Origin: Halobaculum gomorrense
Lineage (GTDB): Archaea > Halobacteriota > Halobacteria > Halobacteriales > Haloferacaceae
Length of the DNA: 64,000 nucleotides
Assembly (NCBI RefSeq): GCF_900129775.1
Contig: NZ_FQWV01000004.1
Coordinates: 124,001 to 188,000 of the forward strand
Reading direction: 5' to 3'
Of the stretch, positions 1 to 64,000 are shown piece after piece. The position numbers and the translations under genes were made by a program. Within the stretch, counting starts at the first letter, position 1; each line of letters opens with the position of its first letter. Below the pieces are notes generated by a model. The model saw only the letters and a program-made list of their open reading frames with translations, was not told the DNA's origin and ran no database searches.

Positions 1-649
1 TCCACTTCGTCGTCGAGTTCCACACGATGTCGGCGCCGTGGTCGATCGGGTTGCACAGCGCCGGCGTGGCGAACGTGTTGTCGACGACGAGCGGGACCGC
101 GCGGTCGTGCGCGATCTCGGCGATCCGCCCGAAGTCGGGCGTGACGAGCGAGGGGTTCGCGACCGTCTCGACGTGGACGAACGCCGTGTCCTCGTCGACG
201 GCGTCCTCGTACGCCGCGTAGTCGGTCGTGTCGACGGTTCGCACCTCGACGCCGCGCCGCGAGCCCATGTGCGCGAGGTAGGCGCTCGTGCCGCCGTACA
301 TGTCGGCGCTGGCGACGACGTTGTCGCCGGTGCGCGCGAGCAGGCTCGTCGCGGTGTCGAGGGCGGCCATCCCAGAGGCGGTGGCGACGGCGTCGACGCC
401 GGCCTCCAGGTCCGCGAGTCGCTCCTCCAGCACCCGCGTCGTCGGATTGGAGATGCGCGTGTACACGTCGCCCTCGCGGTCGAGGGCGTACAGATCGGCA
501 GCGGTGTCGGCGTCGGGGAACGCGTAGGAGGTCGTCTGGTAGATGGGCGGCGCTCGCGCGCCGGTCGCCGAGTCGCCCGTCCAGCCGGTGTGGAGCGCTC
601 GCGTCCGTGCGCCCCACTCGCCCGCCGGCGCGTCGGCGTCGTCGGTCAT
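1..649 (-). CDS. metY: O-acetylhomoserine aminocarboxypropyltransferase (partial)
   Basis: PLP-dependent Cys/Met-metabolism enzyme expected to make homocysteine (or methionine) from O-acetylhomoserine and sulfide or methanethiol. The first ~216 residues are visible; the C-terminal half lies beyond the left edge. Family signs are the N-terminal RALHTG and PPIYQTTSYAF stretches, YTRISNPTTRVLEERLADLE, the PLP-binding VVDNTFATP segment and NSTTKW, where TTK holds the Schiff-base lysine. The ATG at 649 is followed by an acidic N-terminus and the gene diverges from the ABC transporter at 763. Cystathionine gamma-synthase is the main alternative because the two families share these motifs; the N-terminal spacing favours MetY. 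Confidence 0.88.
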   Translation of the reverse strand, partial: MTDDADAPAGEWGARTRALHTGWTGDSATGARAPPIYQTTSYAFPDADTAADLYALDREGDVYTRISNPTTRVLEERLADLEAGVDAVATASGMAALDTATSLLARTGDNVVASADMYGGTSAYLAHMGSRRGVEVRTVDTTDYAAYEDAVDEDTAFVHVETVANPSLVTPDFGRIAEIAHDRAVPLVVDNTFATPALCNPIDHGADIVWNSTTKW

Positions 650-762
650 GTACTACGGGCATATCCACACAAACGGATATGCACGCGAGTTACGGCAACG
701 TCTGCCGGCTGCCGCACGAACTCCCAAAGTCTAAAGCGGAGACCGGCGGAAGCGGGCGGTAT

Positions 763-1752
763 ATGGCCGCCATCGAGTTGGACGGCGTCACGAAGCGATA
801 CGGCGACGTAACGGCCGTCCGCGACCTCAACCTCGCGGTCGAGGAGGGCGAGGTGTTCGGCTTCCTCGGCCCGAACGGGGCGGGGAAGTCGACGACGATC
901 AACATGCTGCTCGACTTCGTGCGTCCCACGAGCGGCACCGTCCGGGTGCTCTCGCGGGACGCGCAGGCGGAGTCGGTCGCGGTCCGCCGCCGGACGGGGG
1001 TCCTCCCCGAGGGGTACGACGTGTACGAGCGGCTCAGCGGCCGCAAACACATCGAGTTCGCGATGCGCTCGAAGGAAGTCGACGGCGACGCAGAGGCGAT
1101 GCTGGAGCGCGTGGGCATCGCCGACGCCGCCGACCGCCGCGCGGGCGGCTACTCCAAGGGGATGCGCCAGCGGCTCGTCCTCGGGATGGCGCTCGTCGGC
1201 GACCCGGACCTGCTCATCCTCGACGAACCCTCCTCCGGACTGGACCCCGCCGGCGCCAAGGAGATGCGCGAGATCGTCCGCAGCGAGGCCGACCGCGGCG
1301 CGACGGTGTTCTTCTCCAGTCACGTCCTCGGGCAGGTGGAGTCGGTGTGCGACCGCGTCGGCATCATGCGCGAGGGGGAACTCGTCGCCGAGGACTCCAT
1401 TGAGGGCCTGCGCGAGGCCGTCGGCGGCGAGGAGCAACTCGTCGTCACCGTCGACGCTGCCAGCGAGGAGGATGTCGAGGCCGTCCGCGCGCTCGCGGGC
1501 GTCTCCTCGGCGGCGACCGACGGCGGCACCGTCACGGTGTCGTGCGAGAGCGACGCGAAGACGCAGGTGATCGGGGCGCTGGAAGACGCCGGGGTCACCG
1601 TGAAGGACTTCACCACCCAGGAGGCGAGCCTGGAGGATCTCTTCCTCACCTACGCGGAGGGCGCTGGCGCCGTCACCGGCACCGGCACCGGGGCAGGTGC
1701 GGGTCGCGGTGACGACAGCACCGCCGCCGCGGACACGGAGGTGCCCGAATGA
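763..1752 (+). CDS. ABC-2 type exporter, ATP-binding subunit
   Basis: Cytoplasmic ATPase of a two-gene ABC exporter, 329 aa. It has Walker A GPNGAGKST near residue 40, signature GGYSKGMRQR, Walker B LLILDEPSSGLDP and the switch histidine in FFSSHVLGQ. A ~100-residue C-terminal extension ends in a Gly/Thr/Ala-rich acidic tail, as in CcmA/NatA-like subunits. The ATG at 763 was preferred to upstream starts because MAAIELDGVTKRYGDV is the normal family N-terminus. Its stop overlaps an ATG (ATGA at 1749-1752), which would normally couple it to the permease, but a 149-bp insertion now separates the two genes. The substrate cannot be told from the sequence. Confidence 0.93.
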   Translation: MAAIELDGVTKRYGDVTAVRDLNLAVEEGEVFGFLGPNGAGKSTTINMLLDFVRPTSGTVRVLSRDAQAESVAVRRRTGVLPEGYDVYERLSGRKHIEFAMRSKEVDGDAEAMLERVGIADAADRRAGGYSKGMRQRLVLGMALVGDPDLLILDEPSSGLDPAGAKEMREIVRSEADRGATVFFSSHVLGQVESVCDRVGIMREGELVAEDSIEGLREAVGGEEQLVVTVDAASEEDVEAVRALAGVSSAATDGGTVTVSCESDAKTQVIGALEDAGVTVKDFTTQEASLEDLFLTYAEGAGAVTGTGTGAGAGRGDDSTAAADTEVPE

Positions 1753-1898
1753 GCTTCGGGAGACGGTCCTGCTCGCTCGCGTCGCTCACGGGTCGCTTCG
1801 CTCCCCGATCGTCACCGAGGTCTCACTCCGTTCGACCTCGTACCGCTCACTTCGCGGGCTGCGACTCCCGTGCTCACACTCACCGGGGGTGGTTCGCG
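1750..1898 (+). repeat. 149-bp insertion between the exporter genes, flanked by TGAGC
   Basis: The stretch between ATPase and permease begins and ends at the same five bases (TGAGC at 1750-1754 and 1899-1903), like a target duplication. It is built of CTCGCTCGCGTCGCTCACGG- and TTCGCTCC-type motifs. An ATG overlapping the ATPase stop opens a 50-codon frame (1749-1901) whose TGA overlaps the permease GTG, so stop/start coupling is kept at both joints. The translated 50 residues look random (Ser/Arg/His-rich), which favours an inserted noncoding element over a gene. Similar CGCTC-rich sequence fills 2753-3099. Confidence 0.5.
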
Positions 1899-2752
1899 TG
1901 AGCGTCGAGGCCGTCGCGCGAAAAGACTTCCAAGACGCCGTCCGTTCGCGGTGGCTGCTGGGGCTGACGGCGTTCTTCGTCCTGCTCGTCTCAGTCGTCG
2001 TGTACTTCGTGCGCCCGGGACCGGGACAGACGATCCCTACGAGCGCGCTGCTGGGTTCGTTCCTCGTCCGCGACGCGCTCGTCACGACGCTTATCCCGCT
2101 CATCGCGCTGGTCGTCTCGTACAACGCCGTCGTCGGCGAGCGCGAGACGGGGTCGCTGAAGCTGCTGCTGGCGCTGCCGCACTCCCGGTCGGACGTGGTG
2201 TTCGGAAAGGTCGCCGGCCGCGCGGGCGCCATCGCGGTGCCCGTCTCGGTGGGATTCCTACTCCCCGCGCTGGTGGCGGCGATCGGTCCCCTGTCGCTAC
2301 AGATCGGGACGTTCCTCGGCTACATCCTGCTGACGCTGCTGCTGTCGTCGGCGTTCGTCGCCATCGCGGTCGGCTTCTCGGCGGCGGTGTCGTCGAACCG
2401 CCTCGCGATCGGCGGCGCGGTCGGGCTGTACTTCCTGTTCGTCCCGCTGTGGGGGGCGATCCAGTTCCCGCTGCGGCTGTACCTCGGCACCGGCGGCGCT
2501 CCGGGGTGGCTCCCGCTGTCGGGGACTGAGCTGCTGCGGCTGCTCCGGCTGCTCAACCCCACCGGCTCGTTCAAGATCGTCGCCGGCGAGTGGGTGAGCA
2601 CGACGCTGTTCGCCGCCGGACAGGCGAGCGTCGAGGGCGGCGCCGGGCAGTACGCGACGGCCATGGAGATCGCGGCGTTCGCGATGCTCGCGGCGTGGCT
2701 GCTCGTGCCGCCGCTGCTCGGGCTGTGGCGGTTCGAGGGCGCCGATCTGTAA
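1898..2752 (+). CDS. ABC-2 type exporter, membrane permease
   Basis: Integral membrane partner of the ATPase at 763, 284 aa. It begins SVEAVARKDFQDAVRSRW, a cytoplasmic N-terminus typical of NosY/ABC-2 permeases, and has about six hydrophobic segments (near residues 18-35, 55-75, 100-125, 130-160, 165-190 and 260-280). The VVGERETGSLKLLLALPHSR loop is the family signature that docks on the ATPase. The GTG at 1898 is chosen because an in-frame start further upstream would run through the low-complexity insertion. The transported molecule is unknown. Confidence 0.88.
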   Translation: MSVEAVARKDFQDAVRSRWLLGLTAFFVLLVSVVVYFVRPGPGQTIPTSALLGSFLVRDALVTTLIPLIALVVSYNAVVGERETGSLKLLLALPHSRSDVVFGKVAGRAGAIAVPVSVGFLLPALVAAIGPLSLQIGTFLGYILLTLLLSSAFVAIAVGFSAAVSSNRLAIGGAVGLYFLFVPLWGAIQFPLRLYLGTGGAPGWLPLSGTELLRLLRLLNPTGSFKIVAGEWVSTTLFAAGQASVEGGAGQYATAMEIAAFAMLAAWLLVPPLLGLWRFEGADL

Positions 2753-3099
2753 ACTATCAATCACCTGTCTGCTCTCTCGATTTCTCCGTTTCGCCGGTTC
2801 CCGGCGGCATCGGGGTTTCTGGCTCGCCGACCGAGAAAGCCCCCTTTCATTTCCACCCACCACGACCGCACAGCGACCACAACCTCCCCAGCCGATTCAC
2901 TCATTGCTCACTCCGTTCGCTCCTCGTTCATCCCTCGCGCGCGTCCGACGGGCACTACACGGGATCTCCGGTCCCGTGAGGTCACACTCGCTTCGCTCAC
3001 GGCTCATCTCGTTCGCCGTTCGCTATCGCGGTCTCATAGAATGAGACCGCGCACCGCTCGCGTGACTGGAGGCCCGCCGCCGCGCGCCTCCGCCGTCCT
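2753..3099. other. Noncoding stretch with CGCTC-rich sequence and a perfect hairpin
   Basis: No credible gene lies here between two convergent genes. The right half repeats motifs such as CACTCGCTTCGCTCACGG and TCTCGTTCGCCGTTCGC, the same style as the insertion at 1750-1898. At 3027-3051 an 11-bp perfect stem (CGCGGTCTCAT / ATGAGACCGCG) closes a 3-base AGA loop. It could terminate transcription or be part of a small repeat; nothing else recognisable is seen. Confidence 0.6.
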
Positions 3100-5397
<2,298 letters not shown>

Positions 5398-5418
5398 GAA
5401 CCATTCCTCTCGCTCCCC

Positions 5419-7458
5419 ATGACTCACACTGGGGGCACCCGAGAGACCGGATCGGGCCCGAGAAGCGCGTTCCGTGCCAAGATCGACGAAATAATTAGAT
5501 ACACGCCGTCGGGAGACACGATCCCCGACGAGCAATGGCGCACGCGCCACCGCACCATCCTGATCGCGCTGGTCGCGCACGTCCCGTTCCTGACGGCGAT
5601 GGGGTTGTACGAGGGCACCGAGTCGCTCGTCACCGGCGCGACGATCCCGGGGACGCCAACCTGGATGGTGGCCCTGCAGGTCGTGGTCCTCGGGGGGCTG
5701 GCGGCGCTGTCGAACTGGTCGCGATTCGACCGGCGGACCCAGACGGCGCTGTCGTCGCTCGGGCTGATGGCAAGTTCGGGCTTTCTCGTCCGGTTCTCCG
5801 GCGGGTACATCGAGGCGCACTTCCACTTCTTCGTCGTCATGGCGGTCGTCGCCCTGTACGAGGACTGGGTGCCGTTCGCGCTCGGGCTCGTGTACGTGTC
5901 GGGCAGTCACGTCGTGTTCTCGATGATCGACCCGACGACCGTCTACAACCACCAGGCGGCGATCCAGAACCCCTGGGTGTGGGCGGGGATCCACGCGGCG
6001 TTCATCCTCATGCTCGCGGCGGCGCTCATGCGCAACTGGTTCTCGATCGAGCGCTCGCGCGAGGAGGCGGCCGAGCGGATGGCCGCGGTCGAACGGCAGC
6101 AGTCGCAGGTCCGCGACGCCGAGGAGGCGATGGCCGAGGCGCGCGAGCGCCGCGAGGAGGTCGAGCGACTCAACGAGGTGCTCGAGGCGAAGGCCGACGC
6201 CTACAGCGCGACGATGGCGCGTGCGGCCGACGGCGAGTTGACCGTCCGCATCGACGACGACGCCGAGAGCGAGGCGATGGCCGAGATCGCCGCCGCGTTC
6301 AACGAAATGATGGACGACATCGAATCGGCCGTCCGCGAAATCAAGGCCGTCTCGCGGCGGGTCGGAGAGGCGAGCGAGGAGGCCTCGACCGGCGTCGTCG
6401 AGGCAACGCGCGCCAGCGACCGGATGAGCGAGTCGGTCGACGGCATCGCCGATGACGCGGCCGAACAGCGCGGCCTGCTGGAGGAGGTCGCCGGCGAGAT
6501 GAACACGCTCTCGGCGACCATCGAGGAGGTGGCCTCCTCGGCGGAATCCGTGGCGGAGACCTCGCGGGAGACCGCCCGCGTTGCCGAATCCAGCGAGGAC
6601 GCCGCCACCGACGCGATCGAGCACATGGACGAGGTCGAGGAGACGATCGACTCCACCGTCGAGAACGTCCAGTCGCTCGACGAGCAGATGAACGAGATCG
6701 GCGAGATCGTCGACCTCATCGGCGACATCGCGGACCAGACGAACCTGCTCGCGCTCAACGCCAGCATCGAGGCCGCCCGCGCGGGCCACGGCGGCGACAG
6801 CAACGGCTTCACCGTCGTCGCCGACGAGGTGAAACAGCTCGCCGAGGAGACGCGGGAGGCCGCCACCGAGATCGAGGCGCTCATCGAGCGGACGCAGTCG
6901 CGGACCGACGCGACGGTGAGCGAGGTCCGCGAGGCGGAGGCGTCCATCCGCGAGGGCGCGACGGCCGTCGAAGAGGTGTCCGACGCGCTGTCGACGGTCG
7001 CGGACAACACCGAGGAGACCAACCACGGAGTCCAGGAGATCAGCGACGCGACCGAAGACCAGGCCGCCAGCACCGAGGAGGCGGTCGCGATGATCGAACC
7101 GGTGACGGAGATCAGCCGACAGACGGCCGAGGACGCGGAGTCGACCGCCGAAACCGCCGGCGATCAGGCGGAGTCGATGGCGGCCGTCTCCGCCGAGACG
7201 GACGCGCTGTCGACGCAGGCGACGCACCTCCAAGACCTGCTTCGAGCGTTCGACGTGTCCGACGGCGACGAGGCGCCCGGAGATGGCGGGACCGACGCCG
7301 CCGGCTCCGCCGCCGCGGGCGGCGACTCGACCGCGGCCGTCGCGCTGGAGGACGGCGGCGTGACCCCGGAAGAGGAGCGTGAGGGGGCGGCGTTCGACTT
7401 CGGGTCGGCGACGACATCCGACACGGAGGAGCGGTCGGGCTCGGAGTCGGAGCGGTAG
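5419..7458 (+). CDS. Membrane-bound methyl-accepting transducer, Htr8-like
   Basis: Taxis receptor, 679 aa. The N-terminal ~200 residues form about six membrane helices and contain GGYIEAHFHFFVVMAVVALYEDW, the His-rich membrane segment seen in Htr8-type aerotaxis transducers. A coiled coil and HAMP-like linker (~210-300) lead to the cytoplasmic signalling domain, whose hairpin tip NLLALNASIEAARAG...GFTVVADEVKQLAEE contacts CheW/CheA. Glu/Gln pairs in the flanking helices are candidate methylation sites. The C-terminal ~70 residues are Gly/Asp-rich and probably disordered. Oxygen sensing is inferred from the membrane domain and was not tested; the ligand could differ. No other che or fla genes are nearby. 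Confidence 0.9.
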   Translation: MTHTGGTRETGSGPRSAFRAKIDEIIRYTPSGDTIPDEQWRTRHRTILIALVAHVPFLTAMGLYEGTESLVTGATIPGTPTWMVALQVVVLGGLAALSNWSRFDRRTQTALSSLGLMASSGFLVRFSGGYIEAHFHFFVVMAVVALYEDWVPFALGLVYVSGSHVVFSMIDPTTVYNHQAAIQNPWVWAGIHAAFILMLAAALMRNWFSIERSREEAAERMAAVERQQSQVRDAEEAMAEARERREEVERLNEVLEAKADAYSATMARAADGELTVRIDDDAESEAMAEIAAAFNEMMDDIESAVREIKAVSRRVGEASEEASTGVVEATRASDRMSESVDGIADDAAEQRGLLEEVAGEMNTLSATIEEVASSAESVAETSRETARVAESSEDAATDAIEHMDEVEETIDSTVENVQSLDEQMNEIGEIVDLIGDIADQTNLLALNASIEAARAGHGGDSNGFTVVADEVKQLAEETREAATEIEALIERTQSRTDATVSEVREAEASIREGATAVEEVSDALSTVADNTEETNHGVQEISDATEDQAASTEEAVAMIEPVTEISRQTAEDAESTAETAGDQAESMAAVSAETDALSTQATHLQDLLRAFDVSDGDEAPGDGGTDAAGSAAAGGDSTAAVALEDGGVTPEEEREGAAFDFGSATTSDTEERSGSESER

Positions 7459-7489
7459 GCGCGCCCGTCGAGTCGGACGCCGTCCGCCG

Positions 7490-8161
7490 CTACTCCTCGT
7501 CGCCGTCCCCCGCGCCGCCGCCGACGAGGATCCCCTCGCTTTCGAACAGGTCGGCCAGCTCGAACATCGACTCGACGACCGCGTCGCAGGACGGCTCGAC
7601 CGCCGGCTTCGGCTCGTAGCCGACCGCCAGGCCCGCCACCTCCAGCATCGGGAGGTCGTTCGCGCCGTCGCCGACGGCGACCGTTCTGGTCATCGGAACG
7701 CCCTGCTCGTCGGCGACGCGCGCCAGTTGCTCGTCTTTCGTTCCCTCGATGAGCGGTCCCTCCACCCCGCCGGTGAGGCGACCGCCCTCGACCGGGAGGC
7801 GGTTGGCGACGACCTCGTCCACCTCCGCGCCGGCCCGCTCCAGCGCGGCGGCGACGCCGCGCTCGAAGCCACCGGTGAAGATGGCGACGTAGTGGCCGCG
7901 CTCGCGCAGGCGTTCGATCACGTCGGCGGCCCCCTCGCGGAGTTCGACCCGATTCCACGCCCGCTGTGCTTCCGCTTCTTCCAGGTGCTCCAGCAGCCCG
8001 GCCCGCTCGCGCAGGCTCTCGGCGTAGCTGAGCTCGTCGTTCATCGCCCGCGCGGTGATGTCGGCCATCTCGTCGGCGACGCCACAGCGCTCGCCCAGCA
8101 GCACCGTCATCTCCGAGTCCGAGAGCGTCCCGTCGAAATCGAACGCCACGAGTCGAGTCAT
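7490..8161 (-). CDS. serB: Phosphoserine phosphatase
   Basis: HAD-superfamily phosphatase for the last step of serine synthesis, 223 aa. Motif I is FDFDGTLSDSE, with the nucleophilic and acid/base Asp at 8 and 10; motif II is FTGGF; motif III/IV is KDEQ...VAVGDGANDLPML. The cap region holds a conserved Glu/Arg-rich helix. The acidic Gly-rich tail (VGGGAGDGDEE) is probably disordered. It diverges from serA (3-phosphoglycerate dehydrogenase) 200 bp away, so two enzymes of the same pathway sit head to head and may share regulation. Confidence 0.93.
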   Translation of the reverse strand: MTRLVAFDFDGTLSDSEMTVLLGERCGVADEMADITARAMNDELSYAESLRERAGLLEHLEEAEAQRAWNRVELREGAADVIERLRERGHYVAIFTGGFERGVAAALERAGAEVDEVVANRLPVEGGRLTGGVEGPLIEGTKDEQLARVADEQGVPMTRTVAVGDGANDLPMLEVAGLAVGYEPKPAVEPSCDAVVESMFELADLFESEGILVGGGAGDGDEE

Positions 8162-8333
8162 GCGCCCCCGTTGGCGCGCCCGGGGTTCAACTCCTGCGGT
8201 TCGCGCAGCCCCGCGGCGACCCGGCCCTCGGCCGAGTGACGCACGAATGTGGTTCTTCCAGTCGAAACGGAGGGGTTACATAACCACACGCGTGGATCGA
8301 TCTGTCGGGCGAGTACGGCCGACGTGGAAAGTC

Positions 8334-8339
8334 TTTACC
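8334..8339 (+). promoter_or_regulatory. TATA-like box of serA
   Basis: TTTACC is centred ~27 bp before the ATG at 8363, consistent with a leaderless serA transcript. Confidence 0.55.
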
Positions 8340-8362
8340 CCGCGCCGTTACTCCGGTCGCGC

Positions 8363-9961
8363 ATGAAAGTACTCGTCACGGATCCCATCGCGGACGCGGG
8401 GCTGGAAACGCTCCGAGACGCCGGCCACGAGGTGCAGACGGCCTACGACATCGAGGGCGACGCGCTGTTGGACGCCGTCGCCGACGCGAACGCCCTGATC
8501 ATCCGCTCCGGGACGGAGGTGACCGCCGAGGTGTTCGAGGCGGCGCCTGACCTCCGGATCGTCGGTCGGGCGGGCATCGGCGTCGACAACATCGACATCG
8601 AGGCGGCGACCGACCACGGCGTCGTCGTCGCGAACGCTCCCGAGGGGAACGTCCGCGCCGCCGCCGAGCACACCGTCGCGATGACGTTCGCGGTCGCGCG
8701 CGACATCCCGCAGGCTCACAGCCGCCTGAAAGACGGCGAGTGGGCGAAGGGGGACTACCTCGGGCGCGAGGTGAACAACAAAACGCTCGGCATCGTCGGT
8801 CTCGGACGCGTCGGCCAGGAGGTCGCCAAGCGGCTCGACTCGCTGGGGATGGACCTGGTCGTCTACGACCCGTACATCAACGAGGAGCGCGCTGCGCAGT
8901 TCGGCGCCGAGCTCGTCGACGACCTCGACGACTGCCTCGCACGCGCCGACTTCGTCACCATCCACACGCCCCTACTCCCCGAGACGGAGGGGATGATCGG
9001 CGCCGAGGAGCTGGAGACGATGGGCGACGCCTACCTGATCAACTGCGCGCGCGGCGGCATCGTCGACGAGCCCGCCCTCGCGGAGGCCGTCGAGCACGGC
9101 CCGGTCGCTGGCGCGGCGCTGGACGTGTTCGCCGAGGAGCCGCTCCCCGCGGACTCCCCGCTGCTCGACGTGGACGATGTCATCGTCACGCCGCACCTCG
9201 GCGCGAGCACGGAGGCCGCCCAGGAGAACGTCGCCGTCGACACCGCAAAGCAGGTCCTCGCGGCGTTCAACGACGAGCCGGTCGTAAACGCGCTCAACGC
9301 CCCCTCGGTCGACGAGTCGGCGTTCCCGCGCATCGAGCCGTACCTCGACGTGGCCGACACCGCCGGGAAGATCGCCGCCCAACTGCTGGGCGAGCGCATC
9401 TCCGGCGTCGAGGTCCACTACGAGGGCGACATCGCGAACGAGCAAGTCGACCTGGTCACCGCGAGCGCCCTGAAAGGCGTGTTCTCGCCGCTGGAGTACG
9501 AGGTGAACGCGGTTAACGCCCCGCAGCTCGCCGAGGACCGCGGCATCGAGGTGACCGAGAGCAAGACGCGGCAGGCCGAGGACTTCCAGAGCCTCGTCAC
9601 GGTGACCGTCAAAGACGGCGATACGGAGCTGTCGGTCTGCGGCACCCTGTTCGCCGGCGACGATCCCCGGATCGTCCGCATCGACGGCTACCGGGTCGAC
9701 GCGCGCCCGTACGGCCAGATGCTCGTCGCGCGCAACCGCGACGAGCCGGGCGTCATCGGCCTCATCGGCACCGTGCTCGGCGACGCCGGCGTCAACATCG
9801 CCGGGATGTTCAACGCCCGCGAGACGATCGGCGGCGAGGCGCTGACGGTGTACAACCTCGACGACCGGCTCCCCGACGACGCCGTCGAGCGACTCCTCGC
9901 CGACGACCGGATCATCTCCGTCGACCGGATCGTCCTCGACGGCGCCGACAGCAAGCGCTGA
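8363..9961 (+). CDS. serA: D-3-phosphoglycerate dehydrogenase
   Basis: Oxidises 3-phosphoglycerate with NAD+, the committed step of serine synthesis. The 532-aa form has the catalytic/NAD domain ([15 protein letters not shown] nucleotide loop, [12 protein letters not shown], catalytic His in TPHLGAST), an intervening allosteric-substrate-binding domain, and a C-terminal ACT domain ([30 protein letters not shown]) that normally binds serine for feedback inhibition. The ATG at 8363 fits both the family N-terminus ([15 protein letters not shown]) and the TATA-like box spacing. A T6 run follows the stop. Confidence 0.97.
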
Positions 9962-9982
9962 AACGCCCGACTGCGCCGACGG

Positions 9983-9988
9983 TTTTTT
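9983..9988 (+). terminator. T-run terminator after serA
   Basis: Six T residues 22 bases past the serA stop, after a GC-rich stretch, match the oligo-T signals that end transcription in archaea. No strong hairpin precedes it. Confidence 0.45.
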
Positions 9989-10033
9989 AGCTTCTCTGCC
10001 GCCGGTGGGTTCCGGTCCCAGCGCGCTCGCGAG

Positions 10034-10288
10034 TCACGTCCGGCGGAGCTTGTCGATGAGCCGCGCGACCATCGACCGCCGCACATCGCCGTCGCCGCGC
10101 GCAGCGTCGAGCAGCGTCTCGTAGCGCTCGACGATCCGTTCGCGCTCGCGCCTCCGCTCGGCCAGCCGCTCGCGAAGGCGTTCGTTCTCCCGTCGCAGCC
10201 GCGTCACCACCAGCGGCCGTGCGCGCTCGTCGTCTCGGTCGTGCCCGCTTGCGCTGTCGCTGCCGCGGGCCGCACGCTCATCCCCCAT
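10034..10288 (-). CDS. Small coiled-coil haloarchaeal protein
   Basis: 84 aa. After an acidic, Ser-rich N-terminus of ~25 residues it is almost entirely charged heptads (VTRLRRENERLRERLAERRR) predicted to form one long coiled coil, followed by a short helix ending KLRRT. I do not recognise a family. The ATG at 10288 was chosen because the upstream extension of the frame is Arg/Ser-rich and unlike a protein. It lies convergent to serA and downstream of thrC, with which it may be cotranscribed (112-bp gap). It may be a dimerising or nucleic-acid-bound accessory protein, but no function can be assigned. Confidence 0.6.
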   Translation of the reverse strand: MGDERAARGSDSASGHDRDDERARPLVVTRLRRENERLRERLAERRRERERIVERYETLLDAARGDGDVRRSMVARLIDKLRRT

Positions 10289-10400
10289 GCTACACCGTAC
10301 CGCGCGAAGCCGCAAAAAGTCTCGTCGGACGGACAGGTGACCGATCCCGTTCGCGACCGCCGCGACTCGCCCGCGCGCCCACCGTCGGTGTGGGCTCGGC

Positions 10401-11663
10401 CTACTCGGCGCCGATGTGCTCAAGCACCGCGCTCGTCGAGTTCGCCACCGGCTCGGGGTCACCGCCGGCCTCGTAGGCCGCGTCGGGGTCCTTCAGCAGG
10501 TGGCCGGTCGTGAGACACACCACGTCCTCGTCGGCGTCGACGACGCCCCGCCCGCGGAGCGTCCGCAGGCCGGCGACCGAGGCCGCGGAGGCGGGTTCGA
10601 CGCCGACGCCCTCGCGGGCCAGGTCGCGCTGGGCCTCGGTGATCGCCTCGTCGTCGACGGCGACGGCGGTGCCCCCCGTCTCGCGGATGCCCGGCAGCGC
10701 CTTCGGCGCGTTCACCGGGTTGCCGATGCGGATGGCGGTCGCGCGCGTCTCCACCTCTTCCCAGCGGCGCACCTCGTCGGCGCCGTTCTCGATCGCCTCG
10801 ACCATCGGCGCGGCCCCGGCGGCCTGCACGCCGGTGAGCGCCGGCACTTCGTCGGCGTCCATCGCGCCGGCGGCGACGAGCTCCCGGAACGCCTTGAACA
10901 GCGCCGCGGTGTTGCCCGCGTTGCCGACGGGGAGGACGATGCGGTCGGGGAAGCGGCCGTAGTCGTCGCGGAACTCCTCGAGGATCTCGAAGCCGATCGT
11001 CTTCTGGCCCTCCAGCCGGAAGGGATTCAGCGAGTTGAGGAGGTACACTTCCCCCTTGTTCGCGAGGTTCTGCACGATGTCGAGACAGGCGTCGAAGTTG
11101 CCGTCCACCTCGAGGATGCGCGCGTCGTGGAGGCTCGCCTGCGCGACCTTGCCGGCGGCGACCTTGCCGGCGGGGAGCAGCACGAGCGTCTCCAGGCCCG
11201 CCCGGGCGCCGTAGGCGGCGAGGGCGGCGGAGGTGTTGCCCGTCGAGGCGCACGCGAGGCGGTCGACGCCCAGCTCCTCGGCGACCCGGACGCCGACGGT
11301 CATCCCGCGGTCCTTGAATGACCCGGTGGGGTTCATCCCCTCGTGTTTCACGCGGAGGCGGTTCACGCCGATGTCCTCGCGCAGGCGCGGCACCTCGTGG
11401 AGGGGCGTGTGGCCCTCGGGCAGCGAGACGCCTTCCTCGAAGGGTAAGCCGGCGGAGTACCGCCAGACGCCCTCGCCGGAGAAGTCGTCCCACGTCGGCG
11501 GGTCGGCGTAGCGGACTTCGAGCAGCCCGTCGCAGTCGTCGCAGGTGAATCGGATGTCGTCGAACGGCGCGAACTGCCCGCCGCAGGAGATGCACTCCAG
11601 CCAGACGCCGTCGTCGGCGACCGCGGGGGCGTCCTGCGCGGGCGCGCCGAGGGAGAGGCTCAT
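10401..11663 (-). CDS. thrC: Threonine synthase
   Basis: PLP enzyme converting O-phosphohomoserine to threonine, 420 aa. An N-terminal zinc-ribbon-like segment (CISCGG...CDDCDG, residues ~24-45) precedes the fold-type II core. The PLP lysine is in NPTGSFKDRG, the glycine loop for the phosphate is PVGNAGNTAAL, and STGNTSAAL lies in the substrate pocket. EGVGVEPASAAS and LTTGHLLKDP are further family blocks. The gene has its own leaderless promoter and lies between serine genes and small regulators, with no other thr genes nearby. Confidence 0.95.
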   Translation of the reverse strand: MSLSLGAPAQDAPAVADDGVWLECISCGGQFAPFDDIRFTCDDCDGLLEVRYADPPTWDDFSGEGVWRYSAGLPFEEGVSLPEGHTPLHEVPRLREDIGVNRLRVKHEGMNPTGSFKDRGMTVGVRVAEELGVDRLACASTGNTSAALAAYGARAGLETLVLLPAGKVAAGKVAQASLHDARILEVDGNFDACLDIVQNLANKGEVYLLNSLNPFRLEGQKTIGFEILEEFRDDYGRFPDRIVLPVGNAGNTAALFKAFRELVAAGAMDADEVPALTGVQAAGAAPMVEAIENGADEVRRWEEVETRATAIRIGNPVNAPKALPGIRETGGTAVAVDDEAITEAQRDLAREGVGVEPASAASVAGLRTLRGRGVVDADEDVVCLTTGHLLKDPDAAYEAGGDPEPVANSTSAVLEHIGAE

Positions 11664-11684
11664 GGGTGTGAATCGACCTCGCGG

Positions 11685-11692
11685 CCTAAAAG
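11685..11692 (-). promoter_or_regulatory. TATA-like box of thrC
   Basis: Read on the minus strand, CTTTTAGG sits ~25 bp before the thrC ATG at 11663. Confidence 0.5.
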
Positions 11693-11798
11693 TCGGCCGT
11701 TCGTGGCGGGTAGTGCCAGCGGGTCGAGCGAACCGGGGCGCCGACGGAGTGAGCGTGGCGGATGCGCCGACGGGGAGGAACCCGCGAGCGGAGGGGGA

Positions 11799-11848
11799 TC
11801 GACCTCGTTTCGGTCGCCGCTTACTCGCCGTCGACCTCGTTTCGGTCG
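11799..11848. repeat. 18-bp direct repeat at the regulator 3' end
   Basis: TCGACCTCGTTTCGGTCG occurs at 11799-11816 and 11831-11848. The second copy codes the regulator's last residues and the first lies in noncoding DNA, so this looks like a small local duplication. Confidence 0.7.
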
Positions 11849-12210
11849 TCGAACGTCTCGATGACCTCGTGGACCGTCTCGGCCCACTCGTCGAGCGCGG
11901 CGTGGAGCAACTCCTTCGCCTCCGGAAGCGGCGTTGCGGTGTACTGGTAGACGTAGCCGCCGGGGTCGAGCAGTCGCCGCTCGCGCCGGGCGAGCCCCTT
12001 CTCCAGCAGCGTCGTGAGCGAACGGTTCACGTTCGAGCGGTCGCGGTCGAGGACGCTCGCGAGCTCTTCGACGGTGCTCCCGGGGTTATCGAGCAGGCGG
12101 AGGTACGTCCGGCTCTCGTGTTCCTGAATGCCGAAGACGCACGCCATCACGTGCCCGAAGCTGGGGTCGTTCGTCTCGATGAGGTCCTCCATGTCCGGCG
12201 CGTCGCTCAT
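11821..12210 (-). CDS. TrmB/MarR-type winged-helix transcription regulator
   Basis: 129-aa DNA-binding protein. Residues ~35-95 form a winged helix: SRTYLRLLDNPGSTVEELASVLDRDRSNVNRSLTTLLEKGLARRERR, with recognition helix DRSNVNRSLTTL. A short acidic C-terminal helix (EAKELLHAALDEWAETVHEVIETF) probably dimerises. No ligand-binding domain is present, unlike full-length TrmB proteins. Target genes are not evident; the neighbours are thrC and an 88-aa unknown protein. The 18-base sequence coding its C-terminus is repeated just past the stop. Confidence 0.8.
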   Translation of the reverse strand: MSDAPDMEDLIETNDPSFGHVMACVFGIQEHESRTYLRLLDNPGSTVEELASVLDRDRSNVNRSLTTLLEKGLARRERRLLDPGGYVYQYTATPLPEAKELLHAALDEWAETVHEVIETFDDRNEVDGE

Positions 12211-12357
12211 GTCGGTTCAACGGACGGCGGCGTGGCGAATAAACCCCGGCGGTCCCGGCGTCTTCCCCGACGTGACGCGCCGCGTCGCCGGCCTCGGCGT
12301 CGCTCGCGGGCCGGCTCCGGCGGTTCGCCGTCGCGGCGGCGGCCGCGTCGTCGCCGA

Positions 12358-12624
12358 CTAGTGCTCGCGTTCGTGGTCGGGACTCTCCGCGTCGTCTCTG
12401 GCGTAGCCCATCTTCTCGATGCAGCCGATCATTCCGGCCTCGTCGTCGTGTTTGTGTAGCCGCGTCGGCGTGTCGCAGTAGTACGTCTCGCCGTCGTGGC
12501 GGAGGGTAAGCGTCTGCTCGCTTCCGAAGAGGTCGGCGGTGACGACGACGCGCTGTCCCTGTTGAAGCGCGTCGATGATCTCCGCGGCGGTGAGCTCGCC
12601 GGCGTCGACTTCGAGCGGTGTCAT
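12358..12624 (-). CDS. Small conserved haloarchaeal protein
   Basis: 88 aa, starting MTPLEVDAGELTAAEIIDALQQGQRVVVTADLFG. The middle reads as beta strands (QTLTLRHDGETYYCDTP) and the tail is acidic and His-rich (DHEREH). No motif identifies a function. The ATG at 12624 is chosen because the longer frame adds a low-quality Arg/Thr-rich N-terminus. It diverges from the VOC gene at 12683 with only 58 bp between starts, so the two promoters must overlap. Confidence 0.65.
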   Translation of the reverse strand: MTPLEVDAGELTAAEIIDALQQGQRVVVTADLFGSEQTLTLRHDGETYYCDTPTRLHKHDDEAGMIGCIEKMGYARDDAESPDHEREH

Positions 12625-12682
12625 ACGCGGGCATGGGCGATGCGTCGTAATGTTTCTTGTCTCCCGGCCGCGAGCCTCAGTC

Positions 12683-13081
12683 GTGCACGCTCGCACCATC
12701 GACCACGTCAACCTCCGGATCCCCGCCGACGGCCTGGCCGACGCCCAGGCGTTCTACGCCGACGCGCTCGGCTTCGAGCTGGCGGGCGTCGACCGCTTCG
12801 AGGCCGGCGAGAAGCCCTTCTTCGACGTGCGGCTCGCGCCCGAGCACGTGATCCACCTGTGGCCCACCGACGAGTTCGACGCGCCCAAGGCGACGAACTA
12901 CGACCACCTCGCGATCGTCGTCGAGGAGGACGTCAAGGCGGTGAAGGCGACCCTCGCTGACGCCGGGATCGAGGTGGAACGAGAGCTCGCCGATCCCCTC
13001 GGCGCGACCGGCGAGGCCGCCGCGGTGTACGTCCGCGACCCGTTCGGCTACCGAGTGGAGTTGAAGGAGCCGGCGGCGTGA
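12683..13081 (+). CDS. VOC-superfamily (glyoxalase-like) protein
   Basis: 132 aa with two beta-alpha-beta-beta-beta modules: TIDHVNLRIPADGLADAQAFYADALGF near the start and YDHLAIVVEEDVKAVKATLADAGIEV near residue 75, ending VYVRDPFGYRVELKE. The metal-binding pattern is plausible: His near the start of module 1, His in APEHVIHLW, His in YDHLAI, and Glu in YRVELKE. Glyoxalase I, dioxygenase or epimerase activity cannot be separated by eye. GTG at 12683 gives the normal VOC N-terminus. Confidence 0.8.
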   Translation: MHARTIDHVNLRIPADGLADAQAFYADALGFELAGVDRFEAGEKPFFDVRLAPEHVIHLWPTDEFDAPKATNYDHLAIVVEEDVKAVKATLADAGIEVERELADPLGATGEAAAVYVRDPFGYRVELKEPAA

Positions 13082-13129
13082 GGGAGCGACACGCAGCCGA
13101 CCGCGAGCCGGGCCGACGCGATGTACGCG

Positions 13130-13843
13130 CTAGTTCTGCGTCGGATTCGACGCTCCGTCGTTCCCGTCTTCGACCGTCTCGACGGGGGCCTCCGCGCCCT
13201 CCGCCGCCTCGGCGGAGTCGACGACCTTCGGGGTGTCGACGTGCCAGCGGTCGATGTCGTTCTCGTAGGACGCGAGCCGCTCGGACACCGCTTCCTTCAG
13301 ATCGTCGTCGTTGACGTTCACCTCGAACACGAACTCGGGGCCGCCCTCCCCGCGGGTGGACTTCTGGATGTTCGCGGAGACCAACTCGTTGTCGAAGTAG
13401 TACGGAGCGATCTGCGTCATCACGCGCTGGTAGACGGTGTTCTCCAGCTTTCGGACGGCCTTGCGGCCGGCGGAGTCGGCCGCGCGCGCGACGTGGTCGA
13501 TGGAGTCCCGCCACGAATCGAGCGCGGCGCCGTTGTCGCCGTCCTCGACGCGCTCGTACGACTCCGAGAGCTTCTCGCCGGCGGTCTGGAGGTCGTCCTC
13601 GGGGGTTGCCCCCTCCTGCTCGCCTTTCCCCTCGGCGACGCTCGCCTGCTCGGCGGTCTTCTCGTTCACGTCTTTTCCAAGGCGTTCGTGGGCCTTGGGA
13701 CGCCACTCGTCCCACGTCTCGAACGCATCGGGGTACTCCTCCGGGGCGTCGGCGTCGTGCAGCGCGCGGGTGATGCGCTCACCGTGCTCGACGGCGTCTC
13801 CCCACTCTCCGCGGAGCTTGAACCCGGAGATGCTCTCTTCCAT
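13130..13843 (-). CDS. Conserved haloarchaeal protein of unknown function
   Basis: 237 aa, acidic and apparently soluble, with no signal peptide or membrane helix. The N-terminal half is helical with a charged linker (EKTAEQASVAEGKGEQEGATPEDD). The central part (DHVARAADSAGRKAVRKLENTVYQRVMTQIAPYYFDNELVSANIQK) is the most conserved-looking block and is followed by EFVFEVNVNDDDLKEAVSERLASYENDIDRWHVD. It resembles a haloarchaea-restricted DUF family (I think DUF5828, from memory only). The tail is Ala/Glu/Asn-rich and disordered. No function is inferred. Confidence 0.7.
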   Translation of the reverse strand: MEESISGFKLRGEWGDAVEHGERITRALHDADAPEEYPDAFETWDEWRPKAHERLGKDVNEKTAEQASVAEGKGEQEGATPEDDLQTAGEKLSESYERVEDGDNGAALDSWRDSIDHVARAADSAGRKAVRKLENTVYQRVMTQIAPYYFDNELVSANIQKSTRGEGGPEFVFEVNVNDDDLKEAVSERLASYENDIDRWHVDTPKVVDSAEAAEGAEAPVETVEDGNDGASNPTQN

Positions 13844-13926
13844 GCGATTGAAAGCCGCCTACGCCCCCGAGCCGTATAAGCATCCCTCCCTGGCCCCGCG
13901 AACTCCGGACGCGACTCCTGTCGGTC

Positions 13927-13966
13927 GATGGAGCGAAGACGGCGGGTGGATGGAGCGAAGACGGCG
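13927..13966. repeat. 18-bp direct repeat, period 22
   Basis: GATGGAGCGAAGACGGCG occurs at 13927-13944 and 13949-13966 in noncoding DNA between two minus-strand genes. Confidence 0.7.
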
Positions 13967-14011
13967 AGTCGACAGAGAAGACGACAAGTGACGGCGACGA
14001 CGGCCGACGCC

Positions 14012-14233
14012 TCAGCGCCGGCCGTATGTGAGGCGAGCCCCCACGTCGTCGATCGCGGCGACGACGCCTTCGAGCCACGCGCTCGGCGAGGTTCGCCGAA
14101 GCTCGTCGCCGTCGAGTTCGATCCGTTCGTCGCCGAAGGGGTCGCGGTCGGCTTCCCCCTCGCCGTCCTCGGTCGCGTCCACGACGGTCGTCATCGAACA
14201 TCGGCCGCACGTTTCGCGATCGCCAAATCCCAT
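14012..14233 (-). CDS. Small haloarchaeal protein with a CGRC motif
   Basis: 73 aa. MGFGDRETCGRCSMTTVVDATEDG carries a CxxC pair, followed by a very acidic stretch and a C-terminal helix (SAWLEGVVAAIDDVGARLTYGRR). The two cysteines could bind zinc in a dimer or act as a thiol pair. GATTTATCATCG lies ~31 bp upstream on the minus strand and could be the TATA element of a leaderless transcript. The family is not recognised. Confidence 0.6.
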   Translation of the reverse strand: MGFGDRETCGRCSMTTVVDATEDGEGEADRDPFGDERIELDGDELRRTSPSAWLEGVVAAIDDVGARLTYGRR

Positions 14234-14345
14234 GGTAGTCGGTCGCAACGTTGTGGACGACGATGATAAATCCTCGGCTCCGGTGGCTCCGGTCGCATCG
14301 GCGTGGGACGACGAGCTTTTGACCTCGGTGGTCCTCGCGCGAGAT

Positions 14346-14720
14346 ATGAGTTACCACGTCGTCGACCCCGACCAGCTGGAGTCAGTTCCGGACCGCCCGT
14401 GCGAGCTTCGTCGCGTGGCGGAGGCCGCCGGCTTCGAACAGATGGCGGTCAACTGGTTCCGTGCCGACCCCGGTGAGGACATCCCGTTGGCGTACCACTA
14501 CCACGACGATCAGGAGGAGCTGTTTTACGTGATCGAGGGAACCCTCCACGTCGAGACACCCGAGGGGACGTACGAGGTCGCCGAGGGGTCGCTGTTCGCC
14601 GTCGAACCCGACAGCCCCCAGCGGGCGCACAACCCCGCCGACGCCGACGCCCCCGTCACGACGCTTGCGGTCGGCGCGCCCGCCGTCGACGACGTGCACC
14701 CGTACGAGCCGGAGGAGTGA
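14346..14720 (+). CDS. Cupin-domain protein
   Basis: 124-aa single-domain cupin. Motif 1 is AYHYHDDQEELFYVIEGTLHVE, with His, His and Glu as candidate metal ligands; motif 2 is LFAVEPDSPQRAHNP with the fourth ligand, His. Substrate unknown; small cupins of this type include sensors and sugar-binding proteins. GCTTTTGACC lies ~28 bp upstream as the likely TATA box. It is followed directly by the gene at 14722, whose ribosome-binding site (GGAGGAG) lies inside its last codons, so the two form an operon. Confidence 0.82.
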   Translation: MSYHVVDPDQLESVPDRPCELRRVAEAAGFEQMAVNWFRADPGEDIPLAYHYHDDQEELFYVIEGTLHVETPEGTYEVAEGSLFAVEPDSPQRAHNPADADAPVTTLAVGAPAVDDVHPYEPEE

Positions 14721-14721
14721 G

Positions 14722-15459
14722 ATGCGCGAGGAGGGCGTGGCGGGCGGGGACCGCCCCGCCGAGTCCGACGGCTCCGGCGGCGGCGTCGATCCGGCCACGG
14801 CCAGCGACGCCGCGTTCGGCGAGGGAGAAGAGCCCCGGACGGACGAGCAGGGCCGGATCCTCGACGGCGCCGCCTACGAGGATGTCCCCACGTGGGACGA
14901 CGAGTACCTCGACCGCGTGAGCGACCGACTCATATTCAATTACGACCTCGAGCGCGACCACCGCGTCCGCGGGGAAGCGTTCGACCTCGCCGGGCTGATG
15001 CGCATCGAGTCGCAGAAACAGTTCTTCCACCCTTCGCTCGGGTACGCCGACCACCACAGCGACGAGTACCTGTTCGCCCGCCGGCAGTCCTCGGTGACGG
15101 TTCGGGAGCTGGAGCGGCTCGTCGAATTCGGCCACGCGCTCGCCGACGAGCGCGTCGAGGGCGACGAAGAGCACTACGGGACGGACCTCTCGTTCGTCCT
15201 CGTCGTTCCGGAGATCCCCGAGGACGTCCGCCGGTACGTCGTCGACTTCCGCGAGCGACAGCTCCTGAAGTACGGCTACTTCGGCCACTACGAGATCAAT
15301 CTCGGCGTCGTCGCGCCCGAGCGCGAGGTGGCGGTCGCGAGCCGCGAGGCCGACGTGGTGTCGGCGTTCGCGCTGTGGGACGACGTGCCCGAGCGGCACA
15401 CGACCCGAGGACTCCTCACGCGGCTGGTCGGGACCATCCGCGAGAAGCTCCTCGGGTGA
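14722..15459 (+). CDS. Conserved haloarchaeal protein, cotranscribed with the cupin
   Basis: 245 aa. The first ~45 residues are low-complexity Gly/Ala/Asp; the rest is a mixed alpha/beta soluble domain (DRVSDRLIFNYDLERDHRVRGEAFDLAGLMRIESQKQFFH and FVLVVPEIPEDVRRYVVDFRERQLLKYGYFGHYEINLGVVAPE). No catalytic motif is recognised. ATG at 14722 lies one base after the cupin stop, with GGAGGAG 5 bases upstream. It probably works with the cupin, but no role can be named. Confidence 0.72.
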   Translation: MREEGVAGGDRPAESDGSGGGVDPATASDAAFGEGEEPRTDEQGRILDGAAYEDVPTWDDEYLDRVSDRLIFNYDLERDHRVRGEAFDLAGLMRIESQKQFFHPSLGYADHHSDEYLFARRQSSVTVRELERLVEFGHALADERVEGDEEHYGTDLSFVLVVPEIPEDVRRYVVDFRERQLLKYGYFGHYEINLGVVAPEREVAVASREADVVSAFALWDDVPERHTTRGLLTRLVGTIREKLLG

Positions 15460-15489
15460 GCCGCGCGCGCCTAGCGCGCCCCAGCCTGT

Positions 15490-16833
<1,344 letters not shown>

Positions 16834-17191
16834 ACGCCGCCATTCGGGTGTGACCCCGAAAGTAGTTTCTGGGATCGCGCCCCGGCGCGGCCGCTCTCGT
16901 CGTCGTGTCCGGGACAGAAGACGGGTGACGACCCGCGAGGGGGTGGCGGCCCGTCGCGGGCCTAGCCGGACGCGTCACCCGGCAGGCAGCTGCGGCGGCC
17001 GCGGGGGCGGTGACACGGAACGTGACACGGTGGCGGGCGCGCGGAGGTGAGCACCAGTACCAGTGGGGTCCTCCGTCGCGTGCCCCCGGCGGCCGCGTCC
17101 GCGCCGCATGCGAAGCGGGCGTCCGGCGGTTCGCCTGCCGACGAGCGTCGGCGGCGAGCGATGCGGATTCGATTCGGGCGTCCGTCCTCGC
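16834..17191. other. Noncoding gap between amt and hemL
   Basis: GC-rich DNA with no supportable gene. It holds the hemL promoter next to 16834 and a short direct repeat (GTGACACGG twice near 17008-17030). Nothing else is recognised. Confidence 0.5.
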
Positions 17192-18886
17192 CTACACCGC
17201 CTCGCGACCCACCTCTCCGGTCCGGATCTGGTACGCCTGCTCGACGGGCATGATGAACACCTTGCCGTCGCCCTTCTCGCCCGTGCTTGCGGCGTCGCTG
17301 ATGGCCTCGGCCACGTCCGCGGCCGGGATGTCGGCGACGACGCACTCGATCTTCACCTTCTGGTGGAGGTCGACGGTGTACTCCTCGCCGCGCCACTGGC
17401 CCTTCTTGGCGGGCTGGCTGCCGCGGCCGGAGACGTTCGTCACCGTCAGCGAGGGCGCGCCGATCTCCGCGAGGCCGGTCTTGACCGCCGAGAGCTTATC
17501 CGGGCGGATGAACGCCGTGACCATCTTGATCTCGCCGTCGTTGGCCTGTCCGCCGTCGGGGCGGACGATGCCGCTCTCGTCGCTGACGCCGTCCACGACG
17601 CGGCCGCCGTCGGCGGCGGTGTCGGGGCGGCCGAACTCGGGGTAGGTGTCGACGCCGTGCTCGGAGGAGTCGAGCCCCTCGATCTCGTGGTCGCGGGTGA
17701 CGCGAATCTCACCCATGGCCTTGATCGCGCCGAACACCGCGGCCGTGGCGGCGATAGTCCATGCGGCGATGACGACGACGCCGACGACCTGCGAGACGAG
17801 CGCGGCGACGGTGAAGCCGTCGACCGCGAAGAACGGGAGCAACACCGCGCCCAGCACGCCGGCGGACCCGTGGACCGGGAACACCGCACACACGTCGTCG
17901 ATCTTCAGGCGCTTCTCGACGAACTCGAAGACCACTGGGAGCTGGGCGCCCGCGAGCAGACCGATGACGATGGCGCCGGGCCAGACGATCGCGTCCGTGT
18001 TCGAGGTGATGCCGACCAGCCCGGCGAGCAGGCCGTTCGCGACGTACAGCGTGTCGACCTTCCCGGTCTTGTACAGCGAGAGCGCGCCCGCGCCGATGGC
18101 GCCGGCGGCCATGCCGAGCGTCGTCGTCAGCGCGACGCGGCCCACGTATGAGAACGCTCCCAGCGTCAGTTCGCCGTTCTCGACGGCGAACACCGAGGCG
18201 GCCGTGCCGACGTTGAAGCCGTACCACCCGAACGCGAGCACGAGCGTGCCGAGCACCGCGAACGTCAGCGAGTGGCCGGGGATGACGTTGACCGAGCCGT
18301 CCTCGTTGTAGCGACCGAGACGGGGGCCGACGACGTACGCCGCCGTCAGGCCCGCGATGCCGCCCATCCCGTGGACGATCATCCCGCCCGCGAAGTCTGA
18401 GAAGCCGAGCGCCGAGAGGAAGCCGCCGCCCCACGTCAGGCCGGTGACCACCGGGTAGATGACCGCCGCCAGCAGGACCGTGTAGCTCACGTACGCGCGC
18501 AGCTTCATCCGACCGGCGACGGCGCCGGAGACGATGGTCGCGGCCGTCATCGCGAAGACGGCGCCGAAGAGCCACCCGACCCAGTCGCCGGAGTCGCTCG
18601 TGGTCAACACGCCGAACGCTTCGGCGACGGAGTAGCTCCCGCCGCCGGTGATCCCGCCGACGAGCGCGGAGACGCCCGCGCCGACGAGGAAGAACGCCGT
18701 CACGCCGACGCTCCACGTCAGGAGGTTCTTCGTCAGCTGGTTGGCCACGTTCTTCGACCGCACCTGTCCGGCCTCCAGCATCGCGAAGCCGGCGTGCATG
18801 AAGAAGATGAGGAAGGTGACCACCAGCACCCACAGCATGTTCACGCCCTCCGCAAGGACCGCGGGGTCGACCTGCAAGAGCGTCAC
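17192..18886 (-). CDS. Ammonium transporter fused to a PII signalling domain
   Basis: Single 564-aa protein. Residues ~1-400 are an Amt channel of eleven membrane helices with both pore histidines in context ([12 protein letters not shown] and [13 protein letters not shown]) and the family block FWGYGFN-like [10 protein letters not shown]. After a ~60-residue acidic linker, the last ~105 residues are a full PII (GlnB/GlnK) domain: [19 protein letters not shown]-loop [19 protein letters not shown], and the ATP-binding [27 protein letters not shown] normally is a separate trimer that plugs Amt. GTG at 18886 is preferred because GAGGTGGGG precedes it; upstream GTG at 18982 would place the start on the likely promoter. 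Confidence 0.93.
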
Positions 18887-19249
18887 TGCCCCACCTCGAT
18901 CGATCCACAACTGTTCAGCAGTGCCGCGAATTCCGTGTCGTTCTGGTACATTTCGACGCTCGATAGCCTGACCTGGATACACATAAAGATTAGAGTTGAA
19001 AGATAGAACTTTTCGAGGTCGTATTCAGACGCACGTCGAATCTTCGGGTGAATATAGGTCATATAAGGATGTAAACCCGTCGCATACGTGGCAATTATTG
19101 TACTCGCTGTTGACGAACATAGTATATAGTATCTGTCATATGTGGGCGAACTCCCGAACTATTCGTGGAAATCGCTCGCGCGCTTCCAAACTCGGGATGA
19201 AAATCGGCGATTCGAACGCGGATCGGATCCGCCGGCCGCCGCGCGACGA
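18887..19249 (-). promoter_or_regulatory. AT-rich upstream region of the Amt-PII gene
   Basis: Unusually AT-rich for this genome. On the minus strand CTCTAATCTTTATGTG (near 18980-18995) is a good TATA candidate giving a leader of ~70-100 nt before GTG 18886. Further upstream, 19055-19165 contains several AT clusters (CATATAAGG, GCAATTATTG, AGTATATAGTATC, GTCATATGTG) that could bind nitrogen regulators. No coding sequence is supported. Confidence 0.5.
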
Positions 19250-20116
19250 TCAGCCGTCCAGATCGGAGACGACGGACTCGGCGAGCGCTTCGAACGTCGC
19301 CTCCGCGGGCACCACGTCGACGGTGACGCCGCGGTCCTCGGCGGTCTCTCGCGTCGGGTGACCGATGCAACCGACGACCGCCTCCTCCAGCCCCGCTATC
19401 GCCTCCTCGCGGACGCCGCGTTCGTCGGCGGCGTCGAGGAAGTGCTCGACCGTGAGCGAGGAGGTGAAACACGCGCCGTCGAGGTCGCCCGCGGCCGCCA
19501 CCTCGGCGGATTCGCCGCTCCCCTCGGGGCGGACGAGTTCGTACAGGACCGTCTCCCGGACGGTCGCGCCGGCGTCGCGGAGGCCGTCGAGCAGCACCTG
19601 GCTCCCGTGGTCCGACCGAGCGACCTCGATGCGGACGCCGCCGACGCCGAGCGCATCGAACGCGGCCACGAGCCCCGTCGAGGAGTACTCCTCGGGGATC
19701 AGCTCGATCGCCCAGCCGGCCTCGCGGGCGGCGTCGGCCGTCGACGGGCCGATGCACGCGATGGCGGGACCGACCCCTCGACCGAGAGGCTCCCCTTCCG
19801 AGCCGTCGCTGGCGTCGCTGGCGTCGCTGTCGTCATCGTCGACGGCGTCGCCGGGCGACCAGCCGGCCCCCTCGGCCAACTCAACCCCCGTCTTCGAGGT
19901 GAACACGACCCAGTCGGCGCCCTCCGGCACCGCGCCGGTCGGTCGGACCTCCAGCATCGGGTCCGCGAGGGCCTCGACGCCGAGCGCGTCGAGCGTCTCG
20001 ACGGCCTCGGTCAGCCGTTCGTCGTCGGGGCGGAACACCGCGACGAGCGGGCGATCGTCCCCGCTGGCGTCGCCGCTGCCGTCGCTGCCGGCGTCCCCGC
20101 CGCCGGTACCGCTCAT
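19250..20116 (-). CDS. hemD: Uroporphyrinogen-III synthase
   Basis: Cyclises hydroxymethylbilane and inverts ring D to give uroporphyrinogen III. 288 aa, two-lobed HemD fold with weak sequence conservation: PLVAVFRPDDERLTEAVETLDALGV, VVFTSKTGVEL, IACIGPSTADAAREAGW, YSSTGLVAAFDALG and CFTSSLTVEHFL match family blocks. A ~25-residue Asp/Ser-rich insertion (about residues 92-108) lies in the first lobe. It overlaps cobA by 4 bp (ATGA), completing the hemC-cobA-hemD operon. Confidence 0.88.
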   Translation of the reverse strand: MSGTGGGDAGSDGSGDASGDDRPLVAVFRPDDERLTEAVETLDALGVEALADPMLEVRPTGAVPEGADWVVFTSKTGVELAEGAGWSPGDAVDDDDSDASDASDGSEGEPLGRGVGPAIACIGPSTADAAREAGWAIELIPEEYSSTGLVAAFDALGVGGVRIEVARSDHGSQVLLDGLRDAGATVRETVLYELVRPEGSGESAEVAAAGDLDGACFTSSLTVEHFLDAADERGVREEAIAGLEEAVVGCIGHPTRETAEDRGVTVDVVPAEATFEALAESVVSDLDG

Positions 20117-20958
20117 GCGTCGTCACCTCCGACATCGACGCCCGCGGTCGCGCCGGCGTCCCCACGGCCGCGGAGGAACTCGATCACCCGCTCGCGCGCG
20201 CCGGCGACCGCGCCGATCACGGTGATCGCGGGCGGTTCGATCCCCGCCTCGTCGCGCACGTCGACGATGTCCGCGAGCGTCCCGGTGGCGACGCGCATGT
20301 CGGGCCAGGTGCCGCGCTCGACCAGCGCGACGGGCGTGGCGGGGGACATCCCGGCGTCGAGCAGCTCGTCGGTGTACAGCGGGAGCTTCCCGACGCCCAT
20401 CAGCACGACGATGGTGCCGCCGGTGGCCACGAGCGCGTCCCAGTCCACGGCCGACTCGTCTTTCGTCGGGTCCTCGTGGCCCGTGACGAACGAGACCGAA
20501 GAGGCGTGGTCGCGGTGGGTCACGGGGATGCCCGCGACGCCGGGGGCGGCGATGGCCGAGGTGACGCCGGGGACGACCTCGAACGGGACGCCGTGGTCGG
20601 CGAGGTGTTCGGCCTCTTCGCCGCCGCGGCCGAAGACGAACGGGTCGCCGCCCTTCAGGCGAACGACGTGGTCGCCCTGGCTGGCGAGTTCGACGAGCCG
20701 GTCGTTCGTGTACTCCTGGCTGGTGCGCTCGCCGCCGGCGCGCTTGCCCACATCCTCGCGCGTGTCCTCGGGGATGGAGCCGAGGATCTCGGGGCCGGGG
20801 AGCTTGTCGTGGAGGACCACGTCGGCCTCGTCGAGCAGCCGCCGGGCCTTCACGGTGAGCAGTTCGGGGTCTCCGGGGCCGGAGCCGACCAGCGAGACGA
20901 AGCCGCCCTCGCGGTCGATCCCGTCGCCGTCGGGCCGAGCGTCGTCGGTGGGGCTCAT
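20113..20958 (-). CDS. cobA: Uroporphyrinogen-III C-methyltransferase
   Basis: Adds two methyls from S-adenosylmethionine to uroporphyrinogen III, making precorrin-2 for siroheme, cobalamin and the Ahb heme route. 281 aa with the family blocks VSLVGSGPGDPELLTVKARRLL (N-terminal signature), VRLKGGDPFVFGRGGEEAEHL (second signature), VPGVTSAIAAPGVAGIPVTHRDHA and SVSFVTGHE. It follows hemC with no gap and overlaps hemD. There is no CysG-type dehydrogenase domain, so precorrin-2 oxidation must be done elsewhere. Confidence 0.95.
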   Translation of the reverse strand: MSPTDDARPDGDGIDREGGFVSLVGSGPGDPELLTVKARRLLDEADVVLHDKLPGPEILGSIPEDTREDVGKRAGGERTSQEYTNDRLVELASQGDHVVRLKGGDPFVFGRGGEEAEHLADHGVPFEVVPGVTSAIAAPGVAGIPVTHRDHASSVSFVTGHEDPTKDESAVDWDALVATGGTIVVLMGVGKLPLYTDELLDAGMSPATPVALVERGTWPDMRVATGTLADIVDVRDEAGIEPPAITVIGAVAGARERVIEFLRGRGDAGATAGVDVGGDDA

Positions 20959-22155
20959 CTACTCGTCGCCCTCCGTCGCGTCGTCCTCGGCGCCGCGCTC
21001 ACGGGTTGCGTCGTCGCCTCGCTGGCCCTCGCCCTCCTCGGCGCGCTTGGCGGTCTCGGTCTCGGCGGCGCGCTCGGCGGCGGCGATGAGTTCGGCGGCG
21101 CCCTGCTCGCGCAGCGACGCGGCGAACTCCGCGGCGGCCTCGCGGTACGTGCGCAGCGGCAGGTCGCGCGTCGCCGCCACCTCGGTGTCGCCGTCGCCCG
21201 ACAGCACGCGGACGCGGGTGCTGACGTGCTCGCCCTGTACGAGCGCGTTGACGCCGATCGGCGCGATGCAGCCGCCGCCCAGCTCGGCGAGGACGGTGCG
21301 CTCGACGCTGGTGGCGACGCGGGTCGGCTCGTGGTCCATCGCCGACCGGATCGTCTCGATCACCTCGGGGTCGCTGGCGGTGACGGCGACGGCGCCCTGG
21401 CCGGGTGCGGGGACGTGCGTCGCGCGGTCGAGGCGTTCGACCTCGTACTCGTCGCGGTAGAACAGGTCCGACCGACGCAGGCCGGCCTCCGCGAGGACGA
21501 TCGCGTCGTACTCGTGGTCGAGTTCGTGTTCGAGCGCGCGGCGCTGGAACTCGGTGAGGTCGTCGAACCACTCCTCGACGGTGCGCTCGTATTCGCGATC
21601 CTCCTCCCGTGCGCCGGGGTCTCCCTTGTGGTCGGCGTCGGCCTCGACGCGGGCCTCGTGTTCGGCTTGGAGATCGGGCGCGATCAGCTTCTGGAGCCGC
21701 GTGTCGACGTTGCCGCGGAGGGGACGGACCTCCAGGTCGGGGCGCTCGGCGAGCACCTGCGCCTTGCGTCGCAGCGACGAGGTGCCGACCACCGAGCCGC
21801 GCGGGAGGTCCGCGAGGTCGCCGCCCTCGCGAGTGACGAGCGCGTCGCCGGCGGGCGCGCGCTCGCCGACGGCGGCGACGACGAGCCCGTCGGGCATCTC
21901 GGTGGGCATGTCCTTCAGCGAGTGGACAGCGGTGTCGACCTCGCCAGCGAGCACGCGCTCGTCGAGCGCGCGCACGAACGCGCCCGTGCGGCCGAGTTCG
22001 GTGATGAGGTCCTCGTCGAGTCGATCCCCCCGCGTCTCGACCTCGACCAACTCCACGTCGCGTCGGCGCGTCGAGAGGTCGTCTCGAACGCCCGCCGCCT
22101 GTCGGAGCGCGAGGTCGGAACCGCGGGTGGCGAGCCGCAGCGTCCCGGTTGTCAT
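20959..22155 (-). CDS. hemC: Porphobilinogen deaminase (hydroxymethylbilane synthase)
   Basis: Polymerises four porphobilinogens into hydroxymethylbilane. 398 aa against ~310 for bacterial HemC. Family blocks: LRLATRGSDLALRQA, AVHSLKDMPTEMPDGL, GTSSLRRKAQ, RPLRGNVDTRL and the cofactor cysteine in LGGGCIAPIGV. A charged insertion of about 50 residues (rich in Glu/Asp, containing VEEWFDDLTEFQRRALEHE) splits domain 2 between NVDTRLQKL and YDAIVLAEAGL, and a ~40-residue acidic tail follows. Start at 22155 gives the normal N-terminus. First gene of hemC-cobA-hemD. Confidence 0.94.
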   Translation of the reverse strand: MTTGTLRLATRGSDLALRQAAGVRDDLSTRRRDVELVEVETRGDRLDEDLITELGRTGAFVRALDERVLAGEVDTAVHSLKDMPTEMPDGLVVAAVGERAPAGDALVTREGGDLADLPRGSVVGTSSLRRKAQVLAERPDLEVRPLRGNVDTRLQKLIAPDLQAEHEARVEADADHKGDPGAREEDREYERTVEEWFDDLTEFQRRALEHELDHEYDAIVLAEAGLRRSDLFYRDEYEVERLDRATHVPAPGQGAVAVTASDPEVIETIRSAMDHEPTRVATSVERTVLAELGGGCIAPIGVNALVQGEHVSTRVRVLSGDGDTEVAATRDLPLRTYREAAAEFAASLREQGAAELIAAAERAAETETAKRAEEGEGQRGDDATRERGAEDDATEGDE

Positions 22156-22274
22156 ACCCGAAACTCCGGCGCCGCCGGGGAAAACGGGTTCGCTTCGCCA
22201 ACACAGCGGGATACGCCACCGTCGCACAGTCACTCCGCGCTCCGCACCATCGCAACCTTCGCCGGACCGGTATC

Positions 22275-22283
22275 GTTTTTACC
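22275..22283 (+). promoter_or_regulatory. TATA-like box of the Arg-rich leader ORF
   Basis: GTTTTTACC is centred 27 bp before the ATG at 22306, the leaderless spacing. A GGAGGAGG run at 22287-22294 also lies between box and start. Confidence 0.5.
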
Positions 22284-22305
22284 GGTGGAGGAGGAACGAT
22301 CGAGT

Positions 22306-22410
22306 ATGACAGCGGACGCCGTCGCTCACGTTCGCGCCTCCTTCGAGCGACGCGTCCGCGGTGCCGCGGCCCGGAGCCGAGTCTCCGCGCCGCGACGACC
22401 GGGCCGCTAG
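22306..22410 (+). CDS. Arginine-rich 34-codon ORF upstream of argG
   Basis: ATG...TAG frame of 34 codons with nine arginines (about 26%), including two Arg-Arg pairs, ending SAPRRPGR. It has a well-placed TATA-like box and ends 127 bp before argG. Its position and composition recall leader peptides that sense amino-acid supply. A GC-rich frame can be Arg-rich by chance, so it may instead be a noncoding leader or a spurious frame. Not a member of any family I recognise. Confidence 0.4.
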   Translation: MTADAVAHVRASFERRVRGAAARSRVSAPRRPGR

Positions 22411-22505
22411 GCCCACACACCATCACCCTCTCGTCGGTCCGACCCGCTCGCCTTCCTCCGGGTAGCGTGCAGTCCGCAATTAATTTTCGTAGCTATCAAG
22501 CGCCG

Positions 22506-22513
22506 AATTTATG
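22506..22513 (+). promoter_or_regulatory. TATA-like box of argG
   Basis: AATTTATG is centred ~29 bp before the argG ATG, fitting a leaderless arginine operon transcript. The AT-rich patch just upstream (22474-22495) is a candidate regulator site. Confidence 0.6.
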
Positions 22514-22537
22514 GGTGTCCGCGTTCGAGCGTGGAGT

Positions 22538-23788
22538 ATGACGAAACGCGTTGCGCTCGCATTCAGCGGTGGACTCGACACGACTGTCTGCGTCCCGCTC
22601 CTCGAGGAGGAGTACGGCTACGACGAGGTCGTCGGCGTCACCGTCGACGTGGGCCAGCCCGCCGAGGAGTTCGACGAGGCCGAGGAGACCGCGCAGGCGC
22701 TCGACCTGGAGCACTACGTCGTCGACGCGAAGACGGAGTTCGCGGAGCTGTGTTTCGACTCCGTGCGCGCGAACGCGACCTACCAGGGCTACCCGCTCGG
22801 GACGGCGCTCGCGCGCCCCGTGATCGCGGAGGCGATTTTGGGGGTCGCCGAGGAGCACGACTGCGACGCCCTCGCCCACGGCTGTACCGGGAAGGGGAAC
22901 GACCAACTGCGCTTCGAGACGGTGTGGCGCGCCTCCGACAAGGAAGTCATCGCGCCCGTTCGCGAACTCGGCCTCACCCGCGAGTGGGAGATCGAGTACG
23001 CCGACGAGAAGGGCCTCCCTGTCGAGGGCGGCAACGAGGGCGCGTGGTCGATCGACACGAACCTCTGGTCGCGCTCGGTCGAGGGCGACGACCTCGAGGA
23101 CCCAACGTACGTCCCGCCGGAGGACATCTACGACTGGACGACGACGCCCGGCGAGGTCGAGGGCGAGGAGCTCGTCGAGATCGGCTTCGAAATGGGGTAC
23201 CCGGTCACGCTGAACGGGGAGGCGGTCGACTCGGTTGAGCTCATCGAGGAACTCAACGAGATCGCGGGCGCGTACGGCGTCGGCCGCACCGACATGATGG
23301 AAGACCGCATGCTCGGGCTGAAGGTGCGTGAGAACTACGAGCACCCCGCGGCGACCGTCCTCCTGACGGCCCACGAGGCGCTCGAACAGCTCGTGTTCAC
23401 GAAAAGCGAGCGCGATTTCAAGCAGCAGATCGACGACCAGTGGGCCCAGCAGGGGTACAAGGGCCTCGTCAACTCCCCGCTCGTGAACTCCCTGGAGGGC
23501 TACCTCGACGCCGGCCAGGAGAAGGTCACCGGCACGGTCACTGTCAAGCTGCAGGGCGGGCAGTGCCGCCCGGTCGCGCGCGACTCCGACTACGGCGTTT
23601 ACTCCGAGTCGGCCGCCTCCTTCAACACCGAGACGGTCGACGGCATCGAGCAGGCCGACGCGACGGGCGTCGCCAAGTATCACGGCTTCCAGGAGCGCCT
23701 CGCGAACCGCGTGCTGGAGAACGTGAAGACCGGCGAGAACGGCGAGACGCTGGCGGCCGATGGCAGCGGCGACGAACCGGAGGAGTGA
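22538..23788 (+). CDS. argG: Argininosuccinate synthase
   Basis: Joins citrulline and aspartate with ATP. 416 aa. The ATP pyrophosphatase P-loop is AFSGGLDTT at residues 8-16; ALAHGCTGKGNDQLRFE binds citrulline/aspartate and is an ArgG signature; EGGNEGAWSIDTNLWSRSVEGDDLEDP is the second. The C-terminal helix (FQERLANRVLENVK) and Asp/Glu tail are normal. Three bases separate it from argH, so they are cotranscribed. Confidence 0.97.
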   Translation: MTKRVALAFSGGLDTTVCVPLLEEEYGYDEVVGVTVDVGQPAEEFDEAEETAQALDLEHYVVDAKTEFAELCFDSVRANATYQGYPLGTALARPVIAEAILGVAEEHDCDALAHGCTGKGNDQLRFETVWRASDKEVIAPVRELGLTREWEIEYADEKGLPVEGGNEGAWSIDTNLWSRSVEGDDLEDPTYVPPEDIYDWTTTPGEVEGEELVEIGFEMGYPVTLNGEAVDSVELIEELNEIAGAYGVGRTDMMEDRMLGLKVRENYEHPAATVLLTAHEALEQLVFTKSERDFKQQIDDQWAQQGYKGLVNSPLVNSLEGYLDAGQEKVTGTVTVKLQGGQCRPVARDSDYGVYSESAASFNTETVDGIEQADATGVAKYHGFQERLANRVLENVKTGENGETLAADGSGDEPEE

Positions 23789-23791
23789 TCG

Positions 23792-25291
23792 ATGACCGAC
23801 GGCGAGGAACCGACAGCGGGTGATGCCGCCGACGCCGAGACGGTCGTCCGCCGCGACCGCTTCGCGGGCGGCCCGGCCCGCGGCTTCATGTCGAGCCTCG
23901 CGGCCGACGAGCGCATCTTCGCCGCCGACCTCGCGGTCGACCGCGCGCACACGGTGATGCTCGCCGAGCAGGATATCGTCGCCGCCGACGAGGCCGCCGA
24001 GATCCTCTCTGGGCTCGACGCCGTCGAGGCCGCCGGCCACGGCGCCCTCCCCGACGGGGAGGACGTCCACGAGGCCATCGAGAGCGCGGTCGTCGCCGAG
24101 GTCGGCGCCGTCGGCGGGAAGATGCACACCGCGCGCTCGCGCAATGACGAGGTCGCGACCTGCATCCGCCACCGCTACCGCGCGGACCTCCTCGACGCCG
24201 CAGAGGCGACACTGGCGCTGCGCGAGGCGCTGCTGGAGGCGGCGGCCGAGCACACGGACACGGTCATGCCGGGGTTCACCCACCGGCAGTACGCCCAGCC
24301 CGTCACCGTCGGTCACTTCCTGTCGTCGTACGCGGGCGCGGTCGAGCGGGACACGGCCCGCCTGCTCGCGGCGTTCGACCGGACGAACGAGTCGCCGCTG
24401 GGCGGCGCGGCGTTCGCGGGCACCACCTTCGACATCGACCGCGAGCGGACGGCCGAGCTGCTCGGATTCGACGGCGTCGTCGAGAACGCCACCGACGCCG
24501 GCTCCGCGCGCGACTTCCTCGTCGAGGGAACCGCCGCGCTTGCGACCCTGACGGCGACGCTGTCGGGGCTGTCGGCCGACCTGATCGAGCACGCGAAGGA
24601 CGGCTACTTCGTGCCATCGGACGACTACGCCTCGACCTCGTCGATCATGCCCCAGAAGGTGAACCCCGACACGCTCGAACTCGCCCGCGCGGTCACGGGC
24701 GACGTGTCGGGAGACCTCGCGGGGCTGCTGACGACGTTGAAGGGCCTCCCGCGCGCGTACAACCGTGACCTCCAGCGCGCGACGCCCCACGCCTGGGACG
24801 CCGTCGACGACGCGACCGAGGCGACTACGGTCGTCGCCGGCGCGGTCGCGACGGGCGAGTGGGACGCGGAGGCGTGCGCCGCCGACGCGGGCGCCGGTTT
24901 CTCGACGGCGACGGGCGTCGCCGACGCGCTGGCGTCGGCGGGCATCCCGTTTCGGACGGCCCACGAGGTCGTCGCTGAGGCCGCCGCCAGCGCGCCCGAC
25001 GACGCGGATCCGGAGACGCTCGCCGCAAATCTTGACACGGCCGCACAGGAAGTACTCGGGGAGTCCCTCTACGAGCGCGTGAGCCGCGAGGACCTGTCGA
25101 CCGCGCTCGATCCGGTCGGGAGCGTCGCCGCCCGCGCCTCGCACGGCGGCCCCGCGCCCGACGCCGTGGCCGACTCTCTCGCGCGCATGACCGAGACGCA
25201 CGACGACCACGAGGCCGCGCTCGCGGCTCGCCACGACGCGCTGGCGGCCGCCGAAACGGATTTGACCGACGCGGTCAACGCGTACACCTGA
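23792..25291 (+). CDS. argH: Argininosuccinate lyase
   Basis: Splits argininosuccinate into arginine and fumarate. 499 aa, fumarase/aspartase superfamily: MHTARSRNDEV (substrate binding), FTHRQYAQPVTVGH with the catalytic His region, and the mobile signature loop SSIMPQKVNPDTLE containing the catalytic Ser and Lys. LPRAYNRDLQRATPHAWDAVD is another lyase block. The acidic N-terminus and the ~60-residue helical tail are typical of haloarchaeal versions. Tightly linked to argG. Confidence 0.97.
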   Translation: MTDGEEPTAGDAADAETVVRRDRFAGGPARGFMSSLAADERIFAADLAVDRAHTVMLAEQDIVAADEAAEILSGLDAVEAAGHGALPDGEDVHEAIESAVVAEVGAVGGKMHTARSRNDEVATCIRHRYRADLLDAAEATLALREALLEAAAEHTDTVMPGFTHRQYAQPVTVGHFLSSYAGAVERDTARLLAAFDRTNESPLGGAAFAGTTFDIDRERTAELLGFDGVVENATDAGSARDFLVEGTAALATLTATLSGLSADLIEHAKDGYFVPSDDYASTSSIMPQKVNPDTLELARAVTGDVSGDLAGLLTTLKGLPRAYNRDLQRATPHAWDAVDDATEATTVVAGAVATGEWDAEACAADAGAGFSTATGVADALASAGIPFRTAHEVVAEAAASAPDDADPETLAANLDTAAQEVLGESLYERVSREDLSTALDPVGSVAARASHGGPAPDAVADSLARMTETHDDHEAALAARHDALAAAETDLTDAVNAYT

Positions 25292-25687
25292 CCGCGACGA
25301 TACCACGACATACCACGGCCCACACCGACACCGCATCCATGACCCGCCTCCGCCGACGCCGACCGCTCGCCCGACCGCGAGCGGCCGCTCCGTCGAGTGG
25401 TCGACCGCCGCAACCGTCACGACTCCCGCGACGGCCACGACGACGACCGCGAGGGGGTATCCGACCGCGACCGTCGCCGCGTCCGGTCCCGGCCACCGCC
25501 CCCCGCCCGCCGGCGGCGGTGGCCCCGCCGGCCCCTCTCGGGGCCTCAACCACACAGATTTCGAACACCGGATTCGAGATCCGCGCCGACCCGTCCGCTC
25601 CCGCCCGATAGCGACGACTGCGGCATTATTTTTCTCTTATAAAATCGACGGATTAAAGTCCGATAGCGAGGTACTGGTGAGTACACC
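25292..25687. other. Intergenic region before argW
   Basis: About 400 bp, GC- and CCG-rich in the first 300 bases with no supportable gene on either strand; the last 70 bp turn AT-rich and hold the argW promoter. Confidence 0.55.
25637..25644 (+). promoter_or_regulatory. TATA box of the argW operon
   Basis: TTATAAAA, preceded by a T-rich stretch, is the clearest TATA box in the window. It is ~47 bp before the argW ATG, predicting a ~20-nt leader that carries GAGGTACTGGTGAG as a possible ribosome-binding site. Confidence 0.65.
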
Positions 25688-25858
25688 ATGACCGAAGCCG
25701 AATGCGTCGAGTGCGGGGGCACGGTGGCCCTGCACGACGACCTGGAGATCGGAGAGATCGTCGACTGTGAAACGTGCGGCGCCGAACTGGAGGTCGTCGA
25801 CGTCTCCCCGCCGGTCCTCGATCGAGCCCCGGAGCTCGAAGAGGACTGGGGGGAGTAA
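25688..25858 (+). CDS. argW: Amino-group carrier protein LysW/ArgW
   Basis: 56-aa acidic carrier. Two zinc-binding pairs are present, CVECGG (residues 6-11) and CETCGA (27-32). The C-terminus ends EEDWGE, matching the EDWGE motif of LysW proteins; the gamma-carboxyl of the terminal Glu takes the alpha-amino group of glutamate (or 2-aminoadipate). In haloarchaea the carrier serves ornithine/arginine synthesis. One base separates its stop from the argX ATG. It heads the argW-X-C-B-D-E operon. Confidence 0.96.
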   Translation: MTEAECVECGGTVALHDDLEIGEIVDCETCGAELEVVDVSPPVLDRAPELEEDWGE

Positions 25859-25859
25859 G

Positions 25860-26735
25860 ATGAAGATCGGCCTGCTCTACTCCCGGATCCGGAAAGACGA
25901 GAAGCTCCTCCTCTCGGAGCTCCGCGAGCGCGGCCACGAGGTCGCGAAGATCGACGTGCGCACGCAGCGGTTCGGCCTCGACGAGACGACCGCGGAGGTC
26001 GCCGACTGCGACCTGGTGATCGACCGCTGTCTCGCCACCTCGCGCTCGCTGTACGCGACGCGCTTCCTGTCGGCGTACGGCGTCCCGGTAATCAACAGTC
26101 CCGAGACCGCCGCCGTCTGCGCGGACAAGGTGAAAAACAGCCTCGCGCTTGAGGCGGCGGGCATCCCGACGCCAGCGACGGAGGTCGCGTTCACGACGGA
26201 GGCCGCGATGGACGCTATCGAGGAGTTCGGCTACCCGTGCGTGATCAAGCCGGTCGTCGGCTCGTGGGGCAGGCTGATGGCGAAGATTGACTCCGAGAAC
26301 GCCGCCGAGGCGATCTTAGAGCACAAGGCGACGCTCGGCCACTACGAGCACAAGGTGTTCTACGTGCAGGAGTACGTCGACAAGCCCGGCCGCGACATCC
26401 GCGTGCTGGCCTGCGACGGGGAGCCCGTCGCCGCGATGACGCGCACCTCCGAGCACTGGCTCACCAACGCCGCGAAGGGCGGCGAGACGGCCGAGTTCGA
26501 GCTCGACGACGAGGCGAAGGAACTCGTGGCGACCGCGAGCGACGCGGTCGGCGGCGGCCTCCTGGGTGTGGATCTCATGGAGACGGCCGACGGCGAGTAC
26601 ACCGTTCACGAGGTGAACCACACGGTCGAGTTCAAGGCGCTGAACGAGGCGAGCGCGGTCGACGTGCCTGCGGCGGTCGTCGACTGGCTCGAACTGAAGG
26701 CGGAGGCGGCGAACGAAGCCGTGATGGCGGTATGA
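25860..26735 (+). CDS. argX: Glutamate-ArgW ligase
   Basis: ATP-grasp (RimK-type) ligase that couples glutamate to the C-terminal Glu of ArgW, 291 aa. Features: MKIGLLYSRIRKDEKLLLSEL N-terminal lobe, YPCVIKPVVGSWGRLMAKI (ATP-binding lysine and flexible loop), FYVQEYVDKPGRDIRVLACDG and the metal-binding GVDLMETADGEYTVHEVNHTVEF with EVN. The GSWGR loop and context with argC/argB/argD argue for the glutamate-specific ArgX form rather than lysine-pathway LysX, but specificity cannot be proven by eye. ATG at 25860; 4-bp overlap with argC. Confidence 0.94.
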   Translation: MKIGLLYSRIRKDEKLLLSELRERGHEVAKIDVRTQRFGLDETTAEVADCDLVIDRCLATSRSLYATRFLSAYGVPVINSPETAAVCADKVKNSLALEAAGIPTPATEVAFTTEAAMDAIEEFGYPCVIKPVVGSWGRLMAKIDSENAAEAILEHKATLGHYEHKVFYVQEYVDKPGRDIRVLACDGEPVAAMTRTSEHWLTNAAKGGETAEFELDDEAKELVATASDAVGGGLLGVDLMETADGEYTVHEVNHTVEFKALNEASAVDVPAAVVDWLELKAEAANEAVMAV

Positions 26736-27781
26736 CCGACGCCGACCAACTCACTGCCTCCGTCGTCGGCGCGTCCGGCTTCGCGGGCGGCGAGCTGTGT
26801 CGCCTGCTGACCGGCCATCCCGACTTCGAGCTCGCGCAGGCGACGAGCCGCGAGTACGAGAACAAGACGCTCGGCTACGTCCACCCCAACCTCCGCGGCG
26901 TCGACGTACGCTTCTCCTCGCCCGAGGACCTCGACTCTGTGGATGTGCTGTTCGCCTCCACCCCCCACGGCGTCTCGATGGAGCACATCAACGCCTTCCG
27001 CGACGCCGCGGGCACCGTGGTCGACCTCTCGGCGGATTTCCGGCTGGAGGAGGAGGCAGACTACGACGAGTGGTATGACGGCCACACCGCGCCCGAGCAC
27101 CTCGCGGACGCCGCGTACGCGCTCCCCGAATTGGGCCGCGAGAAGCTCGCGGGCGCTGACCTCATCGCCTCCGGCGGCTGCAACGCCACGGCGACGATGC
27201 TGGCGCTGAAGCCGCTGGTCGATTCGGGCGTGATCACGCCCGACGACCGGGTGGTCGCCGACCTGAAGGTCGGTTCCTCGGAGGGCGGCGCCGGCGGCGG
27301 CGCCGCCTCCAGCCACCCGGAGCGGTCGGGCGTCGTGCGCCCGTACGCGCCGACGGGGCACCGCCACGAGGCGGAGATTCAGCAGGAACTGGGCCTGTCG
27401 CTGTCGTTCACCGTCCACGCGGTCGACATGACCCGCGGGGCGGCGGCGACGTGCCACGCCTTCCCCGCGGATCGCGTCACCACGGGCGACCTGTGGGGCG
27501 CCTACCGCGAGGCGTACGACGACGAGCCGTTCGTCCGCCTCGTCGCCGGCGGCGGCGGCGTGTACCGCTACCCCGAGCCGAAGGCCGTGGCCGGGACGAA
27601 CTACGCCGAGGTCGGCTTCGAGCTCGACCCCGCGAATGGCCGCGTGGTCGCGTTTTCGGCCATCGACAACGTGATCAAGGGCGCGGCGGGGCAGGCGGTC
27701 CACGCCGCGAACGTCGCGCTCGGGCTCGACGAGACGGCCGGCTTGGAGTTCCAGGGGCTCCACCCCGTGGGCGCGCCGTGA
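26732..27781 (+). CDS. argC: ArgW-gamma-glutamyl-phosphate reductase
   Basis: NADPH-dependent reductase making the semialdehyde on the ArgW carrier, 349 aa. The Rossmann start is ASVVGASGFAGGELCRLLTGHPDF; the catalytic Cys is in SGGCNATATML; the HRHEAEI and FTVHAVDMTRGAAATCHAF blocks are family signatures. SSEGGAGGGAASSHPE is the loop found in ArgC of the LysW system. Overlaps argX and argB by 4 bp each. Confidence 0.95.
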   Translation: MTDADQLTASVVGASGFAGGELCRLLTGHPDFELAQATSREYENKTLGYVHPNLRGVDVRFSSPEDLDSVDVLFASTPHGVSMEHINAFRDAAGTVVDLSADFRLEEEADYDEWYDGHTAPEHLADAAYALPELGREKLAGADLIASGGCNATATMLALKPLVDSGVITPDDRVVADLKVGSSEGGAGGGAASSHPERSGVVRPYAPTGHRHEAEIQQELGLSLSFTVHAVDMTRGAAATCHAFPADRVTTGDLWGAYREAYDDEPFVRLVAGGGGVYRYPEPKAVAGTNYAEVGFELDPANGRVVAFSAIDNVIKGAAGQAVHAANVALGLDETAGLEFQGLHPVGAP

Positions 27782-28713
27782 CCGGTTTCGGATCGGCGCC
27801 GCTGGCAGACGGCTCCGGCGAGGTTCCCCCGGTGGTCGTGAAACTGGGCGGCGCGCGCGCGGTCGACCCCGCGGGCGCCGTCGGTGACGTGGCCCACCTC
27901 GTCGCCAACGGTCGCAGCGTGGTCGTCGTCCACGGCGGGTCGACCGCCGTCGACGACCTGCTTGACCGCCTCGGCATCGAGTCGGAGTACGTCGAGACGC
28001 CCTCGGGCGTCACCGGCCGCTTCACCGACGCCGAGACGATGGAGGCGTTCACGATGGCGATGGCGGGGCAGGTGAACACCGACCTCGTCACCGCGATGAA
28101 GAACGCCGGCGTCGACGCGGTCGGCCTCTCCGGCGTCGACGGCGGCCTCCTCACCGGGCCGCGCAAGTCGGCGGTTCGCGTCGTCGAAGACGGGAAGAAG
28201 AAAATCAAACGCGGCGACCACTCGGGCACCCCCAAACGGGTCAACGACGGCCTGCTCGACACGCTGCTGGCGGACGGCTACACGCCCGTCGTCTCCCCGC
28301 CGATGTTCGGCATGGAGTCCGAGAGCGAGGGGACGCCGGTGAACACCGACGCCGACCGCGCGGCCGCGGCGGTCGCTGGCGGACTCGGCGCGGAGTTGGT
28401 GATCCTGACGGACGTGGCCGGCGTGTACGCCGACCCGGACGACCCCGACACCCTGATCGAGTCGGTCGCCACCGAGGCGGCGTACGACGCGCTCACCGAC
28501 GCGGCGGAGGGCTTCATGACCCGGAAGGTGATGGCGGCGACCGAGGCGCTGGAGTCCGGCGCCGCGGCGGTCACTGTCGCCGACGCGAACGTCCGCGACC
28601 CCATCCTCGCTGCCCTCGACGAGGCGGGGACGCGCATCGAGCGCTCGGCGGTAGTGGACGAGAACGCGGGCGGGGATGGCGACGCCGTCGCCGAGACGGA
28701 GGTGGACGGATGA
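27778..28713 (+). CDS. argB: ArgW-gamma-glutamate kinase
   Basis: Amino-acid kinase that phosphorylates the ArgW-bound glutamate, 311 aa. Nucleotide and phosphate loops: VVVKLGGARA and VVVVHGGSTAVDDL; EYVETPSGVTGRFTDAETMEAFTMAMAGQVNTDLV binds the carrier-linked substrate; NTDADRAAAAVAGGLGAELVILTDVAGVY and GFMTRKVMAATEAL are kinase signatures. The start is the GTG overlapping argC's TGA; the acidic Gly-rich N-terminus is extended by ~15 residues. Related to LysZ. Confidence 0.95.
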   Translation: MTGFGSAPLADGSGEVPPVVVKLGGARAVDPAGAVGDVAHLVANGRSVVVVHGGSTAVDDLLDRLGIESEYVETPSGVTGRFTDAETMEAFTMAMAGQVNTDLVTAMKNAGVDAVGLSGVDGGLLTGPRKSAVRVVEDGKKKIKRGDHSGTPKRVNDGLLDTLLADGYTPVVSPPMFGMESESEGTPVNTDADRAAAAVAGGLGAELVILTDVAGVYADPDDPDTLIESVATEAAYDALTDAAEGFMTRKVMAATEALESGAAAVTVADANVRDPILAALDEAGTRIERSAVVDENAGGDGDAVAETEVDG

Positions 28714-29873
28714 GCGTCTTCGACGACGCCGCGGAGGCGGGCGAGGGGTTCGTCTTCTCGGAGAAGCCGATCCAGATCGAATCGGGGGAGGGCGTCCACC
28801 TCACCGCCGAGGACAGCACCGAGTACCTCGACTTCGGCGCCAGCTACGCGTGCACGCCGCTTGGCCACTGCCCGCCCGCGGTCGTCAACGCGGTACAAGA
28901 GCAGGCGGCCGAGCTGCTGTACGTGCAGGCGTCGTACCCGAACGGCGCCCGCACCGAGCTGTACGAGCGGCTCGGCGCGGTCGCCCCCGGCGACATCTCG
29001 AAGGTGTGGCTGTGCAACTCCGGGACGGAGGCGAACGAGGCGGCGATGAAATTCGCGCGCTCGGCGACCGGCCGCGAGAAGATCGTCGCCACGAAGCGCG
29101 GCTTCCACGGCCGGACGTTGGGCGCGCTTGCGATGACGTGGAAAAAGAAGTACCGCGCCCCCTTCGAGCCCGTCGCCGGCGGCGTCGAGTTCGTCGACTA
29201 CGGCGACAGCGAGGCGCTGGCGGAGGCCGTCGACGACGAGACGGCCGCGGTGTTCCTCGAACCGGTGCAGGGCGAGGGCGGCATTAACCCCGCCGACCCC
29301 GACTACCTGCAGTCGGCGCGCGACCTCACCGAGGACGCGGGCACGGCGCTGGTGTTCGATGAGATCCAGACCGGGATGGGTCGGACCGGCGACCTGTGGG
29401 CCTGCGAGGGCGCCGGCGTCGAGCCGGACATCCTGACGACGGCGAAGGGCGTCGCCTCCGGCCTCCCGCTGGGCGCGACGCTGTGCGCCGACTGGATCGC
29501 CGACGGCGCCGCCAGCCACGGCTCGACGTTCTCGGGCAACCCGGTCGTCGCTGCCGCGGCCAACGCGACCCTGGAGGAACTGGTCGCCGAGGACGTGCCT
29601 GGCCACGCGACGATGGTCGGCGACTACCTCACCACGCAACTGGAGGAGGCGGTCGCCGAGCACGACCTCCCCGTGCGCGACGTTCGCGGCGAGGGCCTGA
29701 TGATCGGCATCGAGGTGAAGCGCGGGGCGAACCGCTACCTGCGCGACCTCGCCATGGACCACCAGATCCTCGCGCTGCCGGCGGGGCGGTCGGTGCTCCG
29801 TCTGCTCCCGCCGCTCGTGATCAACGAGGGGCACGCCCGCGAGGTCGTCGACGCGCTGACGGAGGTGCTGTGA
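28710..29873 (+). CDS. argD: ArgW-gamma-glutamate-semialdehyde aminotransferase
   Basis: Class III PLP aminotransferase forming ArgW-ornithine, 387 aa. Blocks: VWLCNSGTEANEAAMKFAR, RGFHGRTLGALAMTWKKKYR, VFLEPVQGEGGINP, LVFDEIQTGMGRTG (PLP-ring Asp) and the Schiff-base lysine in ILTTAKGVASGLPLGA. HGSTFSGNPV completes the cofactor pocket. In this clustering it serves arginine; a second role in lysine synthesis (as LysJ) is unlikely because no lysine genes are present. 4-bp overlap with argB. Confidence 0.95.
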   Translation: MSVFDDAAEAGEGFVFSEKPIQIESGEGVHLTAEDSTEYLDFGASYACTPLGHCPPAVVNAVQEQAAELLYVQASYPNGARTELYERLGAVAPGDISKVWLCNSGTEANEAAMKFARSATGREKIVATKRGFHGRTLGALAMTWKKKYRAPFEPVAGGVEFVDYGDSEALAEAVDDETAAVFLEPVQGEGGINPADPDYLQSARDLTEDAGTALVFDEIQTGMGRTGDLWACEGAGVEPDILTTAKGVASGLPLGATLCADWIADGAASHGSTFSGNPVVAAAANATLEELVAEDVPGHATMVGDYLTTQLEEAVAEHDLPVRDVRGEGLMIGIEVKRGANRYLRDLAMDHQILALPAGRSVLRLLPPLVINEGHAREVVDALTEVL

Positions 29874-29892
29874 GCGTGGGGGGGACCGAGTG

Positions 29893-30987
29893 ATGGCCGT
29901 GCACAACCCCGTAGACCCGACGGAGGCGCTCGACACCGAGGGCCGCCGGCTGCTGTATGACCTCGTGTCAACGCCTTCCGTCTCGGGCGAGGAGGCCGAC
30001 GCCGCGGCCGTCCTCGTCGAGTTCTTCGAGGAGCACGGTCGGGAGGCGTACACCGACGAGGTCGGGAACGTCCGCGCGCCCGGCGACGACTCGCTCCTGT
30101 TGACCTCCCACGTCGACACCGTCCCGGGCGACATCCCCGTCGAGATCGCCGACGGCGACGAGGAGTTGGACGCCGAGGGTCCCGTGCTGTGGGGCCGCGG
30201 CAGCGTCGACGCCACCGGCTCCCTCGCCGCGATGGCCGTCGCGGCCGTCGAGACGGGCGTCTCGTTCGCCGGCGTGACCGGCGAGGAGACGGACTCCCGC
30301 GGCGCCAGACACCTCGTCGAGACCCGCGACGCGCCCGAGGCCGTGATCAACGGCGAGCCGTCCGGCTGGGACGCGGTGACGCTCGGCTACCGCGGGCTGA
30401 TATCCGGCACCTACGTCGCCACCAGCGAGTCCGGTCACACCTCACGGCCGGACTCGAACGCGGTCCAGCACGCGATGCACTGGTGGCAGCGCGTCGAGGG
30501 CGCCTTCGACTACTACGACTACGGGGCCGTCTTCGAGCAGGTGACGGCCAAGCCCGTCGCCGTCGAGGGCGGCCTCTCCGAGGACGGCCTCTCGATGGAG
30601 GCGACGATGGACGTGCAGTTCCGGGTGCCGCCGTCGCTGGACCCCGAGGACGTGCGCGAGCGCGCCGACGCCGAGTTGGAGGCCGGGACGGTCCACTGGG
30701 ACGAGCCGATCCCGCCCGTGATGGGAAGCCCGCGCGACCTCGTCGCGACGGCTGTCCGCGGCGGAATCCGCCGCGCCGATGGCGACCCTCGCCTGCTCCG
30801 CAAGACCGGCACCGCAGACGTGAACATCTTCGCCGGCGCGTGGGACGTGCCGATGGCGACGTACGGCCCCGGCGACTCCTCGCTGGACCACGCGCCCGAC
30901 GAACGGCTCCCCCTGCGGGAGTTCGACCGCGCGGTCGAGGTGTTAATCGACGCCTCGCGACGACTGCGAGACCGAACCGACGACTGA
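29893..30987 (+). CDS. argE: ArgW-ornithine hydrolase
   Basis: Zn-dependent M20-family deacylase that releases ornithine from ArgW, 364 aa. Metal and catalytic residues are in LLTSHVDTVPGD (His, Asp), VLWGRGSVDATGSLAAM (bridging Asp), VTGEETDSRGARHL (catalytic Glu-Glu) and the C-terminal YGPGDSSLDHAPDE (His). RKTGTADVNIFA is the LysK/ArgE-type signature. ATG at 29893 is chosen; a GTG one codon upstream is also possible. ArgF follows after 112 bp without an obvious promoter. Confidence 0.94.
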   Translation: MAVHNPVDPTEALDTEGRRLLYDLVSTPSVSGEEADAAAVLVEFFEEHGREAYTDEVGNVRAPGDDSLLLTSHVDTVPGDIPVEIADGDEELDAEGPVLWGRGSVDATGSLAAMAVAAVETGVSFAGVTGEETDSRGARHLVETRDAPEAVINGEPSGWDAVTLGYRGLISGTYVATSESGHTSRPDSNAVQHAMHWWQRVEGAFDYYDYGAVFEQVTAKPVAVEGGLSEDGLSMEATMDVQFRVPPSLDPEDVRERADAELEAGTVHWDEPIPPVMGSPRDLVATAVRGGIRRADGDPRLLRKTGTADVNIFAGAWDVPMATYGPGDSSLDHAPDERLPLREFDRAVEVLIDASRRLRDRTDD

Positions 30988-31099
30988 CCCACGGCGGCCC
31001 CGGCGGCTCCGACCGTCGCCCGCCCCGTCCTGACACACTTCACACGACCACCGACCCACCGCACGCGACCGACACCACACCCCACGATCACCGATCACG

Positions 31100-32035
31100 A
31101 TGAGCACCCACACGACCTCGACCACGCCGGACGACGCAGACGAGTTCCCGAGCGACTTCCTCGACATCGACGACCTGACGACCGACCAACTCGCCACGGT
31201 CCTCGCGCGCGCATCCGACCTGAAGGCCGGGAAGGACCTCACGCAGCTTCCGCGGACGACGCTGGCGATGCTGTTCGAGAAGCCCTCGACCCGGACGCGC
31301 GCGAGCTTCGAGACGGGGATGACTCAGCTGGGCGGCCACGCGATGTTCCTCGGCCCCGACGCGATCCAGTTGGGCCACGGCGAACCGCTGAAGGATACCG
31401 CCCGCGCGCTCGGCGGCTACGCCGACGCCATCATGGTCCGGACGTTCGCCCACGAGAACGCCGAGACGCTCGCGGAGTACGCGGGCGTCCCGGTGATCAA
31501 CGGGCTCACCGACGACGCCCACCCGTGCCAGACGCTCGCGGACCTCCTCACGATCCGCGAGGCGGTCGGCGACCTAAGCCAGGTGCAGGCGGCGTGGGTC
31601 GGTGACGGCAACAACGTCGGGCGCTCGTTCGCCGTCGGCGCCGCCCTGGCGGGCCTCGATCTGACGGTCGCCACGCCCGACGGCTACGGTCTCGGCGACG
31701 ACGTGTACGACCGCTGCGCCGAACTCGGGACCGAGCCGACCGCCGTCGACTCCCCCAAAGAGGCGGTCGCCGACGCGGACGTGGTCTACACCGACGTGTG
31801 GGTGAGCATGGGGGAGGAAGACCTGCGCGCCGAGAAGCTCCCCGCCTTCGACGGCTACCAGGTGAACGAGGAGCTGCTCGCCGGCACTGACGCCGCGTTC
31901 ATGCACTGCCTGCCCGCCCACCGCGGGGAGGAGGTGACCGACGAGGTGCTGGAGTCGGAGCGCTCGCTCGTCTGGGAGCAGGCGGAAAACCGGATGCACG
32001 CGCAGAAGGGACTGCTGGTGGAGCTGCTGGCGTAG
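31100..32035 (+). CDS. argF: Ornithine carbamoyltransferase
   Basis: Transfers the carbamoyl group to ornithine giving citrulline, 311 aa. Carbamoyl-phosphate loop FEKPSTRTRASFE, HPCQTLADLLTI and the ornithine-binding HCLPAHRGEEVTDEV are intact; GDGNNVGRSFAVGAAL is the ornithine domain. No TATA-like box is seen in the upstream 112 bp, so it is probably cotranscribed from the argW operon. Carbamoyl-phosphate synthase is not in the window. Confidence 0.97.
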   Translation: MSTHTTSTTPDDADEFPSDFLDIDDLTTDQLATVLARASDLKAGKDLTQLPRTTLAMLFEKPSTRTRASFETGMTQLGGHAMFLGPDAIQLGHGEPLKDTARALGGYADAIMVRTFAHENAETLAEYAGVPVINGLTDDAHPCQTLADLLTIREAVGDLSQVQAAWVGDGNNVGRSFAVGAALAGLDLTVATPDGYGLGDDVYDRCAELGTEPTAVDSPKEAVADADVVYTDVWVSMGEEDLRAEKLPAFDGYQVNEELLAGTDAAFMHCLPAHRGEEVTDEVLESERSLVWEQAENRMHAQKGLLVELLA

Positions 32036-32109
32036 CGTCGCGGTCGCGGCTACCGGGGCGACGCGATGTCGCCACAGGAGCTATGCTCGCGGCGGATGTA
32101 TTCGGCGGC

Positions 32110-32298
32110 ATGAGCGACCCGCTCCGCTGTCGTCGCTGCGGCCGACCCCTCTCTACGGGCCTCGTCGCGAGCGGCCGCCGCGCCTGCTGTCTCAACGCCA
32201 CGCCTATCGCCGGCACCTGTCCCGAGCACGGTCCGGTCGGCTCCCACGACGCCCTGGGGGATCCGGTCGACGGGTCGGGCACGGACACGGACCGCTGA
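32110..32298 (+). CDS. Possible small zinc-finger protein
   Basis: 62 aa starting MSDPLRCRRCGRPLSTGLVASGRRACCLNATPIAGTCPEHGPVG. The CxxC, CC and CPEH pattern could ligate one zinc, as in the abundant haloarchaeal micro zinc-finger proteins. The tail is acidic and disordered. No good TATA box or ribosome-binding site is seen; it could read through from argF (75-bp gap). Family not recognised. Confidence 0.5.
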   Translation: MSDPLRCRRCGRPLSTGLVASGRRACCLNATPIAGTCPEHGPVGSHDALGDPVDGSGTDTDR

Positions 32299-32344
32299 CC
32301 GCCACGCCGTGCCGGGTCGGGGCATCCGCCGCCCGCTCGGCCGC

Positions 32345-34546
32345 CTACGGCTCCGGCGGCGACCCGTCGTAGGCGTCGTGGTCGGTAAAGAAGTTCAGCA
32401 TCGCGAACTTCAGCTTCTCCGGGCCGATGTCGATCAGTTCCTCGCGCTCTTCGACTGGGAACGCGTCGCGCACGGAGTACTTCCCCATGTCCGCGGCGGT
32501 GTAGCGCTTGTCGAGCAGCGCGCGGACGCCGAAGTCGTCGGGCGAGCGGATCACGCGGCCGAGCGCCTGCCGGGTCTTGCGGACGGTCGGAATCTCGACG
32601 GCGTACTCCCAGCCGGCCTCCCGGGAGCGCTCGGCGAACGCGCGGTCGTACGCCTCCTGGACCGCCTCCATGCGCTCGGAGAGGTGCGGGTACGGCACCC
32701 CGATGACGGCGACCGCGCGGGCGTCGTCGCCGTCGAAGCTGACGCCCTCCGCGAGTGTCCCCCACAGCGACGTGAACAGGGCGGCGTCGTCGCTCCGGAC
32801 GAGTCGCCGACGGAGTTGCTCGGTGTCGGGATCGGAGCCGTCGAGCAGGAGCGTGCCGAGGTTCGGATCGCCCGAGAGCAGCTCGTGATAGCGCTCGGCC
32901 TCCGCGTACGACGGGAAAAACAGGAGGGAGCTGCCGGGCGTGAACCGGACGACATCCGCGAGCGTCGCGGCGATGGTTTCCTGAGTGGCGGGGTCGTCGC
33001 GCTCGGAGGCGAACAGCGCCGGCGTCGCGACCGAGTACGTCCGGCGGTTCTGCTTGGGGTACTCCATCCCGTACGCCAGCGTCGCGGGGTCCGAGAGGCC
33101 GAGCACGTCCTCGGTCACGTCGAACGGCCGGAGGGTGGCCGACATGAGGACGCTCGCGTACACCTCGTCGAACAGCTCCTCGGTCACCTCACGGGGGATA
33201 CAGGTGTACAGTTCTGCACGGCCGTACACCTCGTCGGTGCCGGCGTCGCGCCGGACGGAGACGACCGGATGCTGGCCCAACTCTCCGCCGCCGTCCATCC
33301 ACGCCGAGACGAACGCGGCCGCCTGGAGGGTCTGACACTCCCGGCGGGTGGTGGTCTCGCCGTCGCGGTACGCCTCCTCGTACTCCTCGTCGAGGCGCTT
33401 GCCGAGTTGGAGCGCCAGATCGCACTCCGCGCGGATCCCCTGTCCCTCGTAGCGGTCGAGAAAGGCGAGCGTCAGGTCGTCGCGGCGGTCCTCGTTGGTC
33501 ACCGAGAGGTCCTCCCAGTTCTCGCCGACCTGCTCGCGCGCGCCGAAGCCGAGCTTGTCGTCGTAGGTGTCATGCAGCGCCTCGGCGAACGCCCGAAGGA
33601 CGTTCTCCGCGGGCTCCGCGCGGGAGTCGTCTGTCTCCTCCAACTCGCTGAGCGCCGACTCCAGGGTGTTCTCGGTGAGCGCCTTCGAGGCGTGGTCGCG
33701 GGCGGCGTCCTCGATGTTGTGCGCTTCGTCGAAGACGGTGATCACGTCCTTCGGGTCGCGGTCGAGCCACCGGAAGAACTGCTCTCTGATCTGCGGGTCG
33801 AGCAGGTGGTGGTAGTTGCAGACGACGAGTTCGACCTCCTCCATCCCCTCCTTCAGCAGCTCGTAGCCGCAGAAGCCGCGGCTGCCGGCGTACTCGTACA
33901 CCTCGTCGGGCGTGCGCACGTCGTCGAATAACCACGAGAAGAACTCGTCGGTGTCGCCCGTGAGGTTCTGGAGGTAGTACTCGCAGGTGTTGGCGGCCTC
34001 GTCGTCGATCTCCTCGTCGAGGCGCTCCAACTCCTCTTGGACGGCCTGTCTGGCCTCTGCGGCGCTCGCGGCGTCTCCGCCTGTGGTGCCCCCGCCTTCC
34101 GAACCCCCCTCGCGCATCTCGTCGGTGAGGTCGTCCAGCTGCTGCTCCAACTGCTCCTTATCGGACCGGTCCTCGACGAGCGAGCGCGTGGTGTCGCGCA
34201 GCGTCTGGCACTCCTGGTACTCTACGTCGATGTGACACATCGACGACTTCCCTTTGAATACGGACGCACGGATGCGTTCGGTCTCGTGGATCGCGCGGGC
34301 GTCCTCGACGAACTGCCGCATCTGCTGGTGGACGTTCGTCGTGATGACGACGGTCCGATCGTGATCCCGGGCGTGCTGCAGCGCGGGAACCAGCGCTGAG
34401 AGCGTCTTTCCGGTCCCCGGCGCTCCCTCGAACAGCACGTCCTGCCCGCGCTCCAGCGAGTTCGAGATCCGATCCATCGCCTCCTCCTGGTTCGGATACG
34501 GCTCGTCGTACGGGAAGAAGCGCAGATGGCCGTCCGTCGTCGACAC
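32345..34546 (-). CDS. XPD/Rad3-family DNA helicase
   Basis: Superfamily 2, 5'-3' Fe-S helicase for repair or recombination, 733 aa. Walker A is FEGAPGTGKTLSA (residues 40-51) and Walker B ITVFDEAHNIED. Four cysteines placed for the [4Fe-4S] cluster are Cys104, Cys113, Cys188 and Cys226; the insert between the second and third is long and acidic. Helicase domain 2 motifs are VLMSATLRPF, LLFFPSY, FTSLWGTLAEGVSFDG and the motif VI TRQALGRVIRSPDDFG. GTG at 34546 lies ~27 bp after a GTTCAAAG box on the minus strand. Related to DinG but the Cys pattern favours XPD. Confidence 0.92.
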   Translation of the reverse strand: MSTTDGHLRFFPYDEPYPNQEEAMDRISNSLERGQDVLFEGAPGTGKTLSALVPALQHARDHDRTVVITTNVHQQMRQFVEDARAIHETERIRASVFKGKSSMCHIDVEYQECQTLRDTTRSLVEDRSDKEQLEQQLDDLTDEMREGGSEGGGTTGGDAASAAEARQAVQEELERLDEEIDDEAANTCEYYLQNLTGDTDEFFSWLFDDVRTPDEVYEYAGSRGFCGYELLKEGMEEVELVVCNYHHLLDPQIREQFFRWLDRDPKDVITVFDEAHNIEDAARDHASKALTENTLESALSELEETDDSRAEPAENVLRAFAEALHDTYDDKLGFGAREQVGENWEDLSVTNEDRRDDLTLAFLDRYEGQGIRAECDLALQLGKRLDEEYEEAYRDGETTTRRECQTLQAAAFVSAWMDGGGELGQHPVVSVRRDAGTDEVYGRAELYTCIPREVTEELFDEVYASVLMSATLRPFDVTEDVLGLSDPATLAYGMEYPKQNRRTYSVATPALFASERDDPATQETIAATLADVVRFTPGSSLLFFPSYAEAERYHELLSGDPNLGTLLLDGSDPDTEQLRRRLVRSDDAALFTSLWGTLAEGVSFDGDDARAVAVIGVPYPHLSERMEAVQEAYDRAFAERSREAGWEYAVEIPTVRKTRQALGRVIRSPDDFGVRALLDKRYTAADMGKYSVRDAFPVEEREELIDIGPEKLKFAMLNFFTDHDAYDGSPPEP

Positions 34547-34724
34547 ACACGGTCTTTCGCCTCATCGGCTTTGAACCTACGGGTGCCGCGGTGCATGTGA
34601 AACGCAGCCGTACCCGTCGCCAGCGGTGGCCGCGGCGTCCGAAGCGCGCTCACGTCGCCGCGCCGCCGCTGACAGGTGACGCTTCGCCGCTGACTTTTTC
34701 GCCGCCCGCGTCCACCGTCCGAAC

Positions 34725-35486
34725 ATGAGCGACGACGTCTCCGACGACTCCGACTTCGACAAGGAGGCAGAACGCGAGAAGCTCCGCGAGAAGTTCGCAC
34801 GCGATGAGGAGAAGCGCGAGTCCACCCGCCGGATGAGCGAACTCCTGCTCAAGGGCGCGACGATGACGAACTCCCACTGCGACGACTGCGGGTCGCCCAT
34901 CTTCCGACAGGACGGCCAAGAGTTCTGTCCGGAGTGCGACGGCCCATCGGGCGACGGCGCCGCGGCGGTGCCGGGGGATGCCGGCGGGGCGGCGGACGCC
35001 GGTGTGACCGACGGAGCGACCTCCGGGGCGGCGAACGCCGGCGGAGCCGAGACCGGCGCGGCCGACGGATCGGCCAACGGGACGGCGGGATCGGCCAACC
35101 GGACGGAGACGACCGCGCGGGCGGGCGGGTCTCCCCCGGTCGACGCGACGGCGGACGCCTCCGCCGAGGCGACTCACGACGGGGTGACTCACGACGCCGC
35201 CGGCGCCGCCGGCGCCGACGCGTCCGGCGCGAACGAGCGCGCGAACGCGGGATCGCGGCCGACAGCCGACGCGTCGCAGTCGCCGGCGACCCCCTCGGCC
35301 GCCGCCGCACCGCCGACGCACCCCGCCGACGCCGGGGACGACATCGCCGCCGCCCGCGACGCGTTGATCGAAACGCTCCGGCGCCACGCCGAGGCGGCCC
35401 GCGACGCGAGCGACCCTCGAACGGTGACCGCGCATCTCGAAGCGACCAGGGAGGCGGCCGAGGCGCTCGCGGCGCTGCGCCGCTAA
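34725..35486 (+). CDS. SSSCA1 (Sjogren autoantigen)-type zinc-ribbon protein
   Basis: 253 aa. The N-terminal ~30 residues are a charged helix; residues ~35-72 carry RRMSELLLKGATMTNSHCDDCGSPIFR...EFCPECD, the zinc ribbon of the archaeal Sjogren's syndrome/scleroderma autoantigen 1 family. A ~130-residue Ala/Gly/Asp/Thr-rich disordered region follows, then a C-terminal helical domain (ARDALIETLRRHAEAARDASDPRTVTAHLEATREAAEALAAL). The function of archaeal members is unknown. GACTTTTTCG lies ~29 bp upstream. Divergent from the XPD helicase. Confidence 0.85.
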   Translation: MSDDVSDDSDFDKEAEREKLREKFARDEEKRESTRRMSELLLKGATMTNSHCDDCGSPIFRQDGQEFCPECDGPSGDGAAAVPGDAGGAADAGVTDGATSGAANAGGAETGAADGSANGTAGSANRTETTARAGGSPPVDATADASAEATHDGVTHDAAGAAGADASGANERANAGSRPTADASQSPATPSAAAAPPTHPADAGDDIAAARDALIETLRRHAEAARDASDPRTVTAHLEATREAAEALAALRR

Positions 35487-35529
35487 CGCTGCGTCGCTGA
35501 CGCGGCGGCGGCGCGTCGCCCCGCCCGAC

Positions 35530-35538
35530 GATTTTTAC
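35530..35538 (+). promoter_or_regulatory. TATA-like box of the stress protein gene
   Basis: ATTTTTACG is centred 29 bp before the ATG at 35563, consistent with leaderless transcription. Confidence 0.55.
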
Positions 35539-35562
35539 GCTCTCGACGCGCACGGATTCGGT

Positions 35563-35952
35563 ATGGATGTCCTCGTCGCGGTCGACGGCTCCGAGAACTG
35601 CGAGCGCGCCATCCGAGCGGCCGCCGAGTTTTCCGACCGCTACGACGCCGCACTGCACGTCGTCCACGTCTCCGACAGCGAGACCACCGCCACCGAGCGG
35701 GTCATCGCCCACGCCGAACGCGTGCTCGCTGCCGTCGACAGCGACGCCGACGTGGAATTGGACGTGATCGAAATGACACTCCCGACGGACCGAGAAGTCG
35801 CGAAGGAACTGCTCGACCTCGTCGAGCATGAGGGATTCGACCACGTGTTCATGGGCCACCACGGCGCGGGCGTGGTCGAGCGCGCCATCCTCGGGTCCGC
35901 GGCCGAGGGAGTCGTGCGGAACGCGACGGTGCCGGTGACAGTCGTTCCCTGA
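35563..35952 (+). CDS. Universal stress protein (UspA family)
   Basis: 129 aa single-domain UspA. Starts MDVLVAVDGSENCERAIRAAAEF, with the strand-loop that contacts ATP. The C-terminal FMGHHGAGVVERAILGSAAEGVVRNATVPVTVV matches the G2xG9GS pattern of ATP-binding members. Its exact role is not deducible. It has its own promoter and is convergent to hef. Confidence 0.92.
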   Translation: MDVLVAVDGSENCERAIRAAAEFSDRYDAALHVVHVSDSETTATERVIAHAERVLAAVDSDADVELDVIEMTLPTDREVAKELLDLVEHEGFDHVFMGHHGAGVVERAILGSAAEGVVRNATVPVTVVP

Positions 35953-36005
35953 GCCGGTGGGCCTCCTCATCGACCGGCCGCGCTACGCTCGGAACGGTGC
36001 GCCGG

Positions 36006-38543
36006 CTACTCCGGGTACTCGCTGCCGATCACCTCGCGGATGCGCTCGGCAGTCACCTCGCCGACGCCCCGCACCTCCAATAAGTCCTCCTCGCGGGCGG
36101 TCATCACTGCCTCGACGGTGCCGAAGTGCTCCAGCAGCGCTCGCGCCGTCACCGGGCCGATGTCGCCGATCGCGGAGACGACGTACTCCTGCTGTTCAGC
36201 GAGCGTCTTCGCCCCCTTCTCGCCGTGGGCGGACACCTCGCGGTTGTTCTCCTCCTGTTCGCGCCGGGCGATCACCTCGAGCAGGTCGGCGGTGTCGGCC
36301 TCGTCCTCGGTCCGGAGGACGCTCGCGTCGAAGTCGATCGCCAGCGACGACAGCGCACCGCGGACCGCGTTCGGGTGGACGTTGCGCTCGCCGTAGAGGT
36401 CCTCGCCCTCGATGATCACGACGGGTCGGGCGTACGCACGGGCGGTGTCTTTCACCTGCTCGAACATCGAGCGGTCGCCGCCGACGAGCGTGTCGAGGAA
36501 GTCTGCGACCGACTTGCGCTCGACGGCGACGCGGTCGGAGAGCACGTAGTCGCCGACTGCCAGCGTCTCCAGCCGGGTGGTGATCCCTTCTCGCGTCGAG
36601 AGGTCACGCGCGATGGTCGATTCGAGCTCGCGCTGGTCGATGACGATTTCGGTGCCCCCGTCGCTCCTGGCGGTGGCGACGACGCCGTCGTCGGTGTCGC
36701 CGGTATCACCGGTGCCGTCGGTGTCATCGATGTCGCCGGTGTCGTCCTCGCTACTGTCCGTTCCGTCGGAACCATCGTCAGTGAGGCCGCCCTCGCTTTC
36801 GGCCGACTCACTGTCGTTTCCGTCCGCCGGATCGGGATCGAAGTCCGTCAGGCCGGGCTGCGATTCGTCGGCGGCGGTGGTCGCGTCGTCGTCGCTTTCG
36901 TTTGCTTCCGCGCTCCCACTCTCGTCGCCATCATGCTGTTCGCCCTCGCCGTCGAACTCAGTGAGCCCGGCCTGGCCGTCGTCGAGTTCGTCGCTCAGCT
37001 CGTCGGCGACGCCCTTCAGTTCGCGCAGTTCGTTCTCCATCTCTTTCTCGCGGCGCCGCGAGATCCAAAAGAACGCCTCGTCGCGCGTGTCGTTCGCGAG
37101 AAGGACGACAACCTCGCCCTCCGCCTGCCGGCCGGTTCGACCCTTCCGCTGGATGGAGCGGATCGCGGTCGGGACCGGCTCGAAGAAGAGGACCAGATCG
37201 ACCTCGGGCACGTCCAGCCCCTCCTCGGCGACGCTGGTGGAGACGAGCACCTCGAACTCGCCGGCGCGAAAGGCGTCGAGCGTCTCCTGCTGCTGCGTTT
37301 GGGTCATGCCGTCGGAGCCCTCCTTGTCGCCCTGCCCGACGAACCGCCGGGTGTCGAAGGAGGCCGAGAGGAACTCGGTGAGCGCCTCGGCGGTGTCGCG
37401 CGATTCCGTGAACACGATGACGCGCTCGCCGCCGCCGATGCCGAGCGTCTGCGCGAGGAGGACTCTGGTGCGCCGGAACTTCGGGTGGAGGTCGTCGAAC
37501 GACTCGGCCTTGCGCATCGCCTCTCTCACTTTCGGTTCGGAGATCATCCGCTGGCTCGCTTTCGAGGCGCCCGACGAGCGGGCGGCGTTGCGCTGGCGCT
37601 CGAAGTAGCGGCGCAGCGCCTCGACGCTTTGCGTCTCGACGAGTTCGACGGCGCGGCGGAGCTTCATCACCTCCGCGTGTACCGACATCCCGGTGTAGGC
37701 GTCGGAGTCGCCGCCGTCCATCATCCGCTGAAGCTCCCCGCGCATCTTGTTGAGGTCCTTCTGGGAGACGTCCGGCTGGGTGGTGTTCGTGACGCCCAAC
37801 TCCTTCAGGCTCTCCAACCTGTCCGTGATCACTTCGTTGAGCGCGTCGCGGATCTCGACGATCGCGTCGGGGAGGTCGATCCGCTCCCACTGCACGTCGG
37901 TGTCGTGGGTGTACTCGCCCACGTCGGCGTCGTCCTCGGTCATCACCTCAACTTGGTCGATTCCGAGGTTTTCACAGACGGCCGCGATCTCCTCGCGGTC
38001 GCCGCCGGGGGAGGCTGACATCCCGGTGACGAGCGGGTTCTCGGCGTCGGCGTGGTAGCGTTCCGCGATGTACACGTACGCGTAGTCGCCGCTCGCGCGG
38101 TGACACTCGTCGAACGTCAGGTGCGTCACGTCCGCCAACGAGATGCGGTTGCCGACGAGGTCGTTCTCGACGACTTGCGGCGTTGCGATGACGATGCTCG
38201 CGCTCTCCCACAGCTCTGCGCGGTCGTCGGGGCGCACCTCCCCGGTGAACACGACGATCTCCTCGTCGGCGATGTCCAGCGCCTCGCGGTAGAAGTCGGC
38301 ATGCTGCTGGACCAACGGTTTCGTCGGCGCGAGGAACAGCACCTTCCCTCCGGTCTCGTACAGCCGGTGGGCGGTGACGAGCAGCGAGACGGTCGTCTTC
38401 CCGAGGCCGGTCGGGAGACACACGAGCGTGTGGCCCTCGCGGGCGGTCGCGGCCAGTTCCGTCTGGTAGCGACGGTTCTCGATGAACCCCTCGACGAGCA
38501 GGGGGTGATCGACGTACTCGGTCTCCGCGGCGGCCTCGGCCAT
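36006..38543 (-). CDS. hef: Hef: helicase fused to XPF-type nuclease
   Basis: Replication-fork repair protein, 845 aa. N-terminal helicase: Walker A PTGLGKT (44-50), DECH box (145-148), TGMSASPGG, and helicase C-terminal motifs STSVAEEGLDVPEVDLVL and SIQRKGRTGR. A linker of ~110 acidic residues (about 515-630) follows. The XPF nuclease has EIVIDQREL, GDYVLS (664-669) and the catalytic ERKSVADF (675-682). Two helix-hairpin-helix repeats end the protein (SAIGDIGPVTARALLEHFG and EVRGVGEVTAERIREVIG). The linker holds two PIP-box-like repeats, QAGLTEFD (524-531) and QPGLTDFD (562-569), candidate PCNA contacts. Confidence 0.96.
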   Translation of the reverse strand: MAEAAAETEYVDHPLLVEGFIENRRYQTELAATAREGHTLVCLPTGLGKTTVSLLVTAHRLYETGGKVLFLAPTKPLVQQHADFYREALDIADEEIVVFTGEVRPDDRAELWESASIVIATPQVVENDLVGNRISLADVTHLTFDECHRASGDYAYVYIAERYHADAENPLVTGMSASPGGDREEIAAVCENLGIDQVEVMTEDDADVGEYTHDTDVQWERIDLPDAIVEIRDALNEVITDRLESLKELGVTNTTQPDVSQKDLNKMRGELQRMMDGGDSDAYTGMSVHAEVMKLRRAVELVETQSVEALRRYFERQRNAARSSGASKASQRMISEPKVREAMRKAESFDDLHPKFRRTRVLLAQTLGIGGGERVIVFTESRDTAEALTEFLSASFDTRRFVGQGDKEGSDGMTQTQQQETLDAFRAGEFEVLVSTSVAEEGLDVPEVDLVLFFEPVPTAIRSIQRKGRTGRQAEGEVVVLLANDTRDEAFFWISRRREKEMENELRELKGVADELSDELDDGQAGLTEFDGEGEQHDGDESGSAEANESDDDATTAADESQPGLTDFDPDPADGNDSESAESEGGLTDDGSDGTDSSEDDTGDIDDTDGTGDTGDTDDGVVATARSDGGTEIVIDQRELESTIARDLSTREGITTRLETLAVGDYVLSDRVAVERKSVADFLDTLVGGDRSMFEQVKDTARAYARPVVIIEGEDLYGERNVHPNAVRGALSSLAIDFDASVLRTEDEADTADLLEVIARREQEENNREVSAHGEKGAKTLAEQQEYVVSAIGDIGPVTARALLEHFGTVEAVMTAREEDLLEVRGVGEVTAERIREVIGSEYPE

Positions 38544-38565
38544 CGCTCACACTTGCGCCTCATGC

Positions 38566-38575
38566 GGGGTAAACC
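38566..38575 (-). promoter_or_regulatory. TATA-like box of hef
   Basis: Minus-strand GGTTTACCCC is centred 27 bp before the hef ATG at 38543. Confidence 0.5.
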
Positions 38576-38629
38576 TTCGCGAACCGCGGCGGAAGTGAAA
38601 ACGACCGCCTCCGTACTCGAACGGACAGT

Positions 38630-38746
38630 TCAGCGCTCCTCGCGCGGCCGAAACTCGAGCCGACGCTCGTCGCACGCCGTCTCGGGCACGGACTCCTCGA
38701 GGAGCGCGGCCCACTCCGTGATGTGACAGCGCTCGGATACTGGCAT
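38630..38746 (-). CDS. 38-aa mini-protein upstream of hef
   Basis: Encodes MPVSERCHITEWAALLEES and a charged tail with one further Cys, ending REER. The minus-strand box ACAATTATCA (38771-38780) is centred ~29 bp before the ATG, a good leaderless promoter, and the frame fills the gap between brp and hef. Two cysteines ~18 residues apart could bind metal as a dimer. No family is recognised; the evidence is the promoter, codon use and lack of any competing gene. Confidence 0.5.
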   Translation of the reverse strand: MPVSERCHITEWAALLEESVPETACDERRLEFRPREER

Positions 38747-38856
38747 CGGTCAACCCAACACGGGAGTCCGTGATAATTGTTTCTCGCGTTCTCACGCGCT
38801 CGGGGGCGGACGGCCGCTTCTTAGGGAGATCCGGTCGAGGTTTCACTCCTCGTGAC

Positions 38857-39900
38857 TCACCAGACGCCCTGTCGCGCGTCCATCCACGTGACGACGGCGA
38901 CGTGCGGCAGCGTCAGCACCGCGATGGCGACGAGGTACACCGCGAGCAGCCCCTCGGGGCCCGCGGAGGGGCGCGGCGCGAGCGCCCACACGGCGGCGAC
39001 GACGAGCAGGCCGCCGAGAGTCGCGGGCGCGGCGTCGCGGGCGAACCGCCGGAGCGCTCCGGTCAGCTCGCCCGCGACCAGCGCCTCGCGGGCGTCCGGG
39101 TCGAGCAGTTCGAGCCGCGCGACGTGGCGCACCGCGTGCCAGAGGCAGAAGTACAGTCCGATCGCGAGTACGGGCGAGACGAGCAGGAAGAACGCCCACA
39201 GCCCCACGGTCTCGCCGGCGTCGACGAGCCACGGTCGACGGGCGGCGTCGCCGCGGCTGACCCGGCGTGCGCCCGTCGCGAGCGCGAGCAACGTGACGGC
39301 GCCGAAGCCGACGGCGACGGCGACGCGGGCGGCCGGGGTGAACGCCGCGTCGAGGGCGGTCACGTCGCCGGCGAACAGTCCCACCAGCGCGGCCGCGACC
39401 CGACGGTACGCCTCCGGATGGCCGACCAGCGGAACGAGCATCGGGAGGCCGCCGCGAACGACGAGCGACAGCGCGCGTTCGGGTCGAGTCGGGAGGTGCT
39501 CGGCTTCCGCGAGCGCGAGGAGGGCGTACACGTCGCCCTGTCCCCAGTGGACCCACGTGATCGCGATGAACGCGACGAACGCCGAGGCCGGGGCGAACAG
39601 CCACCAGAGGCCGTAGCCGACGCCGAGTACCGCGTAGACCGCGACGACGGCTCCCACGGAGCGTCCGAGGCCGATCCCCGCGAGGCGTGCCGGAACGAGG
39701 TGGTCGACGGCGCCGTGCGGGAACCCGAACAGCAGCACGGACGCGAGAAACGGCGCATACCGGACCCCGAGCGGGAGCGACGGCGCGAGCAGCCCGAACG
39801 GGACCGCGAGCGCCAGCCCGACCCACGGCGCGCGGACGCCCCAGCGGTGCAGGGCGCCGGCCAGTGCCGTTCCCGACCGGGAGCGATCCGACACCGCCAT
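38857..39900 (-). CDS. brp: Brp/Blh-type beta-carotene 15,15'-dioxygenase
   Basis: Membrane enzyme that cleaves beta-carotene to two retinals, the rhodopsin chromophore. 347 aa with ~8-9 hydrophobic helices. Family motifs with likely Fe-binding histidines are LLFGFPHGAVDHLVPAR (residues ~58-75), ITWVHWGQGD, and GLYFCLWHAVRHVARLE. TLPHVAVVTWMDARQGVW is the usual C-terminus. Its ATG shares one base with the lycopene cyclase stop (TGATG), so the two are translated from one message. No opsin gene lies in the window. Confidence 0.93.
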   Translation of the reverse strand: MAVSDRSRSGTALAGALHRWGVRAPWVGLALAVPFGLLAPSLPLGVRYAPFLASVLLFGFPHGAVDHLVPARLAGIGLGRSVGAVVAVYAVLGVGYGLWWLFAPASAFVAFIAITWVHWGQGDVYALLALAEAEHLPTRPERALSLVVRGGLPMLVPLVGHPEAYRRVAAALVGLFAGDVTALDAAFTPAARVAVAVGFGAVTLLALATGARRVSRGDAARRPWLVDAGETVGLWAFFLLVSPVLAIGLYFCLWHAVRHVARLELLDPDAREALVAGELTGALRRFARDAAPATLGGLLVVAAVWALAPRPSAGPEGLLAVYLVAIAVLTLPHVAVVTWMDARQGVW

Positions 39901-40766
39901 CAGTCGGCTATCGGGGTCGGATCGTGATCGGTCGCGGCGTCGACGGTGCCGTCGTCGGTGCCGAGGGCGGTTCCGGGAGCGGGGTCGGTGCCGTCGTCGG
40001 GGGTCCGGGGATGATCGCTCCCCGTGCTCCCCGCGGGGCGTGGGCGGAAGCGCAACAGCGCCCACTCGAACAACACGAGTCCGTTGACGACGAGCGCGCT
40101 GGCGACGAGGAAGAACACGGCCTCCTCGATCGGGAGCCCGAGGAGGTGGACGCCCGTCGAGGTCTCGGCGGCGACGGTCCACACGCCGTCGGCGATCGCG
40201 ATCCGGTCGACGACCCACAGGTACAGCGTCGGGACGCCGACCGCGACGGCGATCGGGCGGAGACGGCGCAGGAGGAACGCGCCGCCGACAGCCCACTGGA
40301 GCGCCAGCACGGGACAGGCCCACGCGAGGATCGCCCCGAGGTAGAGGAACCGCTCGGGGCCCGCGAGCACGAGCCAGCCGCCCACGCCCGCCACCGCCAG
40401 CCACGCGAGCGCGCCGAGCGCCCGCGGCAGGCGCGCCGTGTCCCCCTCGACCGGCGTCGGGTCGAAGCCGATTCGGTGGAGCCACAGTCCGATGAGCGCG
40501 GTCTGGAGCGCGAAGAAGAGATACTCGCCGACCGGCGCCGCCCAGACGCGCGCGGCCACCCGACCCTCGCCGTAGGCCCACGCGCCGCGCTCGATGAGGA
40601 GGTTGTCCCACGGCGTCGTGTACGCGAACGCGACGGTCCCCATGAGCAGGAGCGCCGCCCGCGCCGGTCGGCGACGCTCGACTGGTAGCGTCGGCCGCCG
40701 CCACAGCAGCAACGCCAGCACCGGGAGCACGAACACCGCGTGCACGCCGAGGTAGGTGAGCGTCAC
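39900..40766 (-). CDS. crtY: Lycopene beta-cyclase (CrtY, archaeal CarR/CrtYcd type)
   Basis: Cyclises lycopene ends to beta-carotene. 288 aa with six to seven membrane helices, equal to a fusion of the two small cyclase subunits of actinobacteria. The PWDNLLIERGAWAYGEG motif and its second-half counterpart DRIAIADGVWTV are conserved, as are EYLFFALQT and EEAVFFLVAS (acidic residues in each half). A ~40-residue Asp/Gly/Thr-rich tail is disordered. GTG at 40766 was chosen because GGGGAGG lies 8 bases upstream; the longer frame adds a Pro/Arg-rich N-terminus. Supplies Brp. Confidence 0.93.
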   Translation of the reverse strand: MTLTYLGVHAVFVLPVLALLLWRRPTLPVERRRPARAALLLMGTVAFAYTTPWDNLLIERGAWAYGEGRVAARVWAAPVGEYLFFALQTALIGLWLHRIGFDPTPVEGDTARLPRALGALAWLAVAGVGGWLVLAGPERFLYLGAILAWACPVLALQWAVGGAFLLRRLRPIAVAVGVPTLYLWVVDRIAIADGVWTVAAETSTGVHLLGLPIEEAVFFLVASALVVNGLVLFEWALLRFRPRPAGSTGSDHPRTPDDGTDPAPGTALGTDDGTVDAATDHDPTPIAD

Positions 40767-40928
40767 CGGCGCCTCCCCACGCCGTCGCTCTCCCGTCCGC
40801 GCGTCCGAGTCATACTCGACGAACGGCGGGGGGCGGCATAAGGTCGTGCCCGCGTGAATCACTCGTGAGAGCCGCGACGGCTACCGCTCGGTTCCGGTGT
40901 CGGCGTCGCCGGTCCCGGTCCCGTCCGG

Positions 40929-41171
40929 TCAGACCAGCTGTTCGCCGTCGTCGTCGTACAGGCGGATGGCGTCGACCGGGCAGGTACGGGCGGCGAACTT
41001 CGCGTCCAACTCCGCGCCCTCGGGCACCTCCAGTGAGAACACGTCCTCGTCGGTCTCCTCGGCGCCGACGAGGGTCGCCTTCCCGGCGTCTCGGTCCTTC
41101 TCGAAGGCGTCCCACTCGGCCACGCACTGGTACATCCCGACGCAGGTGTCACGGTCGAACTCGACGTGCAT
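40929..41171 (-). CDS. Ferredoxin, single-cluster type
   Basis: 80-aa electron carrier. MHVEFDRDTCVGMYQCVAEWDAFE holds two cluster cysteines with C-x5-C spacing, and FAARTCPVDAIRLYDDDGEQLV supplies the third with the usual CP pair, suggesting a [3Fe-4S] or incomplete [4Fe-4S] site as in P450-linked ferredoxins. Minus-strand GGTATTAGCC lies ~28 bp before the ATG at 41171. It precedes no obvious partner; the SDR gene ends 70 bp upstream of its start. Redox partner unknown. Confidence 0.9.
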   Translation of the reverse strand: MHVEFDRDTCVGMYQCVAEWDAFEKDRDAGKATLVGAEETDEDVFSLEVPEGAELDAKFAARTCPVDAIRLYDDDGEQLV

Positions 41172-41241
41172 ACTCAGACCGTGGTCGCGGCGGCTAATAC
41201 CGGCTTCGTCCCCGTCGTCGCCCTCGACCGCCGGGACGAGG

Positions 41242-42048
41242 TCACGGCGGCTGACCCGAGGGGCGCAGATCGACCTCGTGGCTCCACGCCGCGGGGGGCT
41301 GGTCGGCGAGGGCGACGAACCGCTCGCCGACGGTCCGAGCGTCCATCGCGCCCGCCGGTCGGAACTCGGCGTCGGCCGGCGGTATCGTCCCGCCGACGGC
41401 GACGTAACAGACGTGGACGCCGTCGGGACCGGCGCGTCGGGCGAGCGACCGCGAGAGCCCGCGGGTCGCGAACGCGGCTGCACCCCACCCGGGAAGGCGC
41501 TCGCTCCCGTCGAACGCGTGGGTCGTCCCCGCGAACAGCAGCGTTCCGTCGCCGCGCTCGCGCATCCCCGGAAGCGTCGCCCGCGCCAGCGCCGCGCCAC
41601 CCTCCGCACGGGTCCGCAACGGGCGCCGGAACGACTCCGCGTCGTCGAGCCCGCCGCCGCGGTCGTTCGCGTTGTGGATCGCGACATCGACGGGGCCGAA
41701 CGCGTCTGTGACCGCGCCGACCGCCTCCTCGAGGGCGCCGTCGTCGGTCACGTCCGCGGTCACAGCGACGGCCTCGCCCCCCGCGTCGCGGAGGTCCGCC
41801 GCCAGCGACTCGACGTACTCGGGCGAGCGTGCAAGCAGCGCGACGCGGTCGCCGGCGTCGGCGAACGCGCGGGCGAGGCCGGTGCCGAGGGACTCGCCGA
41901 CGCCCGCGACGAGGACGGTTCTCGGCGGCCTCGGGTCGCCGTCGCGGTCGTTTTCGTCTGTGTCGCCGGTGCGGTCGTTGTCGTCTGTGTCGCCGTCGCC
42001 GGCGTCGCCGGAGGGAGCGCGCACACCGGCCCGTCGGACGCCTCCCAC
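41242..42048 (-). CDS. SDR-family protein lacking the catalytic Tyr/Lys
   Basis: 268 aa. Rossmann dinucleotide motif VLVAGVGESLGTGLARAFADAG (start ~residue 45), VTADVTDDG and IHNANDRG match short-chain dehydrogenases. At the YxxxK site the sequence reads WGAAAFATRGLSRSLA: Tyr is Trp188 and Lys is Ala192, so normal SDR chemistry is unlikely. It may be a cofactor-binding regulator or an enzyme with altered mechanism. The ~40-residue Asp-rich N-terminus is disordered and the start (GTG 42048) is uncertain. Confidence 0.8.
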   Translation of the reverse strand: MGGVRRAGVRAPSGDAGDGDTDDNDRTGDTDENDRDGDPRPPRTVLVAGVGESLGTGLARAFADAGDRVALLARSPEYVESLAADLRDAGGEAVAVTADVTDDGALEEAVGAVTDAFGPVDVAIHNANDRGGGLDDAESFRRPLRTRAEGGAALARATLPGMRERGDGTLLFAGTTHAFDGSERLPGWGAAAFATRGLSRSLARRAGPDGVHVCYVAVGGTIPPADAEFRPAGAMDARTVGERFVALADQPPAAWSHEVDLRPSGQPP

Positions 42049-42096
42049 ATGACGGTTTCCGGAACCGGCGTTCCGTACCCAGACGGAGCGGTCTGA

Positions 42097-42804
42097 TCAC
42101 GCGACGCCCGCGAGCAGCCTGGCGAGTGTGCCCCGGACGCCCGGGGCCGTCGCGTCCTCGGGGACGAACGTCGGCACCGCGTCGCGGTCGATCCCGTCGG
42201 CGCCGCCCTCCTGGCCGCGCCAGACGACGGTCCGTCCGTCGACCGCCCCGTCCCCAACCCCGCCGGCGACGACGTGGCCTTCCGGCGCGTGGAGGACGAG
42301 CACGTCCGCGCCGGGATAGACGCTCCCCTCGCCGCCGGCGGCGAACGGAACCACGGGGTCGTGGGCGTGGAAGGTGGTGAACAGGACCGCGCCGGCCTCG
42401 CGCTCGGCGGCGTCGTCGCGGCGGCGCTCGACGACCAGCGTGTCGCCGTCCATCCGGCTCGTTCGGTCGCCGTCGTCCGAGGCGGTCGCGGCGTCGACGA
42501 CCGCGGCCCGCAGCGAGTCGTTCCGGAGCGCTTCGGCCCCGTCGGACAGGTGGAGGCGTGCGACCCAGCGGGTCGATCCGTCCTCGAACACCCGGATGTC
42601 GAGCGTGGCGTGCACGACCTCGACGGCGACGCCGTGACGCTCCGCTGCCTCGGCGAGCGCGCCGTCGACGCAGACGCCACAGGCGGGCTCCGGCGGCGCA
42701 CGGGCGGCGCCGTCGGCCGGGACGACCGCGGCGACCAGCGCCGACGCCACGAGGCCGACGGCGACGAGACGGAGGACACGGGGAGGGATCGGTGCGGGGG
42801 ACAC
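42097..42804 (-). CDS. Secreted haloarchaeal protein of unknown function
   Basis: 235 aa beginning with a Sec-type signal peptide (PPRVLRLVAVGLVASALVAAVVPADGAARA) and a CGVCVDG pair soon after. The mature part is beta-rich (VEVVHATLDIRVFEDGSTRWVARLHLSDGAE, AVLFTTFHAHDPVVPFAAGGEGSVYPGADVLVLHAPEGHVVAGGVGDG) and ends with a weak hydrophobic helix (GVRGTLARLLAGVA). GTG 42804 follows a TACTTATCG box by ~27 bp on the minus strand. Family not recognised; an envelope-located role is likely. Confidence 0.72.
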   Translation of the reverse strand: MSPAPIPPRVLRLVAVGLVASALVAAVVPADGAARAPPEPACGVCVDGALAEAAERHGVAVEVVHATLDIRVFEDGSTRWVARLHLSDGAEALRNDSLRAAVVDAATASDDGDRTSRMDGDTLVVERRRDDAAEREAGAVLFTTFHAHDPVVPFAAGGEGSVYPGADVLVLHAPEGHVVAGGVGDGAVDGRTVVWRGQEGGADGIDRDAVPTFVPEDATAPGVRGTLARLLAGVA

Positions 42805-42889
42805 GGCAAGCGATGGGTCGCTCGGCGATAAGTAGCTTGGGCCGCCCCGACGAGCAAGCGTTTTGCGCCCCCCGGCGGACCCACCGCAC

Positions 42890-43585
42890 ATGAAGAACAC
42901 CGAGGGGACGGAGGCGGCGAAGCGGGCGGCGGGCGAGGCGGCCGCCGCCGCGGTGGCGGACGGCGACGTGGTCGGGCTCGGAACCGGGTCGACGGCGGCC
43001 CACGCGATCTGCGACCTGGGCGAGCGCGTTGCGGACGGCCTCGCCGTCGAGGGCGTCGCCACCTCCTACCAGTCGCGGGCGCTCGCGAGGGAGGCGGGGA
43101 TCCCCCTGTTGTCGCTGTCGGACGTGGCTCGCGTCGACCTCGCGATCGACGGCGCCGACCAAGTGGCGACGGGGGCGAACGCGCTCGTGAAGGGAGGCGG
43201 CGCCGCCCACGCCCGCGAGAAGGTCGTCGCTTCGGCGGCCGACGAGTTCCTCGTCGTCGCCGACGGCTCGAAGCTCGCCGACCCGCTCGACCACCCGGTG
43301 CCCGTCGAGGTGCTTCCGGACGCGGTCGCCCGCGTCGAGCGGGCGGTCCGTGACGCCGGCGGCGACCCGGCGCTGCGGGACGCCGAGCGCAAGGACGGAC
43401 CGGTGATCACCGACAACGGGAACCTCGTGCTCGACTGCGACTTCGGAACGATCGCGGAGCCGGCGTCGCTGGCGCGGACGCTGTCGGGGATCGCCGGCGT
43501 CGTCGAACACGGCCTGTTCGTCGGGATGGCCGATGCCGTGTTCGTCGGCGGCGACGACGGCGACGTGACTCGGAGATCGCCGTGA
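42890..43585 (+). CDS. rpiA: Ribose-5-phosphate isomerase A
   Basis: Interconverts ribulose-5-phosphate and ribose-5-phosphate, 231 aa. Catalytic and phosphate loops: VVGLGTGSTAAHAI, DLAIDGADQVATGANALVKGGGAAHAREKVVA (Asp, Asp, Lys and Glu of the active site) and VVADGSKLAD. The C-terminal FGTIAEPASLARTLSGIAGVVEHGLFVGMADAVFVG is typical. ATG at 42890 chosen for the family N-terminus (MKNTEGTEAAKRAAGE). Confidence 0.95.
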   Translation: MKNTEGTEAAKRAAGEAAAAAVADGDVVGLGTGSTAAHAICDLGERVADGLAVEGVATSYQSRALAREAGIPLLSLSDVARVDLAIDGADQVATGANALVKGGGAAHAREKVVASAADEFLVVADGSKLADPLDHPVPVEVLPDAVARVERAVRDAGGDPALRDAERKDGPVITDNGNLVLDCDFGTIAEPASLARTLSGIAGVVEHGLFVGMADAVFVGGDDGDVTRRSP

Positions 43586-43689
43586 CCTACACGACGCCGT
43601 GACGGTCGAGTCGGCCCCGACGGGCCGCCGATCGCGACGGCGCCGCGGCTACGCGGTCGCTGAAAGAAGTGGAGGAACGTCGGCCGAGT

Positions 43690-43857
43690 TTACAGGTCGC
43701 GCGGCTGGACCGTCTTCCGGTCGTTCTCCTCGGCGCGACGAGCGGCGTCCTCGAGCAGCTCCTCGACTTCCCCGTCGAGCGCGTCGTAGAAATCGGACGC
43801 GACGTTCTTCTCCTCGAGGTACTCCTTGACGGCTGCCTTGACGATGAGGTCTGCCAT
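43690..43857 (-). CDS. DUF1931-type histone-fold mini-protein
   Basis: 55 aa: MADLIVKAAVKEYLEEKNV, then a helix DFYDALDGEVEELLEDAARRAEENDRK and TVQPRDL. The middle-helix/loop/short-helix pattern and the TVQPRDL end resemble the second half of an archaeal histone fold, and the protein matches the small haloarchaeal DUF1931 family as I remember it. Too short for a full nucleosomal histone; may dimerise on DNA or protein. CCTTATAAGG (43881-43890) is centred 28 bp before its ATG, a strong leaderless promoter. Confidence 0.85.
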   Translation of the reverse strand: MADLIVKAAVKEYLEEKNVASDFYDALDGEVEELLEDAARRAEENDRKTVQPRDL

Positions 43858-43880
43858 GCAACCGGGGTTTCCCGACGCCT

Positions 43881-43890
43881 CCTTATAAGG
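43881..43890 (-). promoter_or_regulatory. TATA box of the DUF1931 gene
   Basis: Palindromic CCTTATAAGG, centred 28 bp before the ATG at 43857 on the minus strand. Confidence 0.65.
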
Positions 43891-43953
43891 TTTCCCAAGT
43901 TAACCAGCGAGGTGGGGCCCCTCGCGGCCGTTCGCGGGGGTTTCCGACTCCGG

Positions 43954-43962
43954 ATTTATATA
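43954..43962 (+). promoter_or_regulatory. TATA box of larB
   Basis: ATTTATATA is ~53 bp before the larB ATG, so the transcript would carry a leader of ~25 nt; no Shine-Dalgarno is evident. Confidence 0.55.
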
Positions 43963-44010
43963 CTGTTCCCGGTCGGAGGGTTCGAGTCGGCCCGCCCCCG
44001 AGGGTCGATT

Positions 44011-44787
44011 ATGCGCGAAACGCTGGAGGCGGTCGCCGCCGGCGACCTCACGCCCGCACAGGCGGAGGCGGAGCTACGCGGCTACGCGACGACGGAGGCC
44101 GGGCGGTTCGACGCTGCCCGCGAGCACCGCCGCGGGATCCCGGAGGGGATCCTCGCGGAGGGGAAGACGCCCGCCGAGGTGGCGGCGATGGCCGACGCCG
44201 CCGTCGACTCGACGGGCCGGGCGCTCGTCACGCGCGCCGACGACGAGACGGCCGAACAGGTGCGCGCCTACATGGACCAGGAGCACCCCGACGCAACGGT
44301 CGAACGCGACGCCCGCGCACGAACCGTCGTGATCCATGCCGCCGATTACGAACCGTCCGGCGTCGACGCCGACGTGGTCGTCGTCTCCGGCGGCACCGCG
44401 GACGCGCCCGCCGCGCGGGAGGCGGCCGTTGTCGCCGGCGAGGCGGGTCCTCGCGTCGAGACGATCGAGGACGTGGGCGTCGCGAACCTCACGCGCGTCC
44501 TCGACGAGATCGAGACGCTCCGGTCGGCCGACGTGCTCGTCGTCGCCGCCGGCCGGGAGGCGACGCTCCCGACGCTCGTCGCCGGACTGGTCGGCGCGCC
44601 CGTGATCGGCCTCCCCACGTCGACTGGCTACGGCGTCGGCGGCGACGGCAAGGCGGCGCTGTTGGGCCTGCTCCAGTCGTGTACCGTGCTGTCGGTGGTG
44701 AATGTCGACGCTGGCTTCGTCGCCGGGACGCAGGCCGGACTGATCGCGCTCGGCGTCGACGGCGGTCCCGACGAGTCGGATCGCTGA
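44011..44787 (+). CDS. larB: LarB-type pyridinium-3,5-biscarboxylic acid mononucleotide synthase
   Basis: PurE-like carboxylase/hydrolase that starts synthesis of the nickel-pincer nucleotide from nicotinate adenine dinucleotide. 258 aa: helical N-terminal domain (TLEAVAAGDLTPAQAEAELRG, PEGILAEGKTPAEVAAM), then the PurE-like core VVVVSGGTADAPAAREAAV, DVLVVAAGREATLPTLVAGLVGAPVIGLPTSTGYGVGG and VNVDAGFVAGTQAGLIA. LarC and LarE are not adjacent, so the rest of the pathway, if present, lies elsewhere. Confidence 0.9.
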   Translation: MRETLEAVAAGDLTPAQAEAELRGYATTEAGRFDAAREHRRGIPEGILAEGKTPAEVAAMADAAVDSTGRALVTRADDETAEQVRAYMDQEHPDATVERDARARTVVIHAADYEPSGVDADVVVVSGGTADAPAAREAAVVAGEAGPRVETIEDVGVANLTRVLDEIETLRSADVLVVAAGREATLPTLVAGLVGAPVIGLPTSTGYGVGGDGKAALLGLLQSCTVLSVVNVDAGFVAGTQAGLIALGVDGGPDESDR

Positions 44788-44900
44788 CCGGTCGATTCGG
44801 CGCCGTTGCCCGTCGCTGCCCGCCGTGTGCGCTGTGAAAGGGTATATGTGTCATGCAGCCGTATACGTGTTACCGGCAGCGGTGGATGCCGGACGACCAC

Positions 44901-45053
44901 ATGCCACGCTGCGACCACTGCGGGTCGCACGTATCTGACCGCTTCGCCCGCGTGTTCAGCGACGAACGCGGGAACCTGAACGCGTGCCCGTCCTGCTCTG
45001 CGAACGCGGGCATCGCCGAAGCGGCACGAGAACGGACCCGCGCAGACGACTGA
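44901..45053 (+). CDS. Small two-CxxC zinc-finger protein
   Basis: 50 aa: MPRCDHCGSHVSDRFARVFSDERG and NACPSCSANAGIAEAARERTRADD. Two CxxC pairs make a zinc ribbon; it matches the haloarchaeal DUF7563-like type as I recall. An in-frame ATG at 44886 would add five residues. GTATACG ~30 bp upstream is a possible TATA box. Role unknown. Confidence 0.72.
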   Translation: MPRCDHCGSHVSDRFARVFSDERGNLNACPSCSANAGIAEAARERTRADD

Positions 45054-45185
45054 ACCGCTCTGCGACCACCTCACCGCGCCGCGACGGCCACCACCCATCC
45101 GTCCCCTGTTCCCCCGCGGGACTCGGGACCGGCGGCTCCGTGCCGCATCGCGTCCGTTTTTGACCCGAACCCCGAACCGCTCCCC

Positions 45186-45554
45186 GTGAGCGATCGCGAT
45201 CCGACCGCCGCCGGCGCCGGCGATGCCCCCGCCCCCGGCGACGATCCCGACCTCTGCGATGACCCCGACCGCGGCGACGATCCCGACCGCGTCGACGGCG
45301 TCGCCGTCCCGGCGGCCGACCACTACGTGTACGTCCTCGAGTGTACCGACGGCTCATTATACACCGGCTACACGACCGACGTGGCCCGCCGCGTCGCTGA
45401 ACACGACGCCGGAAACGGCGCGAAGTACACCCGCGGGCGGACGCCCGTCGAGTTGGTCCACGTCGAGGCGTTCGACTCGAAGTCGGCGGCGATGAGCCGG
45501 GAGTACGCGATCAAACAGCGGTCGCGCCGGGAGAAGGAGTCGCTGGTCGAGTAG
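45186..45554 (+). CDS. GIY-YIG domain protein (UPF0213/YhbQ-like)
   Basis: 122 aa. After an Asp-rich ~40-residue N-terminus comes the nuclease-fold domain: [31 protein letters not shown] (YVY and YTG form the GIY-YIG pair; Arg in the helix), [19 protein letters not shown] and [18 protein letters not shown] with the catalytic-type Glu. Stand-alone GIY-YIG proteins like this have unclear roles in DNA metabolism. GTG start; GTTTTTG lies ~27 bp upstream. Confidence 0.88.
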
Positions 45555-45618
45555 TTCCCGGCCGGTCGGCGGGAGGACTCGGCCGGCCTCCCGCCACGGC
45601 GGGCCCTCCGTCGGGCCG

Positions 45619-46239
45619 CTACTCCGGAACGTCGAGGAACTCGTTCTTGTGGCCGGCGTAGTGGGCGATCCGGCGACCCAGCTTCTCTGTGCGCTCGCGC
45701 AGGCCGTCGTCGACGAACTCGTAGCGCGTCCCCGACCCCGTCGCCCCTGGCGGCGGGCGCTCGCCGTCCTCCCACGGCTCGAAGCGGTTGCGCGCGTTGC
45801 GGATCCCGACCTGAAGGGGCGCGACCCAGCCGTGGACGCCCCGGATCGTCGCGCGCATGTGTTCGAGCGTGCCGCCGTAGGAGCCGCCGCCGGCGACGGC
45901 GAACAGCCCGACGACGGTGTCCTCGTACTCGTCGAAGCTGCACCAGTCGTGAAACGAGCGAAACGCCGAGGAGTACGAGTCGTGATACACCGGCGAACAA
46001 AGCAGCACGCCGTCGGCCCGGCGCATCCGCGCGAGCAAGTCCGGCACGTCGCCGGCGTCGGCCTCGTCCACGTCCGGGTGGTACAGCGGGACGTCCAGGG
46101 CGGGGTCGCCCAGATCGATGAAGTCCGGTTCGGCGCCGTACTCGACGGCGGCGTCGAGGGCGTACTGCAGCGTCGCCCGACCGTAGCTCCCGTCGCGCCG
46201 CGAGCCGTTCACGGCGACGACGGTGGGCGTCTCCGACAT
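45619..46239 (-). CDS. NAD(P)H-dependent FMN reductase (flavodoxin-like)
   Basis: 206 aa. FMN-binding N-terminal VVAVNGSRRDGSYGRATLQYALD and the second loop LLCSPVYHDSYSSAFRSFHDWCS match the NADPH-dependent FMN reductase family; VVGLFAVAGGGSYGGTLEHMRATIRGVHGWVAP is the third block. Probably a quinone or azo-type reductase; physiological substrate unknown. GCTTTTGCG lies ~27 bp upstream on the minus strand. Divergent from the phosphohexomutase. Confidence 0.9.
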   Translation of the reverse strand: MSETPTVVAVNGSRRDGSYGRATLQYALDAAVEYGAEPDFIDLGDPALDVPLYHPDVDEADAGDVPDLLARMRRADGVLLCSPVYHDSYSSAFRSFHDWCSFDEYEDTVVGLFAVAGGGSYGGTLEHMRATIRGVHGWVAPLQVGIRNARNRFEPWEDGERPPPGATGSGTRYEFVDDGLRERTEKLGRRIAHYAGHKNEFLDVPE

Positions 46240-46327
46240 GCCCGAGGGTTCCCGAGCGCGCGCAAAAGCCCGTCGGTGCCGGTCGCGCTCGCTGTGGGCT
46301 CGCGCGCGGTCCGGCCGCGGGCACCCG

Positions 46328-46336
46328 GATTTTTGC
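46328..46336 (+). promoter_or_regulatory. TATA-like box of the phosphohexomutase
   Basis: GATTTTTGC is centred 28 bp before the ATG at 46360. Confidence 0.5.
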
Positions 46337-46359
46337 CACCCCGAGCCGACGGGTCCCGC

Positions 46360-47778
46360 ATGGACGAGATCTCCTTCGGAACCGACGGGTGGCGCGCACC
46401 CCTCGACACGTTCACCGACCGCCGCGTCCGCATCGTCGGACAGGCCGTCGCGGACACGCTCGCTGAGACCGGGGTCGACGACGCCGCGGAGGACACGCCG
46501 GAGCGCCCCGTGATCGTCGGCTACGACGCCCGGCCGACCTCGGAGGGCTTCGCCGAATCGCTCGCGGAAGTGCTCGCGGGCAACGGCTTCGACGTGCTCC
46601 TCCCCGAGCGCGACTGCCCGACGCCGCTGGTCGCACACGCCATCGTCGAGCGCGACGCCGCGGGCGCGCTGATGGTGACGGCCTCGCACAACCCGCCGGA
46701 GTACAACGGCGTGAAGTTCATCCCCGAGGACGGCGCGCCCGCGCTCCCCGAGGTCACCGAGCGCATCGAGGCGAACCTCTGCGATCCCGATCTGACGGCC
46801 GCTGGAACCCCCGACGAGGGCGAGGTCAGCCGCGTCGATCTCGCGACGCCCCACGCCGAGCGCGCGCGCGACCTCGTCGCCGGCGGGGAAGGGACGCTCG
46901 ACCTCTCAGGGCTGACGGTCGCCTACGACGCGATGCACGGCAGCGGCCGCGGCGTCACCGACGCCCTGCTCGAATCCGCCGGCGCCGAGGTCGAGCGCCT
47001 GCGCTGCGAGCGCGACCCCGAGTTCGGTGGCGGGTCGCCGGAGCCATCAGCCGAGAACCTGGAGGAACTCGTCGCGCGTGTCGCCGAGAGCGACGCCGAC
47101 CTGGGGATCGCCAACGACGGCGACGCCGACCGCCTCGCGATCGTGACGCCCGAGCGCGGCCACCTCGACGAGAACCTCTTCTTCGCGGCGACGTACGATC
47201 ACCTCCTCGACGGCGACTCGGGGCCGGCGATCCGCACCGTTTCCACGACGTTCCTCATCGACCGCATCGCCGAGGCGCACGGCGAGGAGGTGTTCGAGAC
47301 TGCGGTCGGATTCAAGTGGGTCGCGCACGCGATGGGCGAGCACGACGCGCTGATGGGCGGGGAGGAGTCCGGCGGCTTCTCCGTGCGCGGGCACGTCCGC
47401 GAGAAGGACGGCGTGTTGATGGCGCTGCTCTCGGCCGCGGCCGCGAGCGAGGAGTCGTACGACGACCGCGTCGACCGCCTCGCCGCCGAACACGGCCGCA
47501 TCGTCGCCGACAAGGTGAGCATCGACTGCCCCGACGCGGAGAAGGCGCGCGTCATCGACGACCTCGCCGACCACATCCCCGACGAGGTCGCCGGCGAGGC
47601 GGTCGCGGACGTGGTGACCGTCGACGGCTTCAAGCTCCTGCTGGACGACGGCTCGTGGCTGCTCGTGCGTCCCTCGGGGACCGAGCCGAAGATGCGCGTG
47701 TACGCCGAGTCCGGCTCTGAGGCCGACACCGCCGCGATCCTCGCTGACGGCCGCGAACTGGTCGAGCCGCTGGTGTGA
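46360..47778 (+). CDS. Phosphomannomutase/phosphoglucomutase family enzyme
   Basis: Alpha-D-phosphohexomutase, 472 aa. Domain 1 phosphoserine loop is MVTASHNPPEYNGVKF (catalytic Ser about residue 110); metal loop IANDGDADRLAIV; sugar-binding GGEESGGFSVRGHVREKDG; phosphate-binding RPSGTEPKMRVY. FGTDGWRAPL at the N-terminus binds the active-site phosphate. Whether glucose, mannose or glucosamine phosphate is preferred cannot be read from these motifs. Haloarchaea use such enzymes for glycosylation precursors. Confidence 0.93.
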   Translation: MDEISFGTDGWRAPLDTFTDRRVRIVGQAVADTLAETGVDDAAEDTPERPVIVGYDARPTSEGFAESLAEVLAGNGFDVLLPERDCPTPLVAHAIVERDAAGALMVTASHNPPEYNGVKFIPEDGAPALPEVTERIEANLCDPDLTAAGTPDEGEVSRVDLATPHAERARDLVAGGEGTLDLSGLTVAYDAMHGSGRGVTDALLESAGAEVERLRCERDPEFGGGSPEPSAENLEELVARVAESDADLGIANDGDADRLAIVTPERGHLDENLFFAATYDHLLDGDSGPAIRTVSTTFLIDRIAEAHGEEVFETAVGFKWVAHAMGEHDALMGGEESGGFSVRGHVREKDGVLMALLSAAAASEESYDDRVDRLAAEHGRIVADKVSIDCPDAEKARVIDDLADHIPDEVAGEAVADVVTVDGFKLLLDDGSWLLVRPSGTEPKMRVYAESGSEADTAAILADGRELVEPLV

Positions 47779-47875
47779 CGCGGGACCCTGCAGACGGGCG
47801 AGGAGCCCGTCGACCCCGATCGAGCGCCGGCCCCGGATCCCGGGGTTTGAGGGCGGGGTCGTCGCTACGGCCGGT

Positions 47876-49258
47876 ATGTTCGACGACGAGATCGCCGCCC
47901 GCATCCGCGACGACCGCGAGCGCGACGGCTATCTGTTCCCCGACTACGGCCGGTACTGCTTCGCCGGCGTCCCCGCGACCCTCGGCGGGGTGCTCGGCGT
48001 CGACCTCCCTGGCGACCCGCTCCCGGACGGCGTCGTTGCTGACGTGCCCGGCCTCGCCGGCACCGCCCCCGGCGACGACGCCGACTACGACCGCGTCTGT
48101 CACGTGCTCGTCGACGGCTTCGGCTACGAGCAGTGGCGCCGCGAGGTCGCCGCCGACCGGGCGCCCGCGTGGCTCGCCGACCTCGCGGAAACCGCGCGCG
48201 TGAGGCCACTCACGTCCGTCTATCCCTCGGAGACCGCGGCGGCGATCACGACGGTCCACACCGGGCGCACCCCCGTCGAACACGGCGTGATCGGCTGGGA
48301 CATGTACCTGCCCGAGGTCGACCGCGTGATCCAGACGCTGCCGTTCACGACCAAGTCCGGCGAGGCGGCCGACGAGGCGTCCGGCGTCGACGCCGCCGAC
48401 CTCTTCGCGGGCGGGTCGGTGTACGAGACGCTGGCGGCCGAGGGAATCGACTCGGTGACCGTACAGCCCACGAAGGCAGCGACGGGCGCGTACTCCGCGC
48501 ACGCGCTCGCCGGCGCCGACTCCCGCGGGTACGAGGACCTCGACGGCTTCAGGTCGCTGCTGACCGAGGCGGTGGCCGACTCGGACCCGGGCACCTACTG
48601 CTACGCGTACCTCTCGGACGTCGACGGCGCGGCCCACGAGGCCGGCACCGACTCCGCGCACTACCGCGAGACGCTCACTGCCGTGGCCGAGGCCGTCGAG
48701 GCGGCGCTGTCGGCGGTTCCCGAGGATGTCGCCGCGTCGACCCTGTTCGTGCTCACCGCCGACCACGGTCACGTCGACACCGACCACGAGACCAACGTCG
48801 ACCTCTGGGCCCACGAGTACCTCACGGAGCGGATGCGCCGCTACGAGACGGGCGCCCCGCCGGAGTACCCGCTCGCAGGGGGAGGGGGAGACGAGGACCG
48901 AGACTGGAACGGAGCGGGGGACGGGGGCGACCCGCTCCCGCCGGTCGGCGGCGCGCGCAACGTCCACCTCCATCTGCGTCCGGGGACGACCGAGGAGGTG
49001 ATCGACTACCTCGACCGGACGTTCGACGGTCGGGCGTTCACCCGCGAGGAAGCGTTCGACCGGGGGCTGTTCGGCGACCGCGGCGCCTCCGACCGCTTCC
49101 GCCGCCGCTGCGGCGACGTGGTGTTCGTCCACCGACGGAAGGCGGTCTGGCGAGGCGACGAACCGGGGAAGCTCGACTACGTGGGCTGGCACGGCGGACT
49201 GACGCCCGCGGAGATGCTGACCCCGTTCGCGGCCGCGCCGCTGTCGGACGTGACCTGA
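47876..49258 (+). CDS. Type I phosphodiesterase / nucleotide pyrophosphatase-like hydrolase
   Basis: 460-aa alkaline-phosphatase-superfamily protein. DRVCHVLVDGFGYEQWRRE holds the first metal Asp; SVYPSETAAAITTVHTGRTPVEHGVIGWDMY carries the nucleophile (Thr/Ser) and metal His; YLSDVDGAAHEAGTDSAHYRE and VLTADHGHVDTDHETN supply the remaining Asp/His ligands. No signal peptide, so cytoplasmic. The substrate is unknown; some haloarchaeal homologues are called nucleotide pyrophosphatase or phosphoglycerate-mutase-like. A GGGTTTGAGG box lies ~28 bp upstream. Confidence 0.85.
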   Translation: MFDDEIAARIRDDRERDGYLFPDYGRYCFAGVPATLGGVLGVDLPGDPLPDGVVADVPGLAGTAPGDDADYDRVCHVLVDGFGYEQWRREVAADRAPAWLADLAETARVRPLTSVYPSETAAAITTVHTGRTPVEHGVIGWDMYLPEVDRVIQTLPFTTKSGEAADEASGVDAADLFAGGSVYETLAAEGIDSVTVQPTKAATGAYSAHALAGADSRGYEDLDGFRSLLTEAVADSDPGTYCYAYLSDVDGAAHEAGTDSAHYRETLTAVAEAVEAALSAVPEDVAASTLFVLTADHGHVDTDHETNVDLWAHEYLTERMRRYETGAPPEYPLAGGGGDEDRDWNGAGDGGDPLPPVGGARNVHLHLRPGTTEEVIDYLDRTFDGRAFTREEAFDRGLFGDRGASDRFRRRCGDVVFVHRRKAVWRGDEPGKLDYVGWHGGLTPAEMLTPFAAAPLSDVT

Positions 49259-49268
49259 CCGCGGTCGA

Positions 49269-49766
49269 TCACCGCGTCGCGTCCGCGTCGGGCGGGAGCG
49301 TCCCGAACAGTCGGTCGTCGCGTTCCTCCACCTCGAACCCGAGCGCCTCGTAGAACGGCCGCACCTGTGTTCGGAACGTCGCCGTCAGCGGCGCGTCGGT
49401 TCGCCGGGCCGCCGCCGCGACGAGCGCGGTGCCGACGCCGTCGGCCCGCCGGCGCTTGCGCACCGCGACTGCCTCGACGCGGGTGCCGTCGAGTACGAGC
49501 GTGCCGACCACGTCGGCCGATTCGGTTCCGATGTCCCCCGCCACTGCGACCAGTGCGTCGCCGCCGGCGACGCGCTCGGGGAGGTTCGCCGGAACGGTCA
49601 ACATCGCCGCGTCGAGGAGGTGCCTGATGGCGTCCGTCTCGCCGTCGCGGGCGGTCCGGATCGACACGTCGGTATCGGAGACGGTGTCGGCGTCGGGGGT
49701 GGTGCCGGCGTCCGCATCTCGGTTCGACTCGGCGTCGCCGCCGTCGTCGCCGTCGTCGCCGGTCAT
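49269..49766 (-). CDS. GNAT-family N-acetyltransferase
   Basis: 165 aa. After an Asp-rich ~35-residue N-terminus, SIRTARDGETDAIRHLLDAAM begins the GNAT fold; VEAVAVRKRRRADGVGTALVAAA is the acetyl-CoA loop (RxxGxG variant) and VRPFYEALGFEVEERDDRLFG the last strand/helix. The ATG overlaps the samp2 stop by 4 bp, so it is translated with samp2. Whether it acetylates a protein, such as a SAMP target, or a small molecule is unknown. Confidence 0.87.
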   Translation of the reverse strand: MTGDDGDDGGDAESNRDADAGTTPDADTVSDTDVSIRTARDGETDAIRHLLDAAMLTVPANLPERVAGGDALVAVAGDIGTESADVVGTLVLDGTRVEAVAVRKRRRADGVGTALVAAAARRTDAPLTATFRTQVRPFYEALGFEVEERDDRLFGTLPPDADATR

Positions 49767-49963
49767 CCGCCCTTGATCAGTCTGAGCACCTTGACCTCGC
49801 TCGACTCGACGGGGGCGTCCTCCGGGACGGGGCTCCCGTCGACGAGCACCGTCACCTCGTGGGGTGAGTAGCCGGTCGCCCGGCACACGTCGGCGTAGGT
49901 CGCGTCGTCGGCGAGCAAGAGGGTCTCGGTGCCCTCGCCGACGACCTCGCAGGTCACGTCCAT
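49763..49963 (-). CDS. samp2: Ubiquitin-like small archaeal modifier protein SAMP2
   Basis: 66-aa beta-grasp protein, MDVTCEVVGEGTETLLLADD at the start, SPHEVTVLVDGSPVPEDAPVES in the middle and KVLRLIKGG at the end. The C-terminal Gly-Gly is adenylated by the E1-like UbaA; SAMP2 is then linked to target lysines and also carries sulfur for tRNA thiolation. Sequence closely follows SAMP2 of Haloferax as I remember it, and the nearby replication factor C gene matches the arrangement there. A single internal Lys near the C-terminus allows chains. Overlaps the GNAT gene. Confidence 0.95.
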   Translation of the reverse strand: MDVTCEVVGEGTETLLLADDATYADVCRATGYSPHEVTVLVDGSPVPEDAPVESSEVKVLRLIKGG

Positions 49964-50146
49964 GCCCGTCGGTCGGTCCGCCAACGGTTTCGCTCTTGCG
50001 TCGCCGCGGGCCACCGACCGGCCGCGCCGTCGACCGCCCCCGGGGAGGTCCGTTCCGATTCCATCCATATCTTTCGGAGCTAGATTTAGAGACATATATA
50101 ACAAATATACGCGCCTATGCCGCTCGGCGTGGACGCTCCGGACGCG

Positions 50147-51196
50147 ATGACGACTGACAGAGGGAACGACGAGCGGGGTATCGCGGACGCGACCATGGGA
50201 CGGCGGACGTTCGTGGCCGGAGCCGGGGCGGCGGTCGGCGTCGGGGCCGGCGGCGCACGCGCGTCGGCCCGCGGGACCGGGGACGCGGGCTCGCGTGGGG
50301 CGCATCCGGACGAGGACTCGGGGGAGAGCAGGGGAGAGGACCGGTCGTCCCCGTCGATCGTCGCCCACCGAGGGTTCGCCGGGCGCCATCCGGAGAACAC
50401 GGTCGCGGCGGTCGAGGCCGCCTCGCGGGGCGGTCGGAGCGAGCGGGCGACCGTTCGAGGCGCCGACATGATCGAGATCGACGTGATGCCGACGGGCGAC
50501 GGGGACGTGGTCGTGTTCCACGACGCCCGGCTCTCCTCGCGCGACGGGGGCGAGCGCGGGCTGACCGACGCCGACGGCGTCGTCTGGGAGACGCCGACCG
50601 ACGTGGTCACCGGCGCCGAGGTGCTCGACAGCGGGGAGACGGTCCCGCTGCTGGGGGAGGTGATGGCGGCGATCCCCGACGGCGTCGCGGTCAACGTCGA
50701 GTTCAAGAACCCGGGGACGTTCGACCTCCGGTTCGCCGAGAACCTCTCGGGCGACGCGCTCGATGCCCAGCGCGAGCGCTGGCGCCCCTTCACGGAGGAC
50801 GTGCTCGCCGTCCTCGACGAGCACGGCAACGACGTCCTGGTGTCGTCGTTCTACGAGGCGGCGCTGGCGACCGTCCGCGAGCTGTCGACCCTGCCGGTCG
50901 CGCCCCTGCTGTGGGACTCGATCGACGCCGGCCTCGCGATCGCTCGCGAGCACGACGCCGAGGCGGTCCACCCGCCGTACAACATGATACGGGGGACGCC
51001 GTTCTACGCCGACCCGTACTACACCGAGGGGTCCGACTGGAGCGACACCGACCTCCTCGCGGTCGCCCACGAGGAGGGGCGCGACGTGAACGTCTACACG
51101 GTGGCGACGTGGTATCAGGCCGAGCAGCTCGCCGGGGCGGGCGTCGACGGCCTCATCGCCGACTACCCCGGGCTCCTCCGGTTCGGCGGGCGATAG
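50147..51196 (+). CDS. Glycerophosphodiester phosphodiesterase, Tat-exported
   Basis: 349 aa. The N-terminus has [23 protein letters not shown], a twin-arginine signal near residues 16-38, so the enzyme is probably exported folded. The GDPD domain follows: [23 protein letters not shown] (catalytic HRG...PENT), [22 protein letters not shown] (Glu, Asp, His) and VAVNVEFKN. It would release glycerol-3-phosphate from lipid head groups. ATG 50147 is favoured over 50117 because an AT-rich TATA-like stretch (CATATATAAC) ends just before 50103. Confidence 0.9.
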
Positions 51197-51275
51197 GGAG
51201 CGCTCCCGCCGGCGGTCGCCCCCGCGGGGGCGACATCTCGGGGCGTTTATCCCCCCGGGCCGCCCACCGTCGGGC

Positions 51276-52289
51276 ATGAGCGAGGCCGACGACGCGGAGG
51301 CGAGCGAGGGGGCCGACGACGAGGCCGCCGGCCTCGCGTCCGGGCGGGAGGTCTGGATCGAGAAGTACCGCCCGCAGACGCTGGAGGACGTGTACGGCCA
51401 CGAGCAGATCGTCTCGCGGCTCCGCAGCTACATCGAGCAGGACGACCTGCCGCACCTCCTGTTCGCGGGGCCGGCGGGCGTGGGCAAGACCACAAGCGCC
51501 GTCGCCATCGCCAAGACCATCTACGGCGACGACTGGCGGACAAACTTCCTCGAACTCAACGCCTCCGACCAGCGCGGGATCGACGTGGTCAGGGACAGGA
51601 TCAAGAGCTTCGCGCGCTCGTCGTTCGGCGGACACGATTACCGGATAATATTCCTTGATGAAGCCGACTCCCTCACCGACGACGCCCAGTCGGCGCTTCG
51701 GCGGACGATGGAGCAGTTCTCCGACAATACGCGCTTCATCCTCTCGTGCAACTACTCCTCGAAGATCATCGACCCGATCCAGTCGCGGTGTGCGGTGTTC
51801 CGCTTCTCGCCCCTCTCCGACGAGGCCGTCGAGGCACAGGTTCGCGACATCGCCGCCGACCAGGACATCGAGATCACCGACGACGGACTCGACGCGCTGG
51901 TGTACGCCGCCAACGGCGACATGCGCCGCGCGATCAACTCCCTGCAGGCGGCCGCGACCACGGGGGAGATCGTCGACGAGCAGGCCGTCTACGAGATCAC
52001 CGCGACCGCGCGTCCCGAGGAGATCGAGGCGATGGTCGAGGACGCGCTCGCGGGCGACTTCTCGAAGTCGCGGGCGACGCTCGACACGCTGCTCACCGAG
52101 ACCGGGATGGCCGGCGGCGACATCATCGACCAGCTCCACCGGTCGGTGTGGGAGTTCGGCCTCTCAGACCGGGAGGCGGTGCGGCTGATGGAACACATCG
52201 GGGAGACCGACTTCCGGATCACCGAGGGTGCGAACGAGCAGGTACAACTGGAGGCGCTGCTGGCGTCGCTGGCGTTGGCCGAGGAGTAG
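51276..52289 (+). CDS. rfcS: Replication factor C small subunit
   Basis: AAA+ clamp-loader subunit, 337 aa. [19 protein letters not shown] (RFC box II), Walker [14 protein letters not shown], Walker [12 protein letters not shown], the SRC arginine finger [10 protein letters not shown], sensor 2 NGDMRRAIN and C-terminal collar helices. With RfcL it opens PCNA onto primed DNA. The ~20-residue acidic N-terminal extension is haloarchaeal. No intein is present. Convergent to the structured region and CDF gene. Confidence 0.97.
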
Positions 52290-52769
52290 TCACCCGCGGC
52301 GCGCGACCGCAACTGCGAGCCGACCCCGCGCCACCGCGGTCGTTCACACGATCCGAGGAGGAAGGCCACGGGTTTAGCCGTGGGAGGAATCTGACAGTCC
52401 TCCACAACTGCCGATAGCACGACTAGTTTCGTCACCCGATGGGGTAATTATCAACGGTTCTCTGACTGTAGTACACTCCCAGTCAGCCAACTGCGTTGAC
52501 TGTGGATGGGCCTCCGTAGGTAGGCCCTGAACTCGGGGAGGAATGACGCACTGCCTCTCCTGTCGCGTCTCGCGACAGTGAAGTGGTGGGAGTCCACCAA
52601 TAATTGAAGCGGTATGGGGCAGATTCGGACGCAGACCACGGGTCGGAACACCACGCAGGACACCCCTCCGTGTGCCCAACCTTCTGCCGTGCAACCCGCC
52701 CTCGACGGAGGACGAAGTGTGGGCCGGAACTCCGTGCGGGGAACGCCCACCACTTCAGTCGTAGGTAAC
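52290..52769. other. Hairpin-dense noncoding block with an IS200/IS605-type end
   Basis: Between convergent rfcS and the CDF transporter. At 52361-52388 GAAGGCCACGGGTTTAGCCGTGGGAGG matches the hairpin end I recall of haloarchaeal IS200/IS605 (IS1341-type) elements (arms CCACGG/CCGTGG, 52366-52383). Further hairpins follow: 52480-52485/52497-52502, 52508-52513/52522-52527, 52560-52567/52571-52578, 52584-52589/52594-52599 and 52705-52710/52730-52735; GAAGTGGTGGG at 52580-52590 also pairs with 52746-52756. All frames are short or stop-interrupted; plus-strand fragments NCVDCGW and MTHCLSC keep CxxC pairs. It may be a tnpB/guide-RNA relic, a PATE-like nonautonomous element or an independent RNA. 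Confidence 0.55.
52366..52383 (+). repeat. IS200/IS605-type terminal hairpin
   Basis: Six-base perfect stem CCACGG/CCGTGG with GTTTAG loop, followed by GAGGA. This is the imperfect-palindrome end that TnpA recognises in IS200/IS605 elements; no tnpA or intact tnpB is present. Confidence 0.5.
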
Positions 52770-53732
52770 TTACACCTCCGGCTCGATGTAGACGATCCGC
52801 ACACGGTCGTCGATGTCGCGGAGTTTCGATTCGATCTGCGTGATATCCTCGTCGATGTCGGTCGTCTCTGCGCCGCCGTCGAAGCTCACGTCGGCGGTGA
52901 CGAGCACGTTCTCCGGCCCGACGTACACCGTGCGGAAGCCGTCGATGTGGACGACGCCCTCGTGCTCGGCGATGGCCGACCGGAGCGTCGCCTCCACATC
53001 GGCGGGCAGCGACTCCCCGAGGATGAGCCGCTTGTTCTCCCAGGCGAGCGCGACGGCGAACCCCATGAGCAGCGCGCCGATGGCCAAGGAGGCGACGGCG
53101 TCGAACACCGGCATGTCGAGGTACCGCGCCAGCGAGATCCCGACGAGCGCGATGCCGGCACCCGACAGCGCGATGGTGTCCTCGGTGAAGGCGGTGAGCG
53201 TTGTCACGTCGCTGGTCTTGGAGAACGCCTCCCGGATGCCCGACCAGCCGTACGTCTCCATCTGCTGATTCAGCTCGGCGCGCGCCTTCGCGAACGCGTA
53301 CGACTCGAATGCGATGGCGCCGACAAGCACCGTGACGTTGATCCAGAACGGGTCCACCGGGACGAGGTCGGTGAAGTTGACGCCCGCGAGGATCACATCG
53401 GCGCGCTCGCCGCCGTGCGCCGGGTGCATAACCGCCTCGTAGCCGTGTTTCAGCGACTCCCAGCCGGCGATACCGAACAGGAGGACGGAGACGAGAAACG
53501 AGTAGAAGAACTGCGCTTTCCCGTAGCCGAACGGGTGCGCGCGGCTCGCCTCCCTGTTCGAGTAGCGGATGCCGACGAGGAGGAACACCTGGTTCCCGGT
53601 GTCGGAGACGGAGTGATACGTCTCGGAGAGCATCGACGGCGACCCGGTCAGCAGGAAGCCGAAGAACTTCAGCACCGCGATGGCGCCGTTGGCGATCAGC
53701 GCGGCGACGACGACGGACCTGCTGCCAGCCAT
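52770..53732 (-). CDS. Cation diffusion facilitator (Zn/Fe/Mn efflux)
   Basis: Membrane antiporter, 320 aa, six membrane helices. Helix 2 has the metal site SETYHSVSDTGNQ (H and D with spacing HxxxD) and helix 5 region ALSGAGIALVGIS; AHPFGYGKAQFFYSFL follows helix 2 as in all CDF proteins. The cytoplasmic C-terminal domain (LPADVEATLRSAIAEHEGVVHIDGFRTVYVGPENVLVTADVSF) is the usual ferredoxin-like metal sensor. Metal specificity not determinable. Leaderless promoter: CTTGATTACGG ~27 bp upstream on the minus strand. Confidence 0.92.
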   Translation of the reverse strand: MAGSRSVVVAALIANGAIAVLKFFGFLLTGSPSMLSETYHSVSDTGNQVFLLVGIRYSNREASRAHPFGYGKAQFFYSFLVSVLLFGIAGWESLKHGYEAVMHPAHGGERADVILAGVNFTDLVPVDPFWINVTVLVGAIAFESYAFAKARAELNQQMETYGWSGIREAFSKTSDVTTLTAFTEDTIALSGAGIALVGISLARYLDMPVFDAVASLAIGALLMGFAVALAWENKRLILGESLPADVEATLRSAIAEHEGVVHIDGFRTVYVGPENVLVTADVSFDGGAETTDIDEDITQIESKLRDIDDRVRIVYIEPEV

Positions 53733-53857
53733 TGGCGGGGCCTCTCGCCGGACCGTAATCAAGCCCGGTGGAGTCCGGCCCCGACAGGCCGTCCGCCGGT
53801 CGCTGTCGGTCGGTCAGTCGTCCGAAGCGTTAGAACCGTCCGCCTCCTCACGCCGGT

Positions 53858-54376
53858 ATGCTCGTCGTCATCTCCGACACGCACGCGACGGACGGTCACC
53901 GGCTCTGCGGACGGACGCTCGATGCGGTCCGGGAGGCCGACGCCGTGATCCACGCCGGCGACTTCTCCCGCGAGGCGGTGCTCGACGACGTGGAGCGCGA
54001 GGTCGATGTCGTGTACGGCGTCACCGGAAACAACGACGACGCGGCGCTGCGCGACCGACTCCCGCGCGAGCGCGTCGTCGGCTACGAGGGCGCGACCGTC
54101 GCGGTGCGCCACCGCAGCGGGAGCGGCGCGACCGGCCTCGTCATGTTCGGCCGCGAGCGCGACGCGGACCTGGTCGTCTTCGGCCACAGCCACCGCCCGG
54201 AGTTCGACGACTCCGGCGCGGTGCCGCTGCTCAACCCCGGGAGCCACGCCCAGCCGCGGGGGAACCGGCCGGCCCACGCCGAGGTGACGCGGACGGCTGA
54301 GGGCCTCTCCGGGGAACTCGTGACGCCCGACGGCGAGGTGTTCGAGACGTTCTCGGTGCCGGTGCGCGAGCCGTAA
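53858..54376 (+). CDS. YfcE/MJ0936-family metallophosphoesterase
   Basis: 172 aa. Calcineurin-like fold motifs: VVISDTHATDG (DxH), AVIHAGDFSREAV (GDxxE-like), YGVTGNNDDAALRD (GNND) and VVFGHSHRPEFD (GHSH), together binding two metals. Members cleave phosphodiesters including cyclic nucleotides in vitro; the native substrate is unknown. GCGTTAGAACC lies ~25 bp upstream as promoter. Divergent from the CDF gene. Confidence 0.9.
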   Translation: MLVVISDTHATDGHRLCGRTLDAVREADAVIHAGDFSREAVLDDVEREVDVVYGVTGNNDDAALRDRLPRERVVGYEGATVAVRHRSGSGATGLVMFGRERDADLVVFGHSHRPEFDDSGAVPLLNPGSHAQPRGNRPAHAEVTRTAEGLSGELVTPDGEVFETFSVPVREP

Positions 54377-54733
54377 GCGTCGCTCGGAGCGAGCGGGCGG
54401 CCGCGAGTGGGGCCGGAGGGAGCAAACGGGTGGATGGGGGCGGTGCCGCACGCGTCGCGTCAGCGGGGACCCGGATTCCCGGAACGGTCGGCCGGCCGCC
54501 CGCCGACCGGCGGGTGGGAGGGAAGTGGTGGCCGTCGATCGGCGGTGGCCGCCGCGGGTGGAGAGCCGGTGCGGGAACCGCGGTCGGAGGGCCGGCGCGT
54601 CACCGGGAACCGGTACCAGTCTGTACCGGCGCTCGTGTCAAGTACTTTCTCTATGGTCAAACGCCGTTTTTAGTCACCGCGACGGCAACGGCGCTGGCGA
54701 TGGCGCCGCGGCGGGGCGTCCGGCGGCGCCGGC
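54377..54733. other. Noncoding gap with a palindrome
   Basis: No convincing gene. At 54610-54629 CCGGTAC-CAGTCT-GTACCGG is a perfect 7-bp inverted repeat, possibly an operator; a T5 run at 54667-54671 could terminate the phosphoesterase transcript. An AT-rich patch (AAGTACTTTCTCTATGG) lies between them. The rest is GC-rich and featureless. Confidence 0.5.
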
Positions 54734-55639
54734 TCACGCTCCGCCGCGGCGGCGGGCGGCCAGCGCGACGACCGCCAGCGCGAGCAGCCCGCCGCACAGG
54801 AACAGGAACCCCGGCGACGCGGCGAGCTGGTCGACCAGCGTCGGCCCGGCGTCGCTGGCGACGGCGTACGTCGTCTCCCGCGCCAGCTCGGTCGCGGTCG
54901 GCTCCGGCGTCGGCGTCGCCGCTGGCGTCGAGGTCGGTGTCGAGGTTGGGGCACTCGTGGCCGTCTCGGTCGCCTCCGCGATGCTGATCCCGCCGTCGGC
55001 GGCGGTCTCGGTGGCGGCCTCGGTCGCCGGTTCGGTCGGCGTCGTCGCGTCGCCGCCGGTCGTCTCCGCTGCCGTCGCGTTCGTCGACTGGACGCTCACG
55101 TCGGTCTCGCCCGTCTCGGCGCTGTCGGCGCCTCCGCCGGCGCCGCCGGACGCCCCGAACCCGATCGACGGCGCGAACGGGCCGCCGAGGGCGGTCTCGA
55201 CGACGACGGCGCCGAGGCCGACCGCGCCGATCCCGCCGAGCAGTCGGCTGAGTGTCGCCCGGATGCCGGACGCTTGCGACTCGGGCCCCGCGACGAGCAC
55301 GAGCGGTCCGTCGGCGGGGGCGTACACGTCCATCTCGCGGCCCTTCTGCGAGTAGACGGTGTCGACCACCTCGACGACGCCCGCCTCGCGCAGGCGCTTC
55401 AGGTGGTACTGGGTGTTCTGCAGCGACGAGTCGACGCGGTCGGCCACGTCGCTGGCGGGGCCGGGACTGTCGTGGAGGGCGGAGAGGATCGCGCGGGCGG
55501 TGTCCGAGGACAGCGCCGCGAGCACGTCGTCGGCGTCGTCCCCGTCGACGCCGATGACCCGCGGGTCGCGGTCGCCGTCGTCGTCGCCGCGGGACCACGG
55601 CCCGCCGATCCCCGGGATGGAGGAGGGCATGTCGGCCAT
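54734..55639 (-). CDS. Membrane-anchored winged-helix regulator
   Basis: 301 aa. Residues ~40-115 form an ArsR-type winged helix: VLAALSSDTARAILSALHDSPGPASDVADRVDSSLQNTQYHLKRLREAGVVEVVDTVYSQKGREMDVYAP. A possible first membrane helix (ATLSRLLGGIGAVGLGAVVVETALGG) is followed by ~110 Thr/Ala/Glu/Pro-rich residues and a clear C-terminal helix (GFLFLCGGLLALAVVALAARRRGG). This architecture suggests the linker faces outside and the DNA-binding head inside. ATG 55639 lies ~30 bp after a GGCTTACCACC box. Targets unknown. Confidence 0.85.
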   Translation of the reverse strand: MADMPSSIPGIGGPWSRGDDDGDRDPRVIGVDGDDADDVLAALSSDTARAILSALHDSPGPASDVADRVDSSLQNTQYHLKRLREAGVVEVVDTVYSQKGREMDVYAPADGPLVLVAGPESQASGIRATLSRLLGGIGAVGLGAVVVETALGGPFAPSIGFGASGGAGGGADSAETGETDVSVQSTNATAAETTGGDATTPTEPATEAATETAADGGISIAEATETATSAPTSTPTSTPAATPTPEPTATELARETTYAVASDAGPTLVDQLAASPGFLFLCGGLLALAVVALAARRRGGA

Positions 55640-55807
55640 TCGTCGTCCCTCTTTCTCGGTGGTGGTGGTAAGCCTTCCGTGCGCCGCGCTCGCGGGGGCG
55701 GTCCCACTGGGGGATCCGCCCGGGGCCCTCGGCCGCCCGACCGCGTTCCTCACGAAGGATCCGGCAGATCCCGACACTCCTTTGTTGATGTGTTACCGAG
55801 TCCTCGT

Positions 55808-57022
55808 ATGCTGGATTACGTCGGTCTGGAGGCGGACCTCTCGGCGGAGGAGAAGCTGATCCGTGACACGGCCCGGGAGTTCGTCGCCGAGGAGGTCGCC
55901 CCCGACATCGCCGACCACTACGAGGCCGGGACGTTCCCGACGGATATCATCTCCGAGATGGGCGAACTCGGCTTCTACGCCCCGAACCTGGAGGGGTACG
56001 GCTCCCCGAACGTCTCCGAGCGCGCGTACGGCCTGCTGATGCAGGAACTGGAGGCGTGCGACTCCGGCCTGCGCTCGATGGCGAGCGTGCAGGGCGCGCT
56101 CGTGATGTACCCGATCCACGCCTTCGGCAGCGAGGCCCAGAAGGAGGAGTGGCTCCCCGCGCTCGGGCAGGGAGAGGCCGTCGGCTGCTTCGGGTTGACC
56201 GAGCCCGAGCACGGCTCGAACCCCTCGGGGATGGAGACCCGCGCCGAGCGGGACTCGGCGGAGGGGACCTCCGCTGACCCCTCGGAAGTCGTCGCTTCCG
56301 AGGACGCCGACGGGTTCGTCCTGAACGGCGAGAAGACGTGGATCACCAACTCCCCCATCGCCGACGTGGCGGTGGTGTGGGCGAAGCTCACCTCCGACGA
56401 CGGATCGCCCGTCCGCGGGTTCCTCGTCGAGACCGACCGCGACGGGGTGGAAACCCCGAAGATCGAGGACAAGCTCTCGATGCGCGCCTCCGTCACCGGC
56501 GGCATCGTCCTCGACGACGTGCGCGTGCCCGAGGAGAACATTCTCCCCGACGTGACGGGGATGAAGGGGCCGCTGTCGTGTCTCACACAGGCTCGCTACG
56601 GTATCGCCTGGGGCGCTGTCGGCGCCGCTCGCGACTGCTTCGAGACAGCCCGCGAGTACCAGACCGACCGCGAGCAGTTCGGCGGCCCCATCGCCCGCTT
56701 CCAGATCCAACAGGAGAAATTCGCCGAGATGGCGACGCAGATCACCCTCGCGCAGCTGCTCGCGTACCGCCTCGCGGACCTGAAGGAGCGCGGCGACCTG
56801 CGGCCCCAACAGGTGTCGATGGCCAAGCGCAACAACGTCCGGATGGCCCGCGATCAGGCGCGCGTTGCCCGCGAGATGCTCGGCGGCAACGGGATCACGA
56901 CGGATTACTCGCCGATGCGGCACCTGAGCAACCTGGAGACGGTGTACACCTACGAGGGAACGCACGACATCCACTCGCTCATCCTCGGGGAGGATCTGAC
57001 CGGGCTGTCGGCCTTCTCGTGA
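55808..57022 (+). CDS. Acyl-CoA dehydrogenase (glutaryl-CoA dehydrogenase-like)
   Basis: FAD enzyme, 404 aa. Blocks: CFGLTEPEHGSNPSGMETRA (FAD/substrate), GEKTWITNSPIADVAVVWAK, LSMRASVTGGIVLDDVRVPEENILP, REQFGGPIARFQIQQEKFAEM and the C-terminal GGNGITTDYSPMRHLSNLETVYTYEGTHDIHSLILG, where the Glu in YEGT is the catalytic base. The N-terminus and TGMKGPLSCLTQARYGIAWG region resemble glutaryl-CoA dehydrogenase; a ~20-residue insertion (about residues 150-170) lies after the METRAERD block. The actual acyl-CoA is unproven. Confidence 0.92.
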   Translation: MLDYVGLEADLSAEEKLIRDTAREFVAEEVAPDIADHYEAGTFPTDIISEMGELGFYAPNLEGYGSPNVSERAYGLLMQELEACDSGLRSMASVQGALVMYPIHAFGSEAQKEEWLPALGQGEAVGCFGLTEPEHGSNPSGMETRAERDSAEGTSADPSEVVASEDADGFVLNGEKTWITNSPIADVAVVWAKLTSDDGSPVRGFLVETDRDGVETPKIEDKLSMRASVTGGIVLDDVRVPEENILPDVTGMKGPLSCLTQARYGIAWGAVGAARDCFETAREYQTDREQFGGPIARFQIQQEKFAEMATQITLAQLLAYRLADLKERGDLRPQQVSMAKRNNVRMARDQARVAREMLGGNGITTDYSPMRHLSNLETVYTYEGTHDIHSLILGEDLTGLSAFS

Positions 57023-57262
57023 CGCGATAGCGACGCGAGTCGTGTCGACAGCCCGGTCAGCGACCGGGGTCACGGCCTTCTCGTGACGCGGGGGGCGTCA
57101 CGCACCGGTAGTCGTCGACTTACCGGTCACGTCGGGCGATCGCTCCGGCCGCGGCCGCGACGGCGCGGGGCCGTCGCCCCGAAACGACGCCGTACTCGCC
57201 GCGCTGATGGCGTGAGAACCATGATCATAGCTAAGTAGGTGGACTCTGAGGCGCCAACCGAG

Positions 57263-57568
57263 ATGGCTGAACCAGTCGAAGACAGGTGGCGAACGCTCGC
57301 GTTCTCCCGCGAGGAGGCGTGGGTGGTCCACGCCGCGCTCCTCGACCGGGTTCGCACGGCGGTCGAAGCGGGCGATTCTTCGGAAGGGTTCCCCGAACTC
57401 GACGCGCTGACGGCAATCGAGGACGGGCGCGAGCGGTTCGGTCCCGAGGAGACCGCGGTCGTTCGTCGGGCGCTCGAGGCGTACCTTCGGCGCGCACCCC
57501 CACGGGATCTGGCGCCCGGGCGGGCGGCCTTACGACAGACCGGCACTCCCGAGATTCCGGAGCCCTGA
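57263..57568 (+). CDS. Small conserved haloarchaeal protein
   Basis: 101 aa, helical: RWRTLAFSREEAWVVHAALLDRVRTAVEAGDSS, then DALTAIEDGRERFGPEETAVVRRALEAYLRRAPPRDLAPGRAAL. It resembles a haloarchaea-only family (DUF7853-like, from memory). GTG at 57239 would add eight residues; a CATAGCTAAGTAGG stretch just before may be the promoter. Convergent, two bases from the DCC gene. No function inferred. Confidence 0.75.
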   Translation: MAEPVEDRWRTLAFSREEAWVVHAALLDRVRTAVEAGDSSEGFPELDALTAIEDGRERFGPEETAVVRRALEAYLRRAPPRDLAPGRAALRQTGTPEIPEP

Positions 57569-57570
57569 CG

Positions 57571-57954
57571 CTACGCCGAGCCGTTCTCATTCGACAGCGA
57601 GTCGCGCCGCGCGAATCGTCCCCACAGCGCCCGCCGATCGGCGGCCCACCGGTAGAACGTGTCCCGCGCCTCCGGGTACTTCGGGAGCCCCTTCGCGGCC
57701 GCGGTGAGCCACCAGCCGGCGGCGCCGGTGCGCTTCGCGATCTGCTCGAGCGCCTCGCCGCAGGAGTACACCGCGGCGTCGGTGACGAGGTGCATACACT
57801 CCTCGTAGTCGTCGGGAAGCCGCGCGCGGAGGTCGTCGTCATCGGCCAACTCGGAGAAGCCGACGGCCTCGAACTCGCCCAGTTCCAGCGCGTGTGAGAC
57901 GCAGAACGTGCAGAACCCGCAGTCGTCGTCGTACACGAGGCGGGGGACGGACAT
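57571..57954 (-). CDS. DCC-family thiol-disulfide oxidoreductase (DUF393)
   Basis: 127 aa. Begins PRLVYDDDCGFCTFCVSHALELG with the DxxCGFC redox motif of the DCC family, followed by VGFSELADDDDLRARLPDDYEECMHLVTDAAVYSCGEALEQIAKRTG, the usual second block. Thought to act as a thioredoxin-fold oxidoreductase; partner unknown. Downstream of the cupin gene on the same strand (58-bp gap), possibly an operon. Confidence 0.9.
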   Translation of the reverse strand: MSVPRLVYDDDCGFCTFCVSHALELGEFEAVGFSELADDDDLRARLPDDYEECMHLVTDAAVYSCGEALEQIAKRTGAAGWWLTAAAKGLPKYPEARDTFYRWAADRRALWGRFARRDSLSNENGSA

Positions 57955-58012
57955 ACCCGGCCTACGGGCTCGGCGGACATGTGGCTTCGGGCGGGTCGAC
58001 TCGCCCGTCCCG

Positions 58013-58501
58013 CTATTCCTCCTCGCCTTCCCAGTAGTCGACGGCGTCGCCGCGGCGGAAGTACGCGTCCACGTCGCGCTCGTTCTCGCCGCCCGGTGCC
58101 GCGCCCGCCATCGCGCCCACCTTGTCGGAATCCGGGTATACGAGCACCTCCGGCTCGCGCATCGTCGAGACCGCGAGGTATCGGAGGGCGCCCTCGGAGT
58201 CGTTGACGACCCGATGGGCGCCGTCCTCGCCTGCCGGGAGCGAGACGTAGTCACCCGGACACAGCGGGCTCGCCCCGTCGGCGTGGCGCAGGGTCCCCTC
58301 CCCGGACAGGACATACAGCGCCTCCGCGTTACCCGCGTGGTAGTGGTACGGCCACGCGCGCTTGCCCGCCGAGAGCTCATACAGGCTACACCCCAGATCC
58401 TCGCCGCCGGCGGCCGCGGCCAGCTTCTTCCGGCGCCAGCCGACAGACTCGCCGCGGTCGGTCTCCTCCCAGTCGAGGTCGTCGGCGTTGACGCGATCCA
58501 C
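58013..58501 (-). CDS. Cupin-domain protein
   Basis: 162 aa. Cupin motif 1 is WPYHYHAGNAEALYVLSGEGTLRHADG (His, His, Glu ligands) and motif 2 is DYVSLPAGEDGAHRVVNDSEG (His). CSLYELSAGKRAWPYH precedes. GTG at 58501 begins DRVNADDLDWEETDRGESVGWRRK; minus-strand CAATACGATT ~30 bp upstream could be its TATA box. An ATG at 58526 in another frame (MVDADDFP) would join the cupin frame with one extra base, so a start-region frameshift is also possible. Confidence 0.83.
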   Translation of the reverse strand: MDRVNADDLDWEETDRGESVGWRRKKLAAAAGGEDLGCSLYELSAGKRAWPYHYHAGNAEALYVLSGEGTLRHADGASPLCPGDYVSLPAGEDGAHRVVNDSEGALRYLAVSTMREPEVLVYPDSDKVGAMAGAAPGGENERDVDAYFRRGDAVDYWEGEEE

Positions 58502-58610
58502 GCGGGGAAGTCGTCCGCGTCGACCATAATCGTATTGTCCACCGCGCACGCGTTCGCCGTCGCCCGTCGCGACCGTGTCGGCGACGGTCCCGCGGTCCCC
58601 GGATGCCGGC

Positions 58611-58619
58611 GTTTTTGTA
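58611..58619 (+). promoter_or_regulatory. TATA-like box of the ferredoxin
   Basis: GTTTTTGTA is centred 27 bp before the ATG at 58642. Confidence 0.55.
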
Positions 58620-58632
58620 CGTGTCGCGGTAA

Positions 58633-58962
<330 letters not shown>

Positions 58963-59052
58963 GCGAAAAGTGGGCTTCATTTCCTGAGAACGAGAAGCAT
59001 TGCCTGGAGCTTCCGTTGCTTTCGCGCTGTGGGTTGAGTTTCCAGGGATCGG

Positions 59053-59166
59053 TCACTCGCTGACTTCGTTGAGTGCCTCTTCGAGCGCACTCTCTGCGAG
59101 TTCTTCGACCGTCGCCTCCACGTCGTCGAACTCCTCACGCAGCGCGGCGAGCGAATCGTCGCTCAT
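59053..59166 (-). CDS. 37-aa acidic helical mini-protein
   Basis: MSDDSLAALREEFDDVEATV, then ELAESALEEALNEVSE: a single amphipathic acidic helix. ATG to TGA on the minus strand, 72 bp after the HdrD-like gene, so it may be the last gene of that operon. Similar short acidic ORFs are common in haloarchaea. No family recognised; kept because the frame is protein-like and no other feature explains the gap. Confidence 0.5.
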   Translation of the reverse strand: MSDDSLAALREEFDDVEATVEELAESALEEALNEVSE

Positions 59167-59238
59167 ACCCTGACTCACGATCGGGGGAAGTTCAACGTTT
59201 CCGCCACCCGATACTCCCGGAGATCGGACTCGGATCCG

Positions 59239-61368
59239 TCAGTCGGCCGCCGCCGGCGACGTGTCTCCGTCGGCATCAGCGTCCGCCGGCGTGTCGACCG
59301 CGACGCCGTCCTTCGCCGCCAGCGCCTCACACAGCAGCTCCGCGATGTCGACGATCTCGATGTCGTCCTCGAAGTTCCCCGTCTTGCGGCCGTCCTCGTA
59401 CATGGTCCCACACATCGGACAGGCGACGACGAACTTCTCGACCTCGCTCCCGGCGTCGGTGTCCTCCAGCGCCTCGCGCAGACGCTCCTCGCTGGGCTTG
59501 GATTCCTCCTCGTGGTCCATCCAGAGGCCCCCGCCGCCGCCCCCGCAGCAGAACGAGTCCGAGCGATTCCGCGGCATCTCGTAGAGATCCACGCCCGTCG
59601 CGCGGATCAGGTCGCGGGGCGCCTCGTACACGTCGTTCATCCGGCCGAGGTGGCACGGGTCGTGGTACGTCGCGGTGTAGTCGAGTTCCGTACCGTCCAG
59701 CCCGATCCGGTCCTGCTCGACGAGGTTCTCGACGACCTCGGTGTAATGGAAGACGGGGTCGTCGAACTCGCTGACCTCGGGGTACTCGTTGCGGAAGGTG
59801 TTCATCGAGTGCGGGTCGGTGGTGACCACCTTCTCGAAGGTCGCCGACTCGAACGCCTCGACGTTGTCCTCGACGAGCATCTCGAAGAGGCCCTCCTCGC
59901 CGACGCGGCGCACGTCGTTGCCGTCGTGCTGTTCGTCCTCGTAGAGGATGCCGTAGGAGACGTTCGCGCGCTCGAACAACGTCGCCAGTGACCGGGCGAC
60001 GCGCCGGTTGCGCTCGTCGTAGCTGGGGTACTCGCCGACGTACCAGAGGAACTCCACGTCCTCCTCGCGGGCGTCGGGCACCTCGAAGTCCAAGTCGTCG
60101 GTCCAATCGGGTCGCTTGCGGGCCGGGTCGCCGAACGTGTTGCCGTTCTGGAACACGTTCATCATCGCGTCCTGCACCATCTCGTCCATCTGGCCCGTCT
60201 CGGTGAGCCGGCGGTTCATCTGGGTGAACTCCGAGACGTGCTCGATGTCGACGGGGCAGGCGTCCATGCAGGCCATGCAGGACATGCACGACTCCATCGA
60301 CTCGGCGGCGATCACGGAGTCGCCGCCGTCCGCGACGATCTCGACCTCCTCGGTGCGGCCGGCGTCGAGGTCCTCGCGGTACTGCTTCAAGTCGAGGATC
60401 ACGTCCCTCGGGTCGAGGTTGCGGCCGGAGGCGTTCGCCGGGCACACCGACGAGCAGCGACCGCACTTCGTACAGGCGTCCTGATCAAGAACGTGGCGCC
60501 ACGAGAAGTCCTCGATGGAGCCGTAGCCGATCTCGTCGGGACCGGCGTCCGCCGGCACGCCGGGCAGGCGCACGCCCGCCTTCTCGTCGCGGGTGACGAC
60601 GTTTGCGAACGAGGAGATCATGTGGAACGGCTTGGCGTACGGGATGAGCGCGACGAACGCGAACGCCAGCAGGGCGTGGCTCCACCACGTCCAGTGGTAG
60701 AGGGTCTCCGCGAGCGCGGCGTCGACGCCCGCCTCAAAGAACACGCCCGCGAGGAAGTAGCCGACGAACGAGACGCGTTCGAAGGCGACGAACTCGGCGG
60801 AGCCGATGATCCGGAACGCCTCCAGCACGTAGCCGCCCACACCGAGCGCGAGCAGCGTCCAGACGAACGCGTCGTCCTCCAGCGAGGTGTGTTTGCCCCA
60901 CAGGCGTCCCTCGCGCTCGGTGTAGCGCCGGTAGATGGCCATGCCGACGCCGACGACGAACAGCAGCCCCATCGCGTCCATGACGAACGAGTACGAGAGA
61001 TAGAAGTCGCCGACAAAGAACGACTCGCCGGTAACGGGACGCCAGAAGTCGAGGTCGATGCCGAGGATCGTCGTCCCGATCAGGAGAGTGAGAAAGCCCC
61101 AGAGGACGAACGAGTGCATCACGCCCGCGTACAGGTCGCGGTCGAACTGGTTGCGGTTCGACGCCACGATGCGAGCGGCCTCGAGCACCCGGCGCGGCAG
61201 GTCGTCGAGGCGGTCGAACCAGTCGTCCTCGCCGGCGGCGTAGCGCGCGAACCGCGCGTACGTGCCGTAGAGGAACACCCCGATCGCGACCGCCGCGAGG
61301 TAGTAGAACGCGGCCTTCCCGACGGGACCAATCGTCCAGAAGGTCTCCCGCGTCACGTCGGCTTGCAT
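59239..61368 (-). CDS. Membrane Fe-S oxidoreductase, HdrD/DsrMK-like fusion
   Basis: 709 aa. The first ~260 residues are a NarI/DsrM-like membrane domain of six helices with His residues for heme (MHSFVLWGF, YHWTWWSHALLAF). Residues ~320-400 carry two [4Fe-4S] motifs, CTKCGRCSSVCPANASGR and CMSCMACMDACPVDIEH. The C-terminal half has two CCG domains, the second complete (CHLGRM...SFCCGGGGGGLW...CPMCG). It should pass electrons between a soluble donor (ferredoxin or ETF) and the quinone pool. Acidic tail is disordered. ATG 61368 lies 28 bp after GATTTAATC on the minus strand. Confidence 0.9.
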   Translation of the reverse strand: MQADVTRETFWTIGPVGKAAFYYLAAVAIGVFLYGTYARFARYAAGEDDWFDRLDDLPRRVLEAARIVASNRNQFDRDLYAGVMHSFVLWGFLTLLIGTTILGIDLDFWRPVTGESFFVGDFYLSYSFVMDAMGLLFVVGVGMAIYRRYTEREGRLWGKHTSLEDDAFVWTLLALGVGGYVLEAFRIIGSAEFVAFERVSFVGYFLAGVFFEAGVDAALAETLYHWTWWSHALLAFAFVALIPYAKPFHMISSFANVVTRDEKAGVRLPGVPADAGPDEIGYGSIEDFSWRHVLDQDACTKCGRCSSVCPANASGRNLDPRDVILDLKQYREDLDAGRTEEVEIVADGGDSVIAAESMESCMSCMACMDACPVDIEHVSEFTQMNRRLTETGQMDEMVQDAMMNVFQNGNTFGDPARKRPDWTDDLDFEVPDAREEDVEFLWYVGEYPSYDERNRRVARSLATLFERANVSYGILYEDEQHDGNDVRRVGEEGLFEMLVEDNVEAFESATFEKVVTTDPHSMNTFRNEYPEVSEFDDPVFHYTEVVENLVEQDRIGLDGTELDYTATYHDPCHLGRMNDVYEAPRDLIRATGVDLYEMPRNRSDSFCCGGGGGGLWMDHEEESKPSEERLREALEDTDAGSEVEKFVVACPMCGTMYEDGRKTGNFEDDIEIVDIAELLCEALAAKDGVAVDTPADADADGDTSPAAAD

Positions 61369-61391
61369 GTGCCTACCGCGTCGCCGCCTCC

Positions 61392-61400
61392 GATTAAATC
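61392..61400 (-). promoter_or_regulatory. TATA-like box of the HdrD-like gene
   Basis: Minus-strand GATTTAATC is centred 28 bp before the ATG at 61368. Confidence 0.6.
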
Positions 61401-61403
61401 TTC

Positions 61404-61421
61404 TCACACTATCGTGTGTGA
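61404..61421. promoter_or_regulatory. Operator-like palindrome next to the HdrD-like promoter
   Basis: TCACAC-TATCGT-GTGTGA is an 18-bp perfect inverted repeat lying directly upstream of the TATA-like box, where a bound repressor or activator would block or recruit initiation factors. Confidence 0.5.
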
Positions 61422-61527
61422 ACGATCGCTGTGCGCCCGCAGCCGGGCGGTTCACTGCCCCGGTGGACGCTCCCTCGGCGAGGGTCGTCCGGGCGGCGGC
61501 GCGAGCCGCGCCGCCGCCCCCAACACC

Positions 61528-61534
61528 CTTTTTG
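61528..61534 (+). promoter_or_regulatory. TATA-like box of the Cmi4-like gene
   Basis: CTTTTTG is centred 29 bp before the ATG at 61560. Confidence 0.5.
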
Positions 61535-61559
61535 CCCGTCACGACTACCTTTTCGGTCT

Positions 61560-62156
61560 ATGGACGAGAAGACCGAGGAACTCCGCGATATCTTCCTCGA
61601 CACGACGGGGGGTGACACCGTAACCGAGCGGCAGGAGGAGGGCCACGGCTCGCTGGCGGCTGAGTCGGACGCCGACGAGCGGGTCGCAGAGCTCGTCGCG
61701 CGGATGCGCGAGCGCTACGAGTTCGCCTCCGATGTCCCGGACGACGACCTCGTTCGCCTCGTCCGGCTGTACTTCGACGACGCCGCAGACGCCGACATCG
61801 CCGACGAACTCGGGGTCTCGGCGGAGGCGGTGTTCGACGCGCGGATGGACCTCCACCTCGTGCGCGAGTCGGACCGCGACGCGCCGTTCGACCTGACCCG
61901 GCTCCGGTCGCTGTCCGTCGACGACGTTCCCCTCGCCGACCGCGCGGCCGAACTGGACGCCGACGAGGAGACGGTGGCCCACTACTCTGCGGTCGTCGCC
62001 GCCGACGCGCGGTCGACGCGGGCGAACGACCGATTCCGCGACGAGTTCGCCGAGCTGCTCGCGGAGTCGGACCTCAAAAAGGGTCACACCGAGGACGCCC
62101 GCGAGGACGGCCTCCGCGAGGCGGCCGAGGACATCGAGACGAACGTTTCCTTCTGA
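61560..62156 (+). CDS. Conditioned-medium-induced protein 4-like (Cmi4)
   Basis: 198 aa, acidic and soluble. MDEKTEELRDIFLDTTGGDTVTERQEEGHGSL is the N-terminus I associate with haloarchaeal 'conditioned medium-induced protein 4'. Residues ~40-100 look like a helical, HTH-like module (LVRLVRLYFDDAADADIADELGVSAEAVFDARMDLHLVRESD), repeated loosely at ~115-145 (VPLADRAAELDADEETVAHYSAVVAADARSTRAN), suggesting a DNA-binding protein. A role in density sensing is only implied by the name. Divergent from the HdrD-like gene. Confidence 0.75.
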   Translation: MDEKTEELRDIFLDTTGGDTVTERQEEGHGSLAAESDADERVAELVARMRERYEFASDVPDDDLVRLVRLYFDDAADADIADELGVSAEAVFDARMDLHLVRESDRDAPFDLTRLRSLSVDDVPLADRAAELDADEETVAHYSAVVAADARSTRANDRFRDEFAELLAESDLKKGHTEDAREDGLREAAEDIETNVSF

Positions 62157-62398
62157 ACCGCTTTTCTGTCGAGGGGGTTCCTCGCTCGCGCGTGCGGCGC
62201 TCGCTGCGGGAACCCCCCGATGAAAACCCGTTCATGACAAAACTCCCGTTCGCTCGCCAGCCTGTCGGCTGGCTCGCTCGCGGTACAACCGGCAGTGGCT
62301 CCGCGCCGCGGCCGCGACCGCACCGCCTCCGCACACACTCGCCTCGTTTTCTTTCCCCACGGTGAACGTTCAAATACGAACCCGACACTACCACCCAC
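62157..62398. other. Intergenic region with two hairpins
   Basis: Downstream of the Cmi4-like gene GGGGGTTCC (62173-62181) pairs with GGAACCCCC (62209-62217) around a CGCTCGCGCG-rich loop, and GCCAGCC/GGCTGGC (62256-62262/62267-62273) forms a 4-base-loop stem. These may terminate transcription or be relics of the CGCTC-rich repeat seen near 1.8 and 3 kb. AAATACG at 62374-62380 is the promoter of the next gene. Confidence 0.55.
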
Positions 62399-63112
62399 GT
62401 GCCCCGCGACAAGGTGTCGTTCACGGACCTCGCGACGGCGACGTACTGTCCGCGCCAACTGTACTACGACCGACGCGAGGACGACCGCGAACCGCCGCCG
62501 GAGGCGACCGTCCAGATCGACCTCGCCTTTCGCTATCCCGAACTGCGGGATCTGGACGACGCGGCACTGGCGGCCGAGCCGATCGATCGCCCGCCCGCAG
62601 AGTACCGTGCGGTGCTCGCTCGGCTGGCTGACCGAGCGGACTGGAAGTCGCTGTCGAGTCCGACCCACACGCGCGTCTTCCTCGACGGGAGGGACGCACG
62701 CGGCGTCGCGCACAAGGTGCTCGGCGCGATCGGCGCGGACGCGCCGCGCGACGACGGCGGAACCCCCACGGGTGATCCGCCCGTTCCGGTGATCGTCTCG
62801 CCGGGCGAGCCGCCCGAGCGGGGCGTCTGGGAGCCGCAGTCGGTCCGGGCGGTCGCGGCGATGCACGCGCTCTCGTGGCAGGAGGAGCGACGGATCCGGC
62901 GCGCGCTCGTCGAGTACCCCGCTCACGGGGTCGTCCGCGAGGTCTCCCTGTCGGTCCGGCGCTCCGGGACGTACCGTCGGGTGCTCCGGTCGGTGCGCGA
63001 CATGGACGGCCCGCCGGCGCGGTTGTCGGGCAGCGCGAAGTGCCGCGAGTGCCGGCACCGGACGAACTGCGGGGTGAAAACGCGGAGTCTGCGGAGCGTG
63101 ATCGGGCTGTAG
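62399..63112 (+). CDS. Stand-alone Cas4-like protein (Dna2/RecB-type fold)
   Basis: 237 aa. Cas4-type cysteine arrangement for a [4Fe-4S] cluster: Cys17 in ATYCPRQLYYDRR, and Cys215, Cys218 and Cys224 in CRECRHRTNCG near the C-terminus. Between them lie strands expected of a PD-(D/E)xK fold (HTRVFLDGRDARGVAHKVLG, VPVIVSPGEPPERGVWEPQSVRAVAAMHALSWQEERRIRRALVEYP). The usual ExK pair after the Asp strand is not visible (VIVSPGE), so nuclease activity is doubtful. No cas1, cas2 or CRISPR array is nearby. GTG start at 62399. Confidence 0.82.
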   Translation: MPRDKVSFTDLATATYCPRQLYYDRREDDREPPPEATVQIDLAFRYPELRDLDDAALAAEPIDRPPAEYRAVLARLADRADWKSLSSPTHTRVFLDGRDARGVAHKVLGAIGADAPRDDGGTPTGDPPVPVIVSPGEPPERGVWEPQSVRAVAAMHALSWQEERRIRRALVEYPAHGVVREVSLSVRRSGTYRRVLRSVRDMDGPPARLSGSAKCRECRHRTNCGVKTRSLRSVIGL

Positions 63113-63142
63113 CCTTCGGCGTTCGTGTCGGGGGCATCCGGA

Positions 63143-63787
63143 TCAGGGCTCGCTCGCCAGCCACTCGCGGATCTCGTCGGCCAGCGGGCCGGCGCGGTGA
63201 ATGACGCCGCGGTCGGGGTCGACGACGGTGCTCTCGCCACCGGGCGTCTCGTCGCCGTCGAGCACCGCCGCACAGCCGTCACGGACCTGCGGATCGAGAT
63301 CGCTGACCCGGCGGACGCTCCCGGCGCCCGACCGGTTCGCGCTCGTCGCGGTGATCGGGCCGGCGGCGTCGGCGAGCGCCCGCGCCGTCTCGTGGTCCGG
63401 GACGCGGATTCCGACGCGCGGCTCACCCCCTGTGAGTTCGCCCGGCAGCGCGTCGCCCCGGTCGACGACAACGGTCACGGGACCGGGGAGAACCGCCCGG
63501 GCGAAGCGAGCGGCGCGGTCGCTCGCGGGCACCAGCGACAGCGCCGCGTCGACGCTCCCGAACGCGACCGACAGCGGCTTGTCGCGCGGCCGGCGCTTCA
63601 ACTCGAACACGCGCTCCACGGCGGCCGGGTCGGTCGCGTCAGCGCCGAGACCGTACACCGTCTCGGTGGGATAGACGACCGACTCGCCGTCGCGGATCGC
63701 GGCGGCAGCACGGGCGACCTCGTTGTCGTCGATCCGGCCGACGCCGGTCTCACCGCCCGGCTCGTCGTCCGATCTGTCGACGGGCAT
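63143..63787 (-). CDS. sua5: L-threonylcarbamoyladenylate synthase (Sua5/YrdC)
   Basis: Makes threonylcarbamoyl-AMP for the t6A37 tRNA modification. 214 aa: VVYPTETVYGLGADATDPAAVERVFELKRRPRDKPLSVAF is the YrdC signature with the basic KxR cluster; LPGPVTVVVDRG, RVGIRVPDHETARAL and ITATSANRSGAG are the remaining blocks. The C-terminal SUA5 domain is absent, so it is the short YrdC-like form. ATG 63787 is chosen for the acidic N-terminus; the redoxin gene ends 9 bp upstream, so it likely shares that transcript. Confidence 0.94.
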   Translation of the reverse strand: MPVDRSDDEPGGETGVGRIDDNEVARAAAAIRDGESVVYPTETVYGLGADATDPAAVERVFELKRRPRDKPLSVAFGSVDAALSLVPASDRAARFARAVLPGPVTVVVDRGDALPGELTGGEPRVGIRVPDHETARALADAAGPITATSANRSGAGSVRRVSDLDPQVRDGCAAVLDGDETPGGESTVVDPDRGVIHRAGPLADEIREWLASEP

Positions 63788-63795
63788 CGGGACGG

Positions 63796-64000
63796 TTACA
63801 GGTTGTCGATGTGGGCCTCGACCTCGTCGTAGTCGGGGAAGTCGGGCCACTGGTCGGCAACCCACGCGTACTCGACGGTGCGGTCCTCGTCGAGCAGGAA
63901 GACGGCCGGGCGGTGCTCTCGGACGCCGGTCATCCCATCGAGGTCCTGGACGGCGCCGTAGCGGTCGCCGATCTCGGCCGACGGGTCCGAGAACAGTTCG
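63796..64000 (-). CDS. Redoxin / peroxiredoxin (C-terminal fragment)
   Basis: About 67 C-terminal residues remain at the right edge: ELFSDPSAEIGDRYGAVQDL, GVREHRPAVFLLDEDRTVEYAWVADQWPDFPDYDEVEAHIDNL. RPAVFLLDEDRTVEYAW is the AhpC/TSA strand-turn-strand after the peroxidatic site, which lies outside the window. Likely a thiol peroxidase of the BCP/AhpC type; the 8-bp gap to sua5 suggests one transcript. Confidence 0.85.
   Translation of the reverse strand, partial: ELFSDPSAEIGDRYGAVQDLDGMTGVREHRPAVFLLDEDRTVEYAWVADQWPDFPDYDEVEAHIDNL

Follow-up and report, generated by a model that had tools for sequence, protein, structure and literature searches.

The noncoding block between a replication factor C gene and a cation-efflux gene in the window, i.e., the whole 64,000-nucleotide stretch of Halobaculum gomorrense DNA analyzed here, is a complete nonautonomous element of the IS200/IS605 type (a PATE) without tnpA and tnpB. 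As judged by comparison with its relatives, its interior is a homolog of the omega RNAs of TnpB and not tnpB debris. The element was presumably mobilized by TnpA in trans, and its sole cargo is probably a putative promoter and an omega RNA of the TnpB type. The element, its ends and its neighbors are listed below.

51276 to 52289, + strand: left neighbor, the intact gene for the small subunit of replication factor C (rfcS; ORF with Pfam matches Rep_fac_C, 9.6e-25, and AAA, 1.7e-18)
52343 to 52347, + strand: target or transposon-adjacent motif TTCAC, outside the element (from the empty sites and the TCAC/TCAT beside other members)
52348 to 52773, + strand (tnpB sense): nonautonomous, PATE-like IS200/IS605-type element of 426 bp, with boundaries from empty sites
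52366 to 52383, + strand: left-end subterminal hairpin CCACGG-GUUUAG-CCGUGG, found at this position and in this form in almost every member
52746 to 52765, + strand: right-end hairpin CCCACCAC-TTCA-GTCGTAGG, with 6 of 8 pairs and two mismatches (8 of 8 pairs in most members)
52770 to 52773, + strand: right-end terminal TTAC, whose complement is the source of the TAA stop of the neighboring gene
52770 to 53762, - strand: right neighbor, a cation-efflux (CDF) transporter gene (Pfam Cation_efflux, 1.8e-32)

The region of 52348–52773 is an insertion, because sister species carry precise empty sites. The junction between the RFC and CDF genes was continuous in five genomes of the same genus (G009, G006, G005, G004, and G002), where it read ..CTCAC followed by ACCTCCGGCTCGATG.. 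(or by ..ACTTCCGG.. or ..ACCTCGGG..). The empty sites in the sister species of Halobaculum read TCAC followed by ACCTCCGGCTCG or ACCTCC, and (C/A)CTCAC followed by ACCTCCGG or ..CTTCCGG. In the window, the order is TTCAC, the element ending in ...AACTTAC at 52773, and then ACCTCCGGCTCGATG. The bounds of 52361–52760 that had been proposed for this block in a previous sequence-only reading were therefore wrong. Comparison of the empty with the filled sites revealed no target duplication, and a short target oligonucleotide was retained at the left end. Insertion changed the stop codon of the CDF gene from TGA (GAGGTG-TGA in the empty site) to TAA (GAGGTG-TAA in the filled site), and the last four bases of the element supply this stop. 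The element was present once in its genome and was absent at the RFC/CDF locus in the other ten genomes of the same genus. Different inserts of about 700–850 bp, which resembled short genes, were found at the same junction in G003 (L106) and G008 (L107).

The ends of the element matched those of elements of about 1.44 kb, of which the one inspected (L043) had a tnpB ORF inside. This autonomous element fixes the orientation, so that the + strand is the tnpB sense and the right end is the end of the guide RNA. The sequence-only reading had recognized the hairpin at 52366–52383, which is real, and had assigned the block correctly to haloarchaeal IS200/IS605 elements. This hairpin, placed at 52361 in that reading, is at the wrong end for a guide RNA; the comparison with L043 showed that it marks the left end and that the guide end is the hairpin at 52746–52765. 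Both near-terminal palindromes are found family-wide, and terminal inverted repeats are absent. The layout is that of a standard IS200/IS605 element, with the target at the left end and the cleavage tetranucleotide at the right end. No TnpB coding was found inside the element by tblastn with 26 TnpB proteins. With no conserved ORF in 426 bp, the element has no transposase gene and is too short for one.

Two 432-bp copies were found at unrelated sites of Halobaculum limi, a species of the same genus as the host genome. Identity was 98% between the two and about 75% between them and the window copy. The family search gave matches in 13 of 170 genomes, and an exact-pattern scan of genome contigs, whose pattern was too strict, gave 1 hit. 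The alignment contained the window copy and sixteen other copies, some of them partial. All aligned members ended in TTAC or a near variant, and nearly all complete ones had TCAC or TCAT at their left. No conserved reading frame was found across the aligned members, in line with the earlier remark that the block holds no long clean ORF (none was conserved or clean across the family), and a protein-coding interior was therefore rejected.

Being single in its genome and having an imperfect right-end hairpin, the window copy probably inserted long ago and is no longer mobile. The 11-bp long-range pairing described in the sequence-only reading, between GAAGTGGTGGG (52580–52590) and CCCACCACTTC (52746–52756), exists as complementarity, and extends to 12 bp in the window copy. 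None of the other members tested, however, had more than 8 bp of it; the pairing is thus peculiar to the window copy, where it arose partly because the right-end hairpin has mutated. A functional switch formed by this helix was rejected for the same lack of conservation.

The features of the interior, and the predicted guide beside it, are as follows.

52426 to 52451, + strand: putative archaeal promoter (GTTTCG at 52426–52431 and the AT-rich box TAATTAT at 52445–52451)
52469 to 52615, + strand: core of a TnpB-type omega RNA (model R1), with covarying helices; R1 also matches the 3′ ends of tnpB genes, in the sense orientation
52476 to 52507, + strand: core helix 1, with 8 of 10 pairs changed on both sides
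52508 to 52527, + strand: core helix 2, GGGCCU...AGGCCC, with 96.9% of cells paired and double changes in 2 of 6 pairs
52533 to 52600, + strand: core helix 3 (52533–52536 with 52597–52600), with double changes in 3 of 4 pairs
52609 to 52699, + strand: extra structured domain of the stand-alone copies, missing from tnpB omega RNAs (from covariation and length classes)
52774 to 52793, + strand: predicted guide segment, the flank adjoining the right end, as expected from the mechanism of TnpB

The case for the RNA rests on the comparison of relatives, because the + strand of one copy folds no better than its shuffles (z = -0.63; 27 of 100 shuffles folded equally well). The z value of the - strand was -2.30. 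Folding of a single copy was therefore dropped as evidence for structure. Similarly, several of the further perfect short stems in the sequence-only reading do exist between 52480 and 52580, but the density of hairpins is within chance for a single sequence this rich in GC. Among relatives, both partners had changed in 13 of the 20 consensus pairs of the core (52469–52615). The core scored 0.425 for covariation, compared with 0.169 (sd 0.022) after shuffling and at most 0.106 with the partner slid. Compensatory changes were found in the core as well as in the extra domain, and such changes imply selection on the RNA structure. An RNA of the - strand was disfavored by the G-U pairs among the shared pairs, which numbered 43 on the + strand vs. 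26 on the - strand, and by the overlap with tnpB, which sets the sense.

Model R1 is a covariance model of 52469–52615 whose training set consisted of tnpB-less copies only, with no intact tnpB element. A search with R1 over 392 genomes of the order gave matches in 227 genomes and in 74 of 95 genera. The matches inspected fell into two classes, scoring 49–72 bits and 80–147 bits, respectively. In the weak class, 24 of the 25 inspected loci overlapped a tnpB gene at its 3′ end and in the same orientation. In the strong class, none of 22 loci had tnpB nearby in a test with a single query, and the wider set of 26 TnpB queries found a fragment in one, L156. Given that R1, trained without intact tnpB elements, repeatedly matched tnpB 3′ ends, which is independent evidence, the stand-alone RNA is a homolog of the TnpB omega RNA. 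Omega RNAs are encoded within or overlapping the tnpB of the same element; this RNA is not, and is thus a stand-alone variant. The stand-alone class was found in about 24 of the 392 haloarchaeal genomes, from nine family-level groups, a count of the R1 matches of at least 79 bits that includes a few of the lowest (L158–L160) without a confirmed standard right end. Among the three options offered by the sequence-only reading, the nonautonomous copy is retained, together with surviving homology to a guide RNA, while a one-off product of decay and an unrelated separate RNA are discarded.

At L156 (1151–1501), a TnpB fragment of about 117 residues, 58% identical to the TnpB of L063, abuts an R1 core with a right end. 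This locus is a possible deletion intermediate or chimera.

From the start of R1 to the right end, the stand-alone RNAs were 303–417 nt long vs. 157–169 nt for the tnpB-linked ones, a gap that is due to the extra domain. In the stand-alone copies this domain spans 140–250 nt and is located upstream of the terminal hairpin. In 12 copies, its 27 pairs had 96% of cells paired, and their covariation was 0.254 vs. 0.141 after shuffling. In L111, L124, and L132, about 40–60 additional bases with strong inverted repeats (GGAAGACG..CGTCTTCC) follow the extra domain, ahead of the right-end hairpin. In 23 aligned stand-alone copies, the A+T fraction was 0.67 at -25 to -21 of the RNA core, and a recurrent GGTTTCG was located about 15–20 nt further upstream. 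The AT-rich box, which precedes the core by about 25–30 nt, suggests a putative, dedicated archaeal promoter of the RNA. The predicted guide segment matched the TCAC-adjacent sequence of the empty site at 20 of 20 positions in G004 and at 19 of 20 in G009, G006, G005, G003, and G008. At the level of sequence, the geometry is that of an omega RNA, which ends at the right end and whose guide flank matches an empty site bearing TCAC.

Omega or sot RNAs are known at haloarchaeal tnpB genes (PMC12558985). Similar to those of the IS1341-type tnpB genes, the stand-alone RNA has the core helices, the GGGAGTCCACyGAnAA motif, the sense strand, a terminal hairpin at the right end and a guide in the flank. 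Different from them, it has no tnpB, is longer by the extra domain, has a promoter-like box of its own and has no match to Rfam sot0042 (RF02656), which matched only other positions of the same loci and other tnpB genes. No Rfam match to the element was found at the gathering threshold over the window or at E ≤ 1 on seven family loci, and the same was true of HEARO (RF02033). HEARO RNA is the omega RNA of IscB elements, integrates at ATGA/GTGA and also occurs without an ORF. The complementary TCAT/TCAC targets and the ORF-less forms found here resemble it. An identity with IscB/HEARO, which the ATGA/GTGA target had suggested, was rejected, as HEARO gave no match and the overlap of the homologous RNA with tnpB is in the opposite strand sense.

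The PATEs of Haloquadratum walsbyi are short, transposase-free elements with near-terminal, IS605-like palindromes; they cause no target duplication and carry a short target oligonucleotide at the left end, and one of them, HqIRS71, reportedly lacks coding capacity and resembles a longer stretch from the terminus of IS605-type elements (PMC3119063). The element in the window agrees with them in its short length, lack of a transposase gene, near-terminal palindromes, left-end target and absence of duplication. Unlike those PATEs as described, with which it was compared by description only, it has a covarying omega-RNA interior, an added domain and a putative promoter (PMC3119063). Searches of open-access literature brought up no report of comparable stand-alone omega RNAs. 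A tnpB-less lineage in which an omega RNA has been conserved and enlarged across many genera goes beyond the two reports (PMC3119063; PMC12558985).

On the opposite strand, TCAT reads ATGA and TCAC reads GTGA. Among the 18 members of the TCAT type, an ORF of at least 60 codons began at that ATG in 12 (34% for control TCAT sites in the same flanks), and in 10 that TGA closed an open frame of 100 codons or more (control, 5%). For L138 and L140, the left boundary had been chosen by eye and with the start codon visible; leaving out these two gave counts of 10 of 16 and 9 of 16. Thus, the elements often sit inside ATGA overlaps of stop and start codons. The complemented right-end GTAA restores the upstream stop and the downstream ATG is kept, which leaves the neighboring start and stop codons intact. 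This preference may reflect target choice or the survival of harmless insertions.

As to enzymes that could be borrowed, a single Y1 TnpA is present in the host genome, along with seven TnpB loci of full size, of which one has an R1-like omega RNA. This best match scored 31.5 bits vs. 126.7 bits for the element itself; by the R1 model, none of the seven loci has an omega RNA close to that of the element. A further, lower-scoring R1 match was found in 16 of the 17 genomes with stand-alone copies, and Y1 TnpA in 13 of the 17. This co-occurrence supports a model of borrowed enzymes weakly, because tnpB-type matches are common in the order. No Y1 TnpA was detected in the whole genome of H. limi (G001), despite its two 98%-identical copies. 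The H. limi copies echo the puzzle of Haloquadratum, i.e., mobile elements and no working transposase. Geobacillus genomes reportedly offer a parallel: Meers et al. are said to have described, in 2023, PATEs beside TnpB/IscB elements in a genome with trans-acting TnpA and TnpB. Those PATEs are likewise gene-less derivatives of IS200/IS605 elements, from a different lineage.

The explanation that we favor, with moderate confidence, is a stand-alone, RNA-only element that is mobilized by TnpA in trans and then kept by a resident TnpB that targets the empty site. Y1 TnpA would move the element in trans as single-stranded DNA. A transcript would begin near 52470, continue past the right end into the flank, and terminate in the guide at 52774–52793. 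The TnpB of a resident related element would load this RNA, and the complex would recognize TCAC/TTCAC together with the guide ACCTCCGGCTCGATGTAGAC, i.e., the empty site, and cut it. Repair of the cut empty site from a filled copy would restore the element, whereas the filled site would be spared since TTAC, and not TCAC, lies beside the guide match. The retention of the element would thus be served by the nuclease of another element. Against this explanation are the lack of a detectable Y1 TnpA in H. limi, the lack of a close omega RNA at the host TnpB loci and the damaged right-end hairpin of the window copy; the extra domain could also block the binding of TnpB.

If only the ends matter, the interior would be a fossil omega RNA without present function, carried along by TnpA in trans. 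PATEs are common in Haloquadratum and some arose from IS605-type elements by core deletion (PMC3119063), and the single window copy with its damaged hairpin would be expected of such a passive PATE. This is nevertheless rather unlikely, given that tnpB-less copies show compensatory changes in both the core and the extra domain, and given the conserved promoter-like box and an architecture conserved across 9 family-level groups. The extra domain of 140–250 nt between the core and the guide-proximal hairpin could instead be the inhibitory part of a decoy or competitor RNA that keeps TnpB sequestered and prevents the loading of guides. Such a role seems improbable, since most members keep both the guide-proximal hairpin and the TTAC end, as well as the TCAC/TCAT target, as would be expected for a working guide. 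By analogy with TnpB-derived repressors, which use guide RNAs, a domesticated RNA might also regulate a host gene, e.g., the cation-efflux gene or rfcS. The element does lie directly at the 3′ end of the cation-efflux gene, whose stop codon it provides, and many relatives are located at start or stop codons. However, its absence from this locus in the other ten genomes of the genus, and the location of members beside unrelated genes, which implies no conserved regulatory target, make domestication highly improbable.

If the RNA of our favored explanation works in trans, TnpB nucleases would serve gene-less satellites and not just their own elements. This would change the account of how PATEs are retained and how TnpB persists, and retention driven by a nuclease would partly answer how gene-less PATEs spread in genomes without working transposases. 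The RNAs would also provide guide scaffolds that have evolved in nature and contain an added domain. The use of ATGA/GTGA junctions and the rebuilding of stop codons would explain why intergenic insertions are tolerated. More tentatively, and with considerable doubt, such elements could be haloarchaea-wide, guide-only satellites that have dropped transposase and nuclease, kept the omega RNA and enlarged it by a new domain, home by borrowed TnpB and insert harmlessly at ATGA/GTGA with a rebuilt stop.

Several minor observations were made at related loci. In the left arm of two stand-alone members, L142 and L140, a short divergent ORF lies at about 1310–1455 on the - strand (MVKHLHVTLNDEDYERLREAKDKHGGTWEEWLLAQLE.. 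and MKHLTIKFEDETQFERIKAEKQRRGLTWRGVLVEWAE.., respectively); the two are similar to each other and had no Pfam match. At a tnpB locus of the host genome (L065, 1848–2027), a sub-threshold match to Rfam HgcC (35.9 bits, with a cut-off of 50) overlaps a weak sot0042 match, which suggests that HgcC, too, may be an omega RNA of TnpB. Finally, a remnant of about 125 bp with only the right end (L040, 1388–1512) gives an amino acid permease gene of H. limi its stop codon.
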